A stretch of 64,000 bases of DNA, taken from NCBI RefSeq assembly GCF_000377405.1, contig NZ_KB905025.1, positions 1 through 64,000 of the forward strand, in the 5' to 3' direction. Positions 1-64,000 of the stretch are shown piece after piece. The notes beneath the pieces were generated by a model. That model ran no database searches, was not told where the DNA came from, and worked only from the letters and a program-made list of their open reading frames with translations. A program made the position numbers and the translations under genes. This DNA comes from Thioalkalivibrio sp. ALE31 (GTDB lineage Bacteria > Pseudomonadota > Gammaproteobacteria > Ectothiorhodospirales > Ectothiorhodospiraceae). Position 1 is the stretch's first letter. Every line of letters starts with the position of its first letter.

Positions 1-1030
1 TGTGATCTCTCAATAGGTTGTCCACGGGACGACTCCGAAGGATGCTGAGTTTGCGGACTGAGCCATTCCCAAGGAGGACGCCCCGTGAACCTTCATCAAA
101 ATGCCTTAATGGGTCCCCGCGGTCGAGAGCGGATGGCTCGCCTGGTCGTGGATCACGGCCTGAGCCTTCGTGCAGCGGCCCGCGCCTTTGACGTGGATCC
201 GAAGACCGTGCAGCGCTGGGTCCAGCGGTTCCAGGAGGCCGGCCGTTCCGGACTTGTGGACCGTTCGTCCCGGCCGCGGAGCCAGCCGCGGCGAACCCCC
301 CGACGGATCCAACGGCAGGTGGTCGCCTTGCGGCGCCAGCGCTGGACCATGGATCGCATCGCGACCTTCACAAGGATCTCGAGGGCCAGCGTCAGCCGCA
401 TCCTGCGGCGCGAGGGCCTGAACCGCCTGAGCGCACTGGAGCCGGCCGAGCCACCCCGGCGCTACGAACACGAACACCCCGGCGATCTGCTCCACCTCGA
501 CATCAAGAAGCTGGCGCGCTTCCGTCACCCGGGCCACCGCGTGACCGGCGTCCGCGCCAAGGACTCCATCGGAGCGGGCTACGAGTACGTGCATGTGGCC
601 ATCGACGACCGCTCGCGCATCGCCTACAGCGAGATCCATCCCGCCGAGCGGGCCCAGGATGCGATCGCGCACCTGGAGGCGGCCGTGCGCTACTACGCCA
701 CCCTGGGGATCACCATCCGACGGGTCCTGACCGACAACGGACCCTGCTACCACGCCCGGGCGTTCAGCCAGGCCTGCCGCCGACTGGGCATCCGCCATCG
801 CCGCACCCGGCCCTACACGCCGCGAACCAATGGCAAGGCCGAGCGCTTTATCCAGACCGCCCTGCGCGAGTGGGCCTACGCCTTCACCTACGCCACGTCA
901 GAGGAGCGCAAACGCCATCTGCCCCGATGGATCCACGACTACAACTGGCACCGCCCACACGGTAGCCTGAACAAGCAGCCACCCATCAGCGTCCTCGGTC
1001 TACCTGAGGACAACCTTGTGAGACTCCACA
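1..1030 (+). mobile_element. IS481-family insertion sequence
   Basis: The left end (TGTGATCTCTCA...AGGTTGTCC) and the reverse complement of the right end at 1008-1030 (TGTGGAGTCTCA...AGGTTGTCC) form an imperfect terminal inverted repeat of about 23 bp, both ends beginning TGTG. The element holds one transposase gene. It starts at the first base of the window, so the left flank and any target duplication cannot be checked. The right end abuts CCTAGA, which fits the NCTAGN target known for IS481-type elements. Confidence 0.85.
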
Positions 1031-1035
1031 CCTAG
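85..1035 (+). CDS. IS481-family transposase
   Basis: A 316-residue DDE transposase that would cut and join the ends of the surrounding IS. The N-terminal ~110 residues hold a helix-turn-helix (LSLRAAARAFDVDPKTVQRW) followed by a second DNA-binding segment. The rve integrase core carries the triad Asp139 (LHLDIKK), Asp217 (LTDNGP) and Glu253 (NGKAERF), with the DD(35)E spacing typical of the family. Translation starts at GTG 85 behind a strong AAGGAGG. The gene is intact. Its TAG stop lies outside the right inverted repeat, in the CTAG flank, so the stop appears to be supplied by the target site. Confidence 0.93.
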   Translation: MNLHQNALMGPRGRERMARLVVDHGLSLRAAARAFDVDPKTVQRWVQRFQEAGRSGLVDRSSRPRSQPRRTPRRIQRQVVALRRQRWTMDRIATFTRISRASVSRILRREGLNRLSALEPAEPPRRYEHEHPGDLLHLDIKKLARFRHPGHRVTGVRAKDSIGAGYEYVHVAIDDRSRIAYSEIHPAERAQDAIAHLEAAVRYYATLGITIRRVLTDNGPCYHARAFSQACRRLGIRHRRTRPYTPRTNGKAERFIQTALREWAYAFTYATSEERKRHLPRWIHDYNWHRPHGSLNKQPPISVLGLPEDNLVRLHT

Positions 1036-1084
1036 ATCCAGACCACCAGCGTCAGCATTGCATCCATCCTTTCCGAATCCGCCG

Positions 1085-2584
1085 TCAGGCGTACTCGAGT
1101 TGCAGTGCGTGGCGGGCCCATTCCTCGCGCTCGGCGTCGAGGTCGGCCCGTGTCAGGGGATGGGCATCCAGCCATCCCGTCGCAAAGCTCAGTGCGAGGC
1201 CGTCCGTCGTCGCCTCGATACGCTCCAGCGGCACCGGATCGGGTGCCCGCGAGCGATGCAGCAGCACGGCCAGGCGCAACAGCACCGCCATATACCGGAA
1301 GGCGCCCGCACGATCCTCACGCACACCGCCCAGCAGCTTGGGTTTCAGGGTCCGCCGGTGCAGCCGCACCAGCAGCGCAAGCTCCGCCTGCTCCGGCTGC
1401 GAGAACCCGGGCAGGTCGGCCCATGTGAGGATGTATTCACCGTGCTTGTGATACTTGCTGTGGGCCAGGGCTAGGCCGATCTCGTGCAGCTCGGCAGCCC
1501 AGTCCAGACGCTCGGCGTCGTCCCCGTCCAGCCCCCAGGCCGCGCGCACCGCGGTGACCAGGCGTGCCACCGTGGCCTGGACGCGCTCGGCCTGGGCCGG
1601 GTCCACCGCAAAGCGCCGGCGCAGATGATGAATGGTGCGCCCGCGCACGTCCTCGTGCCGGAAGCGACCCAGCAGGTCATGCACCACTCCCTCGCGCAGC
1701 GCCCCGTCGGAGGGATGCAGGCGTTCGATGCCCAGCGCCTCGAACGCGCCCAGCAGGACCGCCAGTCCGCCGGCGATGACCGGCGCCCGCTCTGCCGCCA
1801 GGCCGGGGAACTCCAGCCCGTCGATCGAGCCCTGCTCGATCAGTGCGTCCCGCAGACGCTCGAGGGCCTGCCGGTCCATGCCCGGCGCCGGGTCCAGGCC
1901 CGACTCCTGCACCATGCGATCCAGCGCGAGGATCGTGCCCGAGGCCCCGAGTGCCTGATCCCATCCCTCGGCCCGGTAGGCGCTGGCAATCGGCTGCAGT
2001 TCCTGCTCCGCTCGCAGTCGGGCGGCATCGAAGGCCTTGCGACTCAGCTTGCCGTCGGCGAAGAAGCGCCGGGTAAAGGTCACACACCCCATCTCGAGGC
2101 TCTCGGCCAGGAGCGGCTCGAAGCGTTCCCCGATAATGAACTCGGTGCTGCCGCCGCCGATATCCATCACCAGGCGCCGGCCACTGTCATCCGCCAGCGT
2201 GTGGGCCACGCCGAGGTAGATCAGCCGTGCCTCCTCGCGCCCGGCGATGATCTCCACCGGATGTCCGAGGGCCTGCTCCGCCGACCGCAGAAAGGCCCGG
2301 CTGTCATGCATCTGGCGCAGCGTGTTGGTCCCAACGACCCGCACATGACCGCGCGGCAGCTGACGCAGCCGCTGGCCGAAACGATCCAGGCAGTCCAAAG
2401 CCCGCTGGGCGACCTCCGGATCCAGCTGTCCCTGATCGTCGAGGCCGCTGGCGAGCCGCACCATCTCCTTGAGCCGGTCGACCTTCAGGACCTCTCCGTC
2501 CTGACGCCGCGCCACGATCATGTGAAAGCTGTTGGAGCCCAGATCGACGGCCGCAACCGTCTCCGCATTGTGAGCCTCCTGCAT
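1085..2584 (-). CDS. ppx: Exopolyphosphatase / pppGpp phosphohydrolase (Ppx/GppA)
   Basis: A cytoplasmic phosphatase releasing orthophosphate from polyphosphate chains, or hydrolysing pppGpp. The 499-residue protein has the ASKHA phosphate-binding segments VAAVDLGSNSFHM at the N-terminus and VMDIGGGSTEF near residue 145, plus an HD-like C-terminal region, matching full-length Ppx/GppA enzymes. The ATG at 2584 is chosen because the family motif begins eight residues later. The open frame continues upstream to 2935 but there only overlaps sixA in another frame. It lies two bases after sixA and is probably co-transcribed. Sequence alone does not separate Ppx from GppA. Confidence 0.9.
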   Translation of the reverse strand: MQEAHNAETVAAVDLGSNSFHMIVARRQDGEVLKVDRLKEMVRLASGLDDQGQLDPEVAQRALDCLDRFGQRLRQLPRGHVRVVGTNTLRQMHDSRAFLRSAEQALGHPVEIIAGREEARLIYLGVAHTLADDSGRRLVMDIGGGSTEFIIGERFEPLLAESLEMGCVTFTRRFFADGKLSRKAFDAARLRAEQELQPIASAYRAEGWDQALGASGTILALDRMVQESGLDPAPGMDRQALERLRDALIEQGSIDGLEFPGLAAERAPVIAGGLAVLLGAFEALGIERLHPSDGALREGVVHDLLGRFRHEDVRGRTIHHLRRRFAVDPAQAERVQATVARLVTAVRAAWGLDGDDAERLDWAAELHEIGLALAHSKYHKHGEYILTWADLPGFSQPEQAELALLVRLHRRTLKPKLLGGVREDRAGAFRYMAVLLRLAVLLHRSRAPDPVPLERIEATTDGLALSFATGWLDAHPLTRADLDAEREEWARHALQLEYA

Positions 2585-2586
2585 GC

Positions 2587-3099
2587 CTAATGCGCCTCCC
2601 CATCGGCCAGCCGTTCGAGGACCCGCCGCGGGAGATGCCAGACAAGGCGCATCGGCCCCGGCAGCGAACCCGCCAGCCCGCAGGCATCGCCCTTGCCCAT
2701 ATGCACCAGACTCCGCCCCCCGGGCGCGCCCAGCAGGCAGCTGGCCAGGAGCGACAGGTCGGGCTCGTGGCCCACCAGCACCAACCCGCCGTTCGCCGGC
2801 AGGTTCCGGGCCAGGGCCTCGACCTCCAGCCCGGCGGGTTGTCCCGGAGCCAGCCATTTCTTCTGCCGCACCGGTACATCCAGCGCCTGGGAAAGGGGGA
2901 TCGCCGTCTGTCGGGCGCGCAGATAGGGGCTGCACAGGAGCTCCACGGAAGCCGGCAGCAGATCGCCCAGCGCCTGGGCCATGCGCACCGCGCTGACCTG
3001 CCCCTTTGCGGTCAGCGGCCGGTCACGATCGGCCCCGTCCCAGTCGCCGGGATTACCGGCCTGGGCATGCCGCACCAGCACCAGCCGCGCTTCCCGCAT
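2587..3099 (-). CDS. sixA: SixA-type phosphohistidine phosphatase
   Basis: A small histidine-phosphatase-superfamily protein of 170 residues. SixA removes phosphate from histidine phosphotransfer domains. The catalytic RHA motif is at the N-terminus (LVLVRHAQAG), with a conserved CSPYLRARQT segment and a second His in VLVGHEPDLS. The start is placed at ATG 3099, directly before the RHA motif, rather than at 3162, which would run back into egtD. It lies 5 bases after egtD and 2 bases before ppx, suggesting one minus-strand transcript. The physiological target cannot be told from sequence. Confidence 0.85.
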   Translation of the reverse strand: MREARLVLVRHAQAGNPGDWDGADRDRPLTAKGQVSAVRMAQALGDLLPASVELLCSPYLRARQTAIPLSQALDVPVRQKKWLAPGQPAGLEVEALARNLPANGGLVLVGHEPDLSLLASCLLGAPGGRSLVHMGKGDACGLAGSLPGPMRLVWHLPRRVLERLADGEAH

Positions 3100-3104
3100 G
3101 CCGA

Positions 3105-4127
3105 TCAGGCCGCCCCGGGCCGCAGCAGGAACAGGGAATACCAGTCCTCGGGCGCCGACCACTCGGCCTCGTGTTCCAGCCCCGCCGCCGCCAGCAGACC
3201 ATCAACCGCCTCGCGGCTGAACTTGCGCGAGATCTCGGTGCGGATGATCTCGCCTGCCGCGATCTCCAGGCGAGCCTCGGGCTCCGAGACCTGCACGACC
3301 TGGTCGCGACGCGCCACCAGGTGCATCTCGATCCGCGAATGCTCTTCCACGAAGGGCGCGCGGTGATCGAACCCCTCGGGGTCGAAATCCGCCCCCAGCT
3401 CGGTATTCAGCACCGACAGCAGATTCAGATTGAACGCCGCGGTGACCCCCGCCGCATCGTTGTAGGCCGCCTCCAGCACCGGACGCGGCTTGACCCGGTC
3501 CAGCCCCAGCAACAGGCGATCCTCCGCATTCATGGTCGCGCGGATCCGGGTCAGCAGGGCGGCGGCCTCTGGGTCCTCGAAATTCCCCAGACTGCTGCCG
3601 AGAAAGGCGAACAGTCGGGGACCGTCGCCACGCGCGCCGGCGACCTCGCCCAGGTGGCCCAGGGCCGCCGCGTAGTCGCCGCACAGGCTGTCCACCCGCA
3701 GTTGATCGAAGCGCTGCAAGAGCCGCTCGCCCGCCTCGTCCAGGATCTCGCTACACACGTCATTGGCGACGTAATGGGGCGCCGCCAGGCGCCGCTCCAG
3801 GGCGGCCAGCAGGTATTCGGTCTTGCGCGAGGTCCCGCTGCCCAGCTCGAACAGCGTCCGGGCGCCGGATGCGTCCACGATCGCATCGGCATGACGCTCC
3901 AGGAGCTCGGCCTCCAGGCGGGTCGGGTAGTATTCCGGCGTGTCGCAAATCGCATCGAACAGCTGCGAACCCCGTGCATCGTAGAAGTACTTCGGCGGCA
4001 GGGATCGCGGTGGCTCGAGCATCCCCGCGCGGAAATCGGCCAGTAACTCGGCGTGGGCATCGCGTTCTTCCACCACCCGGCGGCTGTAACGGGAGGAAAC
4101 GGGTACAGCGCAGGCGTCGGCGGACAT
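3105..4127 (-). CDS. egtD: L-histidine N(alpha)-methyltransferase EgtD
   Basis: Trimethylates histidine to hercynine with SAM, the first step of ergothioneine synthesis. The 340-residue protein is full length and carries the EgtD signature PPKYFYDARGSQLFDAICD and the SAM-binding ELGSGTSRKTEYLL. The start is at 4127; Tyr-rich PEYYPTR follows the substrate region. It is divergent from egtC-egtB across 83 bp, a short shared promoter region, so the three genes form one ergothioneine locus. No egtA or egtE homologue is seen in the window, so the final C-S lyase step must be encoded elsewhere. Confidence 0.95.
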   Translation of the reverse strand: MSADACAVPVSSRYSRRVVEERDAHAELLADFRAGMLEPPRSLPPKYFYDARGSQLFDAICDTPEYYPTRLEAELLERHADAIVDASGARTLFELGSGTSRKTEYLLAALERRLAAPHYVANDVCSEILDEAGERLLQRFDQLRVDSLCGDYAAALGHLGEVAGARGDGPRLFAFLGSSLGNFEDPEAAALLTRIRATMNAEDRLLLGLDRVKPRPVLEAAYNDAAGVTAAFNLNLLSVLNTELGADFDPEGFDHRAPFVEEHSRIEMHLVARRDQVVQVSEPEARLEIAAGEIIRTEISRKFSREAVDGLLAAAGLEHEAEWSAPEDWYSLFLLRPGAA

Positions 4128-4210
4128 GCGGGCTTCCGTATCAAGAGGGTTTGCGGCACGCTAGCATGAAACCACCGACGTCCCAACTGCCCCCAGGGAA
4201 GCCCGGATCA

Positions 4211-4993
4211 ATGTGCCGACACCTCGCTTATCTGGGTCCTCCGATCACGCTGCGCAGCCTGATCCTGGATCCCCCCCACAACCTCATCGAACAGGCCATG
4301 GCGCCCCAGGAACTGGTGTACGCGCGGGTCAATGCCGATGGCTTCGGCTTCGGCTGGTTCGGGGCCGGGGGCATGGCGCGCCATTACCGCCGAGCCGACC
4401 CGCTCTGGCAGGATCCCAATCTGGAAGATCTGGCCAGCGACATGACCCAGCCCCTCTGGATCGCGGCCATCCGCAGCGCAACCCCCGGCTTCGGGGGCGA
4501 CTCGGTCAATGCCCAGCCGTTCGCCCGGGACGGCCTGCTGTACAGCCACAACGGCCTGATCAGCCGGTTCCGGCCGGATGTGCGGCGGCAGATCCAGAAC
4601 ATCCTCAGCCACGAGATCGAAGCCAGCATCGAGGGCACAACCGACTCGGAACACCTGTTCGCGCTGGTGCGGCAGTACCTGGCCGATGACGAGAACGCCA
4701 CGCTGGAAGGCGCCCTCGGCGAGGCGTTCTCGACCATCGAGGCCTGGCTGGGCACCGATACCGCCCTGCTGAACGTGATCCTGTCCGACGGGCGCCGCAT
4801 CATCGCCAGCCGCCACGCGATCAACGCGCCCTGCCCCAGCCTCTACTACACCACCGATGACGAGACATTCCCCGAGGACAGCGTAGTCGTGGCATCGGAA
4901 CCGCTGACGGATCGCGAGCGCTGGCGCCCGGTGCCATCCGGCCACCTGCTGATCCTGGATCCCGACGAACCGCCGGAACTCCTGGCCTTGTAA
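4211..4993 (+). CDS. egtC: Gamma-glutamyl hercynylcysteine S-oxide hydrolase EgtC
   Basis: A class II glutamine amidotransferase-fold hydrolase of 260 residues that removes the glutamyl group from gamma-glutamyl-hercynylcysteine sulfoxide in ergothioneine synthesis. The start at ATG 4211 is fixed by the catalytic cysteine, which must be residue 2 (MCRHLAYLG). The family motifs NADGFGFGWF and YSHNGLISRF follow. It sits immediately before egtB with a 15-bp gap and opposite egtD, which supports the assignment over a generic glutamine amidotransferase. Substrates are inferred from pathway context. Confidence 0.92.
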   Translation: MCRHLAYLGPPITLRSLILDPPHNLIEQAMAPQELVYARVNADGFGFGWFGAGGMARHYRRADPLWQDPNLEDLASDMTQPLWIAAIRSATPGFGGDSVNAQPFARDGLLYSHNGLISRFRPDVRRQIQNILSHEIEASIEGTTDSEHLFALVRQYLADDENATLEGALGEAFSTIEAWLGTDTALLNVILSDGRRIIASRHAINAPCPSLYYTTDDETFPEDSVVVASEPLTDRERWRPVPSGHLLILDPDEPPELLAL

Positions 4994-5008
4994 CGCGCTC
5001 CACCGGAT

Positions 5009-6193
5009 ATGAACGCCGTCCATCCGCTGTCGAACGCCTCCGAACCGGGCCTCATGGAGTGCCTGTCCGTCCAGCACGACCGCCTGAACGCGGCGCTTCT
5101 CGCCACCCCGGAACACGAATGGCGCAATCAATACCACCCGGACCTCAGCCCCATGGGATGGCATTACGCCCATTGCCATTTCATCGAGGCAGTCTGGCTG
5201 CACGAACGGATTTTGGGTGAGCCGCCGCCCGCACGGCGGGATTGGCACGACCTGTATTTCCCGGAGCAAAGCCCGAAATGGCGCCGCGGCGGGCGCCTCC
5301 CACCCCGCCACTCGCTGCTCGAGTGGGGCTGGGCGTGTCAGCAGCACCACCTGGAGCTTTTGCGCGCCCACCCGGAGGTGCGCCGCCATCCCCTGCTTGA
5401 AAACGACTACCTGACCGGTTTCCTCGCGCAGCACCACGCGATGCATCTGGAGAGTCTCGAACAGGTGCGCTGGTTTGCCCGCCTGCAACACCCCGAAGCC
5501 GGCCCTGTCCAAACCTCCGAGACCGCGCACCGGCCTTGCAACGACTGGATCGAGTGCCCGGGGGGCGAACACATCGCCGGCAGCGATTCCATCACCGCCT
5601 TCGACAACGAGCGCGGCCGACACACCGTGCGGCTCGCGCCCCACGCCATCCGTGCACACCCCGTCACCAACGCCGAGGTCGCGGCCTTCATCGAGGCCGA
5701 CGGGTATCACCCCGGCCCTCACTGGGACGAATCCGGCCGGGCGTGGCTGGAACGGACGGGGGTCACCGCCCCGCTGGGCTGGGGGCGCCGGTCCGACGGC
5801 ACACGAGTCCAGACCCTGCCGGGCGGCACCCAGCGGCTCGAGCCCCGGGCACCCGCCGTCGGCCTCTCCTGGTTCGAGGCCACGGCCTACGCGCGCTGGG
5901 TTGGCGCCCGCCTGCCCCACGAACACGAGTGGGAGCATGCCGCGCAGGCCGGTTGGCTAGCCGGTACAGGGCAGGTCTGGGAATGGTGTGCGAACCCCTT
6001 TCAACCCTACCCGGGTTTCCGGCCCTACCCCTATGATGAATACTCCCTGCCCTGGTTCGACGGGAAGCACTACGTCCTGCGCGGCGGCAGTGCCTGGAGC
6101 GACCCGCTGCTCACCCGGACGACCCTGCGCAATTTCTTCACTCCCGATAAACGTCACGTGTTCGCCGGCATCCGGCTGGCGCGCGACCTCTAA
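5009..6193 (+). CDS. egtB: Ergothioneine synthase EgtB (iron-dependent sulfoxide synthase)
   Basis: Joins hercynine to a cysteine-containing thiol with oxygen, forming the C-S bond of ergothioneine. The 394-residue protein has an N-terminal DinB-like four-helix domain with HYAHCHFIEAVWLHE and the iron-ligand pattern HHAMHLE (HX3HXE). A C-terminal FGE-sulfatase domain ends in TRTTLRNFF and FAGIRLARDL. The presence of egtC next door suggests that gamma-glutamylcysteine is the sulfur donor, as in the mycobacterial-type route. It is probably co-transcribed with egtC. Confidence 0.94.
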   Translation: MNAVHPLSNASEPGLMECLSVQHDRLNAALLATPEHEWRNQYHPDLSPMGWHYAHCHFIEAVWLHERILGEPPPARRDWHDLYFPEQSPKWRRGGRLPPRHSLLEWGWACQQHHLELLRAHPEVRRHPLLENDYLTGFLAQHHAMHLESLEQVRWFARLQHPEAGPVQTSETAHRPCNDWIECPGGEHIAGSDSITAFDNERGRHTVRLAPHAIRAHPVTNAEVAAFIEADGYHPGPHWDESGRAWLERTGVTAPLGWGRRSDGTRVQTLPGGTQRLEPRAPAVGLSWFEATAYARWVGARLPHEHEWEHAAQAGWLAGTGQVWEWCANPFQPYPGFRPYPYDEYSLPWFDGKHYVLRGGSAWSDPLLTRTTLRNFFTPDKRHVFAGIRLARDL

Positions 6194-6202
6194 GGAAACA
6201 CC

Positions 6203-6955
6203 ATGCGACCGAACCACATCCCGCTCGTCCACCGTGCATCCTGGCTTGTCGCCGGCCTCGCCGCACTTACGCTGGCGGTCCCCGGGACCGCTGTCGGCAG
6301 CGATGGCGCCACGACGCTTTCCCTGACCGGCAAGACCGAACGGCAGGTCGCCAACGATCACATGACCGTGCTGATGCAGACCGAGGCGCGCGCGCCGGAA
6401 GCCGCTACTGCCGCGGATGCCGTCAACCGGAACATGGAGGCGGCCCTGGAACGCGCGGGCGAACACGATGCCGTCGAGGCCCGAACCATTGGCTATTCGA
6501 CCCGCCCCATCTACGACGCCGACGACCGCAGCCGCATCAACGCCTGGCAGGTCCAGCAGAACCTGGAACTGACCAGCGGCGACTTCGACCGCCTGGGCGA
6601 ACTGGTGGGAACCCTCCAGCGGCACGACCTCACGGTGAGTCAGATCCGTTTTTCCCTGAGCCCCGAGGCCCGCGAGGAACACCGCGAGGCCATGATCGAA
6701 GAGGCCATGGACGACCTGAAGGATCAGGCGCGCGTCATCGCCCGCTCACTGGGCGCCACGCACCTGCGTGTTCTGGAAGTGGACCTGCCGGATGACTCCT
6801 ACAGTGGCCCGCAGCCGATGATGGCCATGCGGGCGATGGACGAATCCGCCAGCCAGCCGGCGCTGGAGGCCGGGCACTCCACCCTGAGCCTCAGCGTACG
6901 CGGCCGCCTGCAGGCCCTTGGTGCCGAAACCCTGCGCGTCGGCCCCGCCCGGTAA
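6203..6955 (+). CDS. SIMPL-domain (DUF541, YggE-like) exported protein
   Basis: A 250-residue protein with an N-terminal hydrophobic export signal (LVAGLAALTLAVPGTAVGS) followed by a SIMPL/DUF541 domain. Typical features are LSLTGKTERQVANDHMTV near the start, repeated alpha-beta units, and VSVRG-like LSLSVRGRLQ at the C-terminus. Family members such as YggE are periplasmic and linked to oxidative-stress phenotypes, but the biochemical role is not settled. It begins 10 bp after egtB with its own AAGGAAA-like site, so it may be co-transcribed with the ergothioneine genes. That would fit a redox-protection theme, but this is inference. Confidence 0.8.
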   Translation: MRPNHIPLVHRASWLVAGLAALTLAVPGTAVGSDGATTLSLTGKTERQVANDHMTVLMQTEARAPEAATAADAVNRNMEAALERAGEHDAVEARTIGYSTRPIYDADDRSRINAWQVQQNLELTSGDFDRLGELVGTLQRHDLTVSQIRFSLSPEAREEHREAMIEEAMDDLKDQARVIARSLGATHLRVLEVDLPDDSYSGPQPMMAMRAMDESASQPALEAGHSTLSLSVRGRLQALGAETLRVGPAR

Positions 6956-7028
6956 CCCACGGCACCTGCCGCAAGGTGCCGCGAGGCGATTCCAAACCGC
7001 GCCTCACCGAGAGCCCTTGCGCCGAAAC

Positions 7029-7141
7029 GTCATCACGGCCGGAGCGCAGCGCAGAGCCGGGATCGCCAGTTCCCTGCCCCAGGCCTTTCCCAGTCCATCG
7101 TTGCAGATCCCGGATAACCGCTTCGCGGCTTCCGGGGTGAC
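7029..7141. repeat. Palindromic MITE-like repeat
   Basis: This gap of about 290 bp holds no gene. It contains two 36-bp arms, 7029-7064 and 7106-7141, in inverted orientation. Both start GTCA..C.CGG and end CCGGGATC, with about 25 of 36 positions matching. Each arm can also fold on itself (for example CCCGGATAACCGC-TTCG-CGGCTTCCGGG). It is probably a non-autonomous dispersed repeat; no transposase is linked. Confidence 0.6.
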
Positions 7142-7241
7142 ACAGCGCGGCGGCATCGCGTGTGACCTTGGGAGGTCCCGCGCACCGTCCAGAACAGGCC
7201 GTCGGCCCGGGGACGGATGCATGACTCCACAAGGCACTCCC

Positions 7242-7931
7242 TCAGCGGGCGAGCTCCAGGGCCAGCTCGCCGTCGCGCACCTCGATGGATTCGATGCCGG
7301 CGCGCAGTTGCTGGAAGGGCTCCAGCCCCAGCAGATCCTCGTCCTTGAGCCCGCCAAGCCAGGCATCCGGCAGCGGGATCCCGGCAACGCTGACGCCCAC
7401 CAGCCGCGCGTGCACCTGGCCCTCTTCCGTACCAAAGCGAACGCCCGAGCGCACATTAAGGACGCGTCCGCCCAGAAGGGGGATATCCGGCGGCACATCG
7501 ATGCGCACCCGCGTGCTCACCTGTCCCGGCGTCAGGCGGATCGCCACCCGCCCGGCCAGGTCCGGGTCCTGCGCGATCAGCGCATTCAGCTCGCGTTCGC
7601 TGAATTGCACCACCCGGGCCTCGGCGCGTTCCTCGTAGAGTTCGGGGACCAGCGGCTCGGCTTCGGCGTCGAGATCGATGATCGGATCGCCTGGTGCGCT
7701 ATCGGGGCGGGGCTCCGCATCGCGCGGACCCAACGCCCGCAGCTTGGCCTCCAGCTCCGCCTGCTCCTCGACATTCAGGGTCACCGGCTTGGGCTCGCCC
7801 GACTGCAGGTGGATGACACCCCAGAACCCCGCCCACAGCGCGGCCAGGATCAGCAGGACGATCAGATAGCGCGGGGGCCGCCCGGTGGAACGGTACTGGA
7901 TGGGCGCGGAGGGTTCGTTGTTCTTGGCCAT
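7242..7931 (-). CDS. Membrane-anchored hypothetical protein
   Basis: Not recognised. The 229-residue protein has one N-terminal transmembrane helix (YLIVLLILAALWAGFWGVI) preceded by a short basic cytoplasmic tail. An acidic, proline-rich linker (~residues 55-95) follows, then an extracytoplasmic domain. ARVVQFSERELNALI followed by alternating strands loosely resembles LmeA/YpmS-type lipid-binding domains. It lies 76 bp after flgL on the same strand, so it could be the last gene of the flagellar transcript or a separate unit; an intervening hairpin favours separation. Function unknown. Confidence 0.7.
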   Translation of the reverse strand: MAKNNEPSAPIQYRSTGRPPRYLIVLLILAALWAGFWGVIHLQSGEPKPVTLNVEEQAELEAKLRALGPRDAEPRPDSAPGDPIIDLDAEAEPLVPELYEERAEARVVQFSERELNALIAQDPDLAGRVAIRLTPGQVSTRVRIDVPPDIPLLGGRVLNVRSGVRFGTEEGQVHARLVGVSVAGIPLPDAWLGGLKDEDLLGLEPFQQLRAGIESIEVRDGELALELAR

Positions 7932-7960
7932 GCCGGAGTCTCGCAGATCACAATGGCGTC

Positions 7961-7984
7961 ATGGTCGCACAAAGGCGCGACCAT
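7961..7984 (-). terminator. Hairpin after flgL, possible terminator
   Basis: ATGGTCGC and GCGACCAT form a perfect 8-bp stem with an 8-nt loop in the short gap after flgL. No clear T-run follows, so termination is only a possibility. Confidence 0.3.
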
Positions 7985-8007
7985 GATCCGCACGGCCGGG
8001 GCATGGA

Positions 8008-9264
8008 TCAGAGGAAGTCGAACAGCGACAGGCGGTTCACCTGGGTATAGGTCTGCTGCGCGGCCTGAAGGGCCACCTGCTGCTGGTTGAAGCGGCTGAT
8101 GGCCTCGGCATAGTCCAGATCGCGGATCTCGGAGACCGCGCTGTTCAGGTCCACCAGGCGGTCCTCGTTCAGGTCCTTCTGCTGATCGAAGCTCTTCAGC
8201 CGCGAGCCGACCTCGGCCCGGATGTCGCTGAAGTTGCCCAGCACCGCATCCAGGTCGGCCAGTGCCGTGTTGCTGGCGGTCGCAAGATTGGCCCGGCTGG
8301 TGCCGCTGGCACCGCCCTCTTCCAGCGCCGCGATAATCGCGTCCAGCGTCTCGAACACGCTCTTGTTTTCGGCGGCGCGGGACAAGACCTGATCCCCAGC
8401 CTGGGGTGTGCCACTGAGGGTGATACTCCGCCCCTCAAAAAGGACCGCCTCACCGGCCACAAAAGGCCGATCTTCCATCGAATTCCCGGAATTGTCTTCG
8501 GCGAACTGGGTATCTCCATTCTCATCTACATAGGTGATGGAAAACTGGACGTTCCCGCCGGCGTCTTCAGAGAATTCAATCGTGTAGTCGCGCTCATCCA
8601 GTGCACCAACGTCGCTTACACCGGTTTGCTCCACAACAAGAGTACTGCCGGGTTCCCGATTGAGCACCTCGGCCCCGACCCGCCCGTCGTTCTCCGGAAT
8701 ATCCATGAACACCCGCGCACCGGTATCGCCCACCGGCACCTTGCGGTTGGCCGAGATTGCGACCTCGCGGACGCTGCCCGTACCCTCGGCCCCCTCATAG
8801 CGCACCGCGCCCGTGCCATCCTGCTGGAAGGGCTGCTGCAAGGATTTTGTCCCGGCGAAGAGGTATTCGCCGTTGGGATCCTTGGTGTTGGCGATGTCGA
8901 ACAGGCCCTCTCGTAACTGACGCAGTTCGCCGGCCAGATAGCTGCGGGTCTCGTTGGTCTGGGAATCGTTGTTGCCGGCCACCACCAGTTCGCGCGCCCG
9001 CTGCAGCAGATCCGTCCCGCTTTGCAGGGCCGATTCCTCCTGCTGCAGGCGTGGTTGGGTGTTGTCGATATTGCGCTGGTACTGTTTGGTGGCCTGGATG
9101 ATGCGTTCGAACTGGTTGACCTGGGTGGCCCCGCTCGGGTCATCGGAGGGGCTCAGGATGCGCTCGCCGCGACCCATCTGCAGCGAGGTCCGGTTCAGCT
9201 CCGTCTGGCCCCGCTGGATCTGGTCGATCCCGGTCTGGAAGATCTGGGTGGTCGAGATGCGCAT
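8008..9264 (-). CDS. flgL: Flagellar hook-filament junction protein FlgL
   Basis: The second junction protein (HAP3), linking hook to filament outside the cell. The 418-residue protein begins MRISTTQIFQTGIDQIQRGQTE, a typical D0 coiled-coil start, and ends with a matching flagellin-like C-terminal helix (LQAAQQTYTQVNRLSLFDFL). The central region holds variable beta-rich domains. It is the last gene of the flgB-L order, 21 bp after flgK. No signal peptide is present, as expected for type III export. Confidence 0.93.
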   Translation of the reverse strand: MRISTTQIFQTGIDQIQRGQTELNRTSLQMGRGERILSPSDDPSGATQVNQFERIIQATKQYQRNIDNTQPRLQQEESALQSGTDLLQRARELVVAGNNDSQTNETRSYLAGELRQLREGLFDIANTKDPNGEYLFAGTKSLQQPFQQDGTGAVRYEGAEGTGSVREVAISANRKVPVGDTGARVFMDIPENDGRVGAEVLNREPGSTLVVEQTGVSDVGALDERDYTIEFSEDAGGNVQFSITYVDENGDTQFAEDNSGNSMEDRPFVAGEAVLFEGRSITLSGTPQAGDQVLSRAAENKSVFETLDAIIAALEEGGASGTSRANLATASNTALADLDAVLGNFSDIRAEVGSRLKSFDQQKDLNEDRLVDLNSAVSEIRDLDYAEAISRFNQQQVALQAAQQTYTQVNRLSLFDFL

Positions 9265-9285
9265 GTCCGTATCTCCCGGTGGGCG

Positions 9286-11172
9286 CTAGCGGCGGAAGGC
9301 GCCGAGCAGTGAGTCGAACAGCGAGTTGCTGACCGAGATGACCTGGGCCGCCGCCTGATAGGCCTGCTGGTAGCGGATCAGATCCGCCGCCTCTTCGTCC
9401 AGATTGACGCCGGACACTGCCTCACGCTGCGCCCGCGCCTGTGCCAGCTGCGCATCGGCGGACTCCTGCGCGACCTGGGCCTGCCGGGTGCGCGTGCCGA
9501 CATTGGCCAGCAGGCTGTTGTAGCCATCCCCGAAGGTCCGGTCACCGCCCACCAGGCGCTGATCCGACAGCTCGTTCATCGCCAGCATGTTGCGATTGTC
9601 GCCGGGATACCCCTCGTTACTGCTGACCTCGAAGGTATCACCATCGGCCGGCGTGCCACGGATCTCCATTTCCCAGCCGTTGGCGGTAATCGTTGTTACC
9701 CCATCGGGATCCAGTGCGAATGTTTCCCCGTTCACCGAGAATTCCTGGTTCGCCTCGTCGTAGGTCACCACCGCATCGGCCAGCAAATCCGGATCAGTGG
9801 CGTCCACCGCCTGGACCGAACCGATGCTTGCATTTCCGGCGTTGTCTCCACCGACATCGGCCCGCACCGCAGCGGCGGCTGCGATGCCGCCCGGATCGCT
9901 CATCTCGACCGACAGGTCACGGGCACCATTCCGGGTCGGCTGGATCAGCCATTCGTCACCATCCACGGCGCCACCGAGACCGTCGACATCGATCACCAGT
10001 CCGTCAACCGGATCCGCCACGTTGTCGCCATCCAGATTCAGCGTGGTCGTTTCACCATCCGAAAGGCGTGTGAGCTGGTAGTCCGACCCGTCGTAACTCA
10101 GGCGATAATCCGATGTGGTCAGGTCACGGGTATCACCAAAGGCCACGTCCGGCACCGCGTTCAGACTGTTCCCCGGAAAACTGCGCACCGCCGGATCCCC
10201 GATCCCGAAGATATCCGCACCCAGCTCGTCGTTCAGATCCAGCCCCAGGTTGTTCTGCTGGTTGTATTCCGCCCCGATGCTGATCGCGAGCCGGCCCAGG
10301 GTGTTCTGGGCCTCGTCGATGATCCCGGTGCGCGTCTCCAGCAACGCACCCAGCTCGCCGCCCTGGATGAAGCGGGAGATGTTCACCGGGTCGCCACTGG
10401 TGGCCAGCCCGATGTCCGGGGAGCGCGGGTCGCCTGTGAGCGACTCGGCGACCAGCTCGCGGTTGTTGCCGCCCAGCACCAGGGCCTGGCCGTTGCCGAC
10501 GAAGACGTTGACCGCTCCGTCATCCTGCTCGGTGATGCGGACGTTGACCTTCTCCGCCAGCTGGTTCAGCACACGGTCGCGCTGGTCCAGCAGGTCGTTC
10601 GGGGTGCCCTGCGTGGACTTGGACACGATCTCGCGGTTGAGCCCGGCGATCGCATCGGTCAGGGAGTTGATCTCCTCGACGTTGGTGCGGATCTGGCCAT
10701 TAATGATGTCGCGCTGCTCCTCGATGCGCCGGTCGATGGAGGCAAAACGCTCAGCCAGGGATTCCGCCTCGGTCAGGAAGACCGTGCGCGCGGCACTGGA
10801 CGTCGGGTCGTTGGCCAGATCCTGGCCGGCGTCGAAAAAGTCCTGCAGTACCGGCGTCAGACCGGAACTGGAGCTGCCCAGCAGGTCGTCGATGCGCCCG
10901 GCCAGCGAGGCCTTCAGCTCGGCATTCGACTGATCGGAGATCGAATTGCGCAGCTGGGTGTTCACGAAGTCGTCGGAGATGCGCCGGATCGTGTCCACCT
11001 GCACGCCCTGTCCCTGGAAGCTGCCCCCCAGGAACTGCGGCGTCAGGTTGGACAACTCGGTGCGTTGCCGGCTGTAGCCCTCGGTCGCGGAGTTCGCGAT
11101 GTTGTTGCTGGTCGTCCCGATCGCGCGCTGGAAGGCCAGCAGGGCCGAGGTGCCGATCCCGGACGCGCTCAT
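9286..11172 (-). CDS. flgK: Flagellar hook-associated protein FlgK
   Basis: The first hook-filament junction protein (HAP1). The 628-residue protein has the flagellar rod/hook N-terminal motif (TTSNNIANSATEGYSRQRTE) within the first 40 residues. Its C-terminal helix (GVNLDEEAADLIRYQQAYQA) is characteristic of FlgK, and a long variable domain lies between. It is located between flgJ and flgL, and the start has a GGGAGG site a few bases upstream. Confidence 0.95.
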   Translation of the reverse strand: MSASGIGTSALLAFQRAIGTTSNNIANSATEGYSRQRTELSNLTPQFLGGSFQGQGVQVDTIRRISDDFVNTQLRNSISDQSNAELKASLAGRIDDLLGSSSSGLTPVLQDFFDAGQDLANDPTSSAARTVFLTEAESLAERFASIDRRIEEQRDIINGQIRTNVEEINSLTDAIAGLNREIVSKSTQGTPNDLLDQRDRVLNQLAEKVNVRITEQDDGAVNVFVGNGQALVLGGNNRELVAESLTGDPRSPDIGLATSGDPVNISRFIQGGELGALLETRTGIIDEAQNTLGRLAISIGAEYNQQNNLGLDLNDELGADIFGIGDPAVRSFPGNSLNAVPDVAFGDTRDLTTSDYRLSYDGSDYQLTRLSDGETTTLNLDGDNVADPVDGLVIDVDGLGGAVDGDEWLIQPTRNGARDLSVEMSDPGGIAAAAAVRADVGGDNAGNASIGSVQAVDATDPDLLADAVVTYDEANQEFSVNGETFALDPDGVTTITANGWEMEIRGTPADGDTFEVSSNEGYPGDNRNMLAMNELSDQRLVGGDRTFGDGYNSLLANVGTRTRQAQVAQESADAQLAQARAQREAVSGVNLDEEAADLIRYQQAYQAAAQVISVSNSLFDSLLGAFRR

Positions 11173-11234
11173 GCCCGCGCCTCCCGCGAAACCGCTCGTT
11201 CAACCACCGGATTGGGCCATTTCTGCTTCATGCT

Positions 11235-12269
11235 CTACCCCTCGGTACGGGTAACGGCCGCATCGGCCGCGACTTGAGTCGATCCACTGCCCTGGTGCGC
11301 GGCCAACTGATCGCGCAGGCGCAGGACCTTGTCCGCATAGGCCGGATCGGTCGCGTAACCGGCATCCTGCAGTTCGCGGATGTACTGCGCGTCATCTCCA
11401 GCCTGCAGAGCCCGGTGGTAACGCGGATTGTTGCGAATGAAGTCGACGTAATCGGAGAACGACTCCGACGGATCGGCGTAGGCACGGAAGCGCGCCTGCT
11501 CCCGTTGCGCAACCCCCTCGCGGAATTCGAGGGTGCCCACGGAGACCTGATCCCCGTTCCATCGGCTGTCCGCCTTGATCCCGAACAGGTTGAAGCTCGG
11601 CTGGCCGTCGGCACGCGACGGCACGTGCTGCCCCCAGCCGGTCTCCAGGGCACTCTGCGCCAGCAGGATGCCGGGTTCGACCCCGAGCTCCGCGGCCGCA
11701 TCCCGCGCCAGGGGCTCCAGGCTCTGCACAAAGTCGGCGGCATCCCGTGGTGGCCAGGCGATGGGGGGCGGCGTCGGCGCCTCGCCCGCATGCGGGGTCA
11801 CGGCCTCGGGCCGCTGCGGCCCCACGGGCTGCAGTTCGGGGCGCGCATCCCCCTGTAGGGCCCGCAGGGTGTCGAGCTCCGACCGACGTCGCGGCAGCTC
11901 GAGCGCGGCCTGGCGATCGGGGTCGTTCAGGACCTCGGGATCCGCGGGCTGCTGCGCGGAGAGCTGGCGCATCAGGGCATCGCGCAGGCCGATGCCATCG
12001 CCCTGGCTCATGGCCTTGGCGAATTCCTGGTCCTGCATCTCCAGGTACATCTTGCTCTGGTCGTTGTCGAACAGGCCATCGCCCAACGAGGCCTCGCGCA
12101 TCTGCTTGAGCATCTGGCCGATCAGCATCGCCTCGAACTCGCGGGCGACGGCCTCCAGGCCCTGTTGATCGCCCGAACGCGCACCCCGGGCCAGGTCCTG
12201 CAGACCACTGGGGTCAGAGGCCAGGGCCGCGCGGGCCTGCATCTGGGTATCGACGCCCGGGGTAATCAT
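11235..12269 (-). CDS. flgJ: Flagellar rod assembly protein / peptidoglycan hydrolase FlgJ
   Basis: Caps the growing rod and locally opens peptidoglycan. The N-terminal rod-binding domain (AREFEAMLIGQMLKQMREAS, residues ~40-105) is joined by a proline-rich linker to a C-terminal glucosaminidase domain with LLAQSALETGWGQHV, where the Glu is the expected catalytic acid. The 344-residue length fits a two-domain FlgJ. Its start codon overlaps the flgI stop by one base, indicating translational coupling. Confidence 0.94.
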   Translation of the reverse strand: MITPGVDTQMQARAALASDPSGLQDLARGARSGDQQGLEAVAREFEAMLIGQMLKQMREASLGDGLFDNDQSKMYLEMQDQEFAKAMSQGDGIGLRDALMRQLSAQQPADPEVLNDPDRQAALELPRRRSELDTLRALQGDARPELQPVGPQRPEAVTPHAGEAPTPPPIAWPPRDAADFVQSLEPLARDAAAELGVEPGILLAQSALETGWGQHVPSRADGQPSFNLFGIKADSRWNGDQVSVGTLEFREGVAQREQARFRAYADPSESFSDYVDFIRNNPRYHRALQAGDDAQYIRELQDAGYATDPAYADKVLRLRDQLAAHQGSGSTQVAADAAVTRTEG

Positions 12270-13486
12270 CAGATCACCACCAACTCCGCGCGTAGCGCGC
12301 CGGCTTCGCGAAGGGCCTCCAGGATCGCGACCAGGTCGCCGGGGGCGGCCCCCACGTTATTCACCGCGCGCACGATCTCGTCCAGCGAGGTGCCCGGATC
12401 GAACAGGAACATGGTGTTGTCGCCCTCCTCGATCGCGATGTCGGTATCCGGCTGGATCGCCGTTTCGCCCGCGCCGAAGGGCGCCGGCTGGACGACCTGA
12501 GGGGCCTCACTGATCGTCACCGTCAGGCTGCCGTGCGAGACGGCGGCCGGGGTCACCTGCACGCTGGAGCCGATCACCACCGTCCCGGTGCGCGAGTTGA
12601 CGATCACCCGCGCCGGTGGCGCACCACGTTCAATCGGCAGGCGCTCCAGCTCCGCGACAAAGCCGACCCGGTGATCCGGGTTGGACGGCGCGCGCACGCG
12701 CACCGACGATCCATCCAGGGCATGGGCGACCCCCTGGCCGAAGGTATCGTTCACCGTCTGTACCAGGCGGTTGGCCGTAGTGAAGTCCGGGCGGTGCAGA
12801 TTCAGGGTGACATGATCCCCCTGGGCAAACGCGGTCGGGACCTCGCGTTCCACTGTGGCACCATTGGGGATCCGGCCGACACTCGGCACGTTCACGGTGA
12901 TGCGCGAACCATCGGTCCCCTCGGCCCCGAAGCCCCCGACCACCAGATTGCCCTGGGCGATGCTGTAGGTCTGCCCGTCCGCCCCCTTGAGCGGCGTCAT
13001 CAGCAGCGTGCCACCGCGCAGGCTGGTCGCGTTGCCCATCGACGAGACGGTCACGTCGATGCGCTGGCCGGACTTGGCGAATGGCGGCAGTTCGGCCGTC
13101 ACCATCACGGCGGCGACGTTGCGCAGCTGCGGGTTGCCGGCATCCGGCGTCAGCCCGAGCTGGCCGAGCATATTGTTCAGGCTCTGCACGGTGAATGGCG
13201 TTTGGGTGGTCTGATCCCCCGTGCCGTCCAGGCCCACCACCAGGCCGTACCCGACCAGCTGGTTCTCGCGCACGCCGGAGACACTGGCCACGTCCTTGAC
13301 TCGCTCCATGTAGCTGCGCTCCTGCATCGCCGCCTGCTGCTGGATGGCGGTCTGCGCCGCCACCGAAGCGCTCCCCGGACCGGCCACCAGCAGCGCTACC
13401 AGAACCAGCAGGGCCAAGCGCCGCCAGTCGCCGAGCGCCACGATCCGGCGGTCGTTCGCGGGTTGTTTGAGGGATATCGAGTCCAT
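12269..13486 (-). CDS. flgI: Flagellar P-ring protein FlgI
   Basis: Forms the periplasmic P ring around the rod in the peptidoglycan layer. It has an N-terminal signal sequence ([22 protein letters not shown]) followed by the conserved FlgI start ([20 protein letters not shown] and GLDGTGDQT). ATG 13486 is preferred, since GAGG lies six bases upstream; an in-frame GTG at 13507 is possible. At 405 residues, slightly longer than enterobacterial FlgI, the extra part lies before the signal peptide. Confidence 0.94.
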
Positions 13487-13513
13487 GTCGTACCTCGCCG
13501 CGCGCACGCTGCG

Positions 13514-14212
13514 TCAGAAGGGCCAGATCGGGCTGTTAAAGAAGCGCGTGATCCAGCCGGGGGTGTTGCTGTCCGCCAGCACGCCGGAACCGCCGTAATA
13601 GACACGAGCGTTGGCGACCTGCGTGGAGAGCACGGTGTTGTTGGTGGTCACGTCCACCGGGCGCACGATGCCGCGAAAGCGCACGTATTCTTCGCCCTGG
13701 TTGATCCCCAGCCACTTCTCGCCCTGCACGACCAGGTTGCCGTTGGGCAGGACCTCGGCCACGGTCACGGTAATCTCGCCGTCGAGCTGGTTGCTCTGCG
13801 AGGAATCCCCCGAGCCGTCGAAGTCACGCGAGCTCGAATTGCTCGCGCCAAAAAGGGGGCGCCCGTTGAAGGTGGCATCGCGGCCGAAGGCCGACAGGTT
13901 CCCCAGGTCGAGATTGGAATCCTTGCCCGTGGAGGTCGACGCCGACTTCTGCGCGTTGGTGCTCTCCGCCAGGATCACGGTGAGGATGTCGCCCACGTTG
14001 CGCGCCTTGTAGTCCTCGAAGAGGCCCTGGGAATGCGCCGCCTGGTAGATCCCGCCATTGTTCTGCGACTGCGGGACCGGCTGGGCAGGCATCACCGGGC
14101 GATATTCCGGGTTGTCGTCCGGCTTGGTTGTTTGCGTGGCGGCGCAGGCGGACAGCAGCAGTGCGGCGGTCACGGCCAGGGCCGGGCGGAGAACGGTTCC
14201 GAGGCGCGTCAT
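13514..14212 (-). CDS. flgH: Flagellar L-ring lipoprotein FlgH
   Basis: The outer-membrane L-ring subunit. The signal peptide ends in a lipobox (LLLSACAATQ), so Cys is lipidated after cleavage. GDILTVILAESTNAQKSAST and a C-terminal GGSGVLADSNTPGWITRFF are typical of FlgH. ATG 14212 is chosen; an adjacent in-frame GTG (14215) gives one more residue. It begins within five bases of the flgG stop and precedes flgI by a short gap. Confidence 0.94.
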   Translation of the reverse strand: MTRLGTVLRPALAVTAALLLSACAATQTTKPDDNPEYRPVMPAQPVPQSQNNGGIYQAAHSQGLFEDYKARNVGDILTVILAESTNAQKSASTSTGKDSNLDLGNLSAFGRDATFNGRPLFGASNSSSRDFDGSGDSSQSNQLDGEITVTVAEVLPNGNLVVQGEKWLGINQGEEYVRFRGIVRPVDVTTNNTVLSTQVANARVYYGGSGVLADSNTPGWITRFFNSPIWPF

Positions 14213-14216
14213 CACA

Positions 14217-15005
14217 TCACCCGATGGTCTGGTTGACGAACTGCAGCGATTGGTCAGCCGCGGAGATCGCCTTGGAGTTCACCTCGTAGGCGCGCTGGGT
14301 CTCGATCATGTTCACCAGCTCCTCGGCGATGTTCACGTTCGAGGTCTCCAGCGAGCCCTGCACCACGGTGCCGGTCCCGTTCAGGCCCGGCAGGGACTGC
14401 TGTGCCACGCCGGACGCGGCGGTCTCGCGGAACAGGTTCTCGCCCACCGCCTGCAGGCCCGCCGGGTTCACGAAGTCCGCCAGCTGGATGTTGCCCAGCT
14501 CCACCGGCGCCGCCTGACCCGGGATCTGAGCGGTCACCGTGCCATCCTTGCCGATGGCCAGGGACTGCGTGTCCTCCGGTACGAACAGACCCGGCTGCAG
14601 CGGGTAGCCGTTGGACATCACGACCTGGCCGTCCGAATTCAGCTGGAAGCTGCCGTCGCGGGTATAGCCGACGTTGCCGTCGGGCATCAGGATCTGGAAG
14701 AACCCGCGCCCCTCGATGGCGATGTCCAGCGAGTTGTCCGTCTGCTGCAGATTTCCCTGCTCGAACATCTTCTCGGTGGAGACGGCGCGCACGCCGGTGC
14801 CGATCTGCAGGCCCGAAGGCAGCTGCTGATCCTGGGTGGCCTGGGCGCCCGGCTGGCGCACGGTCTGGTAGATCAGGTCCTCGAATACCGCCCGGTCCTT
14901 CTTGAAGCCCGTGGTATTCACGTTGGCCAGGTTGTTCGAGACCGTCGACATGCGCGTGTGCTGCGCGTCGAGGCCGGTCTTGGCGATCCACAGTGCCTGG
15001 TTCAT
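14217..15005 (-). CDS. flgG: Flagellar distal rod protein FlgG
   Basis: Builds the distal rod. At 262 residues it has the usual length. The N-terminal ANVNTTGFKKDRAVFEDLIY and the C-terminal VNMIETQRAYEVNSKAISAA are the paired rod-protein motifs. GGAGAA lies just upstream of the start. It follows flgF in the canonical order. Confidence 0.96.
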   Translation of the reverse strand: MNQALWIAKTGLDAQHTRMSTVSNNLANVNTTGFKKDRAVFEDLIYQTVRQPGAQATQDQQLPSGLQIGTGVRAVSTEKMFEQGNLQQTDNSLDIAIEGRGFFQILMPDGNVGYTRDGSFQLNSDGQVVMSNGYPLQPGLFVPEDTQSLAIGKDGTVTAQIPGQAAPVELGNIQLADFVNPAGLQAVGENLFRETAASGVAQQSLPGLNGTGTVVQGSLETSNVNIAEELVNMIETQRAYEVNSKAISAADQSLQFVNQTIG

Positions 15006-15050
15006 GGTGTTCTCCTGTTTTCTCTCAAGCGCCGCGCGAGTCCCGGGAAA

Positions 15051-15797
15051 TTACCCTAGGCCCAGCAAGCGGTTACTGCTCTGTTCCAGCGTGTTGGCGC
15101 TGTCCATCATCTTCACCTGCATCTCGAAGTGACGGGACAGCTCGATCATTCGGGTCAGGGCCTCCACCGTGTTCACGTTGCTGCCCTCCAGCATCCCGGA
15201 GACGACGCGCACCTCGGCATCCGCCGGGGCCTCGCCGCCATCCGCCAGGCGGAACAGACCGTCATCACCCCGTTGCAGGTCGTCCGTATCGGGGTTGACC
15301 AGGCGGATGCGTTCCACCGCCGCCAGGGCCTCCGGACCCACGCCCAGCGGGCGCACGCTGATCGTCCCGTCGGTGCCGATCTCGATCTGCTCCGCCGGCG
15401 GGATGGCAATCGGCCCGCCATCCCCCAGGACCTGGTGGCCCTGCGCGGTGCGCAGCAGGCCGAAGGCATCCACATGCAGCGAGCCGGCCCGGGTGTAGCC
15501 CTCCTCCCCTTCCGGCCCCTGCACCGCGATGAACCCCTCGCCCTCGATGGCGATGTCCAGGTCGCGGCCGGTGCTCTGCATCTTGCCCTTGCTGAAATCG
15601 ACGGCCTCGTTGCCCACCTGGGTGTAGTCCCGCGAGGCATAGCCCGGGCCGCGTACCGGCACCGTATCCGCGGTGGCCAGGGCCTGGCGGAAGCCGTCGG
15701 TGTTGGCGTTGGCGAGGTTGTGATTGTTGATGGCCTGTGCGTGCATCGTCTCCTTCGCACCGGACATCGCGATGTACAGAAATCGATCCATGCTCAA
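15051..15797 (-). CDS. flgF: Flagellar proximal rod protein FlgF
   Basis: A proximal rod subunit of 248 residues. It starts MDRFLYIAMSGAKETM-like after an initial MS, contains the rod motif LANANTDGFRQALA and ends with the amphipathic helix LTRMIELSRHFEMQVKMM. The pairing with flgG and 248-residue size separate it from FlgG. It is not a pseudogene. Confidence 0.94.
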   Translation of the reverse strand: MSMDRFLYIAMSGAKETMHAQAINNHNLANANTDGFRQALATADTVPVRGPGYASRDYTQVGNEAVDFSKGKMQSTGRDLDIAIEGEGFIAVQGPEGEEGYTRAGSLHVDAFGLLRTAQGHQVLGDGGPIAIPPAEQIEIGTDGTISVRPLGVGPEALAAVERIRLVNPDTDDLQRGDDGLFRLADGGEAPADAEVRVVSGMLEGSNVNTVEALTRMIELSRHFEMQVKMMDSANTLEQSSNRLLGLG

Positions 15798-15823
15798 GCC
15801 CTCTTTACCGACTTATCCGATAC

Positions 15824-17071
15824 TTAGCGGATATTGATGATCGTCTGGGTGACCTGGTCGGCCGTGGAGATCGTCTGCGCATTCGCCTGGAAGTTGCGCT
15901 GCGCGGTGATCAGGTTCACCAGCTCCTGGGCGATATCCACGTTCGAGGCCTCCAGCGCCCCGGCCTGAATGGTGCCGAGGTTGCCGGTCCCGGGCGCGGC
16001 AAAGACCGGCTCACCCGCGGCAAAGGTCTCCGCCCAGTTGTTGTTCCCGAGCTGCTCCAGCCCCTGCGGGTTGGTGAAGTTGGCCATCGCCACCTGGCCC
16101 AACACCGTGGACTGGCCATTGGTAAAGCGCGCGAACACCACCCCGGAGTCATCGATGTCCACACCAGTCAGCCGCCCTGAGGCAAAACCATCCTGGTTAA
16201 GGTCGTTGACCGAATAATCACCGCCATACTGGGTGGTTCCGGCAAAGTCGATATCGACGTCCAGACCCGCCGCACCGTTCGGGAAATCAGGCGTGGTGAA
16301 GTTGAATTCAGTCGGATCGTCCAGTGTCCCCGAATTGTTGAAGGTCAGATCGAAGGGTCCTGCGTCGAAGACCACTGGGTCGCCAGCCGCATCGACCCCG
16401 GCATTGATCCGAGTGTGGGCCTCCCACTGCAGATCTCCGGTCTTGACGAAGAACACATTTGCATCTCGGGCCGTACCGAGCGAGTCATACGCTGTCAGGG
16501 CCGTGGAGAAGCTGTAAGTGTCGGGATCCGCTGGATCAAACAACGCTGGGTCAAGGTCCTCAGCATCGGAACGCAGATTCACGAGGGCCTCGACCTCGCT
16601 TGTTGCCTGCGGGGACGCATCGCCTGTTTGCAGGCGAATATCCTCGAGCTGCCCCGTGTTGAAGCTCGGGTCCGCGCTGTTAGGGTTCTGCGGCGGATAT
16701 CCCTGCAGCTGCTGGCCCTGATTGTTCACCAGGAAGCCGTCACGGTTGACCTGGAACTCGCCCGCCCGGGTGTAGACCGTGCTGCCCTGGTCATTAAGGA
16801 CGAAGAAACCCTCTCCGTTGATCGCCAGGTCCAGGCCGTTCTCGGTGAACTCGGTCCGTCCCTGCGAGAACTGCTGGGTGACCGCCTGCAGTCGTGTGCC
16901 GGAGCCGATGGCTGTCTGGCTGATCCCGCCGAAGCTCTGGGCGAACACATCGCCGAACTCGGCACGGGAACGTTTAAACCCCGTGGTCCCCGAGTTGGAC
17001 ACATTGTTACCGGTGGTCTGCAGATCGGCCTGGGCCGCGTTGAGTCCGCTCAATCCGATATTGAAGGGCAT
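15824..17071 (-). CDS. flgE: Flagellar hook protein FlgE
   Basis: The main hook subunit, polymerised outside the cell beyond the rod. The 415-residue protein carries VSNSGTTGFKRSRAEFGDVF near the N-terminus and NLITAQRNFQANAQTISTAD at the C-terminus. The variable surface domain between residues ~150 and 330 is acidic (many Asp), which fits a halophilic or alkaliphilic environment. It sits between flgD and flgF. Confidence 0.95.
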   Translation of the reverse strand: MPFNIGLSGLNAAQADLQTTGNNVSNSGTTGFKRSRAEFGDVFAQSFGGISQTAIGSGTRLQAVTQQFSQGRTEFTENGLDLAINGEGFFVLNDQGSTVYTRAGEFQVNRDGFLVNNQGQQLQGYPPQNPNSADPSFNTGQLEDIRLQTGDASPQATSEVEALVNLRSDAEDLDPALFDPADPDTYSFSTALTAYDSLGTARDANVFFVKTGDLQWEAHTRINAGVDAAGDPVVFDAGPFDLTFNNSGTLDDPTEFNFTTPDFPNGAAGLDVDIDFAGTTQYGGDYSVNDLNQDGFASGRLTGVDIDDSGVVFARFTNGQSTVLGQVAMANFTNPQGLEQLGNNNWAETFAAGEPVFAAPGTGNLGTIQAGALEASNVDIAQELVNLITAQRNFQANAQTISTADQVTQTIINIR

Positions 17072-17108
17072 GGGGTGTTTCCTCCGTCAGGGTTCTTGTT
17101 GCGGGGCG

Positions 17109-17783
17109 TCAGCCGCCAATCCGCCGTACATCCGAAAAGCTGATCTCGCCCAGGCCCTGCACGGTCAGTGCCAGCCCGGAGTCACTGCCCACCGCGACGC
17201 TTTCCACGCGGGCATCCAGAAAGGTATCCACGGCCTCCGACTGGGTCCCGGAGCGGGCCGTGGCCTTGAATTCGTAGACGCCCGGTGGCGCGAAGGTGCC
17301 GTCGTCGCGCATGCCGTCCCAGGTGAACTCCTGCAGGCCGCTGCCGGCAGCGCCCATATTCATGCGGCGAATGCGCTCGCCATTCGGGCTGTACACGTCG
17401 ATCTGCAGCTCTTCGGTGGCGCGCTCCAGATCGACCGCGCCGTTCACCCGCCCGTCGGGCCCCAGTTCGCCAAACTCGACGGGCACCAGTACATCCTTGC
17501 CAACCAGCGAAGCCGCCTGCAGCGTCTGGTTCTGCCCCAGGGACTGCGCCAGCTTCTCGAAGGACTTGGACAGCTGCTCGATGCCGGTCACGGTGGAGAA
17601 CTGCGCCATCTGGCCGAGGAAATCACCGTTATCCATCGGCTCCATCGGGTCCTGGTTCTCCAGCTGGGTGGTCATCAGCTTGAGGAAGTCGGACTGCCCG
17701 AGGCGGTCCATCTCGCCTTCCGGCTTCTTCTCCGGGCGCGACAGGCCGAGGCGATCCAGCAATTCGGGGGAAATCTGTGTCAT
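17109..17783 (-). CDS. flgD: Flagellar hook-cap scaffolding protein FlgD
   Basis: Forms the temporary cap for hook assembly. The 224-residue protein has the conserved N-terminal segment FLKLMTTQLENQDPMEPMDN and a C-terminal FlgD Ig-like/Tudor region (LQEFTWDGMRDDGTFAPPG). It lies between flgC and flgE with small gaps. No signal peptide, as expected. Confidence 0.94.
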   Translation of the reverse strand: MTQISPELLDRLGLSRPEKKPEGEMDRLGQSDFLKLMTTQLENQDPMEPMDNGDFLGQMAQFSTVTGIEQLSKSFEKLAQSLGQNQTLQAASLVGKDVLVPVEFGELGPDGRVNGAVDLERATEELQIDVYSPNGERIRRMNMGAAGSGLQEFTWDGMRDDGTFAPPGVYEFKATARSGTQSEAVDTFLDARVESVAVGSDSGLALTVQGLGEISFSDVRRIGG

Positions 17784-17794
17784 GGCGGGCTCCT

Positions 17795-18214
17795 CTAGCC
17801 TTGGCCGATCTGCAATGTGCGCTGGAGCAGCTGACGCGAGGTCTCCATCACCTCGACGTTCGCTTCGTAGTTGCGCGAGGCGGACATCATGTTGGCCATC
17901 TCCTCGACCACGCTGATCGCCGGGCGGAAGATGTAGCCCTCCTCGTTCGCCTGCGGATGGTGCGGCTCGTAGTGGGCCTGTGGCGGGGCCTGCGACTCGG
18001 TCACGCCGGCCACCCGCACGGACGTCGCCGCACCATTCGGGTTGGCCTGATCCATCACGCTCTGGAACAGCACCTGCTTGGCGCGATACGCCTCGTCCGG
18101 GTTGGTGGCGGCGGTGTTCGCGTTGGCCAGATTCGAGGCGACGGTATTCAGGCGCACCGACTGCGCCGACAGCGCCGAAGCCGAGGTATTGAACAGACTG
18201 AACATGTTGCTCAC
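17795..18214 (-). CDS. flgC: Flagellar proximal rod protein FlgC
   Basis: A proximal rod protein of 139 residues. It has the N-terminal rod motif VRLNTVASNLANANTAAT and the C-terminal EMANMMSASRNYEANVEVME that is diagnostic for FlgC. It lies 27 bp after flgB and 11 bp before flgD. Confidence 0.95.
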   Translation of the reverse strand: MSNMFSLFNTSASALSAQSVRLNTVASNLANANTAATNPDEAYRAKQVLFQSVMDQANPNGAATSVRVAGVTESQAPPQAHYEPHHPQANEEGYIFRPAISVVEEMANMMSASRNYEANVEVMETSRQLLQRTLQIGQG

Positions 18215-18241
18215 GACAGCGATCTCCCGATCAGGCCCGCG

Positions 18242-18649
18242 TTAACGGTCGCCCCTCAGGGCTTCGCGGATGCCGGAGACCCGGCGGTTAAGGAATTCCA
18301 GACTGCTCTGGTACTGGATCGCGTTCTCGGCAAAGGCCGCACGTTCCATCTGCGGGTCCACCGTGTTGCCATCCAGAGACGCCTGCGACGGGACGCGATA
18401 AAGCGCCTCGGCCTGCCCGTTCATCGCCCCGGCATTGGGGTCGATATGCGCCGCCTGGCTACGCGCCATGGGCAAGTGATTGCCGCTCCCAGCCGCGGAC
18501 TCGAGCACCGCGCGAAAGTCGATATCGCGCGCCTTGTAGTTCGGGGTGTCCGCATTGGCGATGTTGGAGGCCAGCAGCTCCATGCGCTGGGCGCGCACGT
18601 TGACCGCCTGCGGCAGGATGCCCATCGCCTTGTCGAGAGAGAGACTCAT
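18242..18649 (-). CDS. flgB: Flagellar proximal rod protein FlgB
   Basis: The first gene of the rod-hook operon, 135 residues. It contains RAQRMELLASNIANADTPNY and ends in a helix with EFLNRRVSGIREAL. The start is set at ATG 18649, behind GGACGGAAACG and at the usual FlgB length. A longer frame to 18736 has no family similarity. The sigma-54 site at 18731-18748 gives a leader of about 70 nt. Confidence 0.94.
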   Translation of the reverse strand: MSLSLDKAMGILPQAVNVRAQRMELLASNIANADTPNYKARDIDFRAVLESAAGSGNHLPMARSQAAHIDPNAGAMNGQAEALYRVPSQASLDGNTVDPQMERAAFAENAIQYQSSLEFLNRRVSGIREALRGDR

Positions 18650-18730
18650 CGTTTCCGTCCTGTCCGCCCGTGGCGGACCCTCGCTACCAGAACCGGGACG
18701 CAGCCATTGCGGCCCTTTGCGAGGAGACCG

Positions 18731-18748
18731 ATGCAATCGCTATGCCAG
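18731..18748 (-). promoter_or_regulatory. Sigma-54 promoter of the flgBCDEFGHIJKL operon
   Basis: On the minus strand the site reads TGGCATAGCGATTGCAT, with GG and GC exactly 10 bases apart as in the -24/-12 consensus TGGCAC-N5-TTGC. It lies about 85 bp before flgB. Sigma-54 control of this operon is usual in polar-flagellated gammaproteobacteria (FleQ/FlrC cascade); the activator gene is not in the window. Confidence 0.8.
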
Positions 18749-18867
18749 CGACGGGAATCCGTCTCGGCTGGGGACGCCCTTAGCGGGAAACGTGGGAAGG
18801 GGGCAATTCGAATCGCGGCCGCATTGCGCGGGCGTTTCGGACCTGGCGGCCCTGCGACGGAGGGGCG

Positions 18868-19701
18868 TCAGGATTTGAGCCGGAGGACCGAGCCGTAGTC
18901 GGTGCGAACCGTCTCGAAGGCCTTGGTGTACGGGCCGGCCGTCTCCGAAGCGCCAAGAAACAGATAGCCGCCCGGATTCATCTGCCGGGCAATACCGTCA
19001 AGAACCTGTCGCTTGGTCTCGCCGGAGAAATAGATCAGCACGTTGCGGCAGAACACCAGGTCGAACTTGCCCAGTGCCGCGTAGCTGTCGATCAGGTTGA
19101 GCTTCTGAAAACGACAGCGCCGCTGGACCTCGGGAACGACCTTGTGGCCGTCCGTCACGGTCTCGAAGAAGCGCGCGCGGCGGCTCTCGCTCAACCCGCG
19201 CACAATACTCAGGCCGTCGTAGACCGCCCGCCGGGCGTCATCCAGGATCTTCTCCGACAGGTCCGTCCCCAGGATGGATACCGGCACCTTGCGCGGGGGG
19301 CGGGATTCCTCCCACTCGGAGACGACCATGGAGATGCTGTAGGCCTCCTGGCCACTGGAACAGCCGGAAGACCAGACCTTGATGCTGCTTCCCTTCGCAG
19401 CCAGCTCCGGCAACAACACATGCCGGAGGATCTCGAACGGAAAGCCATCGCGAAACCACGAGGTTTCGTTGGTCGTCATCGCGTCGATCACACGGGTGCG
19501 CAGCCGCGGATTCGGGGCTTGCCGCATCGCGTGCAGGAGCTCCGGCACGCTCTTGAAGTCGAACTCGTCGAGCAGCCGGGACAGTCGGCTCGACACCAGA
19601 TACTGACGGCTGTCACCCAGCACCAGGCCGCAGCAGTCCTGCAGGAAGCGGGAAAACTCCTCGTAATCGCGGGAATCGATCACCGGTTCATCCCCGAGCA
19701 C
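18868..19701 (-). CDS. cheR: Chemotaxis protein methyltransferase CheR
   Basis: Methylates glutamates of chemoreceptors with SAM. The 277-residue protein has an N-terminal all-helical domain and a SAM-binding domain (VWSSGCSSGQEAYSISMVV). KFDLVFCRNVLIYF and a C-terminal LFLGASETAGPYTKAFE follow. Frames open at GTG 19701 and a second GTG seven residues later; neither has a decisive ribosome site. It lies downstream of cheV, the flgA-cheV-cheR order known from Pseudomonas. Confidence 0.93.
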   Translation of the reverse strand: MLGDEPVIDSRDYEEFSRFLQDCCGLVLGDSRQYLVSSRLSRLLDEFDFKSVPELLHAMRQAPNPRLRTRVIDAMTTNETSWFRDGFPFEILRHVLLPELAAKGSSIKVWSSGCSSGQEAYSISMVVSEWEESRPPRKVPVSILGTDLSEKILDDARRAVYDGLSIVRGLSESRRARFFETVTDGHKVVPEVQRRCRFQKLNLIDSYAALGKFDLVFCRNVLIYFSGETKRQVLDGIARQMNPGGYLFLGASETAGPYTKAFETVRTDYGSVLRLKS

Positions 19702-19888
19702 AGTCCATGGTGATTAGCATCCTGATGACGAGTCCTTGACAGCGGCGCCCGCGCCACGAAACGCAGGGGGAATCCCCGGTAGCGGGTTTCAGTATACGGT
19801 GTCGCAGGCGGGACACGACACTGGGCCCTTGTCGGCCATGTGACGCCGCCCCGGCCTTGCCGGGCGGCAACCCCGTTCCCCCCGGCGG

Positions 19889-20827
19889 TCATTCGACCTG
19901 TTGATCCTCGCGCCCGGTCTGGTCGAGCACCGCGTTGGCCAGTTCGTCGGGGTTGAATTTCGAGAGAAACGCATCGGCCCCGGCGCGCTTGACCATGTCG
20001 GTATTGAACTCGCCGCTCAACGAGGAATGCAGCAGCACCTTCAGATCTTTCAGGGCGGGATTGTCCCGGATCCGCGCCGTCAGCGTATAGCCGTCCATGC
20101 GTGGCATCTCGATGTCCGAGATCACCAGCTCGATCTGGTCGCGAACCGGGCCCTCCCCGGCCTTCTGCTCCAGGAAGTCGAGCGCCTCCTGACCATCCTT
20201 GAAAACCTCGTATTCGAACCCGAGACCGCGAATCGCCCCCTCGATCTGCTTGCGCGCCACGACCGAGTCGTCAACGATCACGACCTTGCGCCCCCCCGCT
20301 GGCGTGGCGTCCGCTCGGATGGACTCGGAGACCTCGGTCGGCAGAGGATTGACGATCGAAAGCACCCGTTCCACGTCGATGATCTCGACCAGCTTGTTGT
20401 CGATCTCGGTGACCGCGACCAGAAAGGATTCGCGCCCGGTTCCGCGCGGGGGCGACTTCACATCCTGCCAGTTCACATTCACGATCCGGTCCACGGCCGA
20501 TACCCAGAAGCCCTGCACCGACCGATTGAACTCGGTGACCACCACCTTCTGGTCGCCGCTGTCGCTGGCACCGGCCGCGCTGCGCAGGCCCATGGCGCGC
20601 GCCAGATCAATGATCGGCACCGTGCCGCCCCGCAGCGTAGCCACACCGCGCACCACACTCATCGACCCCGGGATCTGGCGCAGCGGCGGCGACGGGATCA
20701 CCTCGCGCACCTTGAACACGTTGATTCCGAAGGTCTGTGATCCACCCAGGTGGAACAGCAGCAGTTCCATCCGGTTCTGACCCACCAGCTGCGTTCGCTG
20801 GTTCACATCGTCAATGAATTGACTCAT
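19889..20827 (-). CDS. cheV: Chemotaxis coupling/response-regulator protein CheV
   Basis: Couples receptors to CheA and tunes signalling. The 312-residue protein has an N-terminal CheW-like domain (ELLLFHLGGSQTFGINVFKV) and a C-terminal receiver domain with the acidic pair and phosphorylation segment (VVIVDDSVVARKQ, LVISDIEMPRMDGYTL). The start at ATG 20827 has AAGGAGAGC upstream; the open frame continues to 21286 but the extension has no family match and runs under flgA. A 187-bp gap separates it from cheR. Confidence 0.94.
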   Translation of the reverse strand: MSQFIDDVNQRTQLVGQNRMELLLFHLGGSQTFGINVFKVREVIPSPPLRQIPGSMSVVRGVATLRGGTVPIIDLARAMGLRSAAGASDSGDQKVVVTEFNRSVQGFWVSAVDRIVNVNWQDVKSPPRGTGRESFLVAVTEIDNKLVEIIDVERVLSIVNPLPTEVSESIRADATPAGGRKVVIVDDSVVARKQIEGAIRGLGFEYEVFKDGQEALDFLEQKAGEGPVRDQIELVISDIEMPRMDGYTLTARIRDNPALKDLKVLLHSSLSGEFNTDMVKRAGADAFLSKFNPDELANAVLDQTGREDQQVE

Positions 20828-21001
20828 GGTGCTGCTCTCCTTGTCCCGCGCCCATCTGCCGCGAGCCGCTCCCGGGAGCTCAGTGTGCACCGCGCACCCC
20901 CGGGCTGTCATTTGCAATCGCCTGTATGCGCCTTCTGGCGCCGCTTCCCAGGGATAACGGCATTGAACGCCGGGCCTTGAGTCGGGCACCGCCCGGACAA
21001 C

Positions 21002-21018
21002 TGGCATCAAACCTGCAT
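21002..21018 (+). promoter_or_regulatory. Sigma-54 promoter of flgA
   Basis: TGGCATCAAACCTGCAT has GG-N10-GC spacing and lies about 65 bp before the flgA start. It resembles the sites before flgB and flgZ. The rest of the cheV-flgA gap (20828-21001) shows no further recognisable site. Confidence 0.72.
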
Positions 21019-21083
21019 AGCTTCGGGTCCGCGAACGGACGCGGCAGACCCGGGGTATTCCCTCGGGCGGCGAGGACCGGCAT

Positions 21084-21812
21084 ATGCATCCACATACAAC
21101 CTGTACATCACGCTGCATCCCCATGGGGCTCATGGCTCTCGTGGCGTGGTTCGCGCTCTCCGTGCCGGCCCACGCCGAGATCCACCCCGTTGCGGAGATC
21201 CGCGCGGCCGCGGAACAGTTTCTGTTGCAGGAGCTGGACGCCGAACATAGCGACGACATCAATATCGAGATCGGCCAGCTCGACAACCGGCTCCGGCTGG
21301 CCTACTGCCATGACGGACTCAACGCCCGTTTCCCGCCCGGCGGCCGCCGCGACGGCAATACCGCGATCCACCTTCAGTGTGCGGGCCCGGTCACCTGGCA
21401 GCTGTATGTCCCGGCCACGGTGGAACGTTACGCTCAGGTGCTGGTGGCCAGTCGCAACCTCCCTCGCCAGCACACGCTGACCAGCGGCGATCTGCGCTTC
21501 CAGCGCATCGAGACGTCACGCCACGCGGGCAGTTATCATGAAGACAAGTCGGCCCTCATCGGTCAGCAGACCCGGCGCAGCATTCGGCCGGGCCAGATCA
21601 TCGGCACACAGCACGTCACCCAGCGCGAGATCGTCAGCCGCGGCCAGCGGGTCACGATCCTTGCCGAAAACGGCTCGATCGCCATCCGCATGCAGGGCGA
21701 GGCCCTGGAAAACGGCACCCTCGGGGACCGCATCCGGGTCAAGAACACCTCGTCCGGGCGCGTGGTCGAGGGCGAAATCCAGCCCTCCGGGCACGTCCTG
21801 GTGACACTTTGA
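21084..21812 (+). CDS. flgA: Flagellar P-ring assembly chaperone FlgA
   Basis: A periplasmic chaperone for P-ring formation. It has an N-terminal signal peptide (LMALVAWFALSVPAHA) and a C-terminal SAF domain (VLVASRNLPRQHTLTSGDL, then RSIRPGQIIGTQHV and GQRVTILAENGSIAIRMQG). At 242 residues it is full length. The ATG at 21084 or a second Met 13 codons later could be used. It is transcribed opposite to cheV, from a sigma-54 site. Confidence 0.93.
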   Translation: MHPHTTCTSRCIPMGLMALVAWFALSVPAHAEIHPVAEIRAAAEQFLLQELDAEHSDDINIEIGQLDNRLRLAYCHDGLNARFPPGGRRDGNTAIHLQCAGPVTWQLYVPATVERYAQVLVASRNLPRQHTLTSGDLRFQRIETSRHAGSYHEDKSALIGQQTRRSIRPGQIIGTQHVTQREIVSRGQRVTILAENGSIAIRMQGEALENGTLGDRIRVKNTSSGRVVEGEIQPSGHVLVTL

Positions 21813-21856
21813 TGCCGACTCTGTGATCGGTGTTACAAAAACCACCGCCACAGGGC

Positions 21857-21883
21857 TACAGTTTCAGCACACGCGGCCGTAAA
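21857..21883 (+). promoter_or_regulatory. Sigma-28 (FliA)-type promoter of flgMN
   Basis: TACAGTTT, 11 bases, then GCCGTAAA closely matches the FliA consensus TAAAGTTT-N11-GCCGATAA (7/8 and 6/8). The predicted start lies about 30 bp before flgM. FliA-dependent flgM transcription is the known autoregulatory arrangement. Confidence 0.65.
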
Positions 21884-21918
21884 CACTTGCAGCACAGTTA
21901 CAACGACAGGACGGCACA

Positions 21919-22233
21919 ATGGATATCAAGGGCCTCAATACGAACAGTCTGCGCCCCGACGGCCAGAGCTCCACGGTCAAGGGCCGCGAGGACTCCGGCG
22001 GCGCGCCCAACCGGGCGCAAGGGTCGGATAGCGCCGCGACCACCGGTAACGATTCGCTTACCCTGACCGGCGCCGCCCAGGCGATGAGTTCGGCCGCCAG
22101 CGCCGGCGAGAACGCCCCGTTCGACGCGGCGCGTGTGGCCGAGCTGCGCGAGGCGATCGCCAGCGGCAACTACCCGGTGGACAACGAACAGCTGGCCGAC
22201 CGCATGATCGACCTCGAGCGCCTGCTGCGCTAA
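21919..22233 (+). CDS. flgM: Anti-sigma-28 factor FlgM
   Basis: Binds FliA until the hook is complete and is then exported. The 104-residue, largely disordered protein has the family start MDIKGLNTNSLRP and a C-terminal sigma-binding region (FDAARVAELREAIASGNYPV, DRMIDLERLL). It precedes flgN by 15 bp. Confidence 0.93.
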   Translation: MDIKGLNTNSLRPDGQSSTVKGREDSGGAPNRAQGSDSAATTGNDSLTLTGAAQAMSSAASAGENAPFDAARVAELREAIASGNYPVDNEQLADRMIDLERLLR

Positions 22234-22248
22234 TCACGGACCTCACCG

Positions 22249-22734
22249 ATGAACACCGACACGCGCCATCGCCTGCTGCGCTCCCTGGAAACCTCGATCC
22301 GGCTGGCCCACCAACTGGAAGAGGCCCTGATCCAGGAGACCCGCGCGGTCGAGGCGCGCACCCCGGAGACCCTGCAGGAGGTGGTGGCGACCAAGCAGGG
22401 GCTGCTGCAGGACCTCGAGACCGAGACCCGCCAGCAGCGCGCTATCGCCGAGGCCGCGAGCGAGTCATTCACACCCGAGGGCATGGCCCGCCTGCTCTCG
22501 CGCATGGACGACGGTGCCGTCCTCAACGATCACTGGCAGGCCCTGCGCCAGTCCATCGAGCGCTGCAACAGCCTCAACCAGGGCAACGCACGCCTGATCG
22601 ATCGCGATCGCCAGCGCGTGGAGCTCTCCATGCAGATCCTGCGCGGCGAAGAGGCCGGCCCGGCGGCGACCTACGACCCCTACGGGCGCACCCGCCCCAA
22701 CACCCGTGGCGGACGCCGTATCACACAAGCCTGA
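22249..22734 (+). CDS. flgN: Flagellar export chaperone FlgN
   Basis: A cytoplasmic chaperone for FlgK and FlgL. The 161-residue protein is almost wholly helical/coiled coil (LETSIRLAHQLEEALIQETR), with NQGNARLIDRDRQRVELSMQ near the C-terminus. This is weakly conserved but typical, and the position after flgM supports the call. The C-terminal ~20 residues are basic and low complexity. Confidence 0.88.
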   Translation: MNTDTRHRLLRSLETSIRLAHQLEEALIQETRAVEARTPETLQEVVATKQGLLQDLETETRQQRAIAEAASESFTPEGMARLLSRMDDGAVLNDHWQALRQSIERCNSLNQGNARLIDRDRQRVELSMQILRGEEAGPAATYDPYGRTRPNTRGGRRITQA

Positions 22735-22756
22735 TGCAGCTTATTCGCACCGATGC

Positions 22757-22772
22757 TGGCATTTCGGATGCT
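22757..22772 (+). promoter_or_regulatory. Sigma-54-like promoter of flgZ
   Basis: TGGCATTTCGGATGCT has GG-N10-GC spacing, about 45 bp before the flgZ start. The -12 block lacks the usual TT before GC, so it is weaker than the flgB site. Confidence 0.55.
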
Positions 22773-22817
22773 CGACCAGTACCTTGCGTCCTCACACCCA
22801 GCTAACGTCACGGACGC

Positions 22818-23534
22818 ATGGACGAAACCGACTACACGGTCGACAAGCCGGACCGGATCGCCGGCATTCTCAAGGACCTGGACCACAAGCTCACCCTGGT
22901 CAGCGTCCGGCTCGACGCCGACGGCCCGCTGTACACCTCGGCCCTGGTCCGGCTGAACGCCGCCGCGAAGGAAGTCTTTCTGGATGAGCTGAATCCGCCG
23001 CGCGCGCACCAGCAGGTCACCCCCGGCATGCCCCTTCGGGTATTCGCGGCGCTGCGCGGCGTGGCGGTGCGCTTCTCCACCACCGTGGCCCGGATCGAAC
23101 AGGAAAAGGGCGGCGCCCTGTACGCCTGCCCCTACCCGGAAACACTGGAGCATCTCCAGCGCCGCGAAACCTTCCGCGTTCACATCCCCATGGCCCAGCG
23201 CCCGCAGATCGAACTGCGCGCGCCCGGCTGGAAGGACCCGGTCATCGGCGAGCTCGTCGATCTCTCGGGCCAGGGCATGTGCATCGAGCTGGCCACGGCC
23301 ACGCTCGACACGCTGGAGACCGGCACCACCCTCGCGTTCACCAATCTGCTGCTCCCCGACGTCAGTGAGCGGCTCTCGGGCGACCTGCGCCTGGCCAACC
23401 GGCGGCGCAGTACGCGGGAGGGCTACGAATACGCCGGCTTCGAGATTGTCGGGATGACCCAGTGGCTGGAGCGCCAGACCAACCTCGCCTTGCTGCATTA
23501 CCAGCGCGAGGCGCGTCGCCGCTCGATGGAATAG
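22818..23534 (+). CDS. flgZ: c-di-GMP-binding flagellar brake protein (YcgR/FlgZ)
   Basis: Slows the flagellar motor when c-di-GMP is high. The 238-residue protein has an N-terminal YcgR domain (residues ~10-105) and a PilZ domain. The RxxxR motif is in RRETFRVHIP and the second motif in DLSGQGMCIEL, both needed for c-di-GMP binding. The location after flgMN matches the Pseudomonas flgZ position. It is followed by a clear terminator. Confidence 0.92.
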   Translation: MDETDYTVDKPDRIAGILKDLDHKLTLVSVRLDADGPLYTSALVRLNAAAKEVFLDELNPPRAHQQVTPGMPLRVFAALRGVAVRFSTTVARIEQEKGGALYACPYPETLEHLQRRETFRVHIPMAQRPQIELRAPGWKDPVIGELVDLSGQGMCIELATATLDTLETGTTLAFTNLLLPDVSERLSGDLRLANRRRSTREGYEYAGFEIVGMTQWLERQTNLALLHYQREARRRSME

Positions 23535-23564
23535 ACCCGCCCGGACAAACTCGGACGTCAGACA

Positions 23565-23594
23565 CAAAAAAGGCCGCTACAAGCGGCCTTTTTG
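23565..23594 (+). terminator. Rho-independent terminator after flgZ
   Basis: AAAAAAGGCCGC-TACA-AGCGGCCTTTTT: a GC-rich stem flanked by an A-run and T-run, so it may work in both directions, ending flgZ and shielding the tRNA-Pro gene. Confidence 0.85.
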
Positions 23595-23606
23595 ATGCTT
23601 CCTGTT

Positions 23607-23683
23607 TGGTCGGGACGGCAGGATTTGAACCTGCGACCCTCTGCACCCCATGCAGATGCGCTACCAGACTGCGCCACGCCCCG
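23607..23683 (-). tRNA. tRNA-Pro (anticodon GGG)
   Basis: The minus strand gives a 77-nt cloverleaf with acceptor stem CGGGGCG/CGTCCCG and encoded CCA. The D arm is GGCGCAGTCTGGTAGCGC, the anticodon loop ATGGGGT reads GGG, and the T arm is GCAGGTTCAAATCCTGC. A C1-G72 pair is typical of bacterial tRNA-Pro. Confidence 0.95.
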
Positions 23684-23776
23684 AAGCCGCGAACTATATC
23701 CGATTCCCCGCCGTCACGAAAGCACCCAACACCGTCAAAGCGAACCGAGCGCCCACCACGGCACACGGCTGTTTAG

Positions 23777-23938
23777 TTCACCACAGAGTGCACGGAGGAC
23801 ACAGAGAAACGCGTGAAAACGGAAGGCATCGATGGCTCGCGGATTCGGAGACGGGATGCGCCGCAATGGATGCGGCCCTTTAACCCGCGACCAGACCCGA
23901 AAGACCTTCTTCGTGAACTTCGTGCCCTCTGTGGTTCA
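23777..23938. repeat. MITE-like inverted repeat (CCACAGAG type)
   Basis: The gene-free stretch between tRNA-Pro and merR begins with TTCACCACAGAGTGCACGGAGG and ends with an inverted counterpart (CGTGCCCTCTGTGGTTC). This resembles the widespread CCACAGAGG-type dispersed repeat. The ~120-bp interior shows no gene. The relation is by eye only. Confidence 0.5.
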
Positions 23939-23970
23939 AAAAGACTTTCTGAACGCGGGCACAAGGAAGG

Positions 23971-24327
23971 TCAGGCGCGGAGCGTGCGCAGTACGGACTC
24001 GAGCTCGGAGATGGTGTCCTGGATGATCTGCTGGGCCTGCTGGCGATCGCCCTTCGCCTCATCACCGGAGAGCTTCTGGCGGGCCCCATTGATCGTGTAG
24101 CCCTCCTCGTACAGCAGAGCCCGGATCTGGCGGATCAGGATCACGTCCTGGCGCTGATAGTAGCGGCGGTTCCCGCGGCGCTTCACCGGCGCCAGCATCG
24201 GGAATTCCTGCTCCCAGTAGCGCAGCACGTGCGGCTTGACCTGGCACAGCTCCGCCACCTCGCCGATCGTGAAGTAGCGCTTGCCCGGGATCGCGGGCAG
24301 TTCCTGGTGGTTACTCGCCTCCAGCAT
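23971..24327 (-). CDS. MerR-family regulator (IHF-operon associated)
   Basis: A 118-residue protein with an N-terminal MerR winged-helix domain ([21 protein letters not shown], then [19 protein letters not shown]) and a short C-terminal helix, with no cysteine-rich metal site. Its start overlaps the ihfA end by 17 bp, a conserved arrangement in gammaproteobacteria, suggesting a housekeeping role. The effector is unknown. Confidence 0.88.
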
Positions 24328-24610
24328 AGCTCTCTACCCGCTCGCGCAGTTTTTGCCCCGGGCGGAAGGTAACCACGCGTCGCGCGGATACCGGGATCTC
24401 CTCGCCCGTCTTCGGATTGCGTCCCGGACGCTGATTCTTGTCGCGCAGGATGAAGTTGCCGAAGCCCGAGAGTTTTACGCCCTCGCCTGCTTCCAGCGAC
24501 TGGCGCATTTCCTCGAAGAACATCTCGACGAATTCCTTGGCCTCCCGCTTGTTGAGACCCAGTTCCTCGTTTAGCACGGCGGCAAGATCCGCCTTGGTAA
24601 CAGCTGCCAT
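24311..24610 (-). CDS. ihfA: Integration host factor subunit alpha
   Basis: A DNA-bending nucleoid protein forming a heterodimer with IhfB. The 99-residue protein has the HU/IHF fold: dimerising helices ([19 protein letters not shown]), [19 protein letters not shown] and the DNA-contacting arm [18 protein letters not shown]. It lies directly after pheT, the classic place for ihfA. IHF commonly assists sigma-54 promoters, many of which occur in this window. Confidence 0.96.
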
Positions 24611-24614
24611 CGCC

Positions 24615-26974
24615 TTATTGTCTCAGGGTTGCGTTGAACCGGGCCTGGAGATGCTGCATCACCGCGTCGGTGACGCCAGCCACATCCTGTTCGCCTAGGG
24701 TGCGATCAAAAGCCCGTAAAATCAAGCCCAAAGCCAGGCTCTTCTCGTCCGGATTCAAGCCCTTGCCCTGGTACAGATCAAACAGGCGGACATCCTGCAC
24801 CAGCTCCAGGTCCAGCTCCCGGATGGCCGCCAGCACGTCGCCGGCGGCGACCGATTCGCCGACCACCACCGCCAGATCGCGCCGGATCGACGGATAGGGC
24901 GACAGCGGGCTGAACTGGGCCACCGGCGCGCGGGCCACGGCGACCGCGTCCAGGTCGAACAGGTAGACGGGCTCCACGTCGAATCGCTCGCACAGGGAGG
25001 GGTGCAACCGCCCGACCCAGCCAATCGCCTGGCCATCCACCAGGACGCGCGCTGACTGACCATCATGCAGCGCCGGGTGCCGTTCCATACGGAAGCCCAG
25101 CTCCCCGGAGAGCCGCTCGCAGAGGGTCTCCACTACCCCCTTCGCGTCAAAGAAATCGATCTTCCTCGGTGTCCCTTCCCAGTGCTCCGGTGCCGCCCGG
25201 CCACCGAGCAGACCGGCCAGGCGTGCCTCCTGGCGCAAGCCCGAGGCATCCGGCACAAACCGCAGACCATGCTCGAACAGCCGCAGATCCGGTTGCTGGC
25301 GGGCCTGGTTGTACGCCGCGGTGGTTACCAGTCCCGGCCACAGCCCGGAGCGCATCACTGCCAGGTCGGACGAGATGGGATTGGCCAGGGCCAGGGGTTC
25401 GACGTCCGGATAGAACGCCCGGGCCGTGTCCGCCGCAACAAAGCTGAAGCTGATGATCTCGTGAAACCCGCGGCGCGCGAGCCCGTCGCGCAGTGACCGC
25501 AGGGCATTGTCCGGGGTCACCGGCGCCACGGGCGTCGGCAGGGTCTGCGGCAGGGCATCGTAGCCGTGCACCCGCGCCAGCTCCTCGATCAGGTCCTCTT
25601 CGCGTTCCAGATCGAACCGCGCGCGCGGCGCCCGCACCGACCAGCCATTACCGACCGTCTCGACCTCGCAGTCCAGCGCCCGCAGGATGCGTTCGATCTC
25701 GGCGCCATCGAGTGTGATCCCCAGCAGCCGCTGGACCCGCTCCGGGCGCAGGGTGATCGCGCTCTCCCGGTGCGGAGCCGGCGTCTCGCCGGTCTGCTCG
25801 ATCGGGCCGCACTGCCCTCCGCAGATCGCAAGAAGAAGCTCTGTGGCGCGCTCCATGGCCCGGGGGACCAGGGTGGGATCGACCCCGCGCTCGAAGCGGT
25901 GCGAGGCATCGGTGTGCAACCCGTGGGCCCGGGCGCGGCCGGCCAGGGCACGCGGGGTAAAATGAGCGCACTCGAGGATTACCCGCGTGGTGGCGTCGTC
26001 GACCGCACTGGCGGCCCCGCCCATCACGCCGGCGAGCGCCAGCGGCCCATCCTCTCCAGCAATCACCACGTCCCTGGGCGACAGCTTCACCGTCTGCTCC
26101 CCACCCAGCAGGGTCAGGGATTCACCCCCTTCCCCGCGGCGCACGATGATCCGTTCACCGGCGCGCCCGGCATCAAAGGCATGCAGGGGCTGGCCCAGCT
26201 CCAGCATGACGTAGTTGGTCACATCCACGATGGCGCTTAGCGGACGCACCCCGGCACGCCGCAGGCGTTCCGTCATCCAGACCGGTGTGGCAGCCTTCGC
26301 GTCCAGCCCCTCCAGCACCCGCGCCGCATACAGCGGGCAGGCCTCCGCATCGCGGACCTCAATGGCCACACGGGCTTCACTGGCCACCTGCACGCCCGGC
26401 ATGTCCGGGGCGTGCAGCGGGCGATCGAGCAAGGCCGAACATTCGCGGGCAATACCCCGCATCCCCAGGCAATCCGCCCGATTCGGGGTCAGGTCCACCT
26501 CGAGGATGGTGTCGTCCAGCCCGAGGGCCTCGCGCAGGTCCAGGCCGGCCTCCAGGTCCGATGGCAGCGCCATCAGTCCCGCCGCATCCTCGGACAGGCC
26601 CAGCTCGCGGGCCGAGCAGAGCATTCCCTCGGAGGCCACCCCGCGCAGCTTCGAGCGCTTGATCCGGAAATCGCCGGGCAAAACCGCCCCCACCACGGCC
26701 ACAGGCGCACGCATGCCCTCGTGCACATTGGGCGCCCCGCACACGATGGTCAGCGGCTCCGCCGCGCCAGCCGCGACGCGGCACACGCGCAGGCGATCGG
26801 CATCCGGATGCGGCTCCACCGAAAGGACATGACCCACCCGCACGCCGCTGAAATCCGGGGCCGCGGGTTCCAGGGCGTCCAGCTCCAGCCCTGCCATGGT
26901 CAGGCGATGCCCCAGCGCCTCCGGGGTTTCGTCGATCTGCAGCCATTCCTGCAGCCACTGCACACTGATACGCA

Positions 26975-26975
<1 letters not shown>
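24615..26975 (-). CDS. pheT: Phenylalanine--tRNA ligase beta subunit
   Basis: The beta subunit of the alpha2-beta2 enzyme that charges tRNA-Phe. The 786 residues contain an N-terminal EMAP-like tRNA-binding domain (~40-150) and B3/B4 editing domains. A B5 domain and a C-terminal ferredoxin-fold anticodon-binding domain ([18 protein letters not shown]) follow. Its ATG overlaps the pheS stop by one base (TAATG), so the subunits are coupled. Confidence 0.97.
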
Positions 26976-28033
<1,058 letters not shown>

Positions 28034-28066
28034 TTACCCGCCGTCCCGGTGTTCCCTGTTCCCGAA

Positions 28067-28096
28067 ACAAAAAAGGGAGGGCGTCGACCCTCCCCT
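28067..28096 (-). terminator. Terminator/attenuator between rplT and pheS
   Basis: On the minus strand GGGAGGG-TCGACG-CCCTCCC is followed by TTTTTTG. A second hairpin (ACCCGCC...GGCGGGT) lies just before it. The position matches the pheM attenuator of enterobacteria, but I see no Phe-rich leader peptide, so control by attenuation is only possible. Confidence 0.7.
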
Positions 28097-28146
28097 TTCC
28101 GGGACCCGCCAGGCAGTGCCCGGCGGGTAATCCTGCAGGATCCTGC

Positions 28147-28506
28147 TCAGGCCGGCAGTGCGGCCTTGGCCTTTTCGGCGATCTTGCCGAAGGCGGTCAG
28201 GTCGTGCACGGCCAGATCGGCCAGGCTCTTGCGGTCGATCTCGATCTCGGCCTTCTTCAGACCCGCCATCAGGCGGCTGTAGGAGAGATCGAACTGACGG
28301 GCCGCCGCATTGATGCGGACGATCCACAGCGACCGGAACTGGCGCTTCTTCTGGCGACGGTCACGGTAGGCGTACTGGCCGGCCTTGATGACGGCCTGGT
28401 TGGCAACGCGGAAGACGTTCTTCCGGGCGCCGTAGTAGCCCTTGGCCTGCTTCAGGACCTTCTTGTGACGGGCGTGAGCGGTTACACCGCGCTTGACTCG
28501 TGGCAT
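28147..28506 (-). CDS. rplT: 50S ribosomal protein L20
   Basis: Binds 23S rRNA and represses its own operon in known systems. The 119-residue protein starts [20 protein letters not shown] and contains [20 protein letters not shown], both diagnostic. It lies 20 bp after rpmI. At this size and basicity it is intact. Confidence 0.98.
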
Positions 28507-28526
28507 GTCTCGATTCCTCGGTCAGT

Positions 28527-28724
28527 TCAACGGTACGGCAGCAGCTTGCGCACGGCCGGGGCATCCGACTCGTGCACCATCGCCGGACTGCGCAGGTGAC
28601 GCTTACGCTTGGTAGGCTTCTTGGTCAGGATGTGGCTGCGGTGCGACTGGAACCGCTTGAACTTCCCCGACCCGGTACGGGTGAAGCGCTTGGCCGCACC
28701 CCGATTGGTCTTGATCTTCGGCAT
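28527..28724 (-). CDS. rpmI: 50S ribosomal protein L35
   Basis: A 65-residue basic protein beginning [20 protein letters not shown], the L35 signature, and containing [19 protein letters not shown] 28724 is chosen over an upstream ATG at 28739, as all family members start MPK. It lies between infC and rplT. Confidence 0.97.
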
Positions 28725-28826
28725 TACTCTCTCCGGCATTTGGGGCCGTACCCGATTCGGGCCGGCCGTTTGTGAAAAGGCGATACGGGTATGCGGAGAC
28801 CCGACCGCCCTTGTTGTCTGACCGGC

Positions 28827-29345
28827 CTACTTCTTCTTGCCGGTCAGCACCATGATCATCTGGCGCCCTTCCATCTTCGGGCGCTGTTCCACGACCGCAA
28901 TATCGGCCATGTCCTGCTCGATCTTGTCGAGCAGCTCGCCACCGAGTTCCTGGTGGCGCATCTCGCGCCCGCGAAAGCGGATGGTGACCTTACCCTTGTC
29001 GCCGGCCTCGATGAACCGGCGCAGGTTGCGAAGCTTGACGTTGTAGTCGCCCTCGTCCGTACCCGGACGAAACTTCACTTCCTTGATCTGGATCTGCTTC
29101 TGCTTCTTCTTGGCTTCCTGCGCCTTCTTCGCCTGCTCGAACTTGTACTTGCCGTAGTCCATGATCCGGGCCACGGGCGGCTCGGCATTCGGCGAGATTT
29201 CGACCAGGTCCAGACCGCTTTCCGCGGCCATTTCCAGGGCCTCTGCAGTACTGCAGACGCCGCGATTCTCGCCCTCGGCGTCGATCAGTCGGATTTGCGG
29301 GCTGGTGATCTGATCGTTCAGGCGGACCGTTTTCGCTGCGCTAAT
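28827..29345 (-). CDS. infC: Translation initiation factor IF-3 (ATT start)
   Basis: Prevents premature 50S joining and checks start codons. The 172-residue protein continues upstream of the first ATG (29231) in the conserved N-terminal domain ([20 protein letters not shown]), which contains no ATG/GTG/TTG. An ATT at 29343-29345 is preceded by GGAGAGAAGG. IF-3 genes are known to use AUU for autoregulation. The linker and C-terminal domain ([20 protein letters not shown]) are canonical. Confidence 0.95.
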
Positions 29346-29367
29346 AGCCTTCTCTCCAGTTCAAGGT

Positions 29368-31284
29368 TCAGTGTTGGCGACTCGCGACCTCCTCCCGGAG
29401 GCGCTCGCCGAAGGCCTCGAGACTCATCACGCCGAGGTCTTCTCCGCTTCGCGTGCGTACCGCGACCTGCCCGTTTTCCATTTCCTTGTCTCCAAGGACC
29501 AGCAGATACGGCACGCGCTTGAGCGTGTGCTCGCGAATCTTAAAGCCGATCTTCTCGTTTCTCAAGTCGGACTCGACCCGGAAACCCTTGTCCCGCAGCG
29601 TCTTGGTGACCTCGCGGGCGTAGTCGTCCTGGCGCTCGGTAATGGTCAGCACCTCGGCCTGCACCGGCGCCAGCCAGGTCGGGAAGTGCCCGGCGTAGTG
29701 CTCGATCAGCACGCCGAAGAAGCGCTCCACCGACCCCAGCAGCGCGCGGTGGATCATGATCGGGCGACGGCGCTCGTTGTCCTCGGCCACGTACTCCATG
29801 TCGAAGCGCTCGGGCAGGTTGAAGTCCAGCTGTACCGTGGAGCACTGCCATTCGCGGCCGATCGCGTCGTGGATCTTGATGTCGATCTTCGGTCCGTAGA
29901 ACGCACCGCCGCCTTCGTCCACCGAATACTTCAGCCCCTTCTTCTCGATCGCCGAGCGCAGCGAAGCGGTCGCGTGCTCCCAGATCGCGTCGGAGCCGAC
30001 CGCGTCCTCGGGCTTGGTCGAGAGGTTCACGTCGAACTTCTCGAAGCCGAAGGTCTGCAGGACCTCCAGCGTCAGGTCGATCACCGCCATCACCTCGGCC
30101 TCGATCTGGTCCTCGCGGCAGAAGATATGGGCGTCGTCCTGGGTGAAACCGCGCACACGCATCAGCCCGTGCAGCGCACCGGACATCTCGCGGCGGTACA
30201 CCGTGCCCATCTCCGCCCAGCGCAGCGGCAGGTCGCGGTAGGAGTGCAGCCGGTCCTTGTACATCAGCACATGGAACGGGCAGTTCATCGGCTTGAGCTG
30301 GAAGGCCTGATGCTCGTCCTCCATCGGCTCGTACATGGACTCAGCGTAGAAGTCCGCGTGGCCGGAGGTCTTCCACAGCTCCAGGTTCGCGATGTGCGGC
30401 GACACGACGAAGTCGTAACCCGCCTTCTCGTGCATGTCGTACCAGTACTTCTCGATCTCGCGGCGAATGCGCGCGCCCTTCGGGTGCCAGAACACCAGGC
30501 CGCCGCCGGCCTCGTCCTGGATCGAGAACAGATCCAGCTCCTGGCCGATCTTGCGGTGGTCGCGGCGCTCGGCCTCTTTCAGGCGTTCCAGGTATTCCTT
30601 CAGCTGGTCCTTGTTCGGCCAGGCGGTGCCGTAGATGCGCTGCAGCATCTCGTTGTCAGAGTCGCCGCGCCAGTAGGCGCCGGCCACCTTGGTCAGCTTG
30701 AAGGCCTTCAGCTTGCCGGTGGACGGGATATGCGGGCCGCGGCAGAGGTCGACGAAGTCGCCCTGCTTGTACAGCGAGATGTTCTCGCCCTGCGGGATGC
30801 TGGCAATGATTTCGGCCTTGTACTCCTCGCCCATGTCGCGGAAGTACTTCACCGCCTCGTCGCGATCCATCAGCGAGCGCTCCACCGGCAGGTCCTGTTT
30901 GGCCAGCTCTTTCATCCGCTTCTCGATCTTCTCCAGATCCTCCGGCGTGAAGCCGCGGTCATAGGCAAAGTCGTAGTAGAAGCCGTTCTCGATGGTCGGG
31001 CCGATGGTGACCTGGGCCTCGGGAAAGAGCTGCTTGACCGCCTGCGCCATCAGGTGCGCGGTCGAATGCCGGATGATCTCCACCCCCTCGGGGTCGCGGT
31101 CGGTCACGATCGCGAGTTCGGCGTCATCGTCGATCTCGTGGCGGGCATCGACCAGCTGGCCATTCACCTTGCCGGCCAGGGTCGCCTTGGCGAGGCCCGG
31201 ACCGATGTCCTTGGCCACATCCAGCACGGTGACCGGATGATCGAACTCGCGGCGGCTGCCGTCGGGGAGGGTTACTGCGGGCAT
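29368..31284 (-). CDS. thrS: Threonine--tRNA ligase
   Basis: Charges tRNA-Thr. At 638 residues it is full length, with a TGS domain ([14 protein letters not shown]..., 1-62) and an editing domain with [20 protein letters not shown] class II core ([25 protein letters not shown]) and a C-terminal anticodon-binding domain follow. ATG 31284 has AAGGAGCC upstream. The frame is open to 31662 but that extension only crosses repeat element A. It is the first gene of the thrS-infC-rpmI-rplT-pheST block. Confidence 0.97.
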
Positions 31285-31421
31285 TGCGAGGCTCCTTCGC
31301 CGACCCATACGCGGGGTCGAACGTCGCGTGTAAAAGATTGGAATTGCCGGAAACGACAACGGCGCGAAGCGTATCACACGCCCCGCGCCGTCGGCAGGTT
31401 TCCCGGCCAGCTGCCGGGATT

Positions 31422-31713
31422 CCCAAGGGAGACGCTGATTGAATCGCACGTCCGCGTTGGCGCCCCCTGTTTTCCGAGACAAGGCGCGTCGTGCAGCGGG
31501 TAGTGGTTCTACCCGCAAGCGGCGCAACGCAGGATCGGGGAACAGGGGGCACCAACCCCACAAGCCATTGAAAGCCGGGGCTCGGCCGCTTTTGCGCGCG
31601 CACGGCGTTACGGCTCCCTTGTGCAGAATGACTGCACGGCGGTCACCGCGCCTTGTTCGCACGCAAAAGCGAATCGAGCGCGGACGCGCGATTCAATCAG
31701 CGTCTCCCTAGGG
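31422..31713. repeat. Structured dispersed element, copy A
   Basis: Occupies most of the ~430-bp gap between thrS and the MBL gene. The 31-bp arms 31426-31456 and 31679-31709 are inverted with one mismatch. Inside, 31457-31471 pairs with 31541-31555, 31496-31503 pairs with 31509-31516, GTGCAG/CTGCAC hairpins around 31630, and 31479-31488 complements 31647-31656. The core is strongly similar to 58270-58507, but the arms differ in sequence. No consistent reading frame is conserved between copies, so it is probably a folded RNA or non-autonomous mobile DNA. The remaining 31285-31421 should hold the thrS promoter; no clear boxes were seen. Confidence 0.8.
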
Positions 31714-31718
31714 GTGGC

Positions 31719-32702
31719 TTACATGTTGCCTTCGATAAACAGGTAGGTCCGGTTCACGTTCGGGCGGTGCCAGTCATCGTAATGACGCAGATGCTTGAAC
31801 TCTTCCAGATCCGCGAGTCGGTCCACCACCTCGCTCAGGGATTCCCAGTCTTCGATCCCCGCGCGCACTTCGCGCACCAGCAACTCAAGGTAATCACCGG
31901 TATCCTGGCGCGCCTCGGCCATATCCGTCGCGCGGCCATGACCCGGCACCACAATCTCCGGGTCAATGGACTCCAGGTGCCGGAAGGCCTCCAGCTTTTC
32001 CACCGGGTTGCTGAACGGATGAATCCCCAGCATGCGCTCGGTATAGACGATATCGCCGGTAAAGACGACGTCCTCGCCCGGCAGATGGACCATGATGTCA
32101 CCCGGGAAATGGGCATCCCCGGCATAGATCAGCTCGAAGTCCACGCCGCCCACGCTCAGGGTGTACTCATCGGCATCCACGGGGTTCGGTGCCGGAACCG
32201 GCTCGGTGCCCTCCATCGCCTCCTCACCCACGGAGTTGGCCAGCGAGGCGATTTGCCCCTCGCCCCGTTCGGCCTGGGTACTCGCGGTCCGCTGGAGTGC
32301 CACCAGTTCCGCGCCCTGCTCGTGGAAGTACCCGTTCCCCAGCCAGCGATGGTCCTGCGAGCCTACGGAGATCACGTGCGTGATCGGCTTGTCGGTCACG
32401 CCGGCAATCGCCTTTTCCATGCGCTGGGCTACCTTGTAGCTCGGGCCCGAATCGATCAGCACCACGCCCTCGTCCGTGACCACAAAACCGGTGTTGTTGG
32501 TGAACCCCAGATTGACCGGCGTGCGGTTCTCGAGCGAGCCATAGAAGTAGTAGACCCGGTCGGTCAGCTGGATCGGCTCCAGCACCTTTTCGATCGGTCG
32601 ATCCAGCGGCTCGTCTTCCGCCTGCACCGCCATGGCGAGCCCCAGCAGACCCAGCGCGAGAAGTGCCGCCTGACCCTGGCGCAGAAGAATATTCAATGTC
32701 AT
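31719..32702 (-). CDS. Exported MBL-fold hydrolase-like protein with degenerate metal motif
   Basis: A 327-residue metallo-beta-lactamase-fold protein with an N-terminal signal peptide (AALLALGLLGLAMAVQA). It retains the later fold motifs (VLIDSGPS, YAGDAHFPGDIMVHL, VVFTGDIVYTERM, VVPGHG). The first metal motif HxHxDH instead reads VGSQDH at residues 113-118: both histidines are replaced while Asp117 and His118 remain. It may bind one metal or have a changed role; related exported MBL proteins occur with sulfur or quinoprotein systems. ATG 32702 is chosen as it gives a clean signal peptide. Substrate unknown. Confidence 0.8.
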   Translation of the reverse strand: MTLNILLRQGQAALLALGLLGLAMAVQAEDEPLDRPIEKVLEPIQLTDRVYYFYGSLENRTPVNLGFTNNTGFVVTDEGVVLIDSGPSYKVAQRMEKAIAGVTDKPITHVISVGSQDHRWLGNGYFHEQGAELVALQRTASTQAERGEGQIASLANSVGEEAMEGTEPVPAPNPVDADEYTLSVGGVDFELIYAGDAHFPGDIMVHLPGEDVVFTGDIVYTERMLGIHPFSNPVEKLEAFRHLESIDPEIVVPGHGRATDMAEARQDTGDYLELLVREVRAGIEDWESLSEVVDRLADLEEFKHLRHYDDWHRPNVNRTYLFIEGNM

Positions 32703-32854
32703 GTAATTAACTCTCCTTGGGCCTGGCAGTGCACTCGGCGGACAGGCAAATCGATCCCGAAAGCCTTGAGACTGCAATCCCGCGCCTCTCGTTCCAAAGT
32801 CACAGCTTACCGCGCATCCGCACTACATGCGCACATGCAGATACGGTACCCGAA

Positions 32855-33550
32855 TCAGCCCCTGCCGGCGTGCCGGCGCCGGGAGCGAACCGCGGTCACG
32901 CCCCAGCGCGCCAGGAGCGGAAACACACCCGTCGCGGCCAGGGACAGCAGCAGCACCGGCGACAGTAGCCCGTCCAGCCCCTGCAGCTGCCCCAGCTGCG
33001 TACCGGCATTGGCGAAAACGACCGTGGCCGGCAGCATCCCCACCAGCGACACCCAGAAATAGGTCCAGGTCCGGATCGGCAGGAGCCCCATCCCGGCATT
33101 CACCAGCAGGAACGGAAACACCGGAATCATCCGTAACGCGAAAAGATAGAACGCGCCCTCGCGGACGAAGCCTTCATTGATCCGCCCCAGCTGCCGGCCG
33201 TAACGCCGCTGCACCGCATCGCGCGCCAGCGCGCGGGCTGCCAGGAAGGTCAGCGTTGCGCCCAGCGTGGAGGCCAGTGACGACAGCAACGTCCCCCAGA
33301 CCACCCCGAACAGGGCACCGCCCGCCAGGGTCATCACCACGATGCCCGGCACGGAAAACGCGGCGACCACCGCATACACCACAAAGAACAACACGGCCGT
33401 GGACAGGGGCCGTGCATCCCGCCACACCTCGATCTCCCCGCGTGCGGCCTTCAGGCTCTCGACGTCCAGCCCCGTCCCTACTCCAGCCAGCAGCCAGACG
33501 CCGACCAGAGCTGTCAGTGCGGCCAGCAGCCCCCAGTAGTAACGGTTCAA
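32855..33550 (-). CDS. TVP38/TMEM64 (DedA-like) membrane protein
   Basis: An inner-membrane protein of about 231 residues with five or six hydrophobic segments. The family core is VPGIVVMTLAGGALFGVVWG and LFALRMIPVFPFLLVNAGMG. The start is uncertain: TTG 33550 gives the usual length. Upstream in-frame ATGs would overlap the divergent srkA gene. The frame stays open to 34618 but only as the antisense of srkA. Family members are thought to act in lipid scrambling or transport; no substrate can be assigned here. Confidence 0.8.
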   Translation of the reverse strand: MNRYYWGLLAALTALVGVWLLAGVGTGLDVESLKAARGEIEVWRDARPLSTAVLFFVVYAVVAAFSVPGIVVMTLAGGALFGVVWGTLLSSLASTLGATLTFLAARALARDAVQRRYGRQLGRINEGFVREGAFYLFALRMIPVFPFLLVNAGMGLLPIRTWTYFWVSLVGMLPATVVFANAGTQLGQLQGLDGLLSPVLLLSLAATGVFPLLARWGVTAVRSRRRHAGRG

Positions 33551-33610
33551 GCGCGGTTCCTCGCGTGCATCTCGGCGAAACCATGCGCGGCAAACCCGTA
33601 CACTGCAAGG

Positions 33611-34606
33611 ATGAGCACATCGCAACCGCATCCGTACGACGCACTGAAGCCCGGGGTCATCCTCGACGCGGTCGAGACCACCGGTCTGCGCTGCGACGGG
33701 CGCCTGCTGGCCCTGAACAGCTACGAGAACCGGGTCTACCAGGTCGGCATCGAGGACGCCACGCCGGTAATCGCCAAGTTCTACCGGCCCGGACGCTGGT
33801 CGCCGGATGCCATCCGCGAGGAACATGCCTTCAGCCAGGAACTCGCCGCGCGCGAGGTCCCGGTGGTTGCCCCGCTGGCGGACGACCGGGGCGAAACGCT
33901 GCAGGAACACGCGGGCTTCCTGTTCGCCGTCTACCCGCGCTGCGGTGGCCGCGCGCCGGATCTGGAGCAGCGCGAGACGCTGGTGCGCATTGGCCGCTTC
34001 ATCACGCGTATCCACGAGGTCGGGCGCGCCGACCGTTTTCGCGAGCGTCCGGTACTGGATCCCGTGCCACGTGGCGAGGAAGCGCGCCAGGCCGTGCTCG
34101 CCTCCGGCTATCTGCCACTGGAACTGGAATCGGTCTACCGCGACCTCAGCGCCGACCTGCTCCAGCGCATCCAGCGCACACTCGACAGCATTGGCCCGGT
34201 CCAGCAGCTGCGCCTGCATGGCGACACCCATCCCGGCAACATCCTGTGGACCGACGACGGGCCGCACTTCGTGGATCTGGACGATGCCTGCACCGGTCCG
34301 GCGATGCAGGATCTGTGGATGTTCCTGTCCGGCGAGCCCCCGGAGATGGCGTGGCAGATGCAGGCCCTGCTGGAGGGCTACGAGACCTTCGTGCCGCTGG
34401 ATCGGCGCGAGCTTGGGCTGATCGCCCCGCTGCGCACGCTGCGCATCCTGCGGCATGCCGCCTGGCTGGCCCGCCGCGCCGACGACCCGGCCTTCATCGA
34501 CGGCTTCCCGGTCTTCTACACCCCGCGCTACTGGGAAGACCACATCCTCACCCTGCGCGAGCAGGCCGCCGCCCTCGACGAGCCCGCGCTCGAGCTGGGT
34601 TACTGA
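33611..34606 (+). CDS. srkA: Stress response kinase A (SrkA/RdoA)
   Basis: A Ser/Thr protein kinase with the aminoglycoside-phosphotransferase-like fold. The 331-residue protein has LNSYENRVYQVG (nucleotide loop), the catalytic loop LHGDTHPGNILW (HGDxHxxN) and metal-binding HFVDLDD. SrkA homologues in enterobacteria counter stress-induced death, linked to the Cpx system. The start ATG has AAGG immediately upstream. It is divergent from the TVP38 gene. Confidence 0.92.
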   Translation: MSTSQPHPYDALKPGVILDAVETTGLRCDGRLLALNSYENRVYQVGIEDATPVIAKFYRPGRWSPDAIREEHAFSQELAAREVPVVAPLADDRGETLQEHAGFLFAVYPRCGGRAPDLEQRETLVRIGRFITRIHEVGRADRFRERPVLDPVPRGEEARQAVLASGYLPLELESVYRDLSADLLQRIQRTLDSIGPVQQLRLHGDTHPGNILWTDDGPHFVDLDDACTGPAMQDLWMFLSGEPPEMAWQMQALLEGYETFVPLDRRELGLIAPLRTLRILRHAAWLARRADDPAFIDGFPVFYTPRYWEDHILTLREQAAALDEPALELGY

Positions 34607-34622
34607 ACCACCGGTCACGGCC

Positions 34623-35177
34623 TCACCGCAGATTCCGGATGAGCTCCAGAACCGAGTCGCGGGTGTCGTCCAGAGCCGTCAGCAGCGCCTCCTCCGCCTC
34701 GCGGGCCAATTCGTCGTCCCCGTGCAGGTGCCGCGCATGCTGCGCCCTGGTAGTGTGCAGATGGAGCCCATGCGCCGGCAGTGGATCCGGTAGGACGGAG
34801 GTCAGATCCCGTACGCTGGCCGCGCGGCCCCAGCCCCGTATCCAGGTTTCCGCATCGCCAATCCCGGCTGGCACATCGCTCTCGACCGGATGGAAATAAC
34901 GCCGGTAAAGAACTACCTGCTGGAGTTCGTTGATCTCGCGCGTCAGTTCGAAGGACGCCTGGCGCCAGTTGCGGTGCAGTTCCGATGTCTCGTTGCGCCA
35001 GGTGTTGTAGCCGAGGGAGGAGATCGCGATCATCAGCGAGATCATGGCGACGCTGTGCCGGCGCAGTTGGGCCCGTATCCGGTGCCGCCGAGGAACCCGG
35101 AGGACATCAGCCCTCGGCACTCGACGCCCGACTCCGTCTACCAGATACCTGAACCAGCCCCTCAGCTTGCCGCCCAT
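34623..35177 (-). CDS. Single-pass membrane hypothetical protein
   Basis: Not recognised. The 184-residue protein has a basic N-terminal region, one hydrophobic helix (VAMISLMIAISSLGYNTWRN) and a long helical C-terminal part (SFELTREINELQQVVLYRRYF) probably in the periplasm. ATG 35177 or a Met 13 residues earlier could start it. It converges on srkA with 16 bp between stops. No pathway link is evident. Confidence 0.6.
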   Translation of the reverse strand: MGGKLRGWFRYLVDGVGRRVPRADVLRVPRRHRIRAQLRRHSVAMISLMIAISSLGYNTWRNETSELHRNWRQASFELTREINELQQVVLYRRYFHPVESDVPAGIGDAETWIRGWGRAASVRDLTSVLPDPLPAHGLHLHTTRAQHARHLHGDDELAREAEEALLTALDDTRDSVLELIRNLR

Positions 35178-35190
35178 TGACGCTCGCCTC

Positions 35191-35243
35191 ACTGAAACCG
35201 GGGAAACACTGATCAATGTTTCCCAAAGGCTTTCTGTTTCAGT
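35191..35243. repeat. Nested palindrome (solo arm-like)
   Basis: GGGAAACA (35201-35208) pairs with TGTTTCCC (35217-35224) around CTGATCAA, and an outer ACTGAAAC/GTTTCAGT pair brackets it (35191-35198, 35236-35243). The inner sequence GGGAAACACTGATCAATGT resembles the terminal arm of element B (GGGAAACACGGATCCATGT). It could be a REP-like unit or a terminator after bufC. Confidence 0.55.
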
Positions 35244-35317
35244 AACTAGCGTCTTTCACCGGCCTTTCCCATGCCCGGGCGTCCGGGTCTGCGGTGCCGG
35301 CGTCCAGTCCCTCTCCC

Positions 35318-36088
35318 TCAGCCGGAAACACCTTCCGGCCGCGTCCCCACAATGGCGCCCAGGCCACGGTAGTGCTCCAGGAGCTGGCGGCCACTGGCGA
35401 CCAGGTCATCGGTGACCTCCAGTTCGAAATCGCCAGCCACCCGACGGATCTGTTCGGCGCCCGTCGCCGGCGCCTCGAGCACACGCCACAGCAGGCGGGC
35501 ACCGAGCGGATTCAGCTCGGCGAAGCGCACCCGCTCCTCGCCCGAGCGATAGGCCAGCAGATAGGTCGGGACCTCACCCGGCTGTTCCGGCTGGAACTCC
35601 GCCCCGATGCGATGCACCGGATACTCGTAGGCGAGCAGACGCGCGGTGGCGGAGAACACCGGGACCCCGGTCATCAGGTCGCCGGTGCGGTCGAGGTCCG
35701 CGGGGCAGACGTCTTCGGCGTAGACCAGCTCGGTCTCCACCCGCTCGTAATGGGCCAGTTCCGCCAGAAACGGCGGATCGCCGGGCTGCGCCGAACGCTC
35801 GTCCGCCAGGTAGCGCACGAACTCCGCCGCCAGTTGCGGGAAGTACGGCGTCTCGCTGCCATGATCACGGTAGAAATCACGTACCAGCTGTTCCCATGCG
35901 GCGGCTTCCAGCAACCCGCGCAAGACCGGAAACCCCCTGGCCAGCAGGTTCGCCACGTTGTTGAAGAACAGCCGCCGGTAGATCTCCAGGCGCCGGCTCT
36001 CGATGCCTTCCGGCGCCGGGTAGCGTTCGGGGTCGCGCAGATGCCGCGCGAATGCCGCCTGGATCTGCTGGAAGTCGGTCTCAGGCAT
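35318..36088 (-). CDS. bufC: MNIO partner protein, DUF2063 (BufC/HvfC/MbnC-like)
   Basis: A 256-residue protein of the DUF2063 family. [37 protein letters not shown] and [16 protein letters not shown] are typical of its N-terminal domain. In methanobactin and bufferin systems such proteins bind the precursor leader and assist the DUF692 enzyme. The start overlaps the bufB stop (ATGCCTGA), indicating coupling. It is the last gene of the RiPP cluster. Confidence 0.88.
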
Positions 36089-36965
36089 GCAGGATACGCT
36101 CTTCCTGCCCTGCCCGCGCCTGGAGCTGCATATCGCGGATGCGGTTGGTCTCCGCCAGGAGCTCCTCCAGCGGCGGGAAATTGAAATCACGCTCGAGCAG
36201 CGTCGGCACCGGGCCGATGCGCGCGTAGGTCTCGCCCAGCAGATCCCAGACATCGCTGCAGATCGGCTGGCCATGGGTATCGACGCGCAGATCCGGCGCC
36301 TCGGCCTCGTGCCCCGCGATATGCAGATAGCGCACCCGCTCCAGGGGCATCGCGTCGAGAAACTCGGTCGGCGCGTAGCCGTGGTTGATGCTGTTGACGA
36401 CCACGTTGTTCACGTCCAGCAGCAGGTCGCAGTCGGCCTCCTCCAGCACCGCGCGAACAAACGTGATCTCGTCGAGTTCGGCCCCCACCGGGGTGTAATA
36501 CGAGACGTTCTCCAGGGCCATCCGGCGCCCGAGGATGTCCTGTACCTGACGTACGCGGTCGGCCACGTAGTGCACCGCCGCCTCGGTAAACGGGATCGGC
36601 ATCAGGTCATACAGATGCCCCTGGCCATCGCCACAGGCCGAGAGATGCTCGCTGTAATCCTCGATCCCGTGAGTATCCAGGAAGGTCCGCAGGTCCTGCA
36701 GGAAGGTTCGGTCCAGCGGGCGCGGCCCGCCGATGTCGAGGGACAGCCCGTGGCAGACAAAGGGCTGGGCCTCGGTATATTCGCGAAAGATGCGCCCCAG
36801 GCGTCCGCCCAGGTGCATCCAGTTCTCCGGCGCCGCCTCGAAGAAGCCCAGGCGTTCCGTCGCCTCCGGGGCCTCGGCCAGCGGGCCCAGAAGGGCCCGC
36901 CGCAAACCGAGCCCGGCACCGCTGACGCGGGCCGGGTTGACGGGCCTGACGCTCCTAGCCGCCAC
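36081..36965 (-). CDS. bufB: Multinuclear non-heme iron oxidase, DUF692 (BufB/HvfB/MbnB-like)
   Basis: The predicted RiPP-modifying enzyme; in HvfA/bufferin systems such enzymes oxidise precursor cysteines (thiooxazole formation) for copper binding. The ~294-residue TIM-barrel protein has GAGLGLRR at the start, [30 protein letters not shown] and YLHIAGHE, all typical DUF692 segments carrying metal ligands. GTG 36965 is chosen: it overlaps the bufA stop and has GAGGGG just upstream. The longer frame to 37067 is bufA DNA in another frame. Confidence 0.9.
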
Positions 36966-37248
36966 AGGTCCCCTCGCCACAGGCCCCTTCGGAATCCTTG
37001 TCGTCGCCGGATCCGCCGCAGGTGCCTTCGCCACAGCTACCTTCGCTGTCCTTGGGTTCTCCGGCACCGCCGCAGGTACCTTCTCCGCAGGCCCCTTCGG
37101 CCAGCATCAGCGGCGACTGGCCACCCTGCTGATAGCCGTGGTTCAGGTCGGCCGATGCGAACACCGGGCTGGTGGCCATGGCCATACCGATCGCCGCGCT
37201 GCCGACGGCCCCGGCGAGGGTCTTGGTGGAAAACAGATCGTTCTTCAT
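36955..37248 (-). CDS. bufA: Bufferin/HvfA-like cysteine-repeat RiPP precursor
   Basis: A 97-residue exported precursor. The signal peptide ends near SPVFASA (residue ~33). After it come three 11-residue units [22 protein letters not shown] and [11 protein letters not shown] at 51-61, 69-79 and 87-97, joined by 7-residue acidic linkers (18-residue period). This gives six cysteines, each in an EGxCG-like context as in HvfA-type peptides that chelate copper after MNIO modification. GAGGAG precedes the ATG. It heads bufA-bufB-bufC. Copper as the ligand is inferred from family. Confidence 0.87.
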
Positions 37249-37277
37249 GATTTCACTCCTCGTCTTGCGATTATGGG

Positions 37278-37322
37278 CCCTTGGCTTATAGATCCTTGGG
37301 TTATAGACCCTTGAGCTATAGA
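37278..37322 (-). promoter_or_regulatory. Three tandem 15-bp repeats upstream of bufA
   Basis: On the minus strand TCTATAGCTCAAGGG, TCTATAACCCAAGGA and TCTATAAGCCAAGGG lie head to tail without gaps. They end about 30 bp before the bufA start, next to a CATAAT that could be a -10. They may be operators or a hairpin-free spacer; the binding factor is unknown. Confidence 0.6.
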
Positions 37323-37365
37323 ACCCGGCCCCGTTCAGTAATGGCTGCTCGCACAGCTCTTGGTG

Positions 37366-37986
37366 TTATCCCCTGCTCATCATCCTCCGACGGATGTAGT
37401 AGTCGATGCTGACATAGCGCCCCGCCCCCCAGAAGAACAGGACCAGCAGCATCACGAAAAAGGTCGCGGCCATCTCGATCCCGTTGTTGACGATGGCAAA
37501 GTTCCCGGTCTCGGTCAGCCAGTTATAGTTGCCGTGTTCCTGCAGGATGGACTTGGCCCGGTCCAGGCGCATCTGCGCCTGCTCGATCCCGGAACAGTTG
37601 AACAGACACATCATCGGGTCGGAGATGCGCTGCCAGCCGTGTTCGAGATGCACGGTGACCGCCGCCACGACCATCGTGATCATCAGCGGGATGGAGAACC
37701 AGCGCGTGGCCAGCCCAAGCAGCAGCGCGATCGCGCCCAGCACCTCGGCATAGGCCGACAACAACACCATCAGATACGGGAACGGCATGCCCAGGCCCCA
37801 GTCCGCGTTGCCGAACCACATCACCACGCTTTCCTTCGGCAGCAGCCCGTCCAGCTTGTTGGTCCCCGCCATCCAGAAGATGGGGGCGAGGTAAAGCCGC
37901 AACAGCAAGGGCGCCAGGAAATCCGCGCCGCGCGTCCAGTCAAGCCAGCCCTGTATCCGTACCATCAAGTTTCCCGTCGCGCCCAT
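37366..37986 (-). CDS. DoxX-family membrane protein
   Basis: A ~206-residue inner-membrane protein with four hydrophobic segments. The DoxX core includes LLLRLYLAPIFWMAGTNKLD and YAEVLGAIALLLGLATRWFS. DoxX proteins often accompany bufferin/HvfA clusters and may shuttle electrons or thiols; their role there is unproven. ATG 37986 has AGAAGG at good spacing; ATG 38001 is an alternative. It lies 117 bp upstream of bufA on the same strand, with the 15-bp repeats between. Confidence 0.85.
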   Translation of the reverse strand: MGATGNLMVRIQGWLDWTRGADFLAPLLLRLYLAPIFWMAGTNKLDGLLPKESVVMWFGNADWGLGMPFPYLMVLLSAYAEVLGAIALLLGLATRWFSIPLMITMVVAAVTVHLEHGWQRISDPMMCLFNCSGIEQAQMRLDRAKSILQEHGNYNWLTETGNFAIVNNGIEMAATFFVMLLVLFFWGAGRYVSIDYYIRRRMMSRG

Positions 37987-38172
37987 GATGCCCTTCTCCA
38001 TTTCGTCTGCTACTGGATGAAAGCCTAGACCGACCGCGTCGCCAGTACGCGGGGTCAGACGCCGGCGTTTATGTTCGAGCGTCCAGATCCCCCCCTTATG
38101 ACCACAAAACGGCGGAAACCCGGGGCGCAACGGTCTAAGGTGAATCCCAACCACAAGGGAAAAGGACGTTCA

Positions 38173-39105
38173 ATGGATATCAGCCCGCACGAAGACGTGC
38201 TGTCGACGGTACTGGCGGCCTACAACCTGCGCGCGCGCATCGACACCAACCCGCGGCTGTGCGGGGAATGGCAGCTCAGCACCGCGGGTTCGGGGAATGC
38301 CAGCTTTCACCTGGTCGGCGAAGGCGGCTGCTATCTGCACATGGAGGATATGGCCCCGGTCTGGATGGAGGCCGGCGATCTCCTGTTGCTGCCCCACGAC
38401 GACTGGCACCTGATGGCCAGCCGCGACACCGTGCCCGATCGGGACAACCACCTGACGCTGGTCGAGGGTGCGGATCCGCCGGACACCCCGGTCACACAGC
38501 TCCTGTGCGGGCACTTCGAGTTCGATTCCGGCCGGCGCAACCCGATCCTGGCCGCTCTCCCCGACCACATCATCATCCGCCGTCGCGAATCGGGCGAACG
38601 CCTGGCGCATCTGGCGGATCTCATGAACATCGAACTCGCGGAGCGTTCCTCGGGCTACCGGCCGGTGCTGGATCGTCTGGCGGATACGCTGTTCGTGATG
38701 GCCGTGCGCCATCACATCTGCACCCAGCGCGAGCACTCGGAGGGATCCCTGATCGCGGCCCTGGCGGATGACCGCATCCGCCGCGCGCTGGATGCCCTGC
38801 ACGCCCGGCCCGAGGCGAGCTGGACCCTGGAAGGCCTCGCCAGCGAGGCGGCCATGTCGCGCAGCAGCTTCGCCGAGCGCTTCCACACCCTGGTCGGGCA
38901 GACCCCCATCGACTACCTGACGCAGTGGCGCATGGTCCTGGCCGAGCGGCTGCTGCGCGATGGCCGCGAGTCGGTCGCCAGCGTGATGGACGCGGTGGGC
39001 TATACCTCGGAGGCGGCCTTTCGCAAGGCCTTCAAGCGGGTACACGGGTTCGGGCCGGGACGCCTCCGGCAACTGCTGCGCCGTCTGGGCTCCGGCCCGG
39101 CCTGA
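38173..39105 (+). CDS. AraC-family regulator with cupin sensor domain
   Basis: A 310-residue protein with an N-terminal cupin-type domain (FHLVGEGGCYLHMEDMAPV, MEAGDLLLLPHDDWHLM) and a C-terminal AraC double HTH (TLEGLASEAAMSRSSFAERF and VASVMDAVGYTSEAAFRKAF). ATG 38173 follows AAAGGA. It is divergent from the doxX-buf genes, so it may regulate them, but the ligand is unknown. Confidence 0.88.
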   Translation: MDISPHEDVLSTVLAAYNLRARIDTNPRLCGEWQLSTAGSGNASFHLVGEGGCYLHMEDMAPVWMEAGDLLLLPHDDWHLMASRDTVPDRDNHLTLVEGADPPDTPVTQLLCGHFEFDSGRRNPILAALPDHIIIRRRESGERLAHLADLMNIELAERSSGYRPVLDRLADTLFVMAVRHHICTQREHSEGSLIAALADDRIRRALDALHARPEASWTLEGLASEAAMSRSSFAERFHTLVGQTPIDYLTQWRMVLAERLLRDGRESVASVMDAVGYTSEAAFRKAFKRVHGFGPGRLRQLLRRLGSGPA

Positions 39106-39114
39106 AGGCAGCCG

Positions 39115-40071
39115 TCAGAAGGTATTCGCGACGCTGGCCACGCCCGGTGCCCGCGAGCGGACCAGGCGTTCGACGACATTCTTGAGATCTAGCGTGGAAC
39201 GCGGGCAGCCGACACAGGCTCCCTTCAACCGAACCCGCACGGTGCGCCCATCGAGTTCGACGAACTCGATATCGCCCCCGTCCTGCATCAGGATTCGCCG
39301 CGCCTCCTCGATCGCGGCGCGCACGGCGTCCTCGTCGATCGGACCGTCGGCGGGCACGTCCGCCGCCTCGCGTTGCGCATGGGTCTGGGCACGGTCCAGA
39401 CGCAGCGCGAGTTCCGGGTCCAGCTCCTCGATCGCGTCGAGTTCTTCTTCACTGTAGACGTGATCGGGCTCGTCGCTCAGCAGATGCGAGACGTCCACCA
39501 TCACCTGCGCATTGTCGGGTCCAGCCATGCTCGGGCCTCCGGGTACTCGGCTTTTGGCCAGTATAGCAACGCCCCGCTCCAGCCCAGCGCGAAGCCGCAC
39601 CCGCCAGCCGGGATCCGCTTCCTCGCGCCCCGGAGGCCAGCGCAGGCGCATGCGCAAGCGGCGCAGGTCCTCCGGGTGCAACCGGCCCGCGTGCAGCCAG
39701 AGACGCCGGACCCGACCGGTCTCCGGGAGCCGGACCACCAGGATCACCATCCCGCGCAGCACCCGGGTATCGGGCAGGATCTCCACCCAGTCCACCCGCT
39801 CCTGGCGCAGTCCTTCGGCCGTGGCCAGCCACGTCGCGCCATCGGGCGTCTGGCCCAGCCAGTCCCAGGGCGGCGGCCGTGTCCGTCCTTGCCATACCCA
39901 GCCGGCCACCGCCAGCCCGAACGCGGGCATCAACGCCCACAACGGACTGTATGCGAGCACGTACCCCACGACCGCCAGCAGCAGAAGGATCTGGCCCGCG
40001 AGCGCGAGCCGGGGAAGAACCAGGTCAGGCCGAAGGTGCAGCCGCAGCGGCGGCGCGGATCGCCGGGACAA
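39115..40071 (-). CDS. YgfX-like membrane domain fused in frame to NfuA/NifU-C-like domain
   Basis: A 318-residue frame with two parts. Residues ~10-60 hold two transmembrane segments (LVLPRLALAGQILLLLAVVG) followed by a YgfX-like soluble part, which fits its place directly after sdhE. From Met182 (position 39528) a NifU C-terminal domain follows, with the Fe-S scaffold motif GACVGCPRST. There is no stop between them. The internal ATG has GGAGG seven bases upstream and a TATACT further up, so a separate ~137-residue NifU-like protein is likely to be made as well. Confidence 0.75.
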   Translation of the reverse strand: MSRRSAPPLRLHLRPDLVLPRLALAGQILLLLAVVGYVLAYSPLWALMPAFGLAVAGWVWQGRTRPPPWDWLGQTPDGATWLATAEGLRQERVDWVEILPDTRVLRGMVILVVRLPETGRVRRLWLHAGRLHPEDLRRLRMRLRWPPGREEADPGWRVRLRAGLERGVAILAKSRVPGGPSMAGPDNAQVMVDVSHLLSDEPDHVYSEEELDAIEELDPELALRLDRAQTHAQREAADVPADGPIDEDAVRAAIEEARRILMQDGGDIEFVELDGRTVRVRLKGACVGCPRSTLDLKNVVERLVRSRAPGVASVANTF

Positions 40072-40279
40072 GCCGGGCTATCCCTTCATCCACCGTGGCC
40101 TGGCGACCCATGACCACATCCAGCAGCACATTGTCGGGGTAGTCGAGCAGGCGCTCGAAGGCATCGCGACCCTCCTGGTCCAGTTGCGCATATCCCTGCG
40201 CGAGAAACTGCCCGAGCAGCCAGTCGTTCTCCAGCATCCCGCGGCGGCAGCGCCAGCGAGTACGGCTGTCGGGTTCCAT
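40025..40279 (-). CDS. sdhE: Succinate dehydrogenase assembly factor SdhE
   Basis: An 84-residue helical protein that promotes covalent FAD attachment to SdhA. It has the family motif RCRRGMLENDWLLGQF, with RGM-E near the start contacting the flavoprotein. ATG 40279 gives the usual length. The 3' end overlaps the next frame by 47 bp. It is separated from sdhB by the palindromic repeat at 40301-40388, but is in the same direction. Confidence 0.9.
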   Translation of the reverse strand: MEPDSRTRWRCRRGMLENDWLLGQFLAQGYAQLDQEGRDAFERLLDYPDNVLLDVVMGRQATVDEGIARLVPAIRAAAAAAPSA

Positions 40280-40300
40280 CACAAAAACGCCCGTCCAGCC

Positions 40301-40388
40301 CCCCCGTAGGAGCCTGCTTGCAGGCGAAGCCCCTGCCCGCGTCTGGCTTTGGCAGGGGCACTCGCCTGCAAGCAGGCTCCCACGGGGG
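40301..40388. repeat. REP-like double palindrome between sdhB and sdhE
   Basis: CCCCCGTAGGAGCCTGCTTGCAGGCGA and its inverse TCGCCTGCAAGCAGGCTCCCACGGGGG bracket an inner stem GCCCCTGCC/GGCAGGGGC. The outer arms resemble the GTGGGAGC...TTGC..GCGA dispersed repeats of Pseudomonas. It may stabilise the upstream sdh mRNA 3' end. Confidence 0.75.
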
Positions 40389-40415
40389 CTAAACCACCTT
40401 TGGGCATCCATCCAC

Positions 40416-41117
40416 TCACAGCGACTTTTTCAGCATGGTGCGGCGGATGTCGCTGATGGCCCGGCTCGGGTTCAGGCCCTTCGGGCATACCTGCGTGCAG
40501 TTCATGATCGTGTGGCAGCGGTAGAGTTTCCAGGCATCGTCCAGCTCGGCCAGGCGGTGATCGGTGGCCTCGTCGCGGCTGTCCTGGATAAAACGCGCGG
40601 CCTGCAGCAATGCGGCCGGGCCGAGGAACTTGTCCGGATTCCACCAGTACGACGGACAGGCGGCGGAACAGCAGCCGCACAGGATGCATTCGTACAGACC
40701 ATCCAGCTGGTCACGATCCTCCGGGCTCTGCTTGCGCTCGACCTCGGGCTCCGGGCTGTCGTTGACCAGCCAGGGCTCGGCCTTGCGGTACTGGTCCCAG
40801 AAGTTGCCCATGTCCACGATCAGGTCGCGGATCACCGGCATCCCCGGGAACGGGCGCAGCGTGACCGGCGCTTCCAGATCCGCCAGCGGCGTGATGCAGG
40901 CTAGACCGTTCGTGCCGTTGATGTTCATGCCGTCCGAGCCGCAGACCCCGTGCTGACAGGAGCGGCGAAAGCCCAGGGAATCGTCCTGCTCCTTCAGCAA
41001 CAGCAGCGCATCCAGCAGCATCATCCCCGGCTCGACCTGGTCGTCGGGCAGGGTGAAGCGCTGCATCTTCGGCAGCGTATCCGTCTCCGGGTTGAAGCGG
41101 TAGATCGAGAATTCCAT
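40416..41117 (-). CDS. sdhB: Succinate dehydrogenase iron-sulfur subunit
   Basis: Carries electrons from FAD to quinone via three Fe-S clusters. The 233-residue protein has the [2Fe-2S] motif RRSCQHGVCGSDGMNINGTN and the ferredoxin-type CILCGCCSAACPSYWW and CHTIMNCTQVCPKGLNP motifs. It lies 80 bp after sdhA. Confidence 0.97.
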   Translation of the reverse strand: MEFSIYRFNPETDTLPKMQRFTLPDDQVEPGMMLLDALLLLKEQDDSLGFRRSCQHGVCGSDGMNINGTNGLACITPLADLEAPVTLRPFPGMPVIRDLIVDMGNFWDQYRKAEPWLVNDSPEPEVERKQSPEDRDQLDGLYECILCGCCSAACPSYWWNPDKFLGPAALLQAARFIQDSRDEATDHRLAELDDAWKLYRCHTIMNCTQVCPKGLNPSRAISDIRRTMLKKSL

Positions 41118-41197
41118 CCGTACCTTCCTTCAGCGCCTGCTGATGCGGTTCGCGGCGCGAACCGCATCCCGCAGAGCGTTGCATTCCCGACAGGCCA

Positions 41198-42973
41198 TCA
41201 GTACACGCGCTCCTTCGGCGGGAACGAGGCCACGGTGTTCGGCTGGGTGCGCACCGGCTTGTAGTCGAGGCTGTCGTCCGCCAGCGAGTACAGGCTGTGC
41301 TTGAGCCAGTGCTGGTCGTCGCGCTCGGGGAAGTCGATGCGCGAATGTGCCCCGCGGCTCTCCTCGCGCCCCAGCGCGGAGCGGATGGTCGCGATCGCGC
41401 AGTCCATCAGGTTCTCCAGCTCCATCGCCTCCACCCGTGCGGTGTTGAAGGTGGCCGAGTGGTCCGCGATCACTGCATGGTTCAGGCGCTCGCGCAGCGC
41501 GCGGACCTTCTCCACCCCCTCGCGCATCACCTCGTCGCTGCGGAATACCGAGCAGTGGTCCTCCATCACCTTGCGCAGTTCGCGCTTGAGCGGTTCGACC
41601 TGCTCGGCGGAGCCGTCGCCCGGGTCCTTGCGATCCCAGCGCGTCAGTCGCGCCATCGCCTGCTCCACGGCCGTCTCGTCCAGCGGCCGGTGGTAGCGGT
41701 TCTCGGCCAGGTACTCGAGGATGTGGTTCGCCGCTGCGCGGCCGAACACCAGGATGTCCAGCAGCGAGTTACCGCCCAGACGGTTGGCCCCGTGCACCGA
41801 GACACAGGCGGCCTCCCCGGCCGCGTACAGCCCCGGCACCGGGTCCTCCGGGGTGTCCTTGACCGGCGCCACCACCTGGCCAAAGCGGTTGGTCGGGATC
41901 CCGCCCATGCTGTAGTGACAGGTCGGAAAGATCGGGATGGGCGCCTCGATCGGATCCACCCCGAGGAAGGTGATGCTCGTCTCGCGGATGCCCGGCAGAC
42001 GCTGCATGATCGTGTCCGCGCCCAGATGGCGCAGATCCAGCAGCACATGGTCCGCGTCGCGCCCGCAGCCGCGGCCCTCGCGCACCTCGGTGGCGATGGA
42101 GCGGCTGACCACGTCGCGCGAGGCCAGGTCCTTGGCCCGCGGGGCGTAGCGCTCCATAAAGCGCTCGCCCTCGGAGTTGATCAGGAACCCGCCCTCGCCG
42201 CGCGCGCCCTCGGTAATCAGCATGCCGCGCCCGGCGATCCCGGTCGGGTGGAACTGCACGAACTCCATGTCCTCCAGCGGCACCCCGGCGCGCAGGGCCA
42301 TCGCCATACCGTCGCCGGTATTGATCAGGGCGTTGGTGGTGGTGCGGAACAACTGCCCCGCCCCGCCGGTGGCGATCAGCGTGGTCTTCGCCTCGATCAC
42401 GATCGGCTCGCCGGTCAGGATCTCGAAGGCCAGCACACCGAGCACGAAGCCCTGCTCGTCGCGCAGCAGGTCCACCGCGAAGTACTCGTCGAAAAAGTGC
42501 GTGCGCGCGCGCAGGTTCTGCTGGTACAGCGAGTGCAGAATGGCGTGCCCGGTGCGGTCAGCCGCCGCACAGGTGCGCGCCGCCTGGTCCTGGCCGAAGT
42601 TCTGGCTCTGCCCGCCGAATGCGCGCTGGTAGATATTGCCGTTGTCCAGGCGCGAGAACGGCACGCCGAAGTGGTCCAGCTCGTAGACCACCTTGGGCGC
42701 GGCGCGGCACATGTATTCGATTGCGTCCTGATCGCCCAGGTAGTCCGACCCCTTCACGGTGTCGAACATGTGCCAGTGCCAGGAGTCCGGCAGCACGTTG
42801 GCCAGCGCGGCGTTCACCCCGCCCTGCGCGGCCACCGTGTGCGAGCGCGTGGGAAACACCTTGGAGACCACCGCGACCTGGGCATCGCCGTTGGACAGCT
42901 GCAGCGCGGCGCGCAGGCCCGCGCCGCCGGCGCCGATGATCAGGGCGTCGAATTTGCGCCGTGCCACGTTCAT
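41198..42973 (-). CDS. sdhA: Succinate dehydrogenase flavoprotein subunit
   Basis: Oxidises succinate to fumarate in the TCA cycle and respiratory complex II. The 591-residue protein has the FAD-binding [16 protein letters not shown] and [14 protein letters not shown] with the flavin-linked His region. Catalytic-region motifs [20 protein letters not shown] and [15 protein letters not shown] follow. The start at ATG 42973 is 10 bp after sdhD. Confidence 0.97.
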
Positions 42974-42983
42974 GCCAGTCCCT

Positions 42984-43340
42984 TCATGCAAGCCCCGCTC
43001 GAATCAGAATGAATAACGCCCACAGGCCCGTCAGGAGCAACCCGCCGCCACCGAGCACGAACACCACAAGCCGTGCACCGGGGGCGTGCACGTAGTCCAT
43101 CGCCACGTCGCGCAGGCCGATCCACGCATGCAGCCAGAGCAGCAACACGAACACGGCTGTCAGCAGCCCCACCACCGGGTGTCCCATCACCGCCAGCCAG
43201 GCCGCATGGTCCGCCGGCGCGGCCAGCACGAAGAACCCCAGGGCGAGAATTACGTACACGCCCACATAGACCGCCGTGATGCGCTGCAGCAGCCAGGCGC
43301 GCTGTCCGCTCAACAACTTCACAGCACCAGCCCCAGCCAA
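42984..43340 (-). CDS. sdhD: Succinate dehydrogenase membrane anchor SdhD
   Basis: A 118-residue subunit with three transmembrane helices that binds haem b and quinone with SdhC. It has [11 protein letters not shown] near the N-terminus and [19 protein letters not shown], where the His is the expected haem ligand and DY the quinone-site pair. Its start overlaps sdhC by 22 bp. Confidence 0.93.
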
Positions 43341-43699
43341 ACCAGCGCGGTGGCCAGAAGGCCGGCGTACAGCGCATCACGCGCCGTGCGCAGCGAGCCC
43401 TCGCGATCCTCCCCGATACCAAATTCCATCAGCAGGTAGCGAATGCCGGCGAACAGGTGATGCAGCAGCCACCACAGCCCGAGCGCCAGCGCCGCCAGGC
43501 CGAGCGGATGGTGGATGATCGCGATCACCTGTGCGAAGCCCGCGGGGCTGGCCAGGGAGCGGTCCAGCAGCCAAAGCAGCACGGGAATCGACAGAATCAG
43601 GAAGACGCCGGTAATCCGGTGCAGAATGGAGACCACGGCATTCAGCGGCAGTCGGATCTTGCGCAAATCCAGAAAGACGGGACGTCCCTGCCGAGTCAT
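43319..43699 (-). CDS. sdhC: Succinate dehydrogenase cytochrome b556 subunit SdhC
   Basis: A 126-residue membrane subunit and the first gene of sdhCDAB. SILHRITGVFL (HRxTG) and HHLFAGIRYLLMEFG are family signatures, with the His in the latter a haem ligand candidate. Three hydrophobic helices are visible. It is divergent from ygfZ across 188 bp. Confidence 0.94.
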   Translation of the reverse strand: MTRQGRPVFLDLRKIRLPLNAVVSILHRITGVFLILSIPVLLWLLDRSLASPAGFAQVIAIIHHPLGLAALALGLWWLLHHLFAGIRYLLMEFGIGEDREGSLRTARDALYAGLLATALVWLGLVL

Positions 43700-43733
43700 G
43701 CCACCCCCTTGAACAAAGATAAAGAATCCAGGG

Positions 43734-43763
43734 CTGACACCCTGTGAAAGGTTCGTCTACTAT
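43734..43763 (+). promoter_or_regulatory. Sigma-70-type promoter of ygfZ
   Basis: CTGACA, 18 bases, TACTAT on the plus strand, about 120 bp before ygfZ in the sdhC-ygfZ gap. The remainder of this gap shows nothing else clear. Confidence 0.5.
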
Positions 43764-43887
43764 CGAGCCGCTTGGTTCAGCTTACCACCTCAATCCAGTG
43801 CAGCGCTGCCTTTCCGGGCGTCCCGGCCACCGATGGCGAATCGGTCCGGCGGCGCGCGGCGACGAGCACTGCCACAGGAGAATCCCG

Positions 43888-44934
43888 ATGCGCGAAGACT
43901 GGAAACACCACTTGATCGACGCCGGCGCCGAGTTCGAGGAGGACGACCTCCTGCACTACGGCAACCCGGAGCGCGAGCGCCGCATGGCCGTCAACGGCGA
44001 AGTGATCTGCGACCTCTCCCACCGCGGTCTGCTGGAGGTGCGCGGCGACGACGCCACCGACTTCCTGCAGGGGCAGTTCGGCAACGACATCCACGCGGTG
44101 GACGCGCAGCACAGCCAGCTCTCCAGCTACTCCAGCCCCAAGGGGCGGGCCTATGCCGTGTTCCGCGTGCTGCGCACGACGGACGGCTACCTGCTCGAGA
44201 TGCCGGCGGACCGGATCGAGCCGGTCGCCAAGCGCCTGCAGATGTTCGTGCTGCGCGCGAACGTGATCATCGAGCACGCCGGGGACTCCCGCATCCACTT
44301 CGGCTTTTCCGGACCGGATGCCGAGAAGGAGCTGACCAACGCTCTGGGCGTGTGTCCCGGCGCACCGGAAGAGGTGATCGAGAAGAATGGCGTGACCGTC
44401 GTCCGGGTACCCGGACTGCACCCGCGCTTCGAACTGTTCGGCGAGATCGACGCCATGCGCCGCGCCTGGGACAGCCTGAACGTCCACGCGGCCCCGGTGG
44501 GCCCGCGTGACTGGGCACTGCTGGACATCCTTGCCGGCGTCCCGACGGTGGTGGAGGAAACCACCGAGATGTTCGTCCCGCAGATGCTGAACCTGCACGC
44601 CCTCGGCGCGATCAGTTTCGAGAAGGGCTGCTACCCGGGGCAGGAGGTGGTGGCGCGCATGCACTACCTGGGCAAGCTCAAGCGGCGCATGTTCCGCCTG
44701 GCCATCCATACCCAGACCCCGCCGCAACCCGGCTCGCCGGTCTTTCGCGCGGACGGCAAGCCGGAGCAGTCGGATGGCGAGATCGTCGCGGCCGAACTCC
44801 ACCCGGACGGGCTCTACTCCGCCCTTGCGGTCGTGCAGGTGGCCGCCGCGGAAGGCGAGCTGCGCTGGGGTGCCCCGGATGGTGCAACGGCCGAGGTGGT
44901 CGATCTCCCCTACGCCGTCCCGGAAGGAGCCTGA
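43888..44934 (+). CDS. ygfZ: Folate-binding Fe-S cluster repair protein YgfZ
   Basis: A GcvT-like protein using a folate for maintenance of some Fe-S enzymes. The 348-residue protein has ATDFLQGQFGNDI and the invariant FEKGCYPGQEVVARMHYLGK (KGCYxGQE). ATG 43888 is preferred to an upstream frame start at 43744 because CAGGAG lies just before it and family alignment begins there. The neighbouring sdh operon is Fe-S rich. Confidence 0.93.
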   Translation: MREDWKHHLIDAGAEFEEDDLLHYGNPERERRMAVNGEVICDLSHRGLLEVRGDDATDFLQGQFGNDIHAVDAQHSQLSSYSSPKGRAYAVFRVLRTTDGYLLEMPADRIEPVAKRLQMFVLRANVIIEHAGDSRIHFGFSGPDAEKELTNALGVCPGAPEEVIEKNGVTVVRVPGLHPRFELFGEIDAMRRAWDSLNVHAAPVGPRDWALLDILAGVPTVVEETTEMFVPQMLNLHALGAISFEKGCYPGQEVVARMHYLGKLKRRMFRLAIHTQTPPQPGSPVFRADGKPEQSDGEIVAAELHPDGLYSALAVVQVAAAEGELRWGAPDGATAEVVDLPYAVPEGA

Positions 44935-44937
44935 CGC

Positions 44938-45102
44938 ATGCGCTTCCTGTTCTTCTTTTTCGTCCTCATCCTGCTGGCGCTGTGGGCGGCCTTCTTCAGC
45001 CGCCCCAACAACCCCACGCTGTCCAACTGGCTCTACGTGCTGGCCGGTGTACTGGCCGTGCTGTTCCTGATCGGCTACCTGCGGCTCGACGGGGTCATAT
45101 GA
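44938..45102 (+). CDS. Small two-helix membrane protein
   Basis: A 54-residue frame starting 3 bp after the ygfZ stop, with GGAGCC just upstream. Two hydrophobic helices (FLFFFFVLILLALWAAFF and WLYVLAGVLAVLFLIGYL) flank a polar turn SRPNNPTLSN. It is presumably co-translated with ygfZ. I do not recognise a family; function unknown. Confidence 0.65.
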   Translation: MRFLFFFFVLILLALWAAFFSRPNNPTLSNWLYVLAGVLAVLFLIGYLRLDGVI

Positions 45103-45111
45103 GCCCGCTTC

Positions 45112-45130
45112 GGGCCGGCCACGCCGGCCC
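45112..45130. terminator. Hairpin in convergent gap
   Basis: GGGCCGGC-CAC-GCCGGCCC lies in the 37-bp space between two convergent stops. The stem is perfect but no T-run follows, so it may be a bidirectional, Rho-assisted end. Confidence 0.45.
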
Positions 45131-45139
45131 GGTAGCGCA

Positions 45140-46573
45140 TCACGACGCCAGGCGCGCCCGGGGATCCGCCACTGGTTTGCCCAGGCAGGTCTCCAGTTCG
45201 CGCGCCCGCCGCGCGTGCCGCCCCGACAGGGCGAAGCCGGCGAGCCGTCCGTCGGCGTGATATTCCAGGTGGCGCCCGTCCCCATCGGCGCTGATCTCCA
45301 CCCATTCCCCGGTATCCACCGGCGGCGGGCAGACATTCAACGGCAGGCTCCCCGTCTTGACCTGTACGACACCGGCATCCGGTCGGTAGACCGTCGCCTC
45401 GCCCGACAGGGTCCGCGCCAGCGCCGCGGCCTGGCCGCGCAGGGTCTCCACGTACGGACGCAGCCGGCCCTCGAACTCGCAGCCATCGCCCAGGGCGAAG
45501 ATCGCCGGATCGGTGGTGCGCAACAGCGCATCCACCTCGATCCCGCGATCGCAGGACAGGCCCACGCGCTCCGCCAGCTCGCGCTGGGGCTCCAGGCCCA
45601 GGGCGCTGATCACGACCTCGGCCTCGAGGGTCTCGCCGCCCGCCAGCACCAGGCGCTGCGTCGCCTCCGTTACCGGTTCAATGCGCTCGACGGTGGCCTC
45701 GGTGTGCCACTGCACGCCGTGGTTGCCCAGCGCCTGCCGCAGATCGGCTCCCAGCTCCGACGGCAACAGCCCGGCCAGGGGCCCCGGCGCGCACTCGATC
45801 AATTGCACGGGGTGGCCACCCGCCGCCAGGTCGTCGGCCAGTTCGCAGCCCACCAGCCCGGCCCCGATGATCGCCACCCGGGTATGGGCGGGCGCGCCGC
45901 CGCCGGCCTCCAGGGCCGCGCGCAGGACCCGATAATCCTCCAGCGTGTTCACGGCCAGGGGCGCCGCGGCGCCGCCCGGGAACGCAATCCGGCGCGGCCG
46001 GGCGCCGGTGGCCAGCACCAACTGGCCGTAAGGCACACCTCCGCGCGCTGTGATAAGGCGCTGCTGCGCACGGTGAATATCCAGCACCCGCACGAAGGGC
46101 ATCAGGTCGATCCCGAGCCGCGCCGCCCGCGCCGATCCGGTCTCTTCGACCAGGTCCTCGATCGCGGTGCCACGCGCGAAGGCGTTGGAGATCCGCGGCT
46201 TGGTGTAGTAATCGCCCGAGTCGGCCGTCAGCAGGCGGATGGTCCGCCGCGGATCCCGCTCGCGCAGGGCCTCGGCCAGGGCCCAGCCGGCCATACCGCC
46301 ACCGACGATCACCACCGCATCCGGGTCGGCCATACCGCTCCCGGCACTCCAGGCCATCGCGGCGGCGCCCGCGTCCGCCGTTTCGGCGCGCGGTTCCAGC
46401 GCGGTGAAGTCGGCCTTGGTCACGTTGCAGTCGGGGCAGTACCAGTCGTCGGGGATATCCTCGAAGCGGGTCCCCGGCGCCAGGCCGGAATCCGGATCGC
46501 CCTTGGCCTCGTCGTAGATATAGCCGCAGACCTTGCAGATATAGCGCTTGAATGCGTCGGTTTCGGTACTCAT
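45140..46573 (-). CDS. Rubredoxin fused to NAD(P)H:rubredoxin reductase-like flavoprotein
   Basis: A 477-residue electron-transfer protein. Residues 10-55 are a rubredoxin with Cys13, Cys16, Cys46 and Cys49 ([17 protein letters not shown]) for one iron. A linker then leads to a reductase with FAD-binding [20 protein letters not shown]-binding [17 protein letters not shown] and C-terminal [13 protein letters not shown]. Such fusions pass electrons from NAD(P)H to rubredoxin, often for oxygenases or oxygen detoxification. The start overlaps the DUF302 stop (TGATG). It is the last gene of the sigma-54 minus-strand operon and may serve the acyl-CoA-dehydrogenase-like flavoprotein. Confidence 0.88.
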
Positions 46574-46953
46574 CACGCGGCCTCCACGGCGTCGAGAATG
46601 GCCTGCAGTTTCGGGTCCAGTTCGGATCCGATGGCCTCCAGGTCGGGGTTGGCCCACGGCGCGAACACCTCCCGCGCGGAACGCGTGCTGATACGCAGGA
46701 TGTCGCCATCACCGGACACATGGATACGCAACGGGATGTCGATGCCCGCAGGCTTGCAGGCCTCCCAGACACGCACCGCGTAGCTCGGGTGAAAGACCTC
46801 GAGGATCTGATCCGTCGGCACCTCGACCCCGATCTTCGCGGCATTGGCCTGACCATTGATATGCGAGACCAGCTTCAGGCCCTGGGCATCGATCGCCGCC
46901 TTCAGGGTGTCGACGGCCGCCTCGGGATCCATTCGGGTAGTGATTTCCAGCAT
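46573..46953 (-). CDS. DUF302-family protein
   Basis: A 126-residue cytoplasmic protein with the DUF302 pattern: an N-terminal helix [18 protein letters not shown], strand [15 protein letters not shown], and [20 protein letters not shown]. The family has no settled function, but members are frequent in sulfur oxidisers. It overlaps the downstream rubredoxin-fusion start by one base and follows the acyl-CoA-dehydrogenase-like gene by 54 bp. Confidence 0.82.
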
Positions 46954-47007
46954 GGCGATTCCTTGATTCGGCCCGGGGCCCGGGGGCCCCGACCGTGGGT
47001 GGTGGTT

Positions 47008-48147
47008 TCAGTGCGCGTGGATGCGCGCAAGCTCCTTGCGCAGGTGCTTGATGGCCGGTGTCACGATGGCCACAAAGTACGACTCGCGCAGCTTGCGCTG
47101 GGCCGCCGCATCCGCCTTGTATCCGCGCGCCCCGCAGTGCAGCAGGGCCGACTGCGACGCGCGCAGGGACAGCTCGGACCCGGTCAGGCGCATCTGCAGC
47201 ACGTCCGCGAAGAACCGCTCGGATTCGTCGAACGGCGTCTCGGCCAGCGCATAACAGGCCGCGCGCCCGTCCTCCAGGGCCTCTTCCAGTTCGCCGACCT
47301 GGTCGTCGAGATAGCCGTTTACGTGCGCCAGGGTCTCGTTGGCCTCGCGCATCGTGCGAAGGCAGCCGTCGATGAGCCCCAGCCCCATGCCCATCTGCAG
47401 CAGCACGAAGCCCGGACGGATCCGGCGGATGTACTCGGGGAGCGACTCGGCCAGCACGTGCGCATCGGGCACGAATACGCGGTCGAAGTGGCAACCGAAG
47501 GTGCGCGACCCCTCCAGGGCCGTGAACTCGGGGCAGGCCGTCAGGCTGAAACCGGGGTCGGCGCAGTTGATCAGTGCCATCACCGGGCGCGGGTTCGCGT
47601 CGGTGGTCCGGAAGATCGCGCCGAAGTAGTGATCCTCGCCCAGGTTGGACACCCAGGGCAGCGACCCGGAAACCACATAACCCCCATCCACGCGTTCGGC
47701 GGAGAGTTTCAGGTCCTCGATGTTGGCGAACCATTTCATCGGGTTGGACAGCGCGGTGGCGCCCAGCGCCTCGGCATTGGCCAGCTTCGGCAGCGCCTCG
47801 CGCTTGAGTGTGTCCGAGCTGCTGTTCTCCACGTACCAGGCGCAGGCGTTCTGGCACCAGGCCACGAACCCGGTGGTCATGCACTCGGCCGAGATCACCT
47901 CGGTGGCGCGGATCGCGCTGGCAATGTCGGTGGTGCCACTGGCGTTCTGGCTGGCCAGATGGCGATTGAAGGCGCCGAGGCGGCCAGCCTCGCGCAGAAA
48001 ATCCTCGGGGTACAGGCCTTCGCGGTCGATACGGGCGGTCAGTGGCGCGAGGTCGCGTTCCACCAGCGCCTGCAGCGCGGCGTCGGCATCCGCCGGCCCT
48101 GCGGCCGGCGACACCCCCGTCACGTCTTGAGTGCGGGTTTCAAGCAT
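47008..48147 (-). CDS. Acyl-CoA-dehydrogenase-fold flavoprotein
   Basis: A 379-residue flavoprotein of the acyl-CoA dehydrogenase superfamily. A helical N-terminal domain (LYPEDFLREAGRLGAFNRHL) and middle beta domain (GYVVSGSLPWVSNLGEDHYF) are recognisable, with a C-terminal helical domain (LRASQSALLHCGARGYKADA). Given the rubredoxin reductase in the same operon, it could be a DszC/SfnC-type flavin monooxygenase instead of a beta-oxidation enzyme; I could not place a catalytic Glu with confidence. It lies 34 bp after osmC. No fatty-acid genes are near, so the substrate is probably an imported small N- or S-compound. Confidence 0.8.
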   Translation of the reverse strand: MLETRTQDVTGVSPAAGPADADAALQALVERDLAPLTARIDREGLYPEDFLREAGRLGAFNRHLASQNASGTTDIASAIRATEVISAECMTTGFVAWCQNACAWYVENSSSDTLKREALPKLANAEALGATALSNPMKWFANIEDLKLSAERVDGGYVVSGSLPWVSNLGEDHYFGAIFRTTDANPRPVMALINCADPGFSLTACPEFTALEGSRTFGCHFDRVFVPDAHVLAESLPEYIRRIRPGFVLLQMGMGLGLIDGCLRTMREANETLAHVNGYLDDQVGELEEALEDGRAACYALAETPFDESERFFADVLQMRLTGSELSLRASQSALLHCGARGYKADAAAQRKLRESYFVAIVTPAIKHLRKELARIHAH

Positions 48148-48181
48148 TGGGTTTTACTCCCGTAAAGATCCAGTAACCGGT

Positions 48182-48730
48182 TCAGGCCAGCTCGACGCTG
48201 ACGTTGACCGGGTTGCGCATGGTGTTGGCGACCGGCGACCAGAAATCGGCATGCGCCACCAGGTCCTGGAGCTGCTCCTCGCTGGCATCGCCTTCCAGGT
48301 GCGCCTTCACGCGGATGTCGGAGAAACCGAGGTGCTTGTTGACGTCGGTGTCGCCCACGCCCCATACGGCGGTCACGTTGATATCCCCTTCCAGGGTGAG
48401 TTCGAGCTTGGTCAGCGTGATGCCGCGGTCGATCGCGTTGGCGTGCATGCCCACCGACAGGCAGGCGCCCAGGCTGGCGAGAACGGCCTCGGAGGGATTC
48501 GGCGCGGTGTCGTCACCGAGCAGGTGCGGCGGCTCGTCGATTACGTGGGCATCCAGATCGCGCACGTAGGTCAGGTTGCGGAACTTGCCCTCGCAGACCG
48601 TGGTGGCCTTCAGGGTCACGATGCTTTCGGGGTTGGCCTTGCCCTTGGCGGCCAGGCCGTTCAGGCCGTCCTGGTCGATCGGCTCCAGGCCGTTGACGGT
48701 CAGGGAGGTGGTGGCTTCGGCTACGGACAT
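48182..48730 (-). CDS. OsmC-family protein
   Basis: A 182-residue OsmC/Ohr-fold protein. The fold is seen in GDDTAPNPSEAVLASLGACLS, with a conserved Cys in the central helix, and TKLELTLEGDINVTAVWG. Family members reduce hydroperoxides through two cysteines. A second cysteine (TVCEGKF) is present but spaced differently, so the peroxidase role is uncertain. ATG 48730 is chosen behind GAGGAG and after the sigma-54 site. It is the first gene of the minus-strand operon. Confidence 0.86.
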   Translation of the reverse strand: MSVAEATTSLTVNGLEPIDQDGLNGLAAKGKANPESIVTLKATTVCEGKFRNLTYVRDLDAHVIDEPPHLLGDDTAPNPSEAVLASLGACLSVGMHANAIDRGITLTKLELTLEGDINVTAVWGVGDTDVNKHLGFSDIRVKAHLEGDASEEQLQDLVAHADFWSPVANTMRNPVNVSVELA

Positions 48731-48793
48731 GGTGATACTCCTCGCAGTTGGGATTCGTGGTTCCCCGGCGTTCGACCGGGTCACCCATCCCGG

Positions 48794-48810
48794 TGCAGAA
48801 GCCGTGCCAA
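48794..48810 (-). promoter_or_regulatory. Sigma-54 promoter of the osmC operon
   Basis: On the minus strand TTGGCACGGCTTCTGCA has GG-N10-GC spacing and a full TTGGCACG -24 block, about 65 bp before the osmC start. Together with the opposite site at 49055-49072 it makes the 414-bp gap a divergent sigma-54 control region. Confidence 0.78.
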
Positions 48811-48881
48811 CATCGCGCACACCGCACCACAATGCCGTTTTCGGGACGTCGCTCCGGAATCGCCCCGTCACCCGACGACCA

Positions 48882-48930
48882 TTTCGTCCACTTTGTCCAC
48901 CCGGAATCGGCCGCTTTGTCCGGATTGTCC
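48882..48930. promoter_or_regulatory. Paired GTCC repeats, likely enhancer-binding sites
   Basis: TTTCGTCCACTTTGTCC (48882-48898) and CTTTGTCCGGATTGTCC (48914-48930) share 12 of 17 positions and are 32 bp apart, about three helical turns. Each holds two GTCC half-sites nine bases apart. They lie between the two divergent sigma-54 promoters, where an activator would bind. A third copy is at 54035-54051. Confidence 0.62.
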
Positions 48931-49054
48931 ATTGCGCATGCCCCGCGCCGGATCGCCCCGGCTTGCCGGCGCACCCACCCTGCCTCCCGGTATTTCGCGT
49001 CAGCACGCCGTTTCGAACCCGCCAACGATGAAAATCCCGGGGATCAGGACGGGT

Positions 49055-49072
49055 TTGGCACGTCCCTTGTAA
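49055..49072 (+). promoter_or_regulatory. Sigma-54 promoter of the first ABC importer operon
   Basis: TTTGGCACGTCCCTTGTAA matches TTGGCACG-N4-TTG, with GT instead of GC at -12, about 75 bp before the ATPase gene. Confidence 0.72.
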
Positions 49073-49144
49073 GGAACCTTCTGAACGCGCCGCCGAAGCG
49101 ATCCGCCCGGCGGCTCATGAACGAAGGATCAAGAGGGACACGCC

Positions 49145-50005
49145 ATGGGCGCCGCCATCTCCATCGACTACATCACCCATCACTATCCCGGGCAGGAAGC
49201 CCCCACGCTGAAGGACATCCAGGTCAACATCGCGCCGGGCGAGACCGTGGCCCTGATCGGCCAGAGTGGCTGCGGCAAGTCCACCCTGCTGCACATGCTC
49301 GCGGGGTTGCTGATGCCCAGCGATGGCTGCGTGCGCATCAACGGCCACCAGGTGATCAAGCCGAGTCCGCGCTGGAACATGATGTTTCAGAAGCCCTCGC
49401 TCTACCCCTGGATGACCGTGCGCAAGAACGCCTCGCTGGGCCTGATCTTCCAGGGCCGCAAGCGCGACATGCGCGAGCGCATCGACCAACTGCTGGAGAC
49501 CGTCGGCCTGACCGACAAGGCCGAGGTCAACGTGCAGTCGCTCTCCGGCGGCCAGCAACAGCGTGTCGCCCTGGCGCGCAGCCTGGCCACCGACCCCGAG
49601 CTGCTGCTGCTCGATGAACCGTTCTCGGCTCTGGATGCCTTCACCCGGGTCGCCCTGCAGGACGAGGTCACCCGCCTGGCCCGCGAGCGCGGCATCTCCG
49701 TGGTGTTCGTCACCCACGACATCGAGGAGGCCGTGGCCATGGCCGACCGCGTGCTGGTCATGGGCTCCAACCCCGGCACGATCACCGCCGAGCTGAGCAT
49801 CGAAATCGACCACCCCCGCGACCGCAACAGCCAGGCCTTCGTCGACCGCAAGGCCGAACTGATGGGCTACTTCGGGGCCACCCGTAGCCCGGCCGCCGCC
49901 CCGGAAGCCGCCGGGTCCGAGACCGCTTCGCCTGAAACGGAAGACGAAGGCCAGGCGACCGAACCGACCACATCCGAATCCCGGGCACGCGTACGCGCTG
50001 CCTGA
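49145..50005 (+). CDS. NitT/TauT-type ABC transporter ATP-binding protein
   Basis: Powers import of a small anion or N/S compound. The 286-residue protein has Walker A GQSGCGKSTLLHML, signature LSGGQQQRVALARSL, Walker B LLLLDEPFSALDA and the switch His in VVFVTHDIEEAV. After residue ~245 there is an Ala/Pro/Glu-rich tail. Family members transport nitrate, taurine, sulfonates or cyanate. Here it heads ATPase-binding protein-permease and is preceded by a sigma-54 site. Confidence 0.92.
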   Translation: MGAAISIDYITHHYPGQEAPTLKDIQVNIAPGETVALIGQSGCGKSTLLHMLAGLLMPSDGCVRINGHQVIKPSPRWNMMFQKPSLYPWMTVRKNASLGLIFQGRKRDMRERIDQLLETVGLTDKAEVNVQSLSGGQQQRVALARSLATDPELLLLDEPFSALDAFTRVALQDEVTRLARERGISVVFVTHDIEEAVAMADRVLVMGSNPGTITAELSIEIDHPRDRNSQAFVDRKAELMGYFGATRSPAAAPEAAGSETASPETEDEGQATEPTTSESRARVRAA

Positions 50006-50048
50006 TCCACCGCCGCCACTGCCCGACCCTGACCGAGGAACCACCACC

Positions 50049-51332
50049 ATGTGCAACTGCGACAATCACCATGACATCGACCGCGAGCTGGACAGCCTGC
50101 TGGACCGCAGCTTCTCCCGCCGCAACTTCCTGCGCACCGCCGCCGTCGGCGGCCTGGCCGGAACCGGGCTGGCCCTGCCCGGATCGCTGTTCGGCGCCGA
50201 GCCCGGCAGCCTCGGCGAGCCCGAGGCTGCCACCCGCGTCTTCGACGGAGTCGTACGCATCGGCTACATCCCGATCACCGACGCCGCCGCACTGCTGGTC
50301 GCCCACTCCGAGGGCTATTTCGAGGACGAAGGCCTGGAGGTCGCCGACCCGACCCTGATCCGCGGCTGGTCGCCGCTGATCGAGTCCTTCGCCGCCAACC
50401 GTTTCAACCTGGTGCATCTGCTCAAGCCGATCCCGCTGTGGATGCGCTACCAGAACGACTTTCCGGTCAAGATCATGTCCTGGGCCCACACCAACGGCTC
50501 CGCCGTGGTCACCGGGCGCCACGTGGACGTGCAGTCGTTCTCCGACCTGGGCGGCAAGAGCGTGGCCGTCCCCTACTGGTATTCGATGCACAACGTGGTC
50601 ATGCAGATGGCCCTGCGCGACGCCGGCCTGACTCCGGTAATCCGCGACCAGGGTTCGGCCCTGGAGGCGCACGAGGTCAACCTGATGATCATGCCGCCGC
50701 CGGACATGCCACCGGCGCTGGCCGCGCGTTCCATCGACGCCTACATCGTCGCCGAGCCGTTCAACGCCGCCGGCGAATTGCTGGCCCGCGGCAACGTGCT
50801 GCGCTTTACCGGCGACATCTGGAAGAACCATCCCTGCTGCGTGGTCTGCATGAACGAGCGCCTGACCGACCGCGAGCCGGAGTGGACGCAGAAGGTGATG
50901 AACGCCGTGGTCCGCGCCCAGGGCACCATCCAGGAGGACAAGAAGAGCATCGCCACGATGCTCTCGCGTGACGGCAAGGGCTACCTGCCAATGCCCGCCA
51001 ACGTGGTGGAACGCGCGATGACGAACTACCACGACGACAGCACCTACGCCGACAGCGGCGCGATCCGTCACCCCGAATGGGAGAACGGCCGCATCGACTT
51101 CTCGCCCTGGCCGTATCCGTCCGCGACGAAAATGCTGGTGGGCGCGATGAACGAGACCCTGGTCGGTGGCGACACCACCTTCCTTGAAGGCCTGGACCCG
51201 GACTTCGTGAAGGATGACCTGGTGAACTACGACTTCGTGCGCAAGGCGATGGAGACCCACACCGCGTGGCAGGGTGCCCCGGGTGTGGACATGGATTCGC
51301 CGTTCGCCCGCGAGGAGGTGGTGGTCCTATGA
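50049..51332 (+). CDS. NitT/TauT-type ABC substrate-binding protein, Tat-exported
   Basis: A periplasmic binding protein of 427 residues. A Tat signal starts at Arg24-Arg25 (SRRNFLRTAAVGGLAG), preceded by a Cys/His-rich N-terminus MCNCDNHHDIDRE. The mature part has VRIGYIPITDAAALLVAHSEG and VAVPYWYSMHNVVMQMAL, typical of the NrtA/CynA/SsuA-like group. Tat export suggests folding with a cofactor before export. The ligand cannot be read from sequence. It overlaps the permease start by four bases. Confidence 0.88.
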   Translation: MCNCDNHHDIDRELDSLLDRSFSRRNFLRTAAVGGLAGTGLALPGSLFGAEPGSLGEPEAATRVFDGVVRIGYIPITDAAALLVAHSEGYFEDEGLEVADPTLIRGWSPLIESFAANRFNLVHLLKPIPLWMRYQNDFPVKIMSWAHTNGSAVVTGRHVDVQSFSDLGGKSVAVPYWYSMHNVVMQMALRDAGLTPVIRDQGSALEAHEVNLMIMPPPDMPPALAARSIDAYIVAEPFNAAGELLARGNVLRFTGDIWKNHPCCVVCMNERLTDREPEWTQKVMNAVVRAQGTIQEDKKSIATMLSRDGKGYLPMPANVVERAMTNYHDDSTYADSGAIRHPEWENGRIDFSPWPYPSATKMLVGAMNETLVGGDTTFLEGLDPDFVKDDLVNYDFVRKAMETHTAWQGAPGVDMDSPFAREEVVVL

Positions 51333-52168
51333 ACCGCGAAGCCACGCTCTCCGTCGACCCCACAACCGTGGAGCGGCTGATGCCGCTTCTGCGGTTCGCC
51401 GACCGCGCCCGCCGGGCACTGCAATACCCGGCACTGGGGATCGCCGGCCTGTTCGCCCTGTGGTACTGGGGCGGCTGGGCCATCGCCAACAACGAGGACA
51501 CGATGGCCTTTGCCAGCTTCGCCCCCGGGCCGACGCTGGCGGCGTTCTGGGACCTTGTCGTCTCCGGCAACGTCTGGAAGCCGATCGAGTCCAGCCTGTA
51601 CCGCGTGGGCTGGGGTCTGGCCTATGCGATCGCCATTGGCGTCCCGCTGGGGGTAATGATCGGCTACTTCCTGACCCTGAAGCAGGTCACCCATGTGCCG
51701 TTCCAGTTCCTGCGCATGATCTCGCCGCTGGCCTGGATGCCGATCGCGGTGCTGGCCTTCGCCACCTGGGACGCGGCCATCATCTTCCTGATCGCCATTG
51801 CCGCCGTCTGGCCCATCACCTATGCCACCGCGCACGGGGTACAGCGCATCGACCCGATGTGGCTGAAGGTGGGCAACAACCTGGGGGCCAACCCGTACCA
51901 CACCCTGCGCTACATCGTGATGCCCGCGATCGCGCAGGATGTGTTTGCCGGGATCCGCCTGGCCGTGGGGGTCGCCTGGATCGTGCTGGTCCCGGCGGAA
52001 TACCTCGGCGTCACCTCGGGGCTGGGCTACGCGATCAACGATGCCCGCGATACCCTGGAGTACGACAAACTGGCCGCCTTCGTGCTGGTGATCGGCATCA
52101 TCGGCTACATGCTGGACGCCATCTGCGTGCGCCTGATCAAGCGCAGCAGCTACCACGCCGAGGGATAA
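51329..52168 (+). CDS. NitT/TauT-type ABC transporter permease
   Basis: A 279-residue inner-membrane permease with about six hydrophobic helices. The ATPase-coupling EAA loop is visible around ANNLGANPYHTLRYIVMPAI-like sequence (residues ~185-205). ATG 51329 overlaps the binding-protein stop (ATGA), indicating coupling; an ORF start at 51266 is inside the previous gene. It pairs with the ATPase and binding protein upstream. Confidence 0.9.
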   Translation: MNREATLSVDPTTVERLMPLLRFADRARRALQYPALGIAGLFALWYWGGWAIANNEDTMAFASFAPGPTLAAFWDLVVSGNVWKPIESSLYRVGWGLAYAIAIGVPLGVMIGYFLTLKQVTHVPFQFLRMISPLAWMPIAVLAFATWDAAIIFLIAIAAVWPITYATAHGVQRIDPMWLKVGNNLGANPYHTLRYIVMPAIAQDVFAGIRLAVGVAWIVLVPAEYLGVTSGLGYAINDARDTLEYDKLAAFVLVIGIIGYMLDAICVRLIKRSSYHAEG

Positions 52169-52191
52169 TCCCCACAAGCGGGACCCCATGG

Positions 52192-52216
52192 GCCCGGCCA
52201 CCCCGGCCGGGCTCTT
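52192..52216 (+). terminator. Terminator-like hairpin after first importer
   Basis: GCCCGGCC-ACC-CCGGCCGGGC followed by TCTTT: a strong GC stem with a weak T-run, in the gap before the regulator gene. It probably separates the importer and regulator transcripts. Confidence 0.6.
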
Positions 52217-52339
52217 TCCCCCATCGGGCAACGCGCATGCAAGCCAACGGTGCGCCGCCCCGCCCCGTCACGAGGCACCAGCACCAAAACGGACCGCGCC
52301 GCTACTGCGCCAGACCTGTACAAGCCGCCTTGGGCGCAC

Positions 52340-52356
52340 TGGCAGGGTTTCTGCAT
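52340..52356 (+). promoter_or_regulatory. Sigma-54-like site just before the regulator gene
   Basis: TGGCAGGGTTTCTGCAT has GG-N10-GC spacing, but a start about 12 bp downstream would fall at the ATG at 52367, giving a leaderless mRNA. It may be chance, or the real start codon may lie further in. Confidence 0.35.
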
Positions 52357-52366
52357 ATCCCCACCC

Positions 52367-54010
52367 ATGGCCTCGCAACACGCATCCGATTCGACCCCGC
52401 CCGACCTCGCCACGCGGGAGCAGGAGATCACCCTGCTGCTGGAGGTCGCCAAACTCATGGGCCGCTCCGGCGACCCGGACGCCGCGATCTACCGCATCCT
52501 CGGGATGATGTCGCAGCTGCTGGGCCTCAACCGCGGCCGCGTCCTGCTGCCGGACCCGAACAGCGGACAGCTACGCATCCGCCACGCCTACGGCCTGACC
52601 GACGCCGAGCGCGACCGCGGCAGCTACAGCCTGGGCGAAGGCGTCACCGGGCGCGTGATGAAGACCGGCCAGATCGCCCTGATCCAGGACATCGACAACG
52701 AGCCCGAATATCTCGCGCGCGCCATCGACCGCTCCACCCTGCCGCAGGAGACCGTCGCCTATATCGCCGTCCCCATCGTGCAGGACGAACACGCCATCGG
52801 CGTCCTCGGAGTGCATCGCCTGCGCCGCCGCTCGCGCCAGTTCCAGGACGACCTGAACCTGTTGCGGGTGGTCGCCAGCATGATCGGCCAGGTCTTGCGC
52901 ATTCACCAGCTGATCGCCGAACGCACCGCCGAACTGGTCTCGGAGAATCGCTATCTGAAGAGCGCCCTGGACACCCAGGGCGGGCAATACGGCATCCTCG
53001 GCGAGAGCCCGGCCCTGCGCCATGTCCTGAAGCAGGTCCACCGCATCGCGGACACCCAGGCCACCGTCCTCGTCACCGGGGCCTCCGGCACCGGGAAGGA
53101 AAAGATCGCGCGCATGATCCACCGGATCAGCCAGCGCAGCGCCAAGCCGTTCATCTCCATCAACTGCGCCGCGATCCCGGCCGACCTGCTGGAGTCCGAA
53201 CTGTTCGGCCACGAAAAGGGCGCCTTCACCGGTGCCTCCAGCGCCAAAACCGGCAAGATCGCCCTGGCCGACGGCGGCACGCTGTTCCTGGACGAGATCG
53301 GCGACATGCCGGAGGCATTGCAATCGAAGATCCTGCGCGTGCTGCAGGAGCGCGTGGTCCAGCCGATCGGCGGTTCGCGCGATATCCCGGTGGACGTGCG
53401 CATCATCGCCGCGACCCACCAGAACCTGCAGGCCGCGGTGAATGCCGGGGAGTTCCGGCTCGACCTGTTCTACCGCCTGAACGTCATCCCGCTGCACATG
53501 CCGGCGTTGCGCGACCGCGCCAGCGACATCCGCCTGCTCACCCGTCATTTCCTCGACCGCTACACCCACCTGCACGGCTGGAACGTGGTCGTGGATGACG
53601 GCGTCCTGGAGCGCCTGGAGGCCTTCGACTGGCCGGGCAATATCCGGCAACTGGAAAACGTACTCGAGCGGGCCGTGCTGCTGTCCACCGACGGCCGCAT
53701 CGGCACACCGCTGATTGACGAGATCCTCCACGAGGAGTCCCGCATCAGTCCGTTCGAGCGTGAGCCCCTGGGCTCGCACACCGAGCCCTCGTCGGCAGCG
53801 CCCCGCGAAGCCGCGCCGGCGCCCCCTTACGGCGCAGACTGCACCAGCGCGGTGCGCCCCTACCAGCGTGTGCACGCCTCCGAGGCAGAGCGCCTGGCGC
53901 GGGCGATCGAGCGGGCGCGCGGGAACAAGACCCGCGCCGCCCTGGAACTCGGGCTGACCCCGCGCCAGCTGCGCTACCGCTTGAAAAAGCTCGGCATCGA
54001 AACGACTTAG
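52367..54010 (+). CDS. Sigma-54-dependent enhancer-binding regulator (GAF-AAA+-Fis)
   Basis: Activates sigma-54 RNA polymerase by ATP hydrolysis. The 547-residue protein has an N-terminal GAF sensor domain (~25-170), then an AAA+ domain with Walker A VTGASGTGKEKIAR and the sigma-54 contact loop KGAFTGASS. Walker B GGTLFLDEIGDM and the RLDLFYRLNVIPL segment follow. The C-terminal Fis HTH is ARGNKTRAALELGLTPRQLR. There is no receiver domain, so it is NifA/NorR-like and ligand-sensing. ATG 52367 is preferred; the open frame to 52250 extends it without similarity. It lies between two importers whose operons carry sigma-54 sites, so it is their likely activator. Confidence 0.93.
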   Translation: MASQHASDSTPPDLATREQEITLLLEVAKLMGRSGDPDAAIYRILGMMSQLLGLNRGRVLLPDPNSGQLRIRHAYGLTDAERDRGSYSLGEGVTGRVMKTGQIALIQDIDNEPEYLARAIDRSTLPQETVAYIAVPIVQDEHAIGVLGVHRLRRRSRQFQDDLNLLRVVASMIGQVLRIHQLIAERTAELVSENRYLKSALDTQGGQYGILGESPALRHVLKQVHRIADTQATVLVTGASGTGKEKIARMIHRISQRSAKPFISINCAAIPADLLESELFGHEKGAFTGASSAKTGKIALADGGTLFLDEIGDMPEALQSKILRVLQERVVQPIGGSRDIPVDVRIIAATHQNLQAAVNAGEFRLDLFYRLNVIPLHMPALRDRASDIRLLTRHFLDRYTHLHGWNVVVDDGVLERLEAFDWPGNIRQLENVLERAVLLSTDGRIGTPLIDEILHEESRISPFEREPLGSHTEPSSAAPREAAPAPPYGADCTSAVRPYQRVHASEAERLARAIERARGNKTRAALELGLTPRQLRYRLKKLGIETT

Positions 54011-54029
54011 CGCCGCCCCCGGCGCCAAT

Positions 54030-54051
54030 GGACGATTCGTCCGCATTGCCC
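54030..54051. promoter_or_regulatory. Third GTCC paired repeat (regulator site)
   Basis: ATTCGTCCGCATTGCCC at 54035-54051 matches 13 of 17 positions of the copy at 48882-48898, and GGACGATTCGTCC (54030-54042) is a near palindrome. It lies about 70-80 bp upstream of the sigma-54 promoter at 54118. Confidence 0.55.
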
Positions 54052-54117
54052 GAAATGACGTCAAAGTGTCGGCCGGTCGCGCCCCTGCGGGGGCCCCGCG
54101 GCAACCGTTTCCAGCCG

Positions 54118-54135
54118 TTGGCATGGCACCTGCAA
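54118..54135 (+). promoter_or_regulatory. Sigma-54 promoter of the second importer-cynS operon
   Basis: TTGGCATGGCACCTGCAA has GG-N10-GC spacing, about 60 bp before the start of the binding-protein gene. Confidence 0.75.
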
Positions 54136-54196
54136 AGACTCTCGACATGCGCGGCAAAGATGCCCGCATCGATTCGAGCCACGAGGAGAGCCGACC

Positions 54197-55651
54197 ATGC
54201 CGACCAAGAGTCTTCACGATCCCTTTGACGCCAATGCCGACCTGCGCCATGGCTCCAGCTGCCGCCACGGCCATACCGGCCCCGGGAGCTGCAGTTGCTT
54301 CGACACCGCGTCCCCGGACCTGGAAGAAAAACTGGAGCAGCGCGCCACCCATGACCCCGTGCAGGCCGACGCCCACCAGACCGGCGAGGACCTGAGCGAC
54401 GAGGGCATGATCGACCGCGCCGTGGAAAGCGCCATCGTCCGCGGCATGTTCGGCCACAACGAGATCAACCGTCGCCGCTTCCTGCAGATGCTGGGCGGCG
54501 GCACCGTGGCCGCGGCCCTGGGTTCCATCCTGCCGCTGGAGAAGGTGAAGGCCGCGATCAAGGACGGCGGGCCGCTGGAGAAGACCAAGCTGCGCGTCGG
54601 CTTCGTGCCGATCACCTGCGCCACCCCGATCATCATGGCCCACCCGATGGGCTTCTACGAGCGCCACGGCCTCGACGTGGACGTGATCAAGACCGCCGGC
54701 TGGGCCGTCGCCCGCGACATGTCGCTGTCGGGTGAATACGACGCCTCGCACATGCTCTCGCCGATGCCGCTGTCCATGACCCTGGGCTCGGGCTCCTCGC
54801 GCGAGCACTACATCATGCCGGCGGTCGAGAACATCAACGGCCAGGCCATCACCCTGCACAACAAGCACAAGGACAAGCGTGACCCGAAGGACTGGAAGGG
54901 CTTCACCTTCGCCGTGCCCTTCGAGTACTCCATGCACAACTTCCTGCTGCGCTACCTGGTCGCCGAGCACGGGCTGGACCCGGATCGCGATATCAGCATC
55001 CGCGTCGTCCCGCCGCCGGAGATGGTGGCCAACCTGCGCGCCGAGAACGTCGACGGCTACCTGGCCCCCGACCCGTTCAACCAGCGCGCGGTCTGGGACG
55101 GCATCGGCTTCATTCACATGCTGACCAAGGATATCTGGGATGGGCACCCGTGCTGCGCGTTCGCCTGCTCCGCGGCCTGGGCCGACGAGCATCCCAACAC
55201 CTTCGGGGCCCTGTTCCGCTCGCTGATCGAGGCCACCCAGTACAGCTCGGACATCAACAACCGCGCCGAGATCGCCGAGGCCATCTCCCCGCGCGCTTAC
55301 CTCAACCAGCCGCAATCGGTGGTCGAACAGGTGCTCACCGGTCGCTACGCCGACGGCCTGGGCAACGTGCAGAACGACCCGCACCGGATCGACTTCGACC
55401 CCTTTCCCTGGCACTCGATGGCGACCTGGATCCTCACCCAGATGAAGCGCTGGGGGTACGTGGATCGAGACTTCGACTACAACCGCCTGGCCGAAGACGT
55501 CTTCCTGGCCAGCGAATGTGCCGAGGTGATGACCGAGCTGGGCTACGAGGCCCCCAGCGACACGTACAAGAACTTCGAGATCATGGGCAAGGTGTTCGAC
55601 TACACCGACCCGGAAGGCTATCTCGACAGCTTCGAAATCCGCAGGAGCTAA
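54197..55651 (+). CDS. Second NitT/TauT (NrtA/CynA-like) substrate-binding protein with long N-terminal extension
   Basis: A 484-residue binding protein. A Tat-like motif RRRFLQMLGGGTVAAAL begins only at residue ~92; before it is an unusual 90-residue segment with Cys22, Cys32 and Cys34 and several His (SCRHGHTGPGSCSCF). The mature part has LRVGFVPITCATPIIMAHP and FAVPFEYSMHNFLLRYLVAE as in the NrtA/CynA group. GAGGAG precedes the ATG. It heads the operon with permease, ATPase and cyanase, so cyanate is the likely ligand, though bicarbonate or another compound is possible. Confidence 0.86.
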   Translation: MPTKSLHDPFDANADLRHGSSCRHGHTGPGSCSCFDTASPDLEEKLEQRATHDPVQADAHQTGEDLSDEGMIDRAVESAIVRGMFGHNEINRRRFLQMLGGGTVAAALGSILPLEKVKAAIKDGGPLEKTKLRVGFVPITCATPIIMAHPMGFYERHGLDVDVIKTAGWAVARDMSLSGEYDASHMLSPMPLSMTLGSGSSREHYIMPAVENINGQAITLHNKHKDKRDPKDWKGFTFAVPFEYSMHNFLLRYLVAEHGLDPDRDISIRVVPPPEMVANLRAENVDGYLAPDPFNQRAVWDGIGFIHMLTKDIWDGHPCCAFACSAAWADEHPNTFGALFRSLIEATQYSSDINNRAEIAEAISPRAYLNQPQSVVEQVLTGRYADGLGNVQNDPHRIDFDPFPWHSMATWILTQMKRWGYVDRDFDYNRLAEDVFLASECAEVMTELGYEAPSDTYKNFEIMGKVFDYTDPEGYLDSFEIRRS

Positions 55652-55654
55652 GCC

Positions 55655-56503
55655 ATGTTGAGCAATCTCAACTTCCGGGCGACCGTCCTGTCGCTGGTGA
55701 TGCTCGTGGTCTTCCTGGGTGTGTGGCAGCTCGCCACCGCCCCGGAGGTCCTCGCGCCTCAGCAGGGCGAGCTGAGCGAATACGAACGTCTGACCGGTGG
55801 CGGTGCTCAGCAGAGTTCGGGCAGCGGCATTCCGGCCCCAACGCAGGTGTTCAGCCACGCCTTCAGCGAACTGAGCAACCCGTTCTACGACGCGGGCCCG
55901 AACGACAAGGGCATCGGGATCCAGCTGGCCTACTCGATCTACCGGGTCCTGCTGGGCTTTGCGCTGGCCGCGCTGATCGCCATCCCGCTCGGCTTCGTGA
56001 TCGGCATGTCGCCACTATTGAACAAGGCGTTCGATCCCTACATCCAGATCCTCAAGCCGATCTCGCCGCTCGCCTGGATGCCGCTCGCCCTGTTCGTGAT
56101 CCGCGATTCCAACATGTCGGCGATCTTCGTGATCTTCATCTGCTCGATCTGGCCGATGCTGGTCAACACGGCCTACGGCGTCGCCTCGGTGCGCAATGAC
56201 TGGCTGAACGTGGCGAAGACCCACGAGCTATCCAACCTGCGGACGGCCTTCACGGTGATCCTGCCCGCCGCGGCCCCGACCATCCTGACCGGCATGCGCA
56301 TCTCCATCGGCATTGCCTGGCTGGTCATCGTCGCCGCCGAGATGCTCGTGGGCGGCACCGGCATCGGCTACTACATCTGGAACGAGTGGAACAACCTCGA
56401 TCTCGCCAGCGTGATCTTCGCGATCATCATGATCGGCATTGTCGGCTTCCTGCTGGATGCCTCCCTCGCCCAGGCCACCAAACTCGTGCGCTACGCCGAC
56501 TGA
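55655..56503 (+). CDS. Second NitT/TauT-type ABC permease (CynB/NrtB-like)
   Basis: A 282-residue inner-membrane permease. It has an N-terminal helix (TVLSLVMLVVFLGVWQLATA), a periplasmic loop (~30-70), then five more hydrophobic segments (LLGFALAALIAIPLGFVIGM, ISIGIAWLVIVAAEMLVGGT). It starts 3 bp after the binding protein and precedes the ATPase. The architecture matches the cyanate/nitrate importer order. Confidence 0.91.
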   Translation: MLSNLNFRATVLSLVMLVVFLGVWQLATAPEVLAPQQGELSEYERLTGGGAQQSSGSGIPAPTQVFSHAFSELSNPFYDAGPNDKGIGIQLAYSIYRVLLGFALAALIAIPLGFVIGMSPLLNKAFDPYIQILKPISPLAWMPLALFVIRDSNMSAIFVIFICSIWPMLVNTAYGVASVRNDWLNVAKTHELSNLRTAFTVILPAAAPTILTGMRISIGIAWLVIVAAEMLVGGTGIGYYIWNEWNNLDLASVIFAIIMIGIVGFLLDASLAQATKLVRYAD

Positions 56504-56532
56504 GTCGGCGCAGCCCAACCAGGAGTACAACC

Positions 56533-57444
56533 ATGAGCAAGGGATTCCTCGAAATCGAGAACCTGAGCCAGCGTTTCCCGCAGCCCGACTCGAACGACCT
56601 GATGACGGTGTTCGAGGGGGTCGACCTGGACATCGAAAAGGGCGAATTCGTCTGCCTGATCGGTCACTCCGGCTGCGGCAAGTCCACCATCCTCAACGTG
56701 CTCGCCGGCCTGGCCACCCCCACCGACGGCAACGTGATCATGGACAACAAGGAGATCAAGGGCCCGAGCCTCGACCAGGGCGTGATCTTCCAGAACCACA
56801 GCCTGCTGCCCTGGCTGTCGGCCCGCGACAACGTGATGTTCGCGGTGCGCGCCCGCTGGCCGCACTGGAGCAAGGCCAAGCGCCGCGAACACGCGGAGAA
56901 GTATCTGCACATGGTGGGCCTGGATCATGCGATGGACCGCAAGCCCGCTCAGCTCTCCGGGGGCATGCGCCAGCGCGTCGGGATTGCCCGCGCCTTTGCC
57001 ATTGAACCCAAGCTGCTGCTGATGGACGAGCCGTTCGGGGCCCTGGACGCCCTGACCCGCGGCGTCATCCAGGAAGAACTCCTGAAGATCTGGTCGGAGA
57101 CCCACCAGACCGTGTTCATGATCACCCACGACGTGGACGAGGCGATCCTGCTGGCCGACCGCGTGCTGCTGATGACCAACGGTCCGCATGCCCAGGTCGC
57201 CGAGTCGGTCAAGATCGACATCCCGCGCCCGCGGAAACGGGCCACCCTGCATCAGGAGGAGGCCTACTACCCGATCCGCAACCACCTGGTGGACTTCCTG
57301 GTGGACGGCGCCAAGGCGATGTCCGCGAAGGCGCAGGAGGCGGCCGCCCGCGGCGAAAATCCGCGCCACCGTCCGCGCATCGTCAACCCGGCCCGGCCCG
57401 AGGCCGATCCCGAACCCGGCCCGCGCATGGTCCGCGCGGTCTGA
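56533..57444 (+). CDS. Second NitT/TauT-type ABC ATPase (CynD/NrtD-like)
   Basis: A 303-residue ATPase with Walker A LIGHSGCGKSTILNVL, signature LSGGMRQRVGIARAF, Walker B LLLMDEPFGALDAL and switch His FMITHDVDEAILLADRV. A basic and proline-rich tail follows residue ~270. ATG 56533 has AGGAG upstream. It is followed by cynS in 33 bp. Confidence 0.92.
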   Translation: MSKGFLEIENLSQRFPQPDSNDLMTVFEGVDLDIEKGEFVCLIGHSGCGKSTILNVLAGLATPTDGNVIMDNKEIKGPSLDQGVIFQNHSLLPWLSARDNVMFAVRARWPHWSKAKRREHAEKYLHMVGLDHAMDRKPAQLSGGMRQRVGIARAFAIEPKLLLMDEPFGALDALTRGVIQEELLKIWSETHQTVFMITHDVDEAILLADRVLLMTNGPHAQVAESVKIDIPRPRKRATLHQEEAYYPIRNHLVDFLVDGAKAMSAKAQEAAARGENPRHRPRIVNPARPEADPEPGPRMVRAV

Positions 57445-57477
57445 ACCCTTTCCTCTATCCCTTTCAAGGAGCACACG

Positions 57478-57924
57478 ATGAGTCTCAGCAAGAGCGCCAT
57501 GACCACCACCATCCTCGAGGCGAAAGAGAACCGCGGCACCACCTGGGCCGCGATCGCCGAGGCCACCGGGTTGCACGAGGTCTATGTGACCTCCGCCTGC
57601 TACGGCATGAATCACCTGGAGAGCGACCAGGCCGACAAACTGGCCACTTTCCTGGGGCTTGGCCCGGAAGTCGCCCAGGCCCTGCAGGTCTTCCCGCACA
57701 AGGACTGGGACAAGACCATCCCGACCGACCCGGTGCTCTACCGCTTCTACGAGGCCATCAACGTCTACGGCGACACCATGAAGGCCCTGATCCACGAGAA
57801 GTTCGGTGACGGCATCATGAGCGCGATCGACTTCACCATGGACATCGACAAGGTCGAGGACCCCAAGGGCGACCGCGTCAAAATCACCTGGAACGGCAAG
57901 TTCCTGCCGTACAAGAGCTGGTAA
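57478..57924 (+). CDS. cynS: Cyanate hydratase (cyanase)
   Basis: Converts cyanate and bicarbonate to carbamate (then ammonia) and CO2. The 148-residue protein has an N-terminal helix-turn-helix-like domain and a C-terminal catalytic domain. The active-site residues Arg89 and Glu92 (LYRFYE) and Ser115 (GIMSAIDF) all correspond to E. coli Arg96, Glu99 and Ser122. CAAGGAG precedes the ATG. It is the last gene of the sigma-54 operon and is followed by a clean terminator, so it provides nitrogen or detoxification from an imported or intracellularly formed cyanate. Confidence 0.97.
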   Translation: MSLSKSAMTTTILEAKENRGTTWAAIAEATGLHEVYVTSACYGMNHLESDQADKLATFLGLGPEVAQALQVFPHKDWDKTIPTDPVLYRFYEAINVYGDTMKALIHEKFGDGIMSAIDFTMDIDKVEDPKGDRVKITWNGKFLPYKSW

Positions 57925-57954
57925 CTCTCTGACCCGACGCCCTTCTACCGAAAA

Positions 57955-57985
57955 CAAAAAAGGCCTGCGAAAGCAGGCCTTTTTC
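57955..57985 (+). terminator. Rho-independent terminator after cynS
   Basis: AAAAAAGGCCTGC-GAAA-GCAGGCCTTTTT: perfect stem with A- and T-runs, so it can also end the opposing tRNA-Ala transcript. Confidence 0.88.
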
Positions 57986-57992
57986 AGGTGTT

Positions 57993-58068
<76 letters not shown>

Positions 58069-58234
58069 AAACAGGACGCGCATTCTAGCAACTCCACCGG
58101 GTGGCGGGAAGCCCCGTCCGCGCAACTTTCGCTTCAGCGTACGGCCCGCGAAATCGCCTTTTCGAGCGACACGTCACGGAAGCCGGGGCTGGACTGGGTC
58201 TAGGATTGAGGCATGTCCGTCAGTCACCTCCAGC

Positions 58235-58541
58235 ACCCAGGGAAACACGGATCCATGTACACGCTCGCGTTGGCACCCCAGGTTTTCCGAGACAAGGCGC
58301 GGTCCGCAGCCGGTAGTGATTCTACCGGCCCGTTTTTGATGGATGCGGGCCGCAATGCAGGATCGGGGAACCTGGGGTGCCAACCCCGAAGGGGCTCGGC
58401 CGCCCGTTGTGACCAAAAACGGGCGCGCGCACGGCGTTGCGGCTCCCTTGTGCAGAATGACTGCACCGCAGTCACCGCGCCTTGTTCGCACGCAAAAGCG
58501 ACTCGAGCGCGAGCGTGTACATGGATCCGTGTTTCCCTAGG
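58235..58541. repeat. Structured dispersed element, copy B
   Basis: Fills most of the ~550-bp gap between tRNA-Ala and the phosphodiesterase gene. Arms 58239-58269 and 58508-58538 are perfect 31-bp inverted repeats. Inside, 58270-58284 pairs with 58369-58383, 58309-58316 with 58322-58329, 58299-58307 with 58345-58353, 58401-58408 with 58418-58425, and 58450-58455 with 58461-58466. An alternative helix is 58292-58303 with 58474-58485. The core matches copy A closely, while helix sequences differ by compensating changes. Both copies end CCCTAGGGG. 58069-58234 and 58542-58616 hold no other clear feature. Confidence 0.85.
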
Positions 58542-58616
58542 GGCGTCCGGCCTCGGCTCGCACTCCCCCAATCCAGCCGCGGGACGGCCCGCCGCCGGCT
58601 GGATATACTACCCCGC

Positions 58617-59396
58617 ATGAGCTTGACCGTTCGCATCCTGGGCGCCAGCGGCGGGATCGGCCCGGGCCGGCGCACCACGTCGATCCTTATCGATGACGAT
58701 GTCCTGATCGATGCCGGCAGCGGCGTCGGGGACCTGAGCCTGGACGAACTCCGCCGCATTCGCCACGTGTTCCTGACCCACTCGCATCTGGATCACATCG
58801 CCTTCCTCCCGATGCTGGCGGACATGGTCTACAGCGCGGATGCCACGCCCATTCACGTCCACGGCCTGCCCGCCACGCTGAAGGCCCTGTGCGATCACGT
58901 GTTCAACTGGGTGATCTGGCCGGACTTCACCCGCCTGCCCCGCCCCGACCAGCCCCTGATCCGGCTGGAGACCGTGCAGCCAGGACAGAGCATCGCGGTG
59001 GATCAGCGCGAGATTTGCGTGCTGCCGGCGCGCCACACCGTTCCCGCGGTTGGCTACAGCGTCACCAACGACGACGGCGCAGCCTTTGCCTTCAGCGGCG
59101 ACACCACCTCCTCGCACCAGCTCTGGCCGGCCCTGAACGCCCTGCCCAATCTCGACCTGCTGATGATCGAGACCGGCCTCCCGGACGAGATGGAGGGCAT
59201 GGCCGACCTCGCCAAGCACTACACCCCGCAGCACCTGGGGGAGGATCTCGCCATGCTGGAGCATCGCCCGCGGATCGCCATCACCCACCTCAAGCCCGGC
59301 CATGAACAGGCCATCCGCCAGCAGCTGGCCCGCTCCCCTCACCACGACGGCATGATCTTCCTGCACGGCGACGAGCGCTTCGTACTCGGCACCTGA
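58617..59396 (+). CDS. MBL-fold class II cyclic-nucleotide phosphodiesterase-like protein
   Basis: A 259-residue metallo-beta-lactamase-fold phosphodiesterase with an intact metal motif THSHLDHIAFLP (HxHxDH), LIDAGSGVGDLSLDEL, ARHTVPAVGYSV and FAFSGDTTSS, and a late His in ITHLKPGHE. The overall pattern fits yeast-PDE1-like class II 3',5'-cyclic nucleotide phosphodiesterases, possibly acting on cAMP. ATG 58617 follows TATACT at -10-like distance, which suggests a short leader. It lies 129 bp before phoB. Confidence 0.85.
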   Translation: MSLTVRILGASGGIGPGRRTTSILIDDDVLIDAGSGVGDLSLDELRRIRHVFLTHSHLDHIAFLPMLADMVYSADATPIHVHGLPATLKALCDHVFNWVIWPDFTRLPRPDQPLIRLETVQPGQSIAVDQREICVLPARHTVPAVGYSVTNDDGAAFAFSGDTTSSHQLWPALNALPNLDLLMIETGLPDEMEGMADLAKHYTPQHLGEDLAMLEHRPRIAITHLKPGHEQAIRQQLARSPHHDGMIFLHGDERFVLGT

Positions 59397-59474
59397 AGCA
59401 TGGCACACAGTGCGCAGACACACGGGCCACGGCCCTTCGTGTCTGCACCACCCGATATCCGCAGGTTCACATGC

Positions 59475-59492
59475 CTGTAACATGGCTGTTAT
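59475..59492 (+). promoter_or_regulatory. Pho box upstream of phoB
   Basis: CTGTAACATGG followed by CTGTTAT: two CTGT half-sites 11 bp apart, about 35 bp before the phoB start. It implies autoregulation by PhoB. Confidence 0.78.
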
Positions 59493-59525
59493 CTAATGCC
59501 GACCAGGCAATCACGAGACGGGACC

Positions 59526-60215
59526 ATGGCCACTCGAATTCTGCTGGTGGAGGATGACGTCGCAATCCGCGAAATGCTGCAGCTGCCGTTCCAGAAGGCA
59601 GGCTACGAGGTGCGCGAGGCCGGCGACGTGCGTAACGCCAAATCCCTCCTGCTGGAAGACCCGCCGGACCTGATCCTGCTGGACTGGATGCTGCCCGACA
59701 TCAGCGGCATCGACTGGGCCCGCACCCTGAAGGCCAGCCCGGTCACCAAGGACATCCCGCTGATCATGCTGACCGCGCGCGGCGAGGAAGAGGACCGCGT
59801 GCGCGGCCTGGATGTCGGCGCCGACGACTACGTAACCAAACCGTTCTCGCCGCGCGAGCTGGTCGCGCGCATGAAGGCGGTGCTGCGACGCACCTCGCCC
59901 ACTACCAGCGAGGAACCGGTCGAGATCGAGGGCCTGCGCCTGGATCCGGTCTCGCACCGCATCACCGGCAATGGCGAACCCATCAGCATGGGCCCCACGG
60001 AATACAACCTTCTGCACTTCTTCATGACCCACCAGGACCGCGTGTTCAGCCGCGAACAGCTTCTGGACAAAGTCTGGGGCACCAACGTGTACGTCGAGGA
60101 ACGCACGGTAGACGTACACATCCGCCGCCTGCGCAAGGCGCTGGCCGACACCGGCCATGATCACCTGGTGCAGACCGTGCGCGGTTCGGGGTACCGTTTC
60201 TCGCAACACCCCTGA
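59526..60215 (+). CDS. phoB: Phosphate regulon response regulator PhoB
   Basis: An OmpR-family transcription activator for phosphate starvation. The 229-residue protein has a receiver domain with the acidic pair ([11 protein letters not shown]), phospho-acceptor Asp53 ([11 protein letters not shown]) and Lys in [11 protein letters not shown] winged-helix domain follows ([28 protein letters not shown]). ATG 59526 follows GGGACC. It is followed by phoR at 15 bp. Confidence 0.96.
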
Positions 60216-60230
60216 CCTTCGGCGGTCCCC

Positions 60231-61574
60231 GTGCAGCCCCGCAAGACCTGGCCCGACATCCTCATTACCAGCCTGCTGATCGCGCTGCCGATCCTGGCGC
60301 TTGGCTGGGCAACCGGCCAGTTCTGGCCCACGGTGGCCTTCCTGCTGGGCGCGGCCCTGGCCTGGAATATCGCCAACCTGCTGTGGCTGGAGACCTGGCT
60401 GCGCCGTGGCGGGCGCGCCGAGCCCCCCGATGTGCGTGGGCTCTGGGGCGTGATCTTCGATCAGCTCTACCGCCGCCGCAAACGCCACGAGAATCGGGTG
60501 CATCGGCTGCGCCAGCTCCTGGAACGCTACCGCGACTCGGCCCGCGCGATGCCCGACGCGGTCGTGGTCCTCAACGACGACCTGCGCATCGAGTGGATCA
60601 ACGATATGGCTTGCCAGCTGCTCGGGCTCGAGTGGCCGCGTGACGAGGGCCAGCGCATCACCCACCTGCTGCGCCACCCGGAATTCCTCACCTTCATGGA
60701 ACGCGCCCGCGAGTCGCTGGCGCGGGTCACCGTGCCGTCGCCGCTGGATGACGAGCGCCAGCTGGAGATGCGCATGCTCCCCTACGGCGATGCGCAGTAC
60801 CTCCTCCTGGCGCGCGACACCACTCACCTGCACCGGCTGGAGGTGATGCGCCGCGACTTCATCGCGAATGTCTCGCACGAGCTGCGCACGCCGCTGACCG
60901 TGCTCTACGGCGTTACCGAGACACTGGAAGACGCACTGGAGGACCAGCCGGAACTGACCCGCTCGGTGCAGATGCTGCGCGAACAGTCGGAACGCATGAA
61001 GCTGCTGGTGGACGACCTGCTACTGCTCTCGCGCCTGGAAACCGGCGAAACCACCGGCCCGCAGGACTGGTTCAACCCGCTACCGATGCTGCAGAAACTG
61101 ACCGAGGAGGCACGGCTGCTGTCGGGCACGGAGGCCCATCGGATCGTCCTTGACGCCGACCCCACGCTGGAATTCCGGGGGAATTCGGACGAGCTGCGTT
61201 CCGCCTGCGCGAACCTGATGTTCAATGCGGTCAAGTACACCCCCGGCGGGACCACAATCACCCTGAAATGGCGAGCCGATCCTGACGGTGCGCGCCTGAT
61301 CGTCGACGACACCGGCCCCGGCATCGCCAGCCATCACCTCGGTCGGCTGACCGAACGCTTCTACCGGGTCGACGCCGGACGCACTCAGTCCCGCGGCGGC
61401 ACCGGACTGGGGCTTGCCATCGTCAAGCACGTCCTTGCCCGCCACGACGGCCACCTCGCGATCGAGAGCCAGGTCGGCCAGGGCAGCCGCTTCACCTGCC
61501 TGTTCCCTCTGAGCCGCATTCGCCACGCCGAAGCCGCCGACCGGTCCAGCCAGGAAGACCCGGCGGGCGCCTGA
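60231..61574 (+). CDS. phoR: Phosphate regulon sensor kinase PhoR
   Basis: A 447-residue membrane histidine kinase. It has two N-terminal helices (ILITSLLIALPILALGWATG and TVAFLLGAALAWNIANLLW) and a PAS domain (~100-200). The HisKA segment contains His216 (FIANVSHELRTPLTVL) and the HATPase has NLMFNAVKYTPGG and GGTGLGLAIVKHVLARHDG. It starts with GTG. There is no periplasmic sensor domain, as expected for PhoR, which senses through PstSCAB/PhoU. Confidence 0.95.
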   Translation: MQPRKTWPDILITSLLIALPILALGWATGQFWPTVAFLLGAALAWNIANLLWLETWLRRGGRAEPPDVRGLWGVIFDQLYRRRKRHENRVHRLRQLLERYRDSARAMPDAVVVLNDDLRIEWINDMACQLLGLEWPRDEGQRITHLLRHPEFLTFMERARESLARVTVPSPLDDERQLEMRMLPYGDAQYLLLARDTTHLHRLEVMRRDFIANVSHELRTPLTVLYGVTETLEDALEDQPELTRSVQMLREQSERMKLLVDDLLLLSRLETGETTGPQDWFNPLPMLQKLTEEARLLSGTEAHRIVLDADPTLEFRGNSDELRSACANLMFNAVKYTPGGTTITLKWRADPDGARLIVDDTGPGIASHHLGRLTERFYRVDAGRTQSRGGTGLGLAIVKHVLARHDGHLAIESQVGQGSRFTCLFPLSRIRHAEAADRSSQEDPAGA

Positions 61575-61614
61575 CGAGCATCCACAAGGTTCACGGTCCC
61601 GGGCCATCCGGACC

Positions 61615-61686
61615 GATTGCCGCGTCGCTGCGCTCCTCGCAATGACTGCTACAGCAACCCGTCATTGCGAGCGCAGCGAAGCAATC
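61615..61686. repeat. Palindromic dispersed repeat
   Basis: GATTGCCGCGTCGCTGCGCTCCTCGCAATGAC and its near-inverse GTCATTGCGAGCGCAGCGAAGCAATC flank 14 bases. The GTCATTGCGAGCG-type sequence is widespread as a dispersed bacterial repeat. It lies in the phoR-pstS gap; together with the Pho box the 302-bp gap is explained. Confidence 0.72.
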
Positions 61687-61755
61687 TACCGGGCATAGCC
61701 CGGGTCTGGCCGGACCCACATCCCCGATCGCCGCGCTGCCGCAGTAGCCCGCCAC

Positions 61756-61788
61756 ATGTCACACCGCTGTCATGTTGCCGTCACGCAA
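61756..61788 (+). promoter_or_regulatory. Pho box upstream of pstS
   Basis: Three successive 11-bp units ATGTCACACCG, CTGTCATGTTG and CCGTCACGCAA, a tandem PhoB site, about 90 bp before pstS. Confidence 0.82.
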
Positions 61789-61876
61789 CTGCAAGCAAGC
61801 CTCCCGATAATCCCGCATCAAGGACCGACCGATCGGCTCCGAACAAACCTCAAAGCAAGCACCAGGGAGTACACCC

Positions 61877-62845
61877 ATGCTGTTCAAGCGCACGATTCTC
61901 GCCGCCGCCGCGGCCGCCGCCCTCGCCATCACCCCGGCGATGGCCGATGTCGACCCCAACCTGCCGGCCTATCAGGCTGTCAGCGGGATCTCCGGCAACC
62001 TGTCCAGCGAAGGCTCGGACACCCTGAACAACCTGATGGCGCTGTGGGCCGAGGAGTTCCAGGACTTCTACCCGAACGTCAACATCCAGATCCAGGGCGC
62101 CGGCACCTCCACCGCCCCGCCCGCCCTGACCGAAGGCACCGCAGACTTCGGCCCGATGTCCCGCCAGCCGCGCGACAGCGAGCAGGCCGCGTTCGAAGAG
62201 CGTCACGGCTACGAGATGACCCTGGTGCCGGTCGCCATCGACTCCATCGCGGTCTACGTCAACCGTGACAACCCGATCGAGGGCATGTCCATCGCCGACG
62301 TGGATGCGGTGTTCTCCTCGACTCGCCGCTGCGGCGGTGCCGAGGACATCACCCGCTGGGGCCAGCTGGGTCTGGAAGGCTCCTGGGCCAACCGCGACAT
62401 CACCATCTACGGTCGTAACGCGGTCTCCGGTACCTACGGCTACTTCCGTCAGCACGCCCTGTGTGACGGCGACTTCAAGAACGCCGTGAACGAGCAGCCC
62501 GGTTCCGCCTCCGTGGTCCAGGGGGTCGCCGAGTCCCTGAACGGCATCGGCTACTCCGGCATCGGCTACCTGACCTCCGGCGTGCGCACCGTTGCCCTGG
62601 GCGAGAACGAAGGCGAATACTTCGAGCCGACCGCCGAGAACGCCGCGTCTGGCGACTACCCGCTGTCCCGCTTCCTGTACGTCGCGGTCAACAAGCACCC
62701 GGAAGACGGTCTCGCCCCGCGCCAGGCCGAGTTCCTGAAGATGGTGCTGTCCAAGGAAGGCCAGGAAGTGGTCGTGCGTGACGGCTTCGTGCCGCTGCCC
62801 GAGACCGTCGCCCAGCGCCAGCGCGAAGCCCTCGGCCTCGAGTAA
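61877..62845 (+). CDS. pstS: Phosphate ABC transporter substrate-binding protein PstS
   Basis: A periplasmic phosphate-binding protein of 322 residues with signal peptide ([16 protein letters not shown]). The family segments are [40 protein letters not shown] and [14 protein letters not shown], with the Ser/Thr residues that contact phosphate. AGGGAG precedes the ATG. The terminator after it suggests strong pstS monocistronic expression ahead of pstC. Confidence 0.96.
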
Positions 62846-62928
62846 ACACTGCCACAGGAGTCTGCCGGCGGGGCTTCACCCCCAAGGCCGCTCCCACCGC
62901 GATCATCGGCCGCGGCCGAGACCGCACA

Positions 62929-62957
62929 AGGCCCGGACTCCGTCCGGGCCTTTTTTT
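62929..62957 (+). terminator. Rho-independent terminator after pstS
   Basis: GGCCCGGAC-TC-CGTCCGGGCC followed by TTTTTTT. Confidence 0.9.
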
Positions 62958-62991
62958 GTGCCGCCAAGCCTTCCCATTGGCGTTCAAACGG

Positions 62992-63024
62992 CTGTCACGT
63001 AGCTGTCACCGTTCTGTCACGAAG
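62992..63024 (+). promoter_or_regulatory. Triple Pho box upstream of pstC
   Basis: CTGTCACGTAG, CTGTCACCGTT and CTGTCACGAAG are three exact CTGTCAC half-sites at 11-bp spacing, with TAGCAT as a possible -10. It gives pstC its own PhoB-dependent promoter. Confidence 0.85.
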
Positions 63025-63084
63025 CGCCCGTAGCATGCACGCCATCTCAAGCCTTCCGCCTGCCGACCCTCAGGGGAATCCCGA

Positions 63085-64000
63085 ATGTCCGGACCTCATG
63101 CGATCTCCACCCTTGGCCGCTTCCAGCGCTGGCGCCGCGCCAAGGACACCTCGGCGCGCTACCTGATCGGCTTTTTCGGCGTCGCGGTGGTCGGTGCGCT
63201 AACTCTGATGTTCGTCTACCTGCTGAGCGAGACGCTGCCCATGTTCCTGGGCGCGGAGCTCGAGGAACAGACCCAGTACAGCGCCCCCGGCGGCGCCGAC
63301 ACGGGGACCGTCCACCTGGCCGTCAACCGCCACCGGGAAATGGCCGTGCGCCTGACCGAGGACCGGCGGGCCATCTTCTTCCGCCCGGAAAGCGGCGAGA
63401 TCGTGCAGGAACAGTCACTGCCGATCCCCGACGATGCCCGGGTCACCAGCTTCACGGCCGCCGAACCGCGCACCCGACTGGTCGCGATCGGACTGGACAA
63501 TGGTCAGGTCCTCGCCATCGAGTACGAGTACAACGAACGCTTCACACCCGAAGGCCGCGCCTATGATCCCGGCCTGGTCTATCCCCTGGGGGACGAAAGC
63601 TCCTCCCTTCTCGATGTCGATGGCGACGGCCAGGCCATCGACGTCGTCGGCATCCAGCGCGGCTCCAGCGGCGTCCGCGTCGCCGCGGCCACAGCCGATG
63701 GCCGCCTGCGTCTGGTGAACTTCGAGGAACGCACCTCGATGATGACCGGCGAGGTCGAAGTTCGCCGCTCCGCCCACGACCTGCCGTCCCTGCCGGATGG
63801 CGCCACCCCGTCGCGCATCCTGCTGGACATCACCGGGCGCAACATGCTGGTGGGTGACAATCAGGGCCGACTCCACTACTACGACATCTCCAACCCCCGC
63901 AATGCCCAGCGTATCGATACCCGTCGCGTGGTCGAGGGCGAGGACGCCGAGGTCACCTCGCTGGAGTATCTGCTGGGTACGGTCTCGGTGATGGTTGGCG
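63085..64000 (+). CDS. pstC: Phosphate transport permease PstC, large form (3' truncated by window)
   Basis: An open frame from ATG 63085 to the window end without a stop; 305 codons are seen. It has one transmembrane helix (YLIGFFGVAVVGALTLMFVYLL) at residues ~31-55. A long periplasmic beta-rich domain follows (for example GTVHLAVNRHREMAVRLTED and MLVGDNQGRLHYYDISNP). This resembles the enlarged PstC of Pseudomonas and relatives, where the permease core comes after several hundred residues. The permease part is outside the window, so the call relies on context. Confidence 0.8.
   Translation, partial: MSGPHAISTLGRFQRWRRAKDTSARYLIGFFGVAVVGALTLMFVYLLSETLPMFLGAELEEQTQYSAPGGADTGTVHLAVNRHREMAVRLTEDRRAIFFRPESGEIVQEQSLPIPDDARVTSFTAAEPRTRLVAIGLDNGQVLAIEYEYNERFTPEGRAYDPGLVYPLGDESSSLLDVDGDGQAIDVVGIQRGSSGVRVAAATADGRLRLVNFEERTSMMTGEVEVRRSAHDLPSLPDGATPSRILLDITGRNMLVGDNQGRLHYYDISNPRNAQRIDTRRVVEGEDAEVTSLEYLLGTVSVMVG

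Follow-up and report, generated by a model that had tools for sequence, protein, structure and literature searches.

A mobile intergenic palindrome of Thioalkalivibrio with covarying arms, two inverted hairpin modules and a possible folded single-stranded DNA form

The window analyzed here, the first 64,000 nucleotides of contig NZ_KB905025.1 of Thioalkalivibrio sp. ALE31, carries two copies (A and B) of an element in which complementary arms of about 31 bp surround two hairpin modules of about 100 nt, inverted relative to each other. Copy B occupies positions 58238-58537 on the plus strand; its limits, of the form N-A-GGG...CCC placed at Y^T, are taken from an alignment of 142 copies and from empty sites, and the T at 58538 is a target base lying outside the copy. 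The left arm (58239-58269, 31 bp, plus strand) is followed by module 1 (58270-58383, plus strand), which scores 100.4 bits against R1, a 99-nt covariance model of the left half of the element, and whose stems covary in 42 copies and across genera. Next come a small central hairpin, CCCC-GAA-GGGG (58384-58394, plus strand), with a loop length that differs among copies, and module 2 (58395-58507, minus strand), an inverted and diverged copy of the module with an R1 match at 58423-58493 on the minus strand (21.8 bits). The right arm (58508-58538, plus strand) is defined by its complementarity to the left. Copy A (31425-31708, plus strand) has the same N-A-GGG...CCC form and the same parts: left arm (31426-31456, plus strand), module 1 (31457-31555, plus strand; R1, 115 bits), a central CCCC...GGGG hairpin (31556-31580, plus strand), module 2 (31582-31677, minus strand; R1, 37 bits, minus strand) and right arm (31679-31709, plus strand). 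The right half of the element is an inverted, diverged copy of the left, its consensus aligning to the left half with a score of 63.5 against 30 +/- 4.6 for shuffled sequences. Element length ranges from 265 to 343 bp.

The window also contains an arm-only mini-palindrome with the same end motif and no body (GGGAAACACTGATCAATGTTTCCC, 35201-35224, plus strand). Similar body-less palindromes of about 25-40 bp, made of the element ends only (e.g., CTAGGGAGACGCTGATAAATCAGCGTCTCCCTAG), occur at loci L078, L079, L108 and L109; the ends alone may be mobile, or may be the leftover of a deletion. At loci L093, L351 and L092 the element is shortened, with most of one module gone and both arms kept, consistent with deletions guided by the stems.

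The pairing for which the two copies, given there as 31422-31713 (A) and 58235-58541 (B), were singled out in the initial annotation was reproduced on recomputation. The arms are complementary at 30 of 31 positions in A (31426-31456/31679-31709) and at all 31 in B (58239-58269/58508-58538), and a comparison of the left arm of A with that of B shows differences at 11 of 31 positions. The inner helix 58270-58284/58369-58383 pairs at 15 of 15 positions in B and at 14 of 15 in its counterpart in A, and the helix 58309-58316/58322-58329 (8 of 8) contains a C-G pair in B that is G-C in A. Extended outward, the arms of B pair at 33 of 34 positions, and the RNA fold of B reaches -204.7 kcal/mol, against -124.9 +/- 5.4 for shuffled sequences (z -14.8). 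The same annotation held that coding is not what is conserved, and no conserved protein was found in the element; nor did it match a known transposon, or any family of Rfam release 15 at gathering or relaxed thresholds. A candidate pseudoknot, P2 (ACAAGGCGCG/CGCGCCTTGT), pairs in 89% of cases with none of its six pairs covarying; with this, and with the two inverted modules accounting for the repeat, it was dropped.

Searching the whole genome and mapping copy number, as the initial annotation had proposed, showed that the pair is not isolated. The host genome, a 2.77-Mb draft, holds at least 40 scored copies and 102 candidates, and the 13-bp end motif GGGARACRCTGAT occurs in it 155 times with at most one mismatch (once for the reversed control). 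Tens of copies are present in each of 16 of the 29 other same-genus genomes searched, and none in the remaining 13, so that the genus as a whole has hundreds. At the level of sequence, no clear DNA match was found in the other, nearby genera searched. When named genomes were scanned with a pattern, more than 105 stretches matched; all among the matches listed are from Thioalkalivibrio, including T. versutus, T. thiocyanoxidans, T. halophilus and further strains. In plasmids, phages and E. coli nothing close was found, save one module match in plasmid pAcX50f of Azotobacter chroococcum.

That pairing in the element is under selection is strongly supported. Of the 86 pairs followed through 42 diverse copies, 33 have changes at both partners, compared with 9-16 in slid controls; counted by cell, 177 are changed on both sides (14-22 slid) and 95.5% pair. 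The arms account for both-side changes at 21 of their 30 pairs and the module 1 stems at 10 of 32, and 107 double Watson-Crick changes are inferred. Arm mismatches per 30 positions number 1.5 within a copy, 5.4 between two random copies, and 3.1 between a copy and its nearest relative. Hairpins grow and shrink between copies with the stem retained. A very conservative tree-based null for column pairs leaves two pairs past E=1, both of them true helix pairs. The initial annotation would have given up selection on pairing had many copies lacked significant covariation; the copies are many, and covariation is present.

A covariance-model search of relatives, likewise proposed at the outset, recovered the same architecture outside the genus. 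At E <= 0.001, R1 matches 26 of 272 sampled Gammaproteobacteria outside the genus, usually with several copies per genome, and ten genomes from other classes of the phylum (Proteobacteria); the best of the matches outside the genus reaches 1e-16, and the weakest, near 1e-4, call for caution. Whole elements in other genera span about 265-320 bp and consist of an arm, a module, a short hairpin, an inverted module and an arm. Arm sequences are unrelated between lineages (e.g., AGTACTCTTTCAAGG, AACCCGGCAACC, AGGGAATCTCTGCACG) and are complementary over 24-40 bp; such arms were found in about 15 other genomes, where many ends fit YT^A...T^R. Of the cells in 29 modules taken from other genomes, 93.8% pair (37-39% slid) and 342 are changed on both sides (59-72 slid), and the unpaired AAGGCGC and GCAACGC are nearly fixed across the module alignment. 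The single-stranded DNA fold of a relative has a z of -17.7. Sequence searches would mostly miss such an element, as its letters change while its fold stays, and genomes annotated with unique intergenic palindromes may hold the same element.

Three side observations may be added. A single-module version with 31-bp arms and a span of 151 bp (L384, about 1470-1640) lies just upstream of an ORF that, by eye, resembles an IS66-type first ORF. In another genus (L396), three matches to the TwoAYGGAY RNA (RF01731), at 1129-1244, 1399-1467 and 2864-2932, two of them above the gathering score, fall within 3 kb, next to a copy of the element. In E. coli, the REP has a bulged core, AAGGCG ... CGCCGCATCC; the module core AAGGCG ... 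CGCCGCA (e.g., L381, 1519-1589) is similar to it, a likeness that could be due to chance.

It could be argued that pairing is not selected at all, and that template switching and gene conversion within each copy are all that keeps the inverted repeats identical. This would account for arm identity within copies, for arms that change in concert and elements that are inverted at orthologous sites (L055/L173, L015/L142), and for arm mismatches that show no G-T bias (GU 49, AC 65), but module stems stay paired over unrelated sequences across the phylum while AAGGCGC and GCAACGC hold, and we regard it as quite improbable. Because unpaired bases are fixed and module pairs conserved, conversion alone would be insufficient; it may well contribute to the arms. 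When species are compared at orthologous sites, some elements are found turned around where they stand, the two arms having changed together (L055/L173, L015/L142, L047/L052), and others carry a swapped 15-nt segment, indicating that copies recombine and that arms are re-matched in place as well.

The element is mobile: orthologous sites are filled or empty among congeners. In three relatives the flanks of copy B directly adjoin each other with no element between them, and joined-flank queries for 14 other copies returned many empty sites. In one clean case GGTTTC^TTGACC has become GGTTTC[CAGGG..CCC]TTGACC, with five relatives empty; further clean sites are GGTCC^TGGGCG and CACC^TGAAG. At the clean sites (L010, L004, L024), N-A-GGG...CCC has entered at Y^T (C^T) with zero target duplication, a result that describes the insertion junctions. 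The target sequence has diverged at other sites (L039, L025, L017 and B), and the left flank at L010 is CC, though the target was CT. Across 142 copies, the ends read N-A-GGGARACRCTGAT; position -3 is Y, +1 is T and +3 is R, while -2 and +2 vary independently. The Y^T reading explains this pattern, with -3, +1 and +3 belonging to the target, -2 to the element and +2 to the target. The outer target bases -3 and +3 also covary in these copies (C with G, T with A; z 5.1), which suggests a preference for palindromic CTNG/TTNA targets; insertion into long palindromic sites was rejected, as flank pairing is absent beyond position 3.

With its 31-bp terminal inverted repeats, its many copies and its flanks (often CTA...TAG; 52 of 142 copies have TA both left and right), the element resembles an ordinary MITE mobilized by an IS5- or IS630-like DDE transposase that targets CTAG or TA, and TA target duplication was our initial idea. 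The clean empty sites (L010, L004, L024), however, rule that duplication out and reject any of 2, 3 or 4 bp. Left and right flanking dinucleotides vary independently, the genome has no gene of DDE_Tnp_1, the one DDE family covered by the search, and two inverted, covarying hairpin modules whose arms are specific to each lineage are not predicted for a MITE; we consider a MITE unlikely. Among the loci examined, none is a parent transposon sharing the element ends. At L091 (1706-3894; G006:C44), two pieces with matching arm variants, one a degenerate left end and the other a right half that is intact, stand 2.19 kb from each other, enclosing genes for a small membrane protein and a fatty-acid desaturase and another ORF; this may be a split or rearranged element or two remnants. 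As this one case among those loci encloses host-like genes, an autonomous parent with an ORF between the arms was set aside.

None of 104 copies lies inside a gene as placed by a simple codon-based gene finder; the element is intergenic throughout. Between tandem genes it is co-directional with transcription in 48 cases and opposed in 14 (p 2e-5), a bias that pure single-stranded DNA transposition does not predict and from which a role in transcripts is possible. One could go further and regard the element as a structured RNA with a function of its own, for example an mRNA element cut by RNase III between co-transcribed genes, with mobility secondary. Placement, the co-directional bias and the excellent RNA fold all speak for this, as does precedent, a passage in PMC2649163 describing Correia elements as able to bind and be cut by RNase III. 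Against it, module 2 prefers G.T on the opposite strand, and congeners differ in whether a given site is occupied, which means that the element is required at no single one; on balance we doubt this explanation. Across genera, own-strand G.T outnumbers A.C in each module (39:5 and 26:4, ratios whose size is inexact, the alignment having been fitted to a G-U-tolerant model), and as the two modules are inverted, DNA hairpins on both strands fit better than one RNA. A plus-strand RNA reading drawn from a within-genus G-U excess was withdrawn: the sum of 143:71 leaned on hairpin P8alt, which is missing from variant copies such as L026 and L037; the excess in module 1 alone (P3-P5; G-U versus A-C 62:44) is not significant; and both modules favor own-strand G.T across genera.

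We put at about even the chance that A and B are non-autonomous, protein-less mobile DNA, akin to giant REPINs, moving as folded single-stranded DNA by means of a Y1-type (HUH) nuclease. Of the two options in the initial annotation, a novel structured RNA or mobile single-stranded DNA, the second is the likeliest, though unproven: mobility is borne out by empty sites and zero duplication, the folded single-stranded form we infer, and a functional RNA finds no support in the strand pattern of the modules. The case for this mechanism is built on the junctions and the fold. The element, when single-stranded, would fold into a long stem topped by two hairpins; a Y1-type (HUH) nuclease acting in trans would cut it between C and T at each end, and it would be rejoined at C^T targets exposed as single strands; in the excised element, ...GTTTCCC would be joined to NAGGGAAAC. 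No excised intermediate was seen. As the fold would be required in every round, only copies with matching arms and stems would multiply, and arms would be re-matched by template-switch or gap-fill copying of one from the other and by recombination between copies.

Heavy structure, zero target duplication and CT at both junctions would also be expected of spread through RNA, whether by reverse transcription or reverse splicing of a structured RNA or as an IS110-type bridge-RNA element with a CT core. Most carriers (G001, G002, G004, G008, G010, G012), however, have no reverse transcriptase match, which speaks against a retroelement such as a group II intron or retron; the IS110-type Transposase_20 is missing from three carriers (G002, G006 and G012) and has its highest count in G009, a non-carrier; and L010 has its CC left flank despite a CT target. 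Such a route seems very unlikely to us.

As to the enzyme behind movement as single-stranded DNA, the element has in common with REP/REPIN movement by TnpAREP (PMC8266576, PMC3116915) its zero duplication, its C^T junctions, the folding of the whole element and its inverted, strand-specific units; TnpAREP cuts at CT beside REPs, on either side, and recognizes them in a strand-specific manner (PMC8266576). By analogy, the mover is probably a Y1 (HUH) enzyme acting in trans. In the class sample, a Y1_Tnp gene is present in 21 of 21 carriers at least 90% complete and in 10 of 18 non-carriers (Fisher p 0.0007), a difference confounded with genome size and general repeat load; within the genus, Y1 genes fail to separate carriers from non-carriers. 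Near RAYT/Y1 loci, the element end motif was found at 1 of 30 (about chance) and the R1 module at none of 45, and the GTAG or CGTC 5' tag of REPs is absent from the element ends. A 157-aa Y1 clade is represented in 7 of 9 carriers, and none of the non-carriers searched within the genus has it. The host genome (G000) encodes its 151-aa member at L231 1340-2020 (G000:C1, about 536600-537300), flanked by classical REPs (TGTGGGAGCGGCCTTGGCCGCGAAG); although the clade is confined to carriers, the RAYT was set aside as a proven mobilizer, the G000 member being tied to these REPs.

More tentatively, and somewhat short of even confidence, the element may represent a phylum-wide superfamily of single-stranded DNA elements with inverted modules, fixed AAGGCGC/GCAACGC and free but pairing ends, served by a nuclease that reads the fold and standing outside the known RAYT pairings. 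If true, this would be a widespread class of bacterial mobile DNA, and its hundreds of natural pairing-preserving variants would form a test series for nuclease recognition of folded single-stranded DNA. It raises the question of whether REP-type enzymes can act on elements without their tag; the co-directional bias raises a separate one, the effect of such structure within mRNA.

The initial annotation knew of no described class with this layout, and a word search of the open-licence literature found no paper describing the element. Rfam families (release 15) include covarying structures of about 100-300 nt, but none matches. Correia/NEMIS of Neisseria and ERIC/RU of enterobacteria are likewise palindromes present in many intergenic copies, bounded by terminal inverted repeats and folding in mRNA, but they lack the two-module architecture and their arms are conserved within each family; they are also smaller, and are classed as MITEs with TA duplication. 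IS200/IS605 and their non-autonomous derivatives share recognition of single-stranded hairpins, zero duplication and reconstituted target dinucleotides; the present element, in contrast, has no transposase gene and no separate left and right subterminal hairpins, being one palindrome as a whole. REPINs are the closest in the literature searched. They too are short, protein-less, intergenic palindromes of two inverted recognition units, with compensatory stem changes (PMC3116915), CT-adjacent cutting with strand-specific recognition (PMC8266576) and zero duplication; of these traits, two inverted hairpin units are seen here as plus and inverted minus R1 copies in the window and in other genera, and CT insertion without duplication at the junctions of L010, L004 and L024. 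The element differs in length (265-343 bp, whereas REPIN 16-mers lie 71 bp apart), in having its conserved part in the inner module and lineage-specific ends, and in standing without a GTAG/CGTC tag and away from RAYT genes, in genomes whose RAYT has other REPs. Since tests for the tag and for the RAYT association found neither, we do not class the element as a REPIN; it nevertheless likely works like one.
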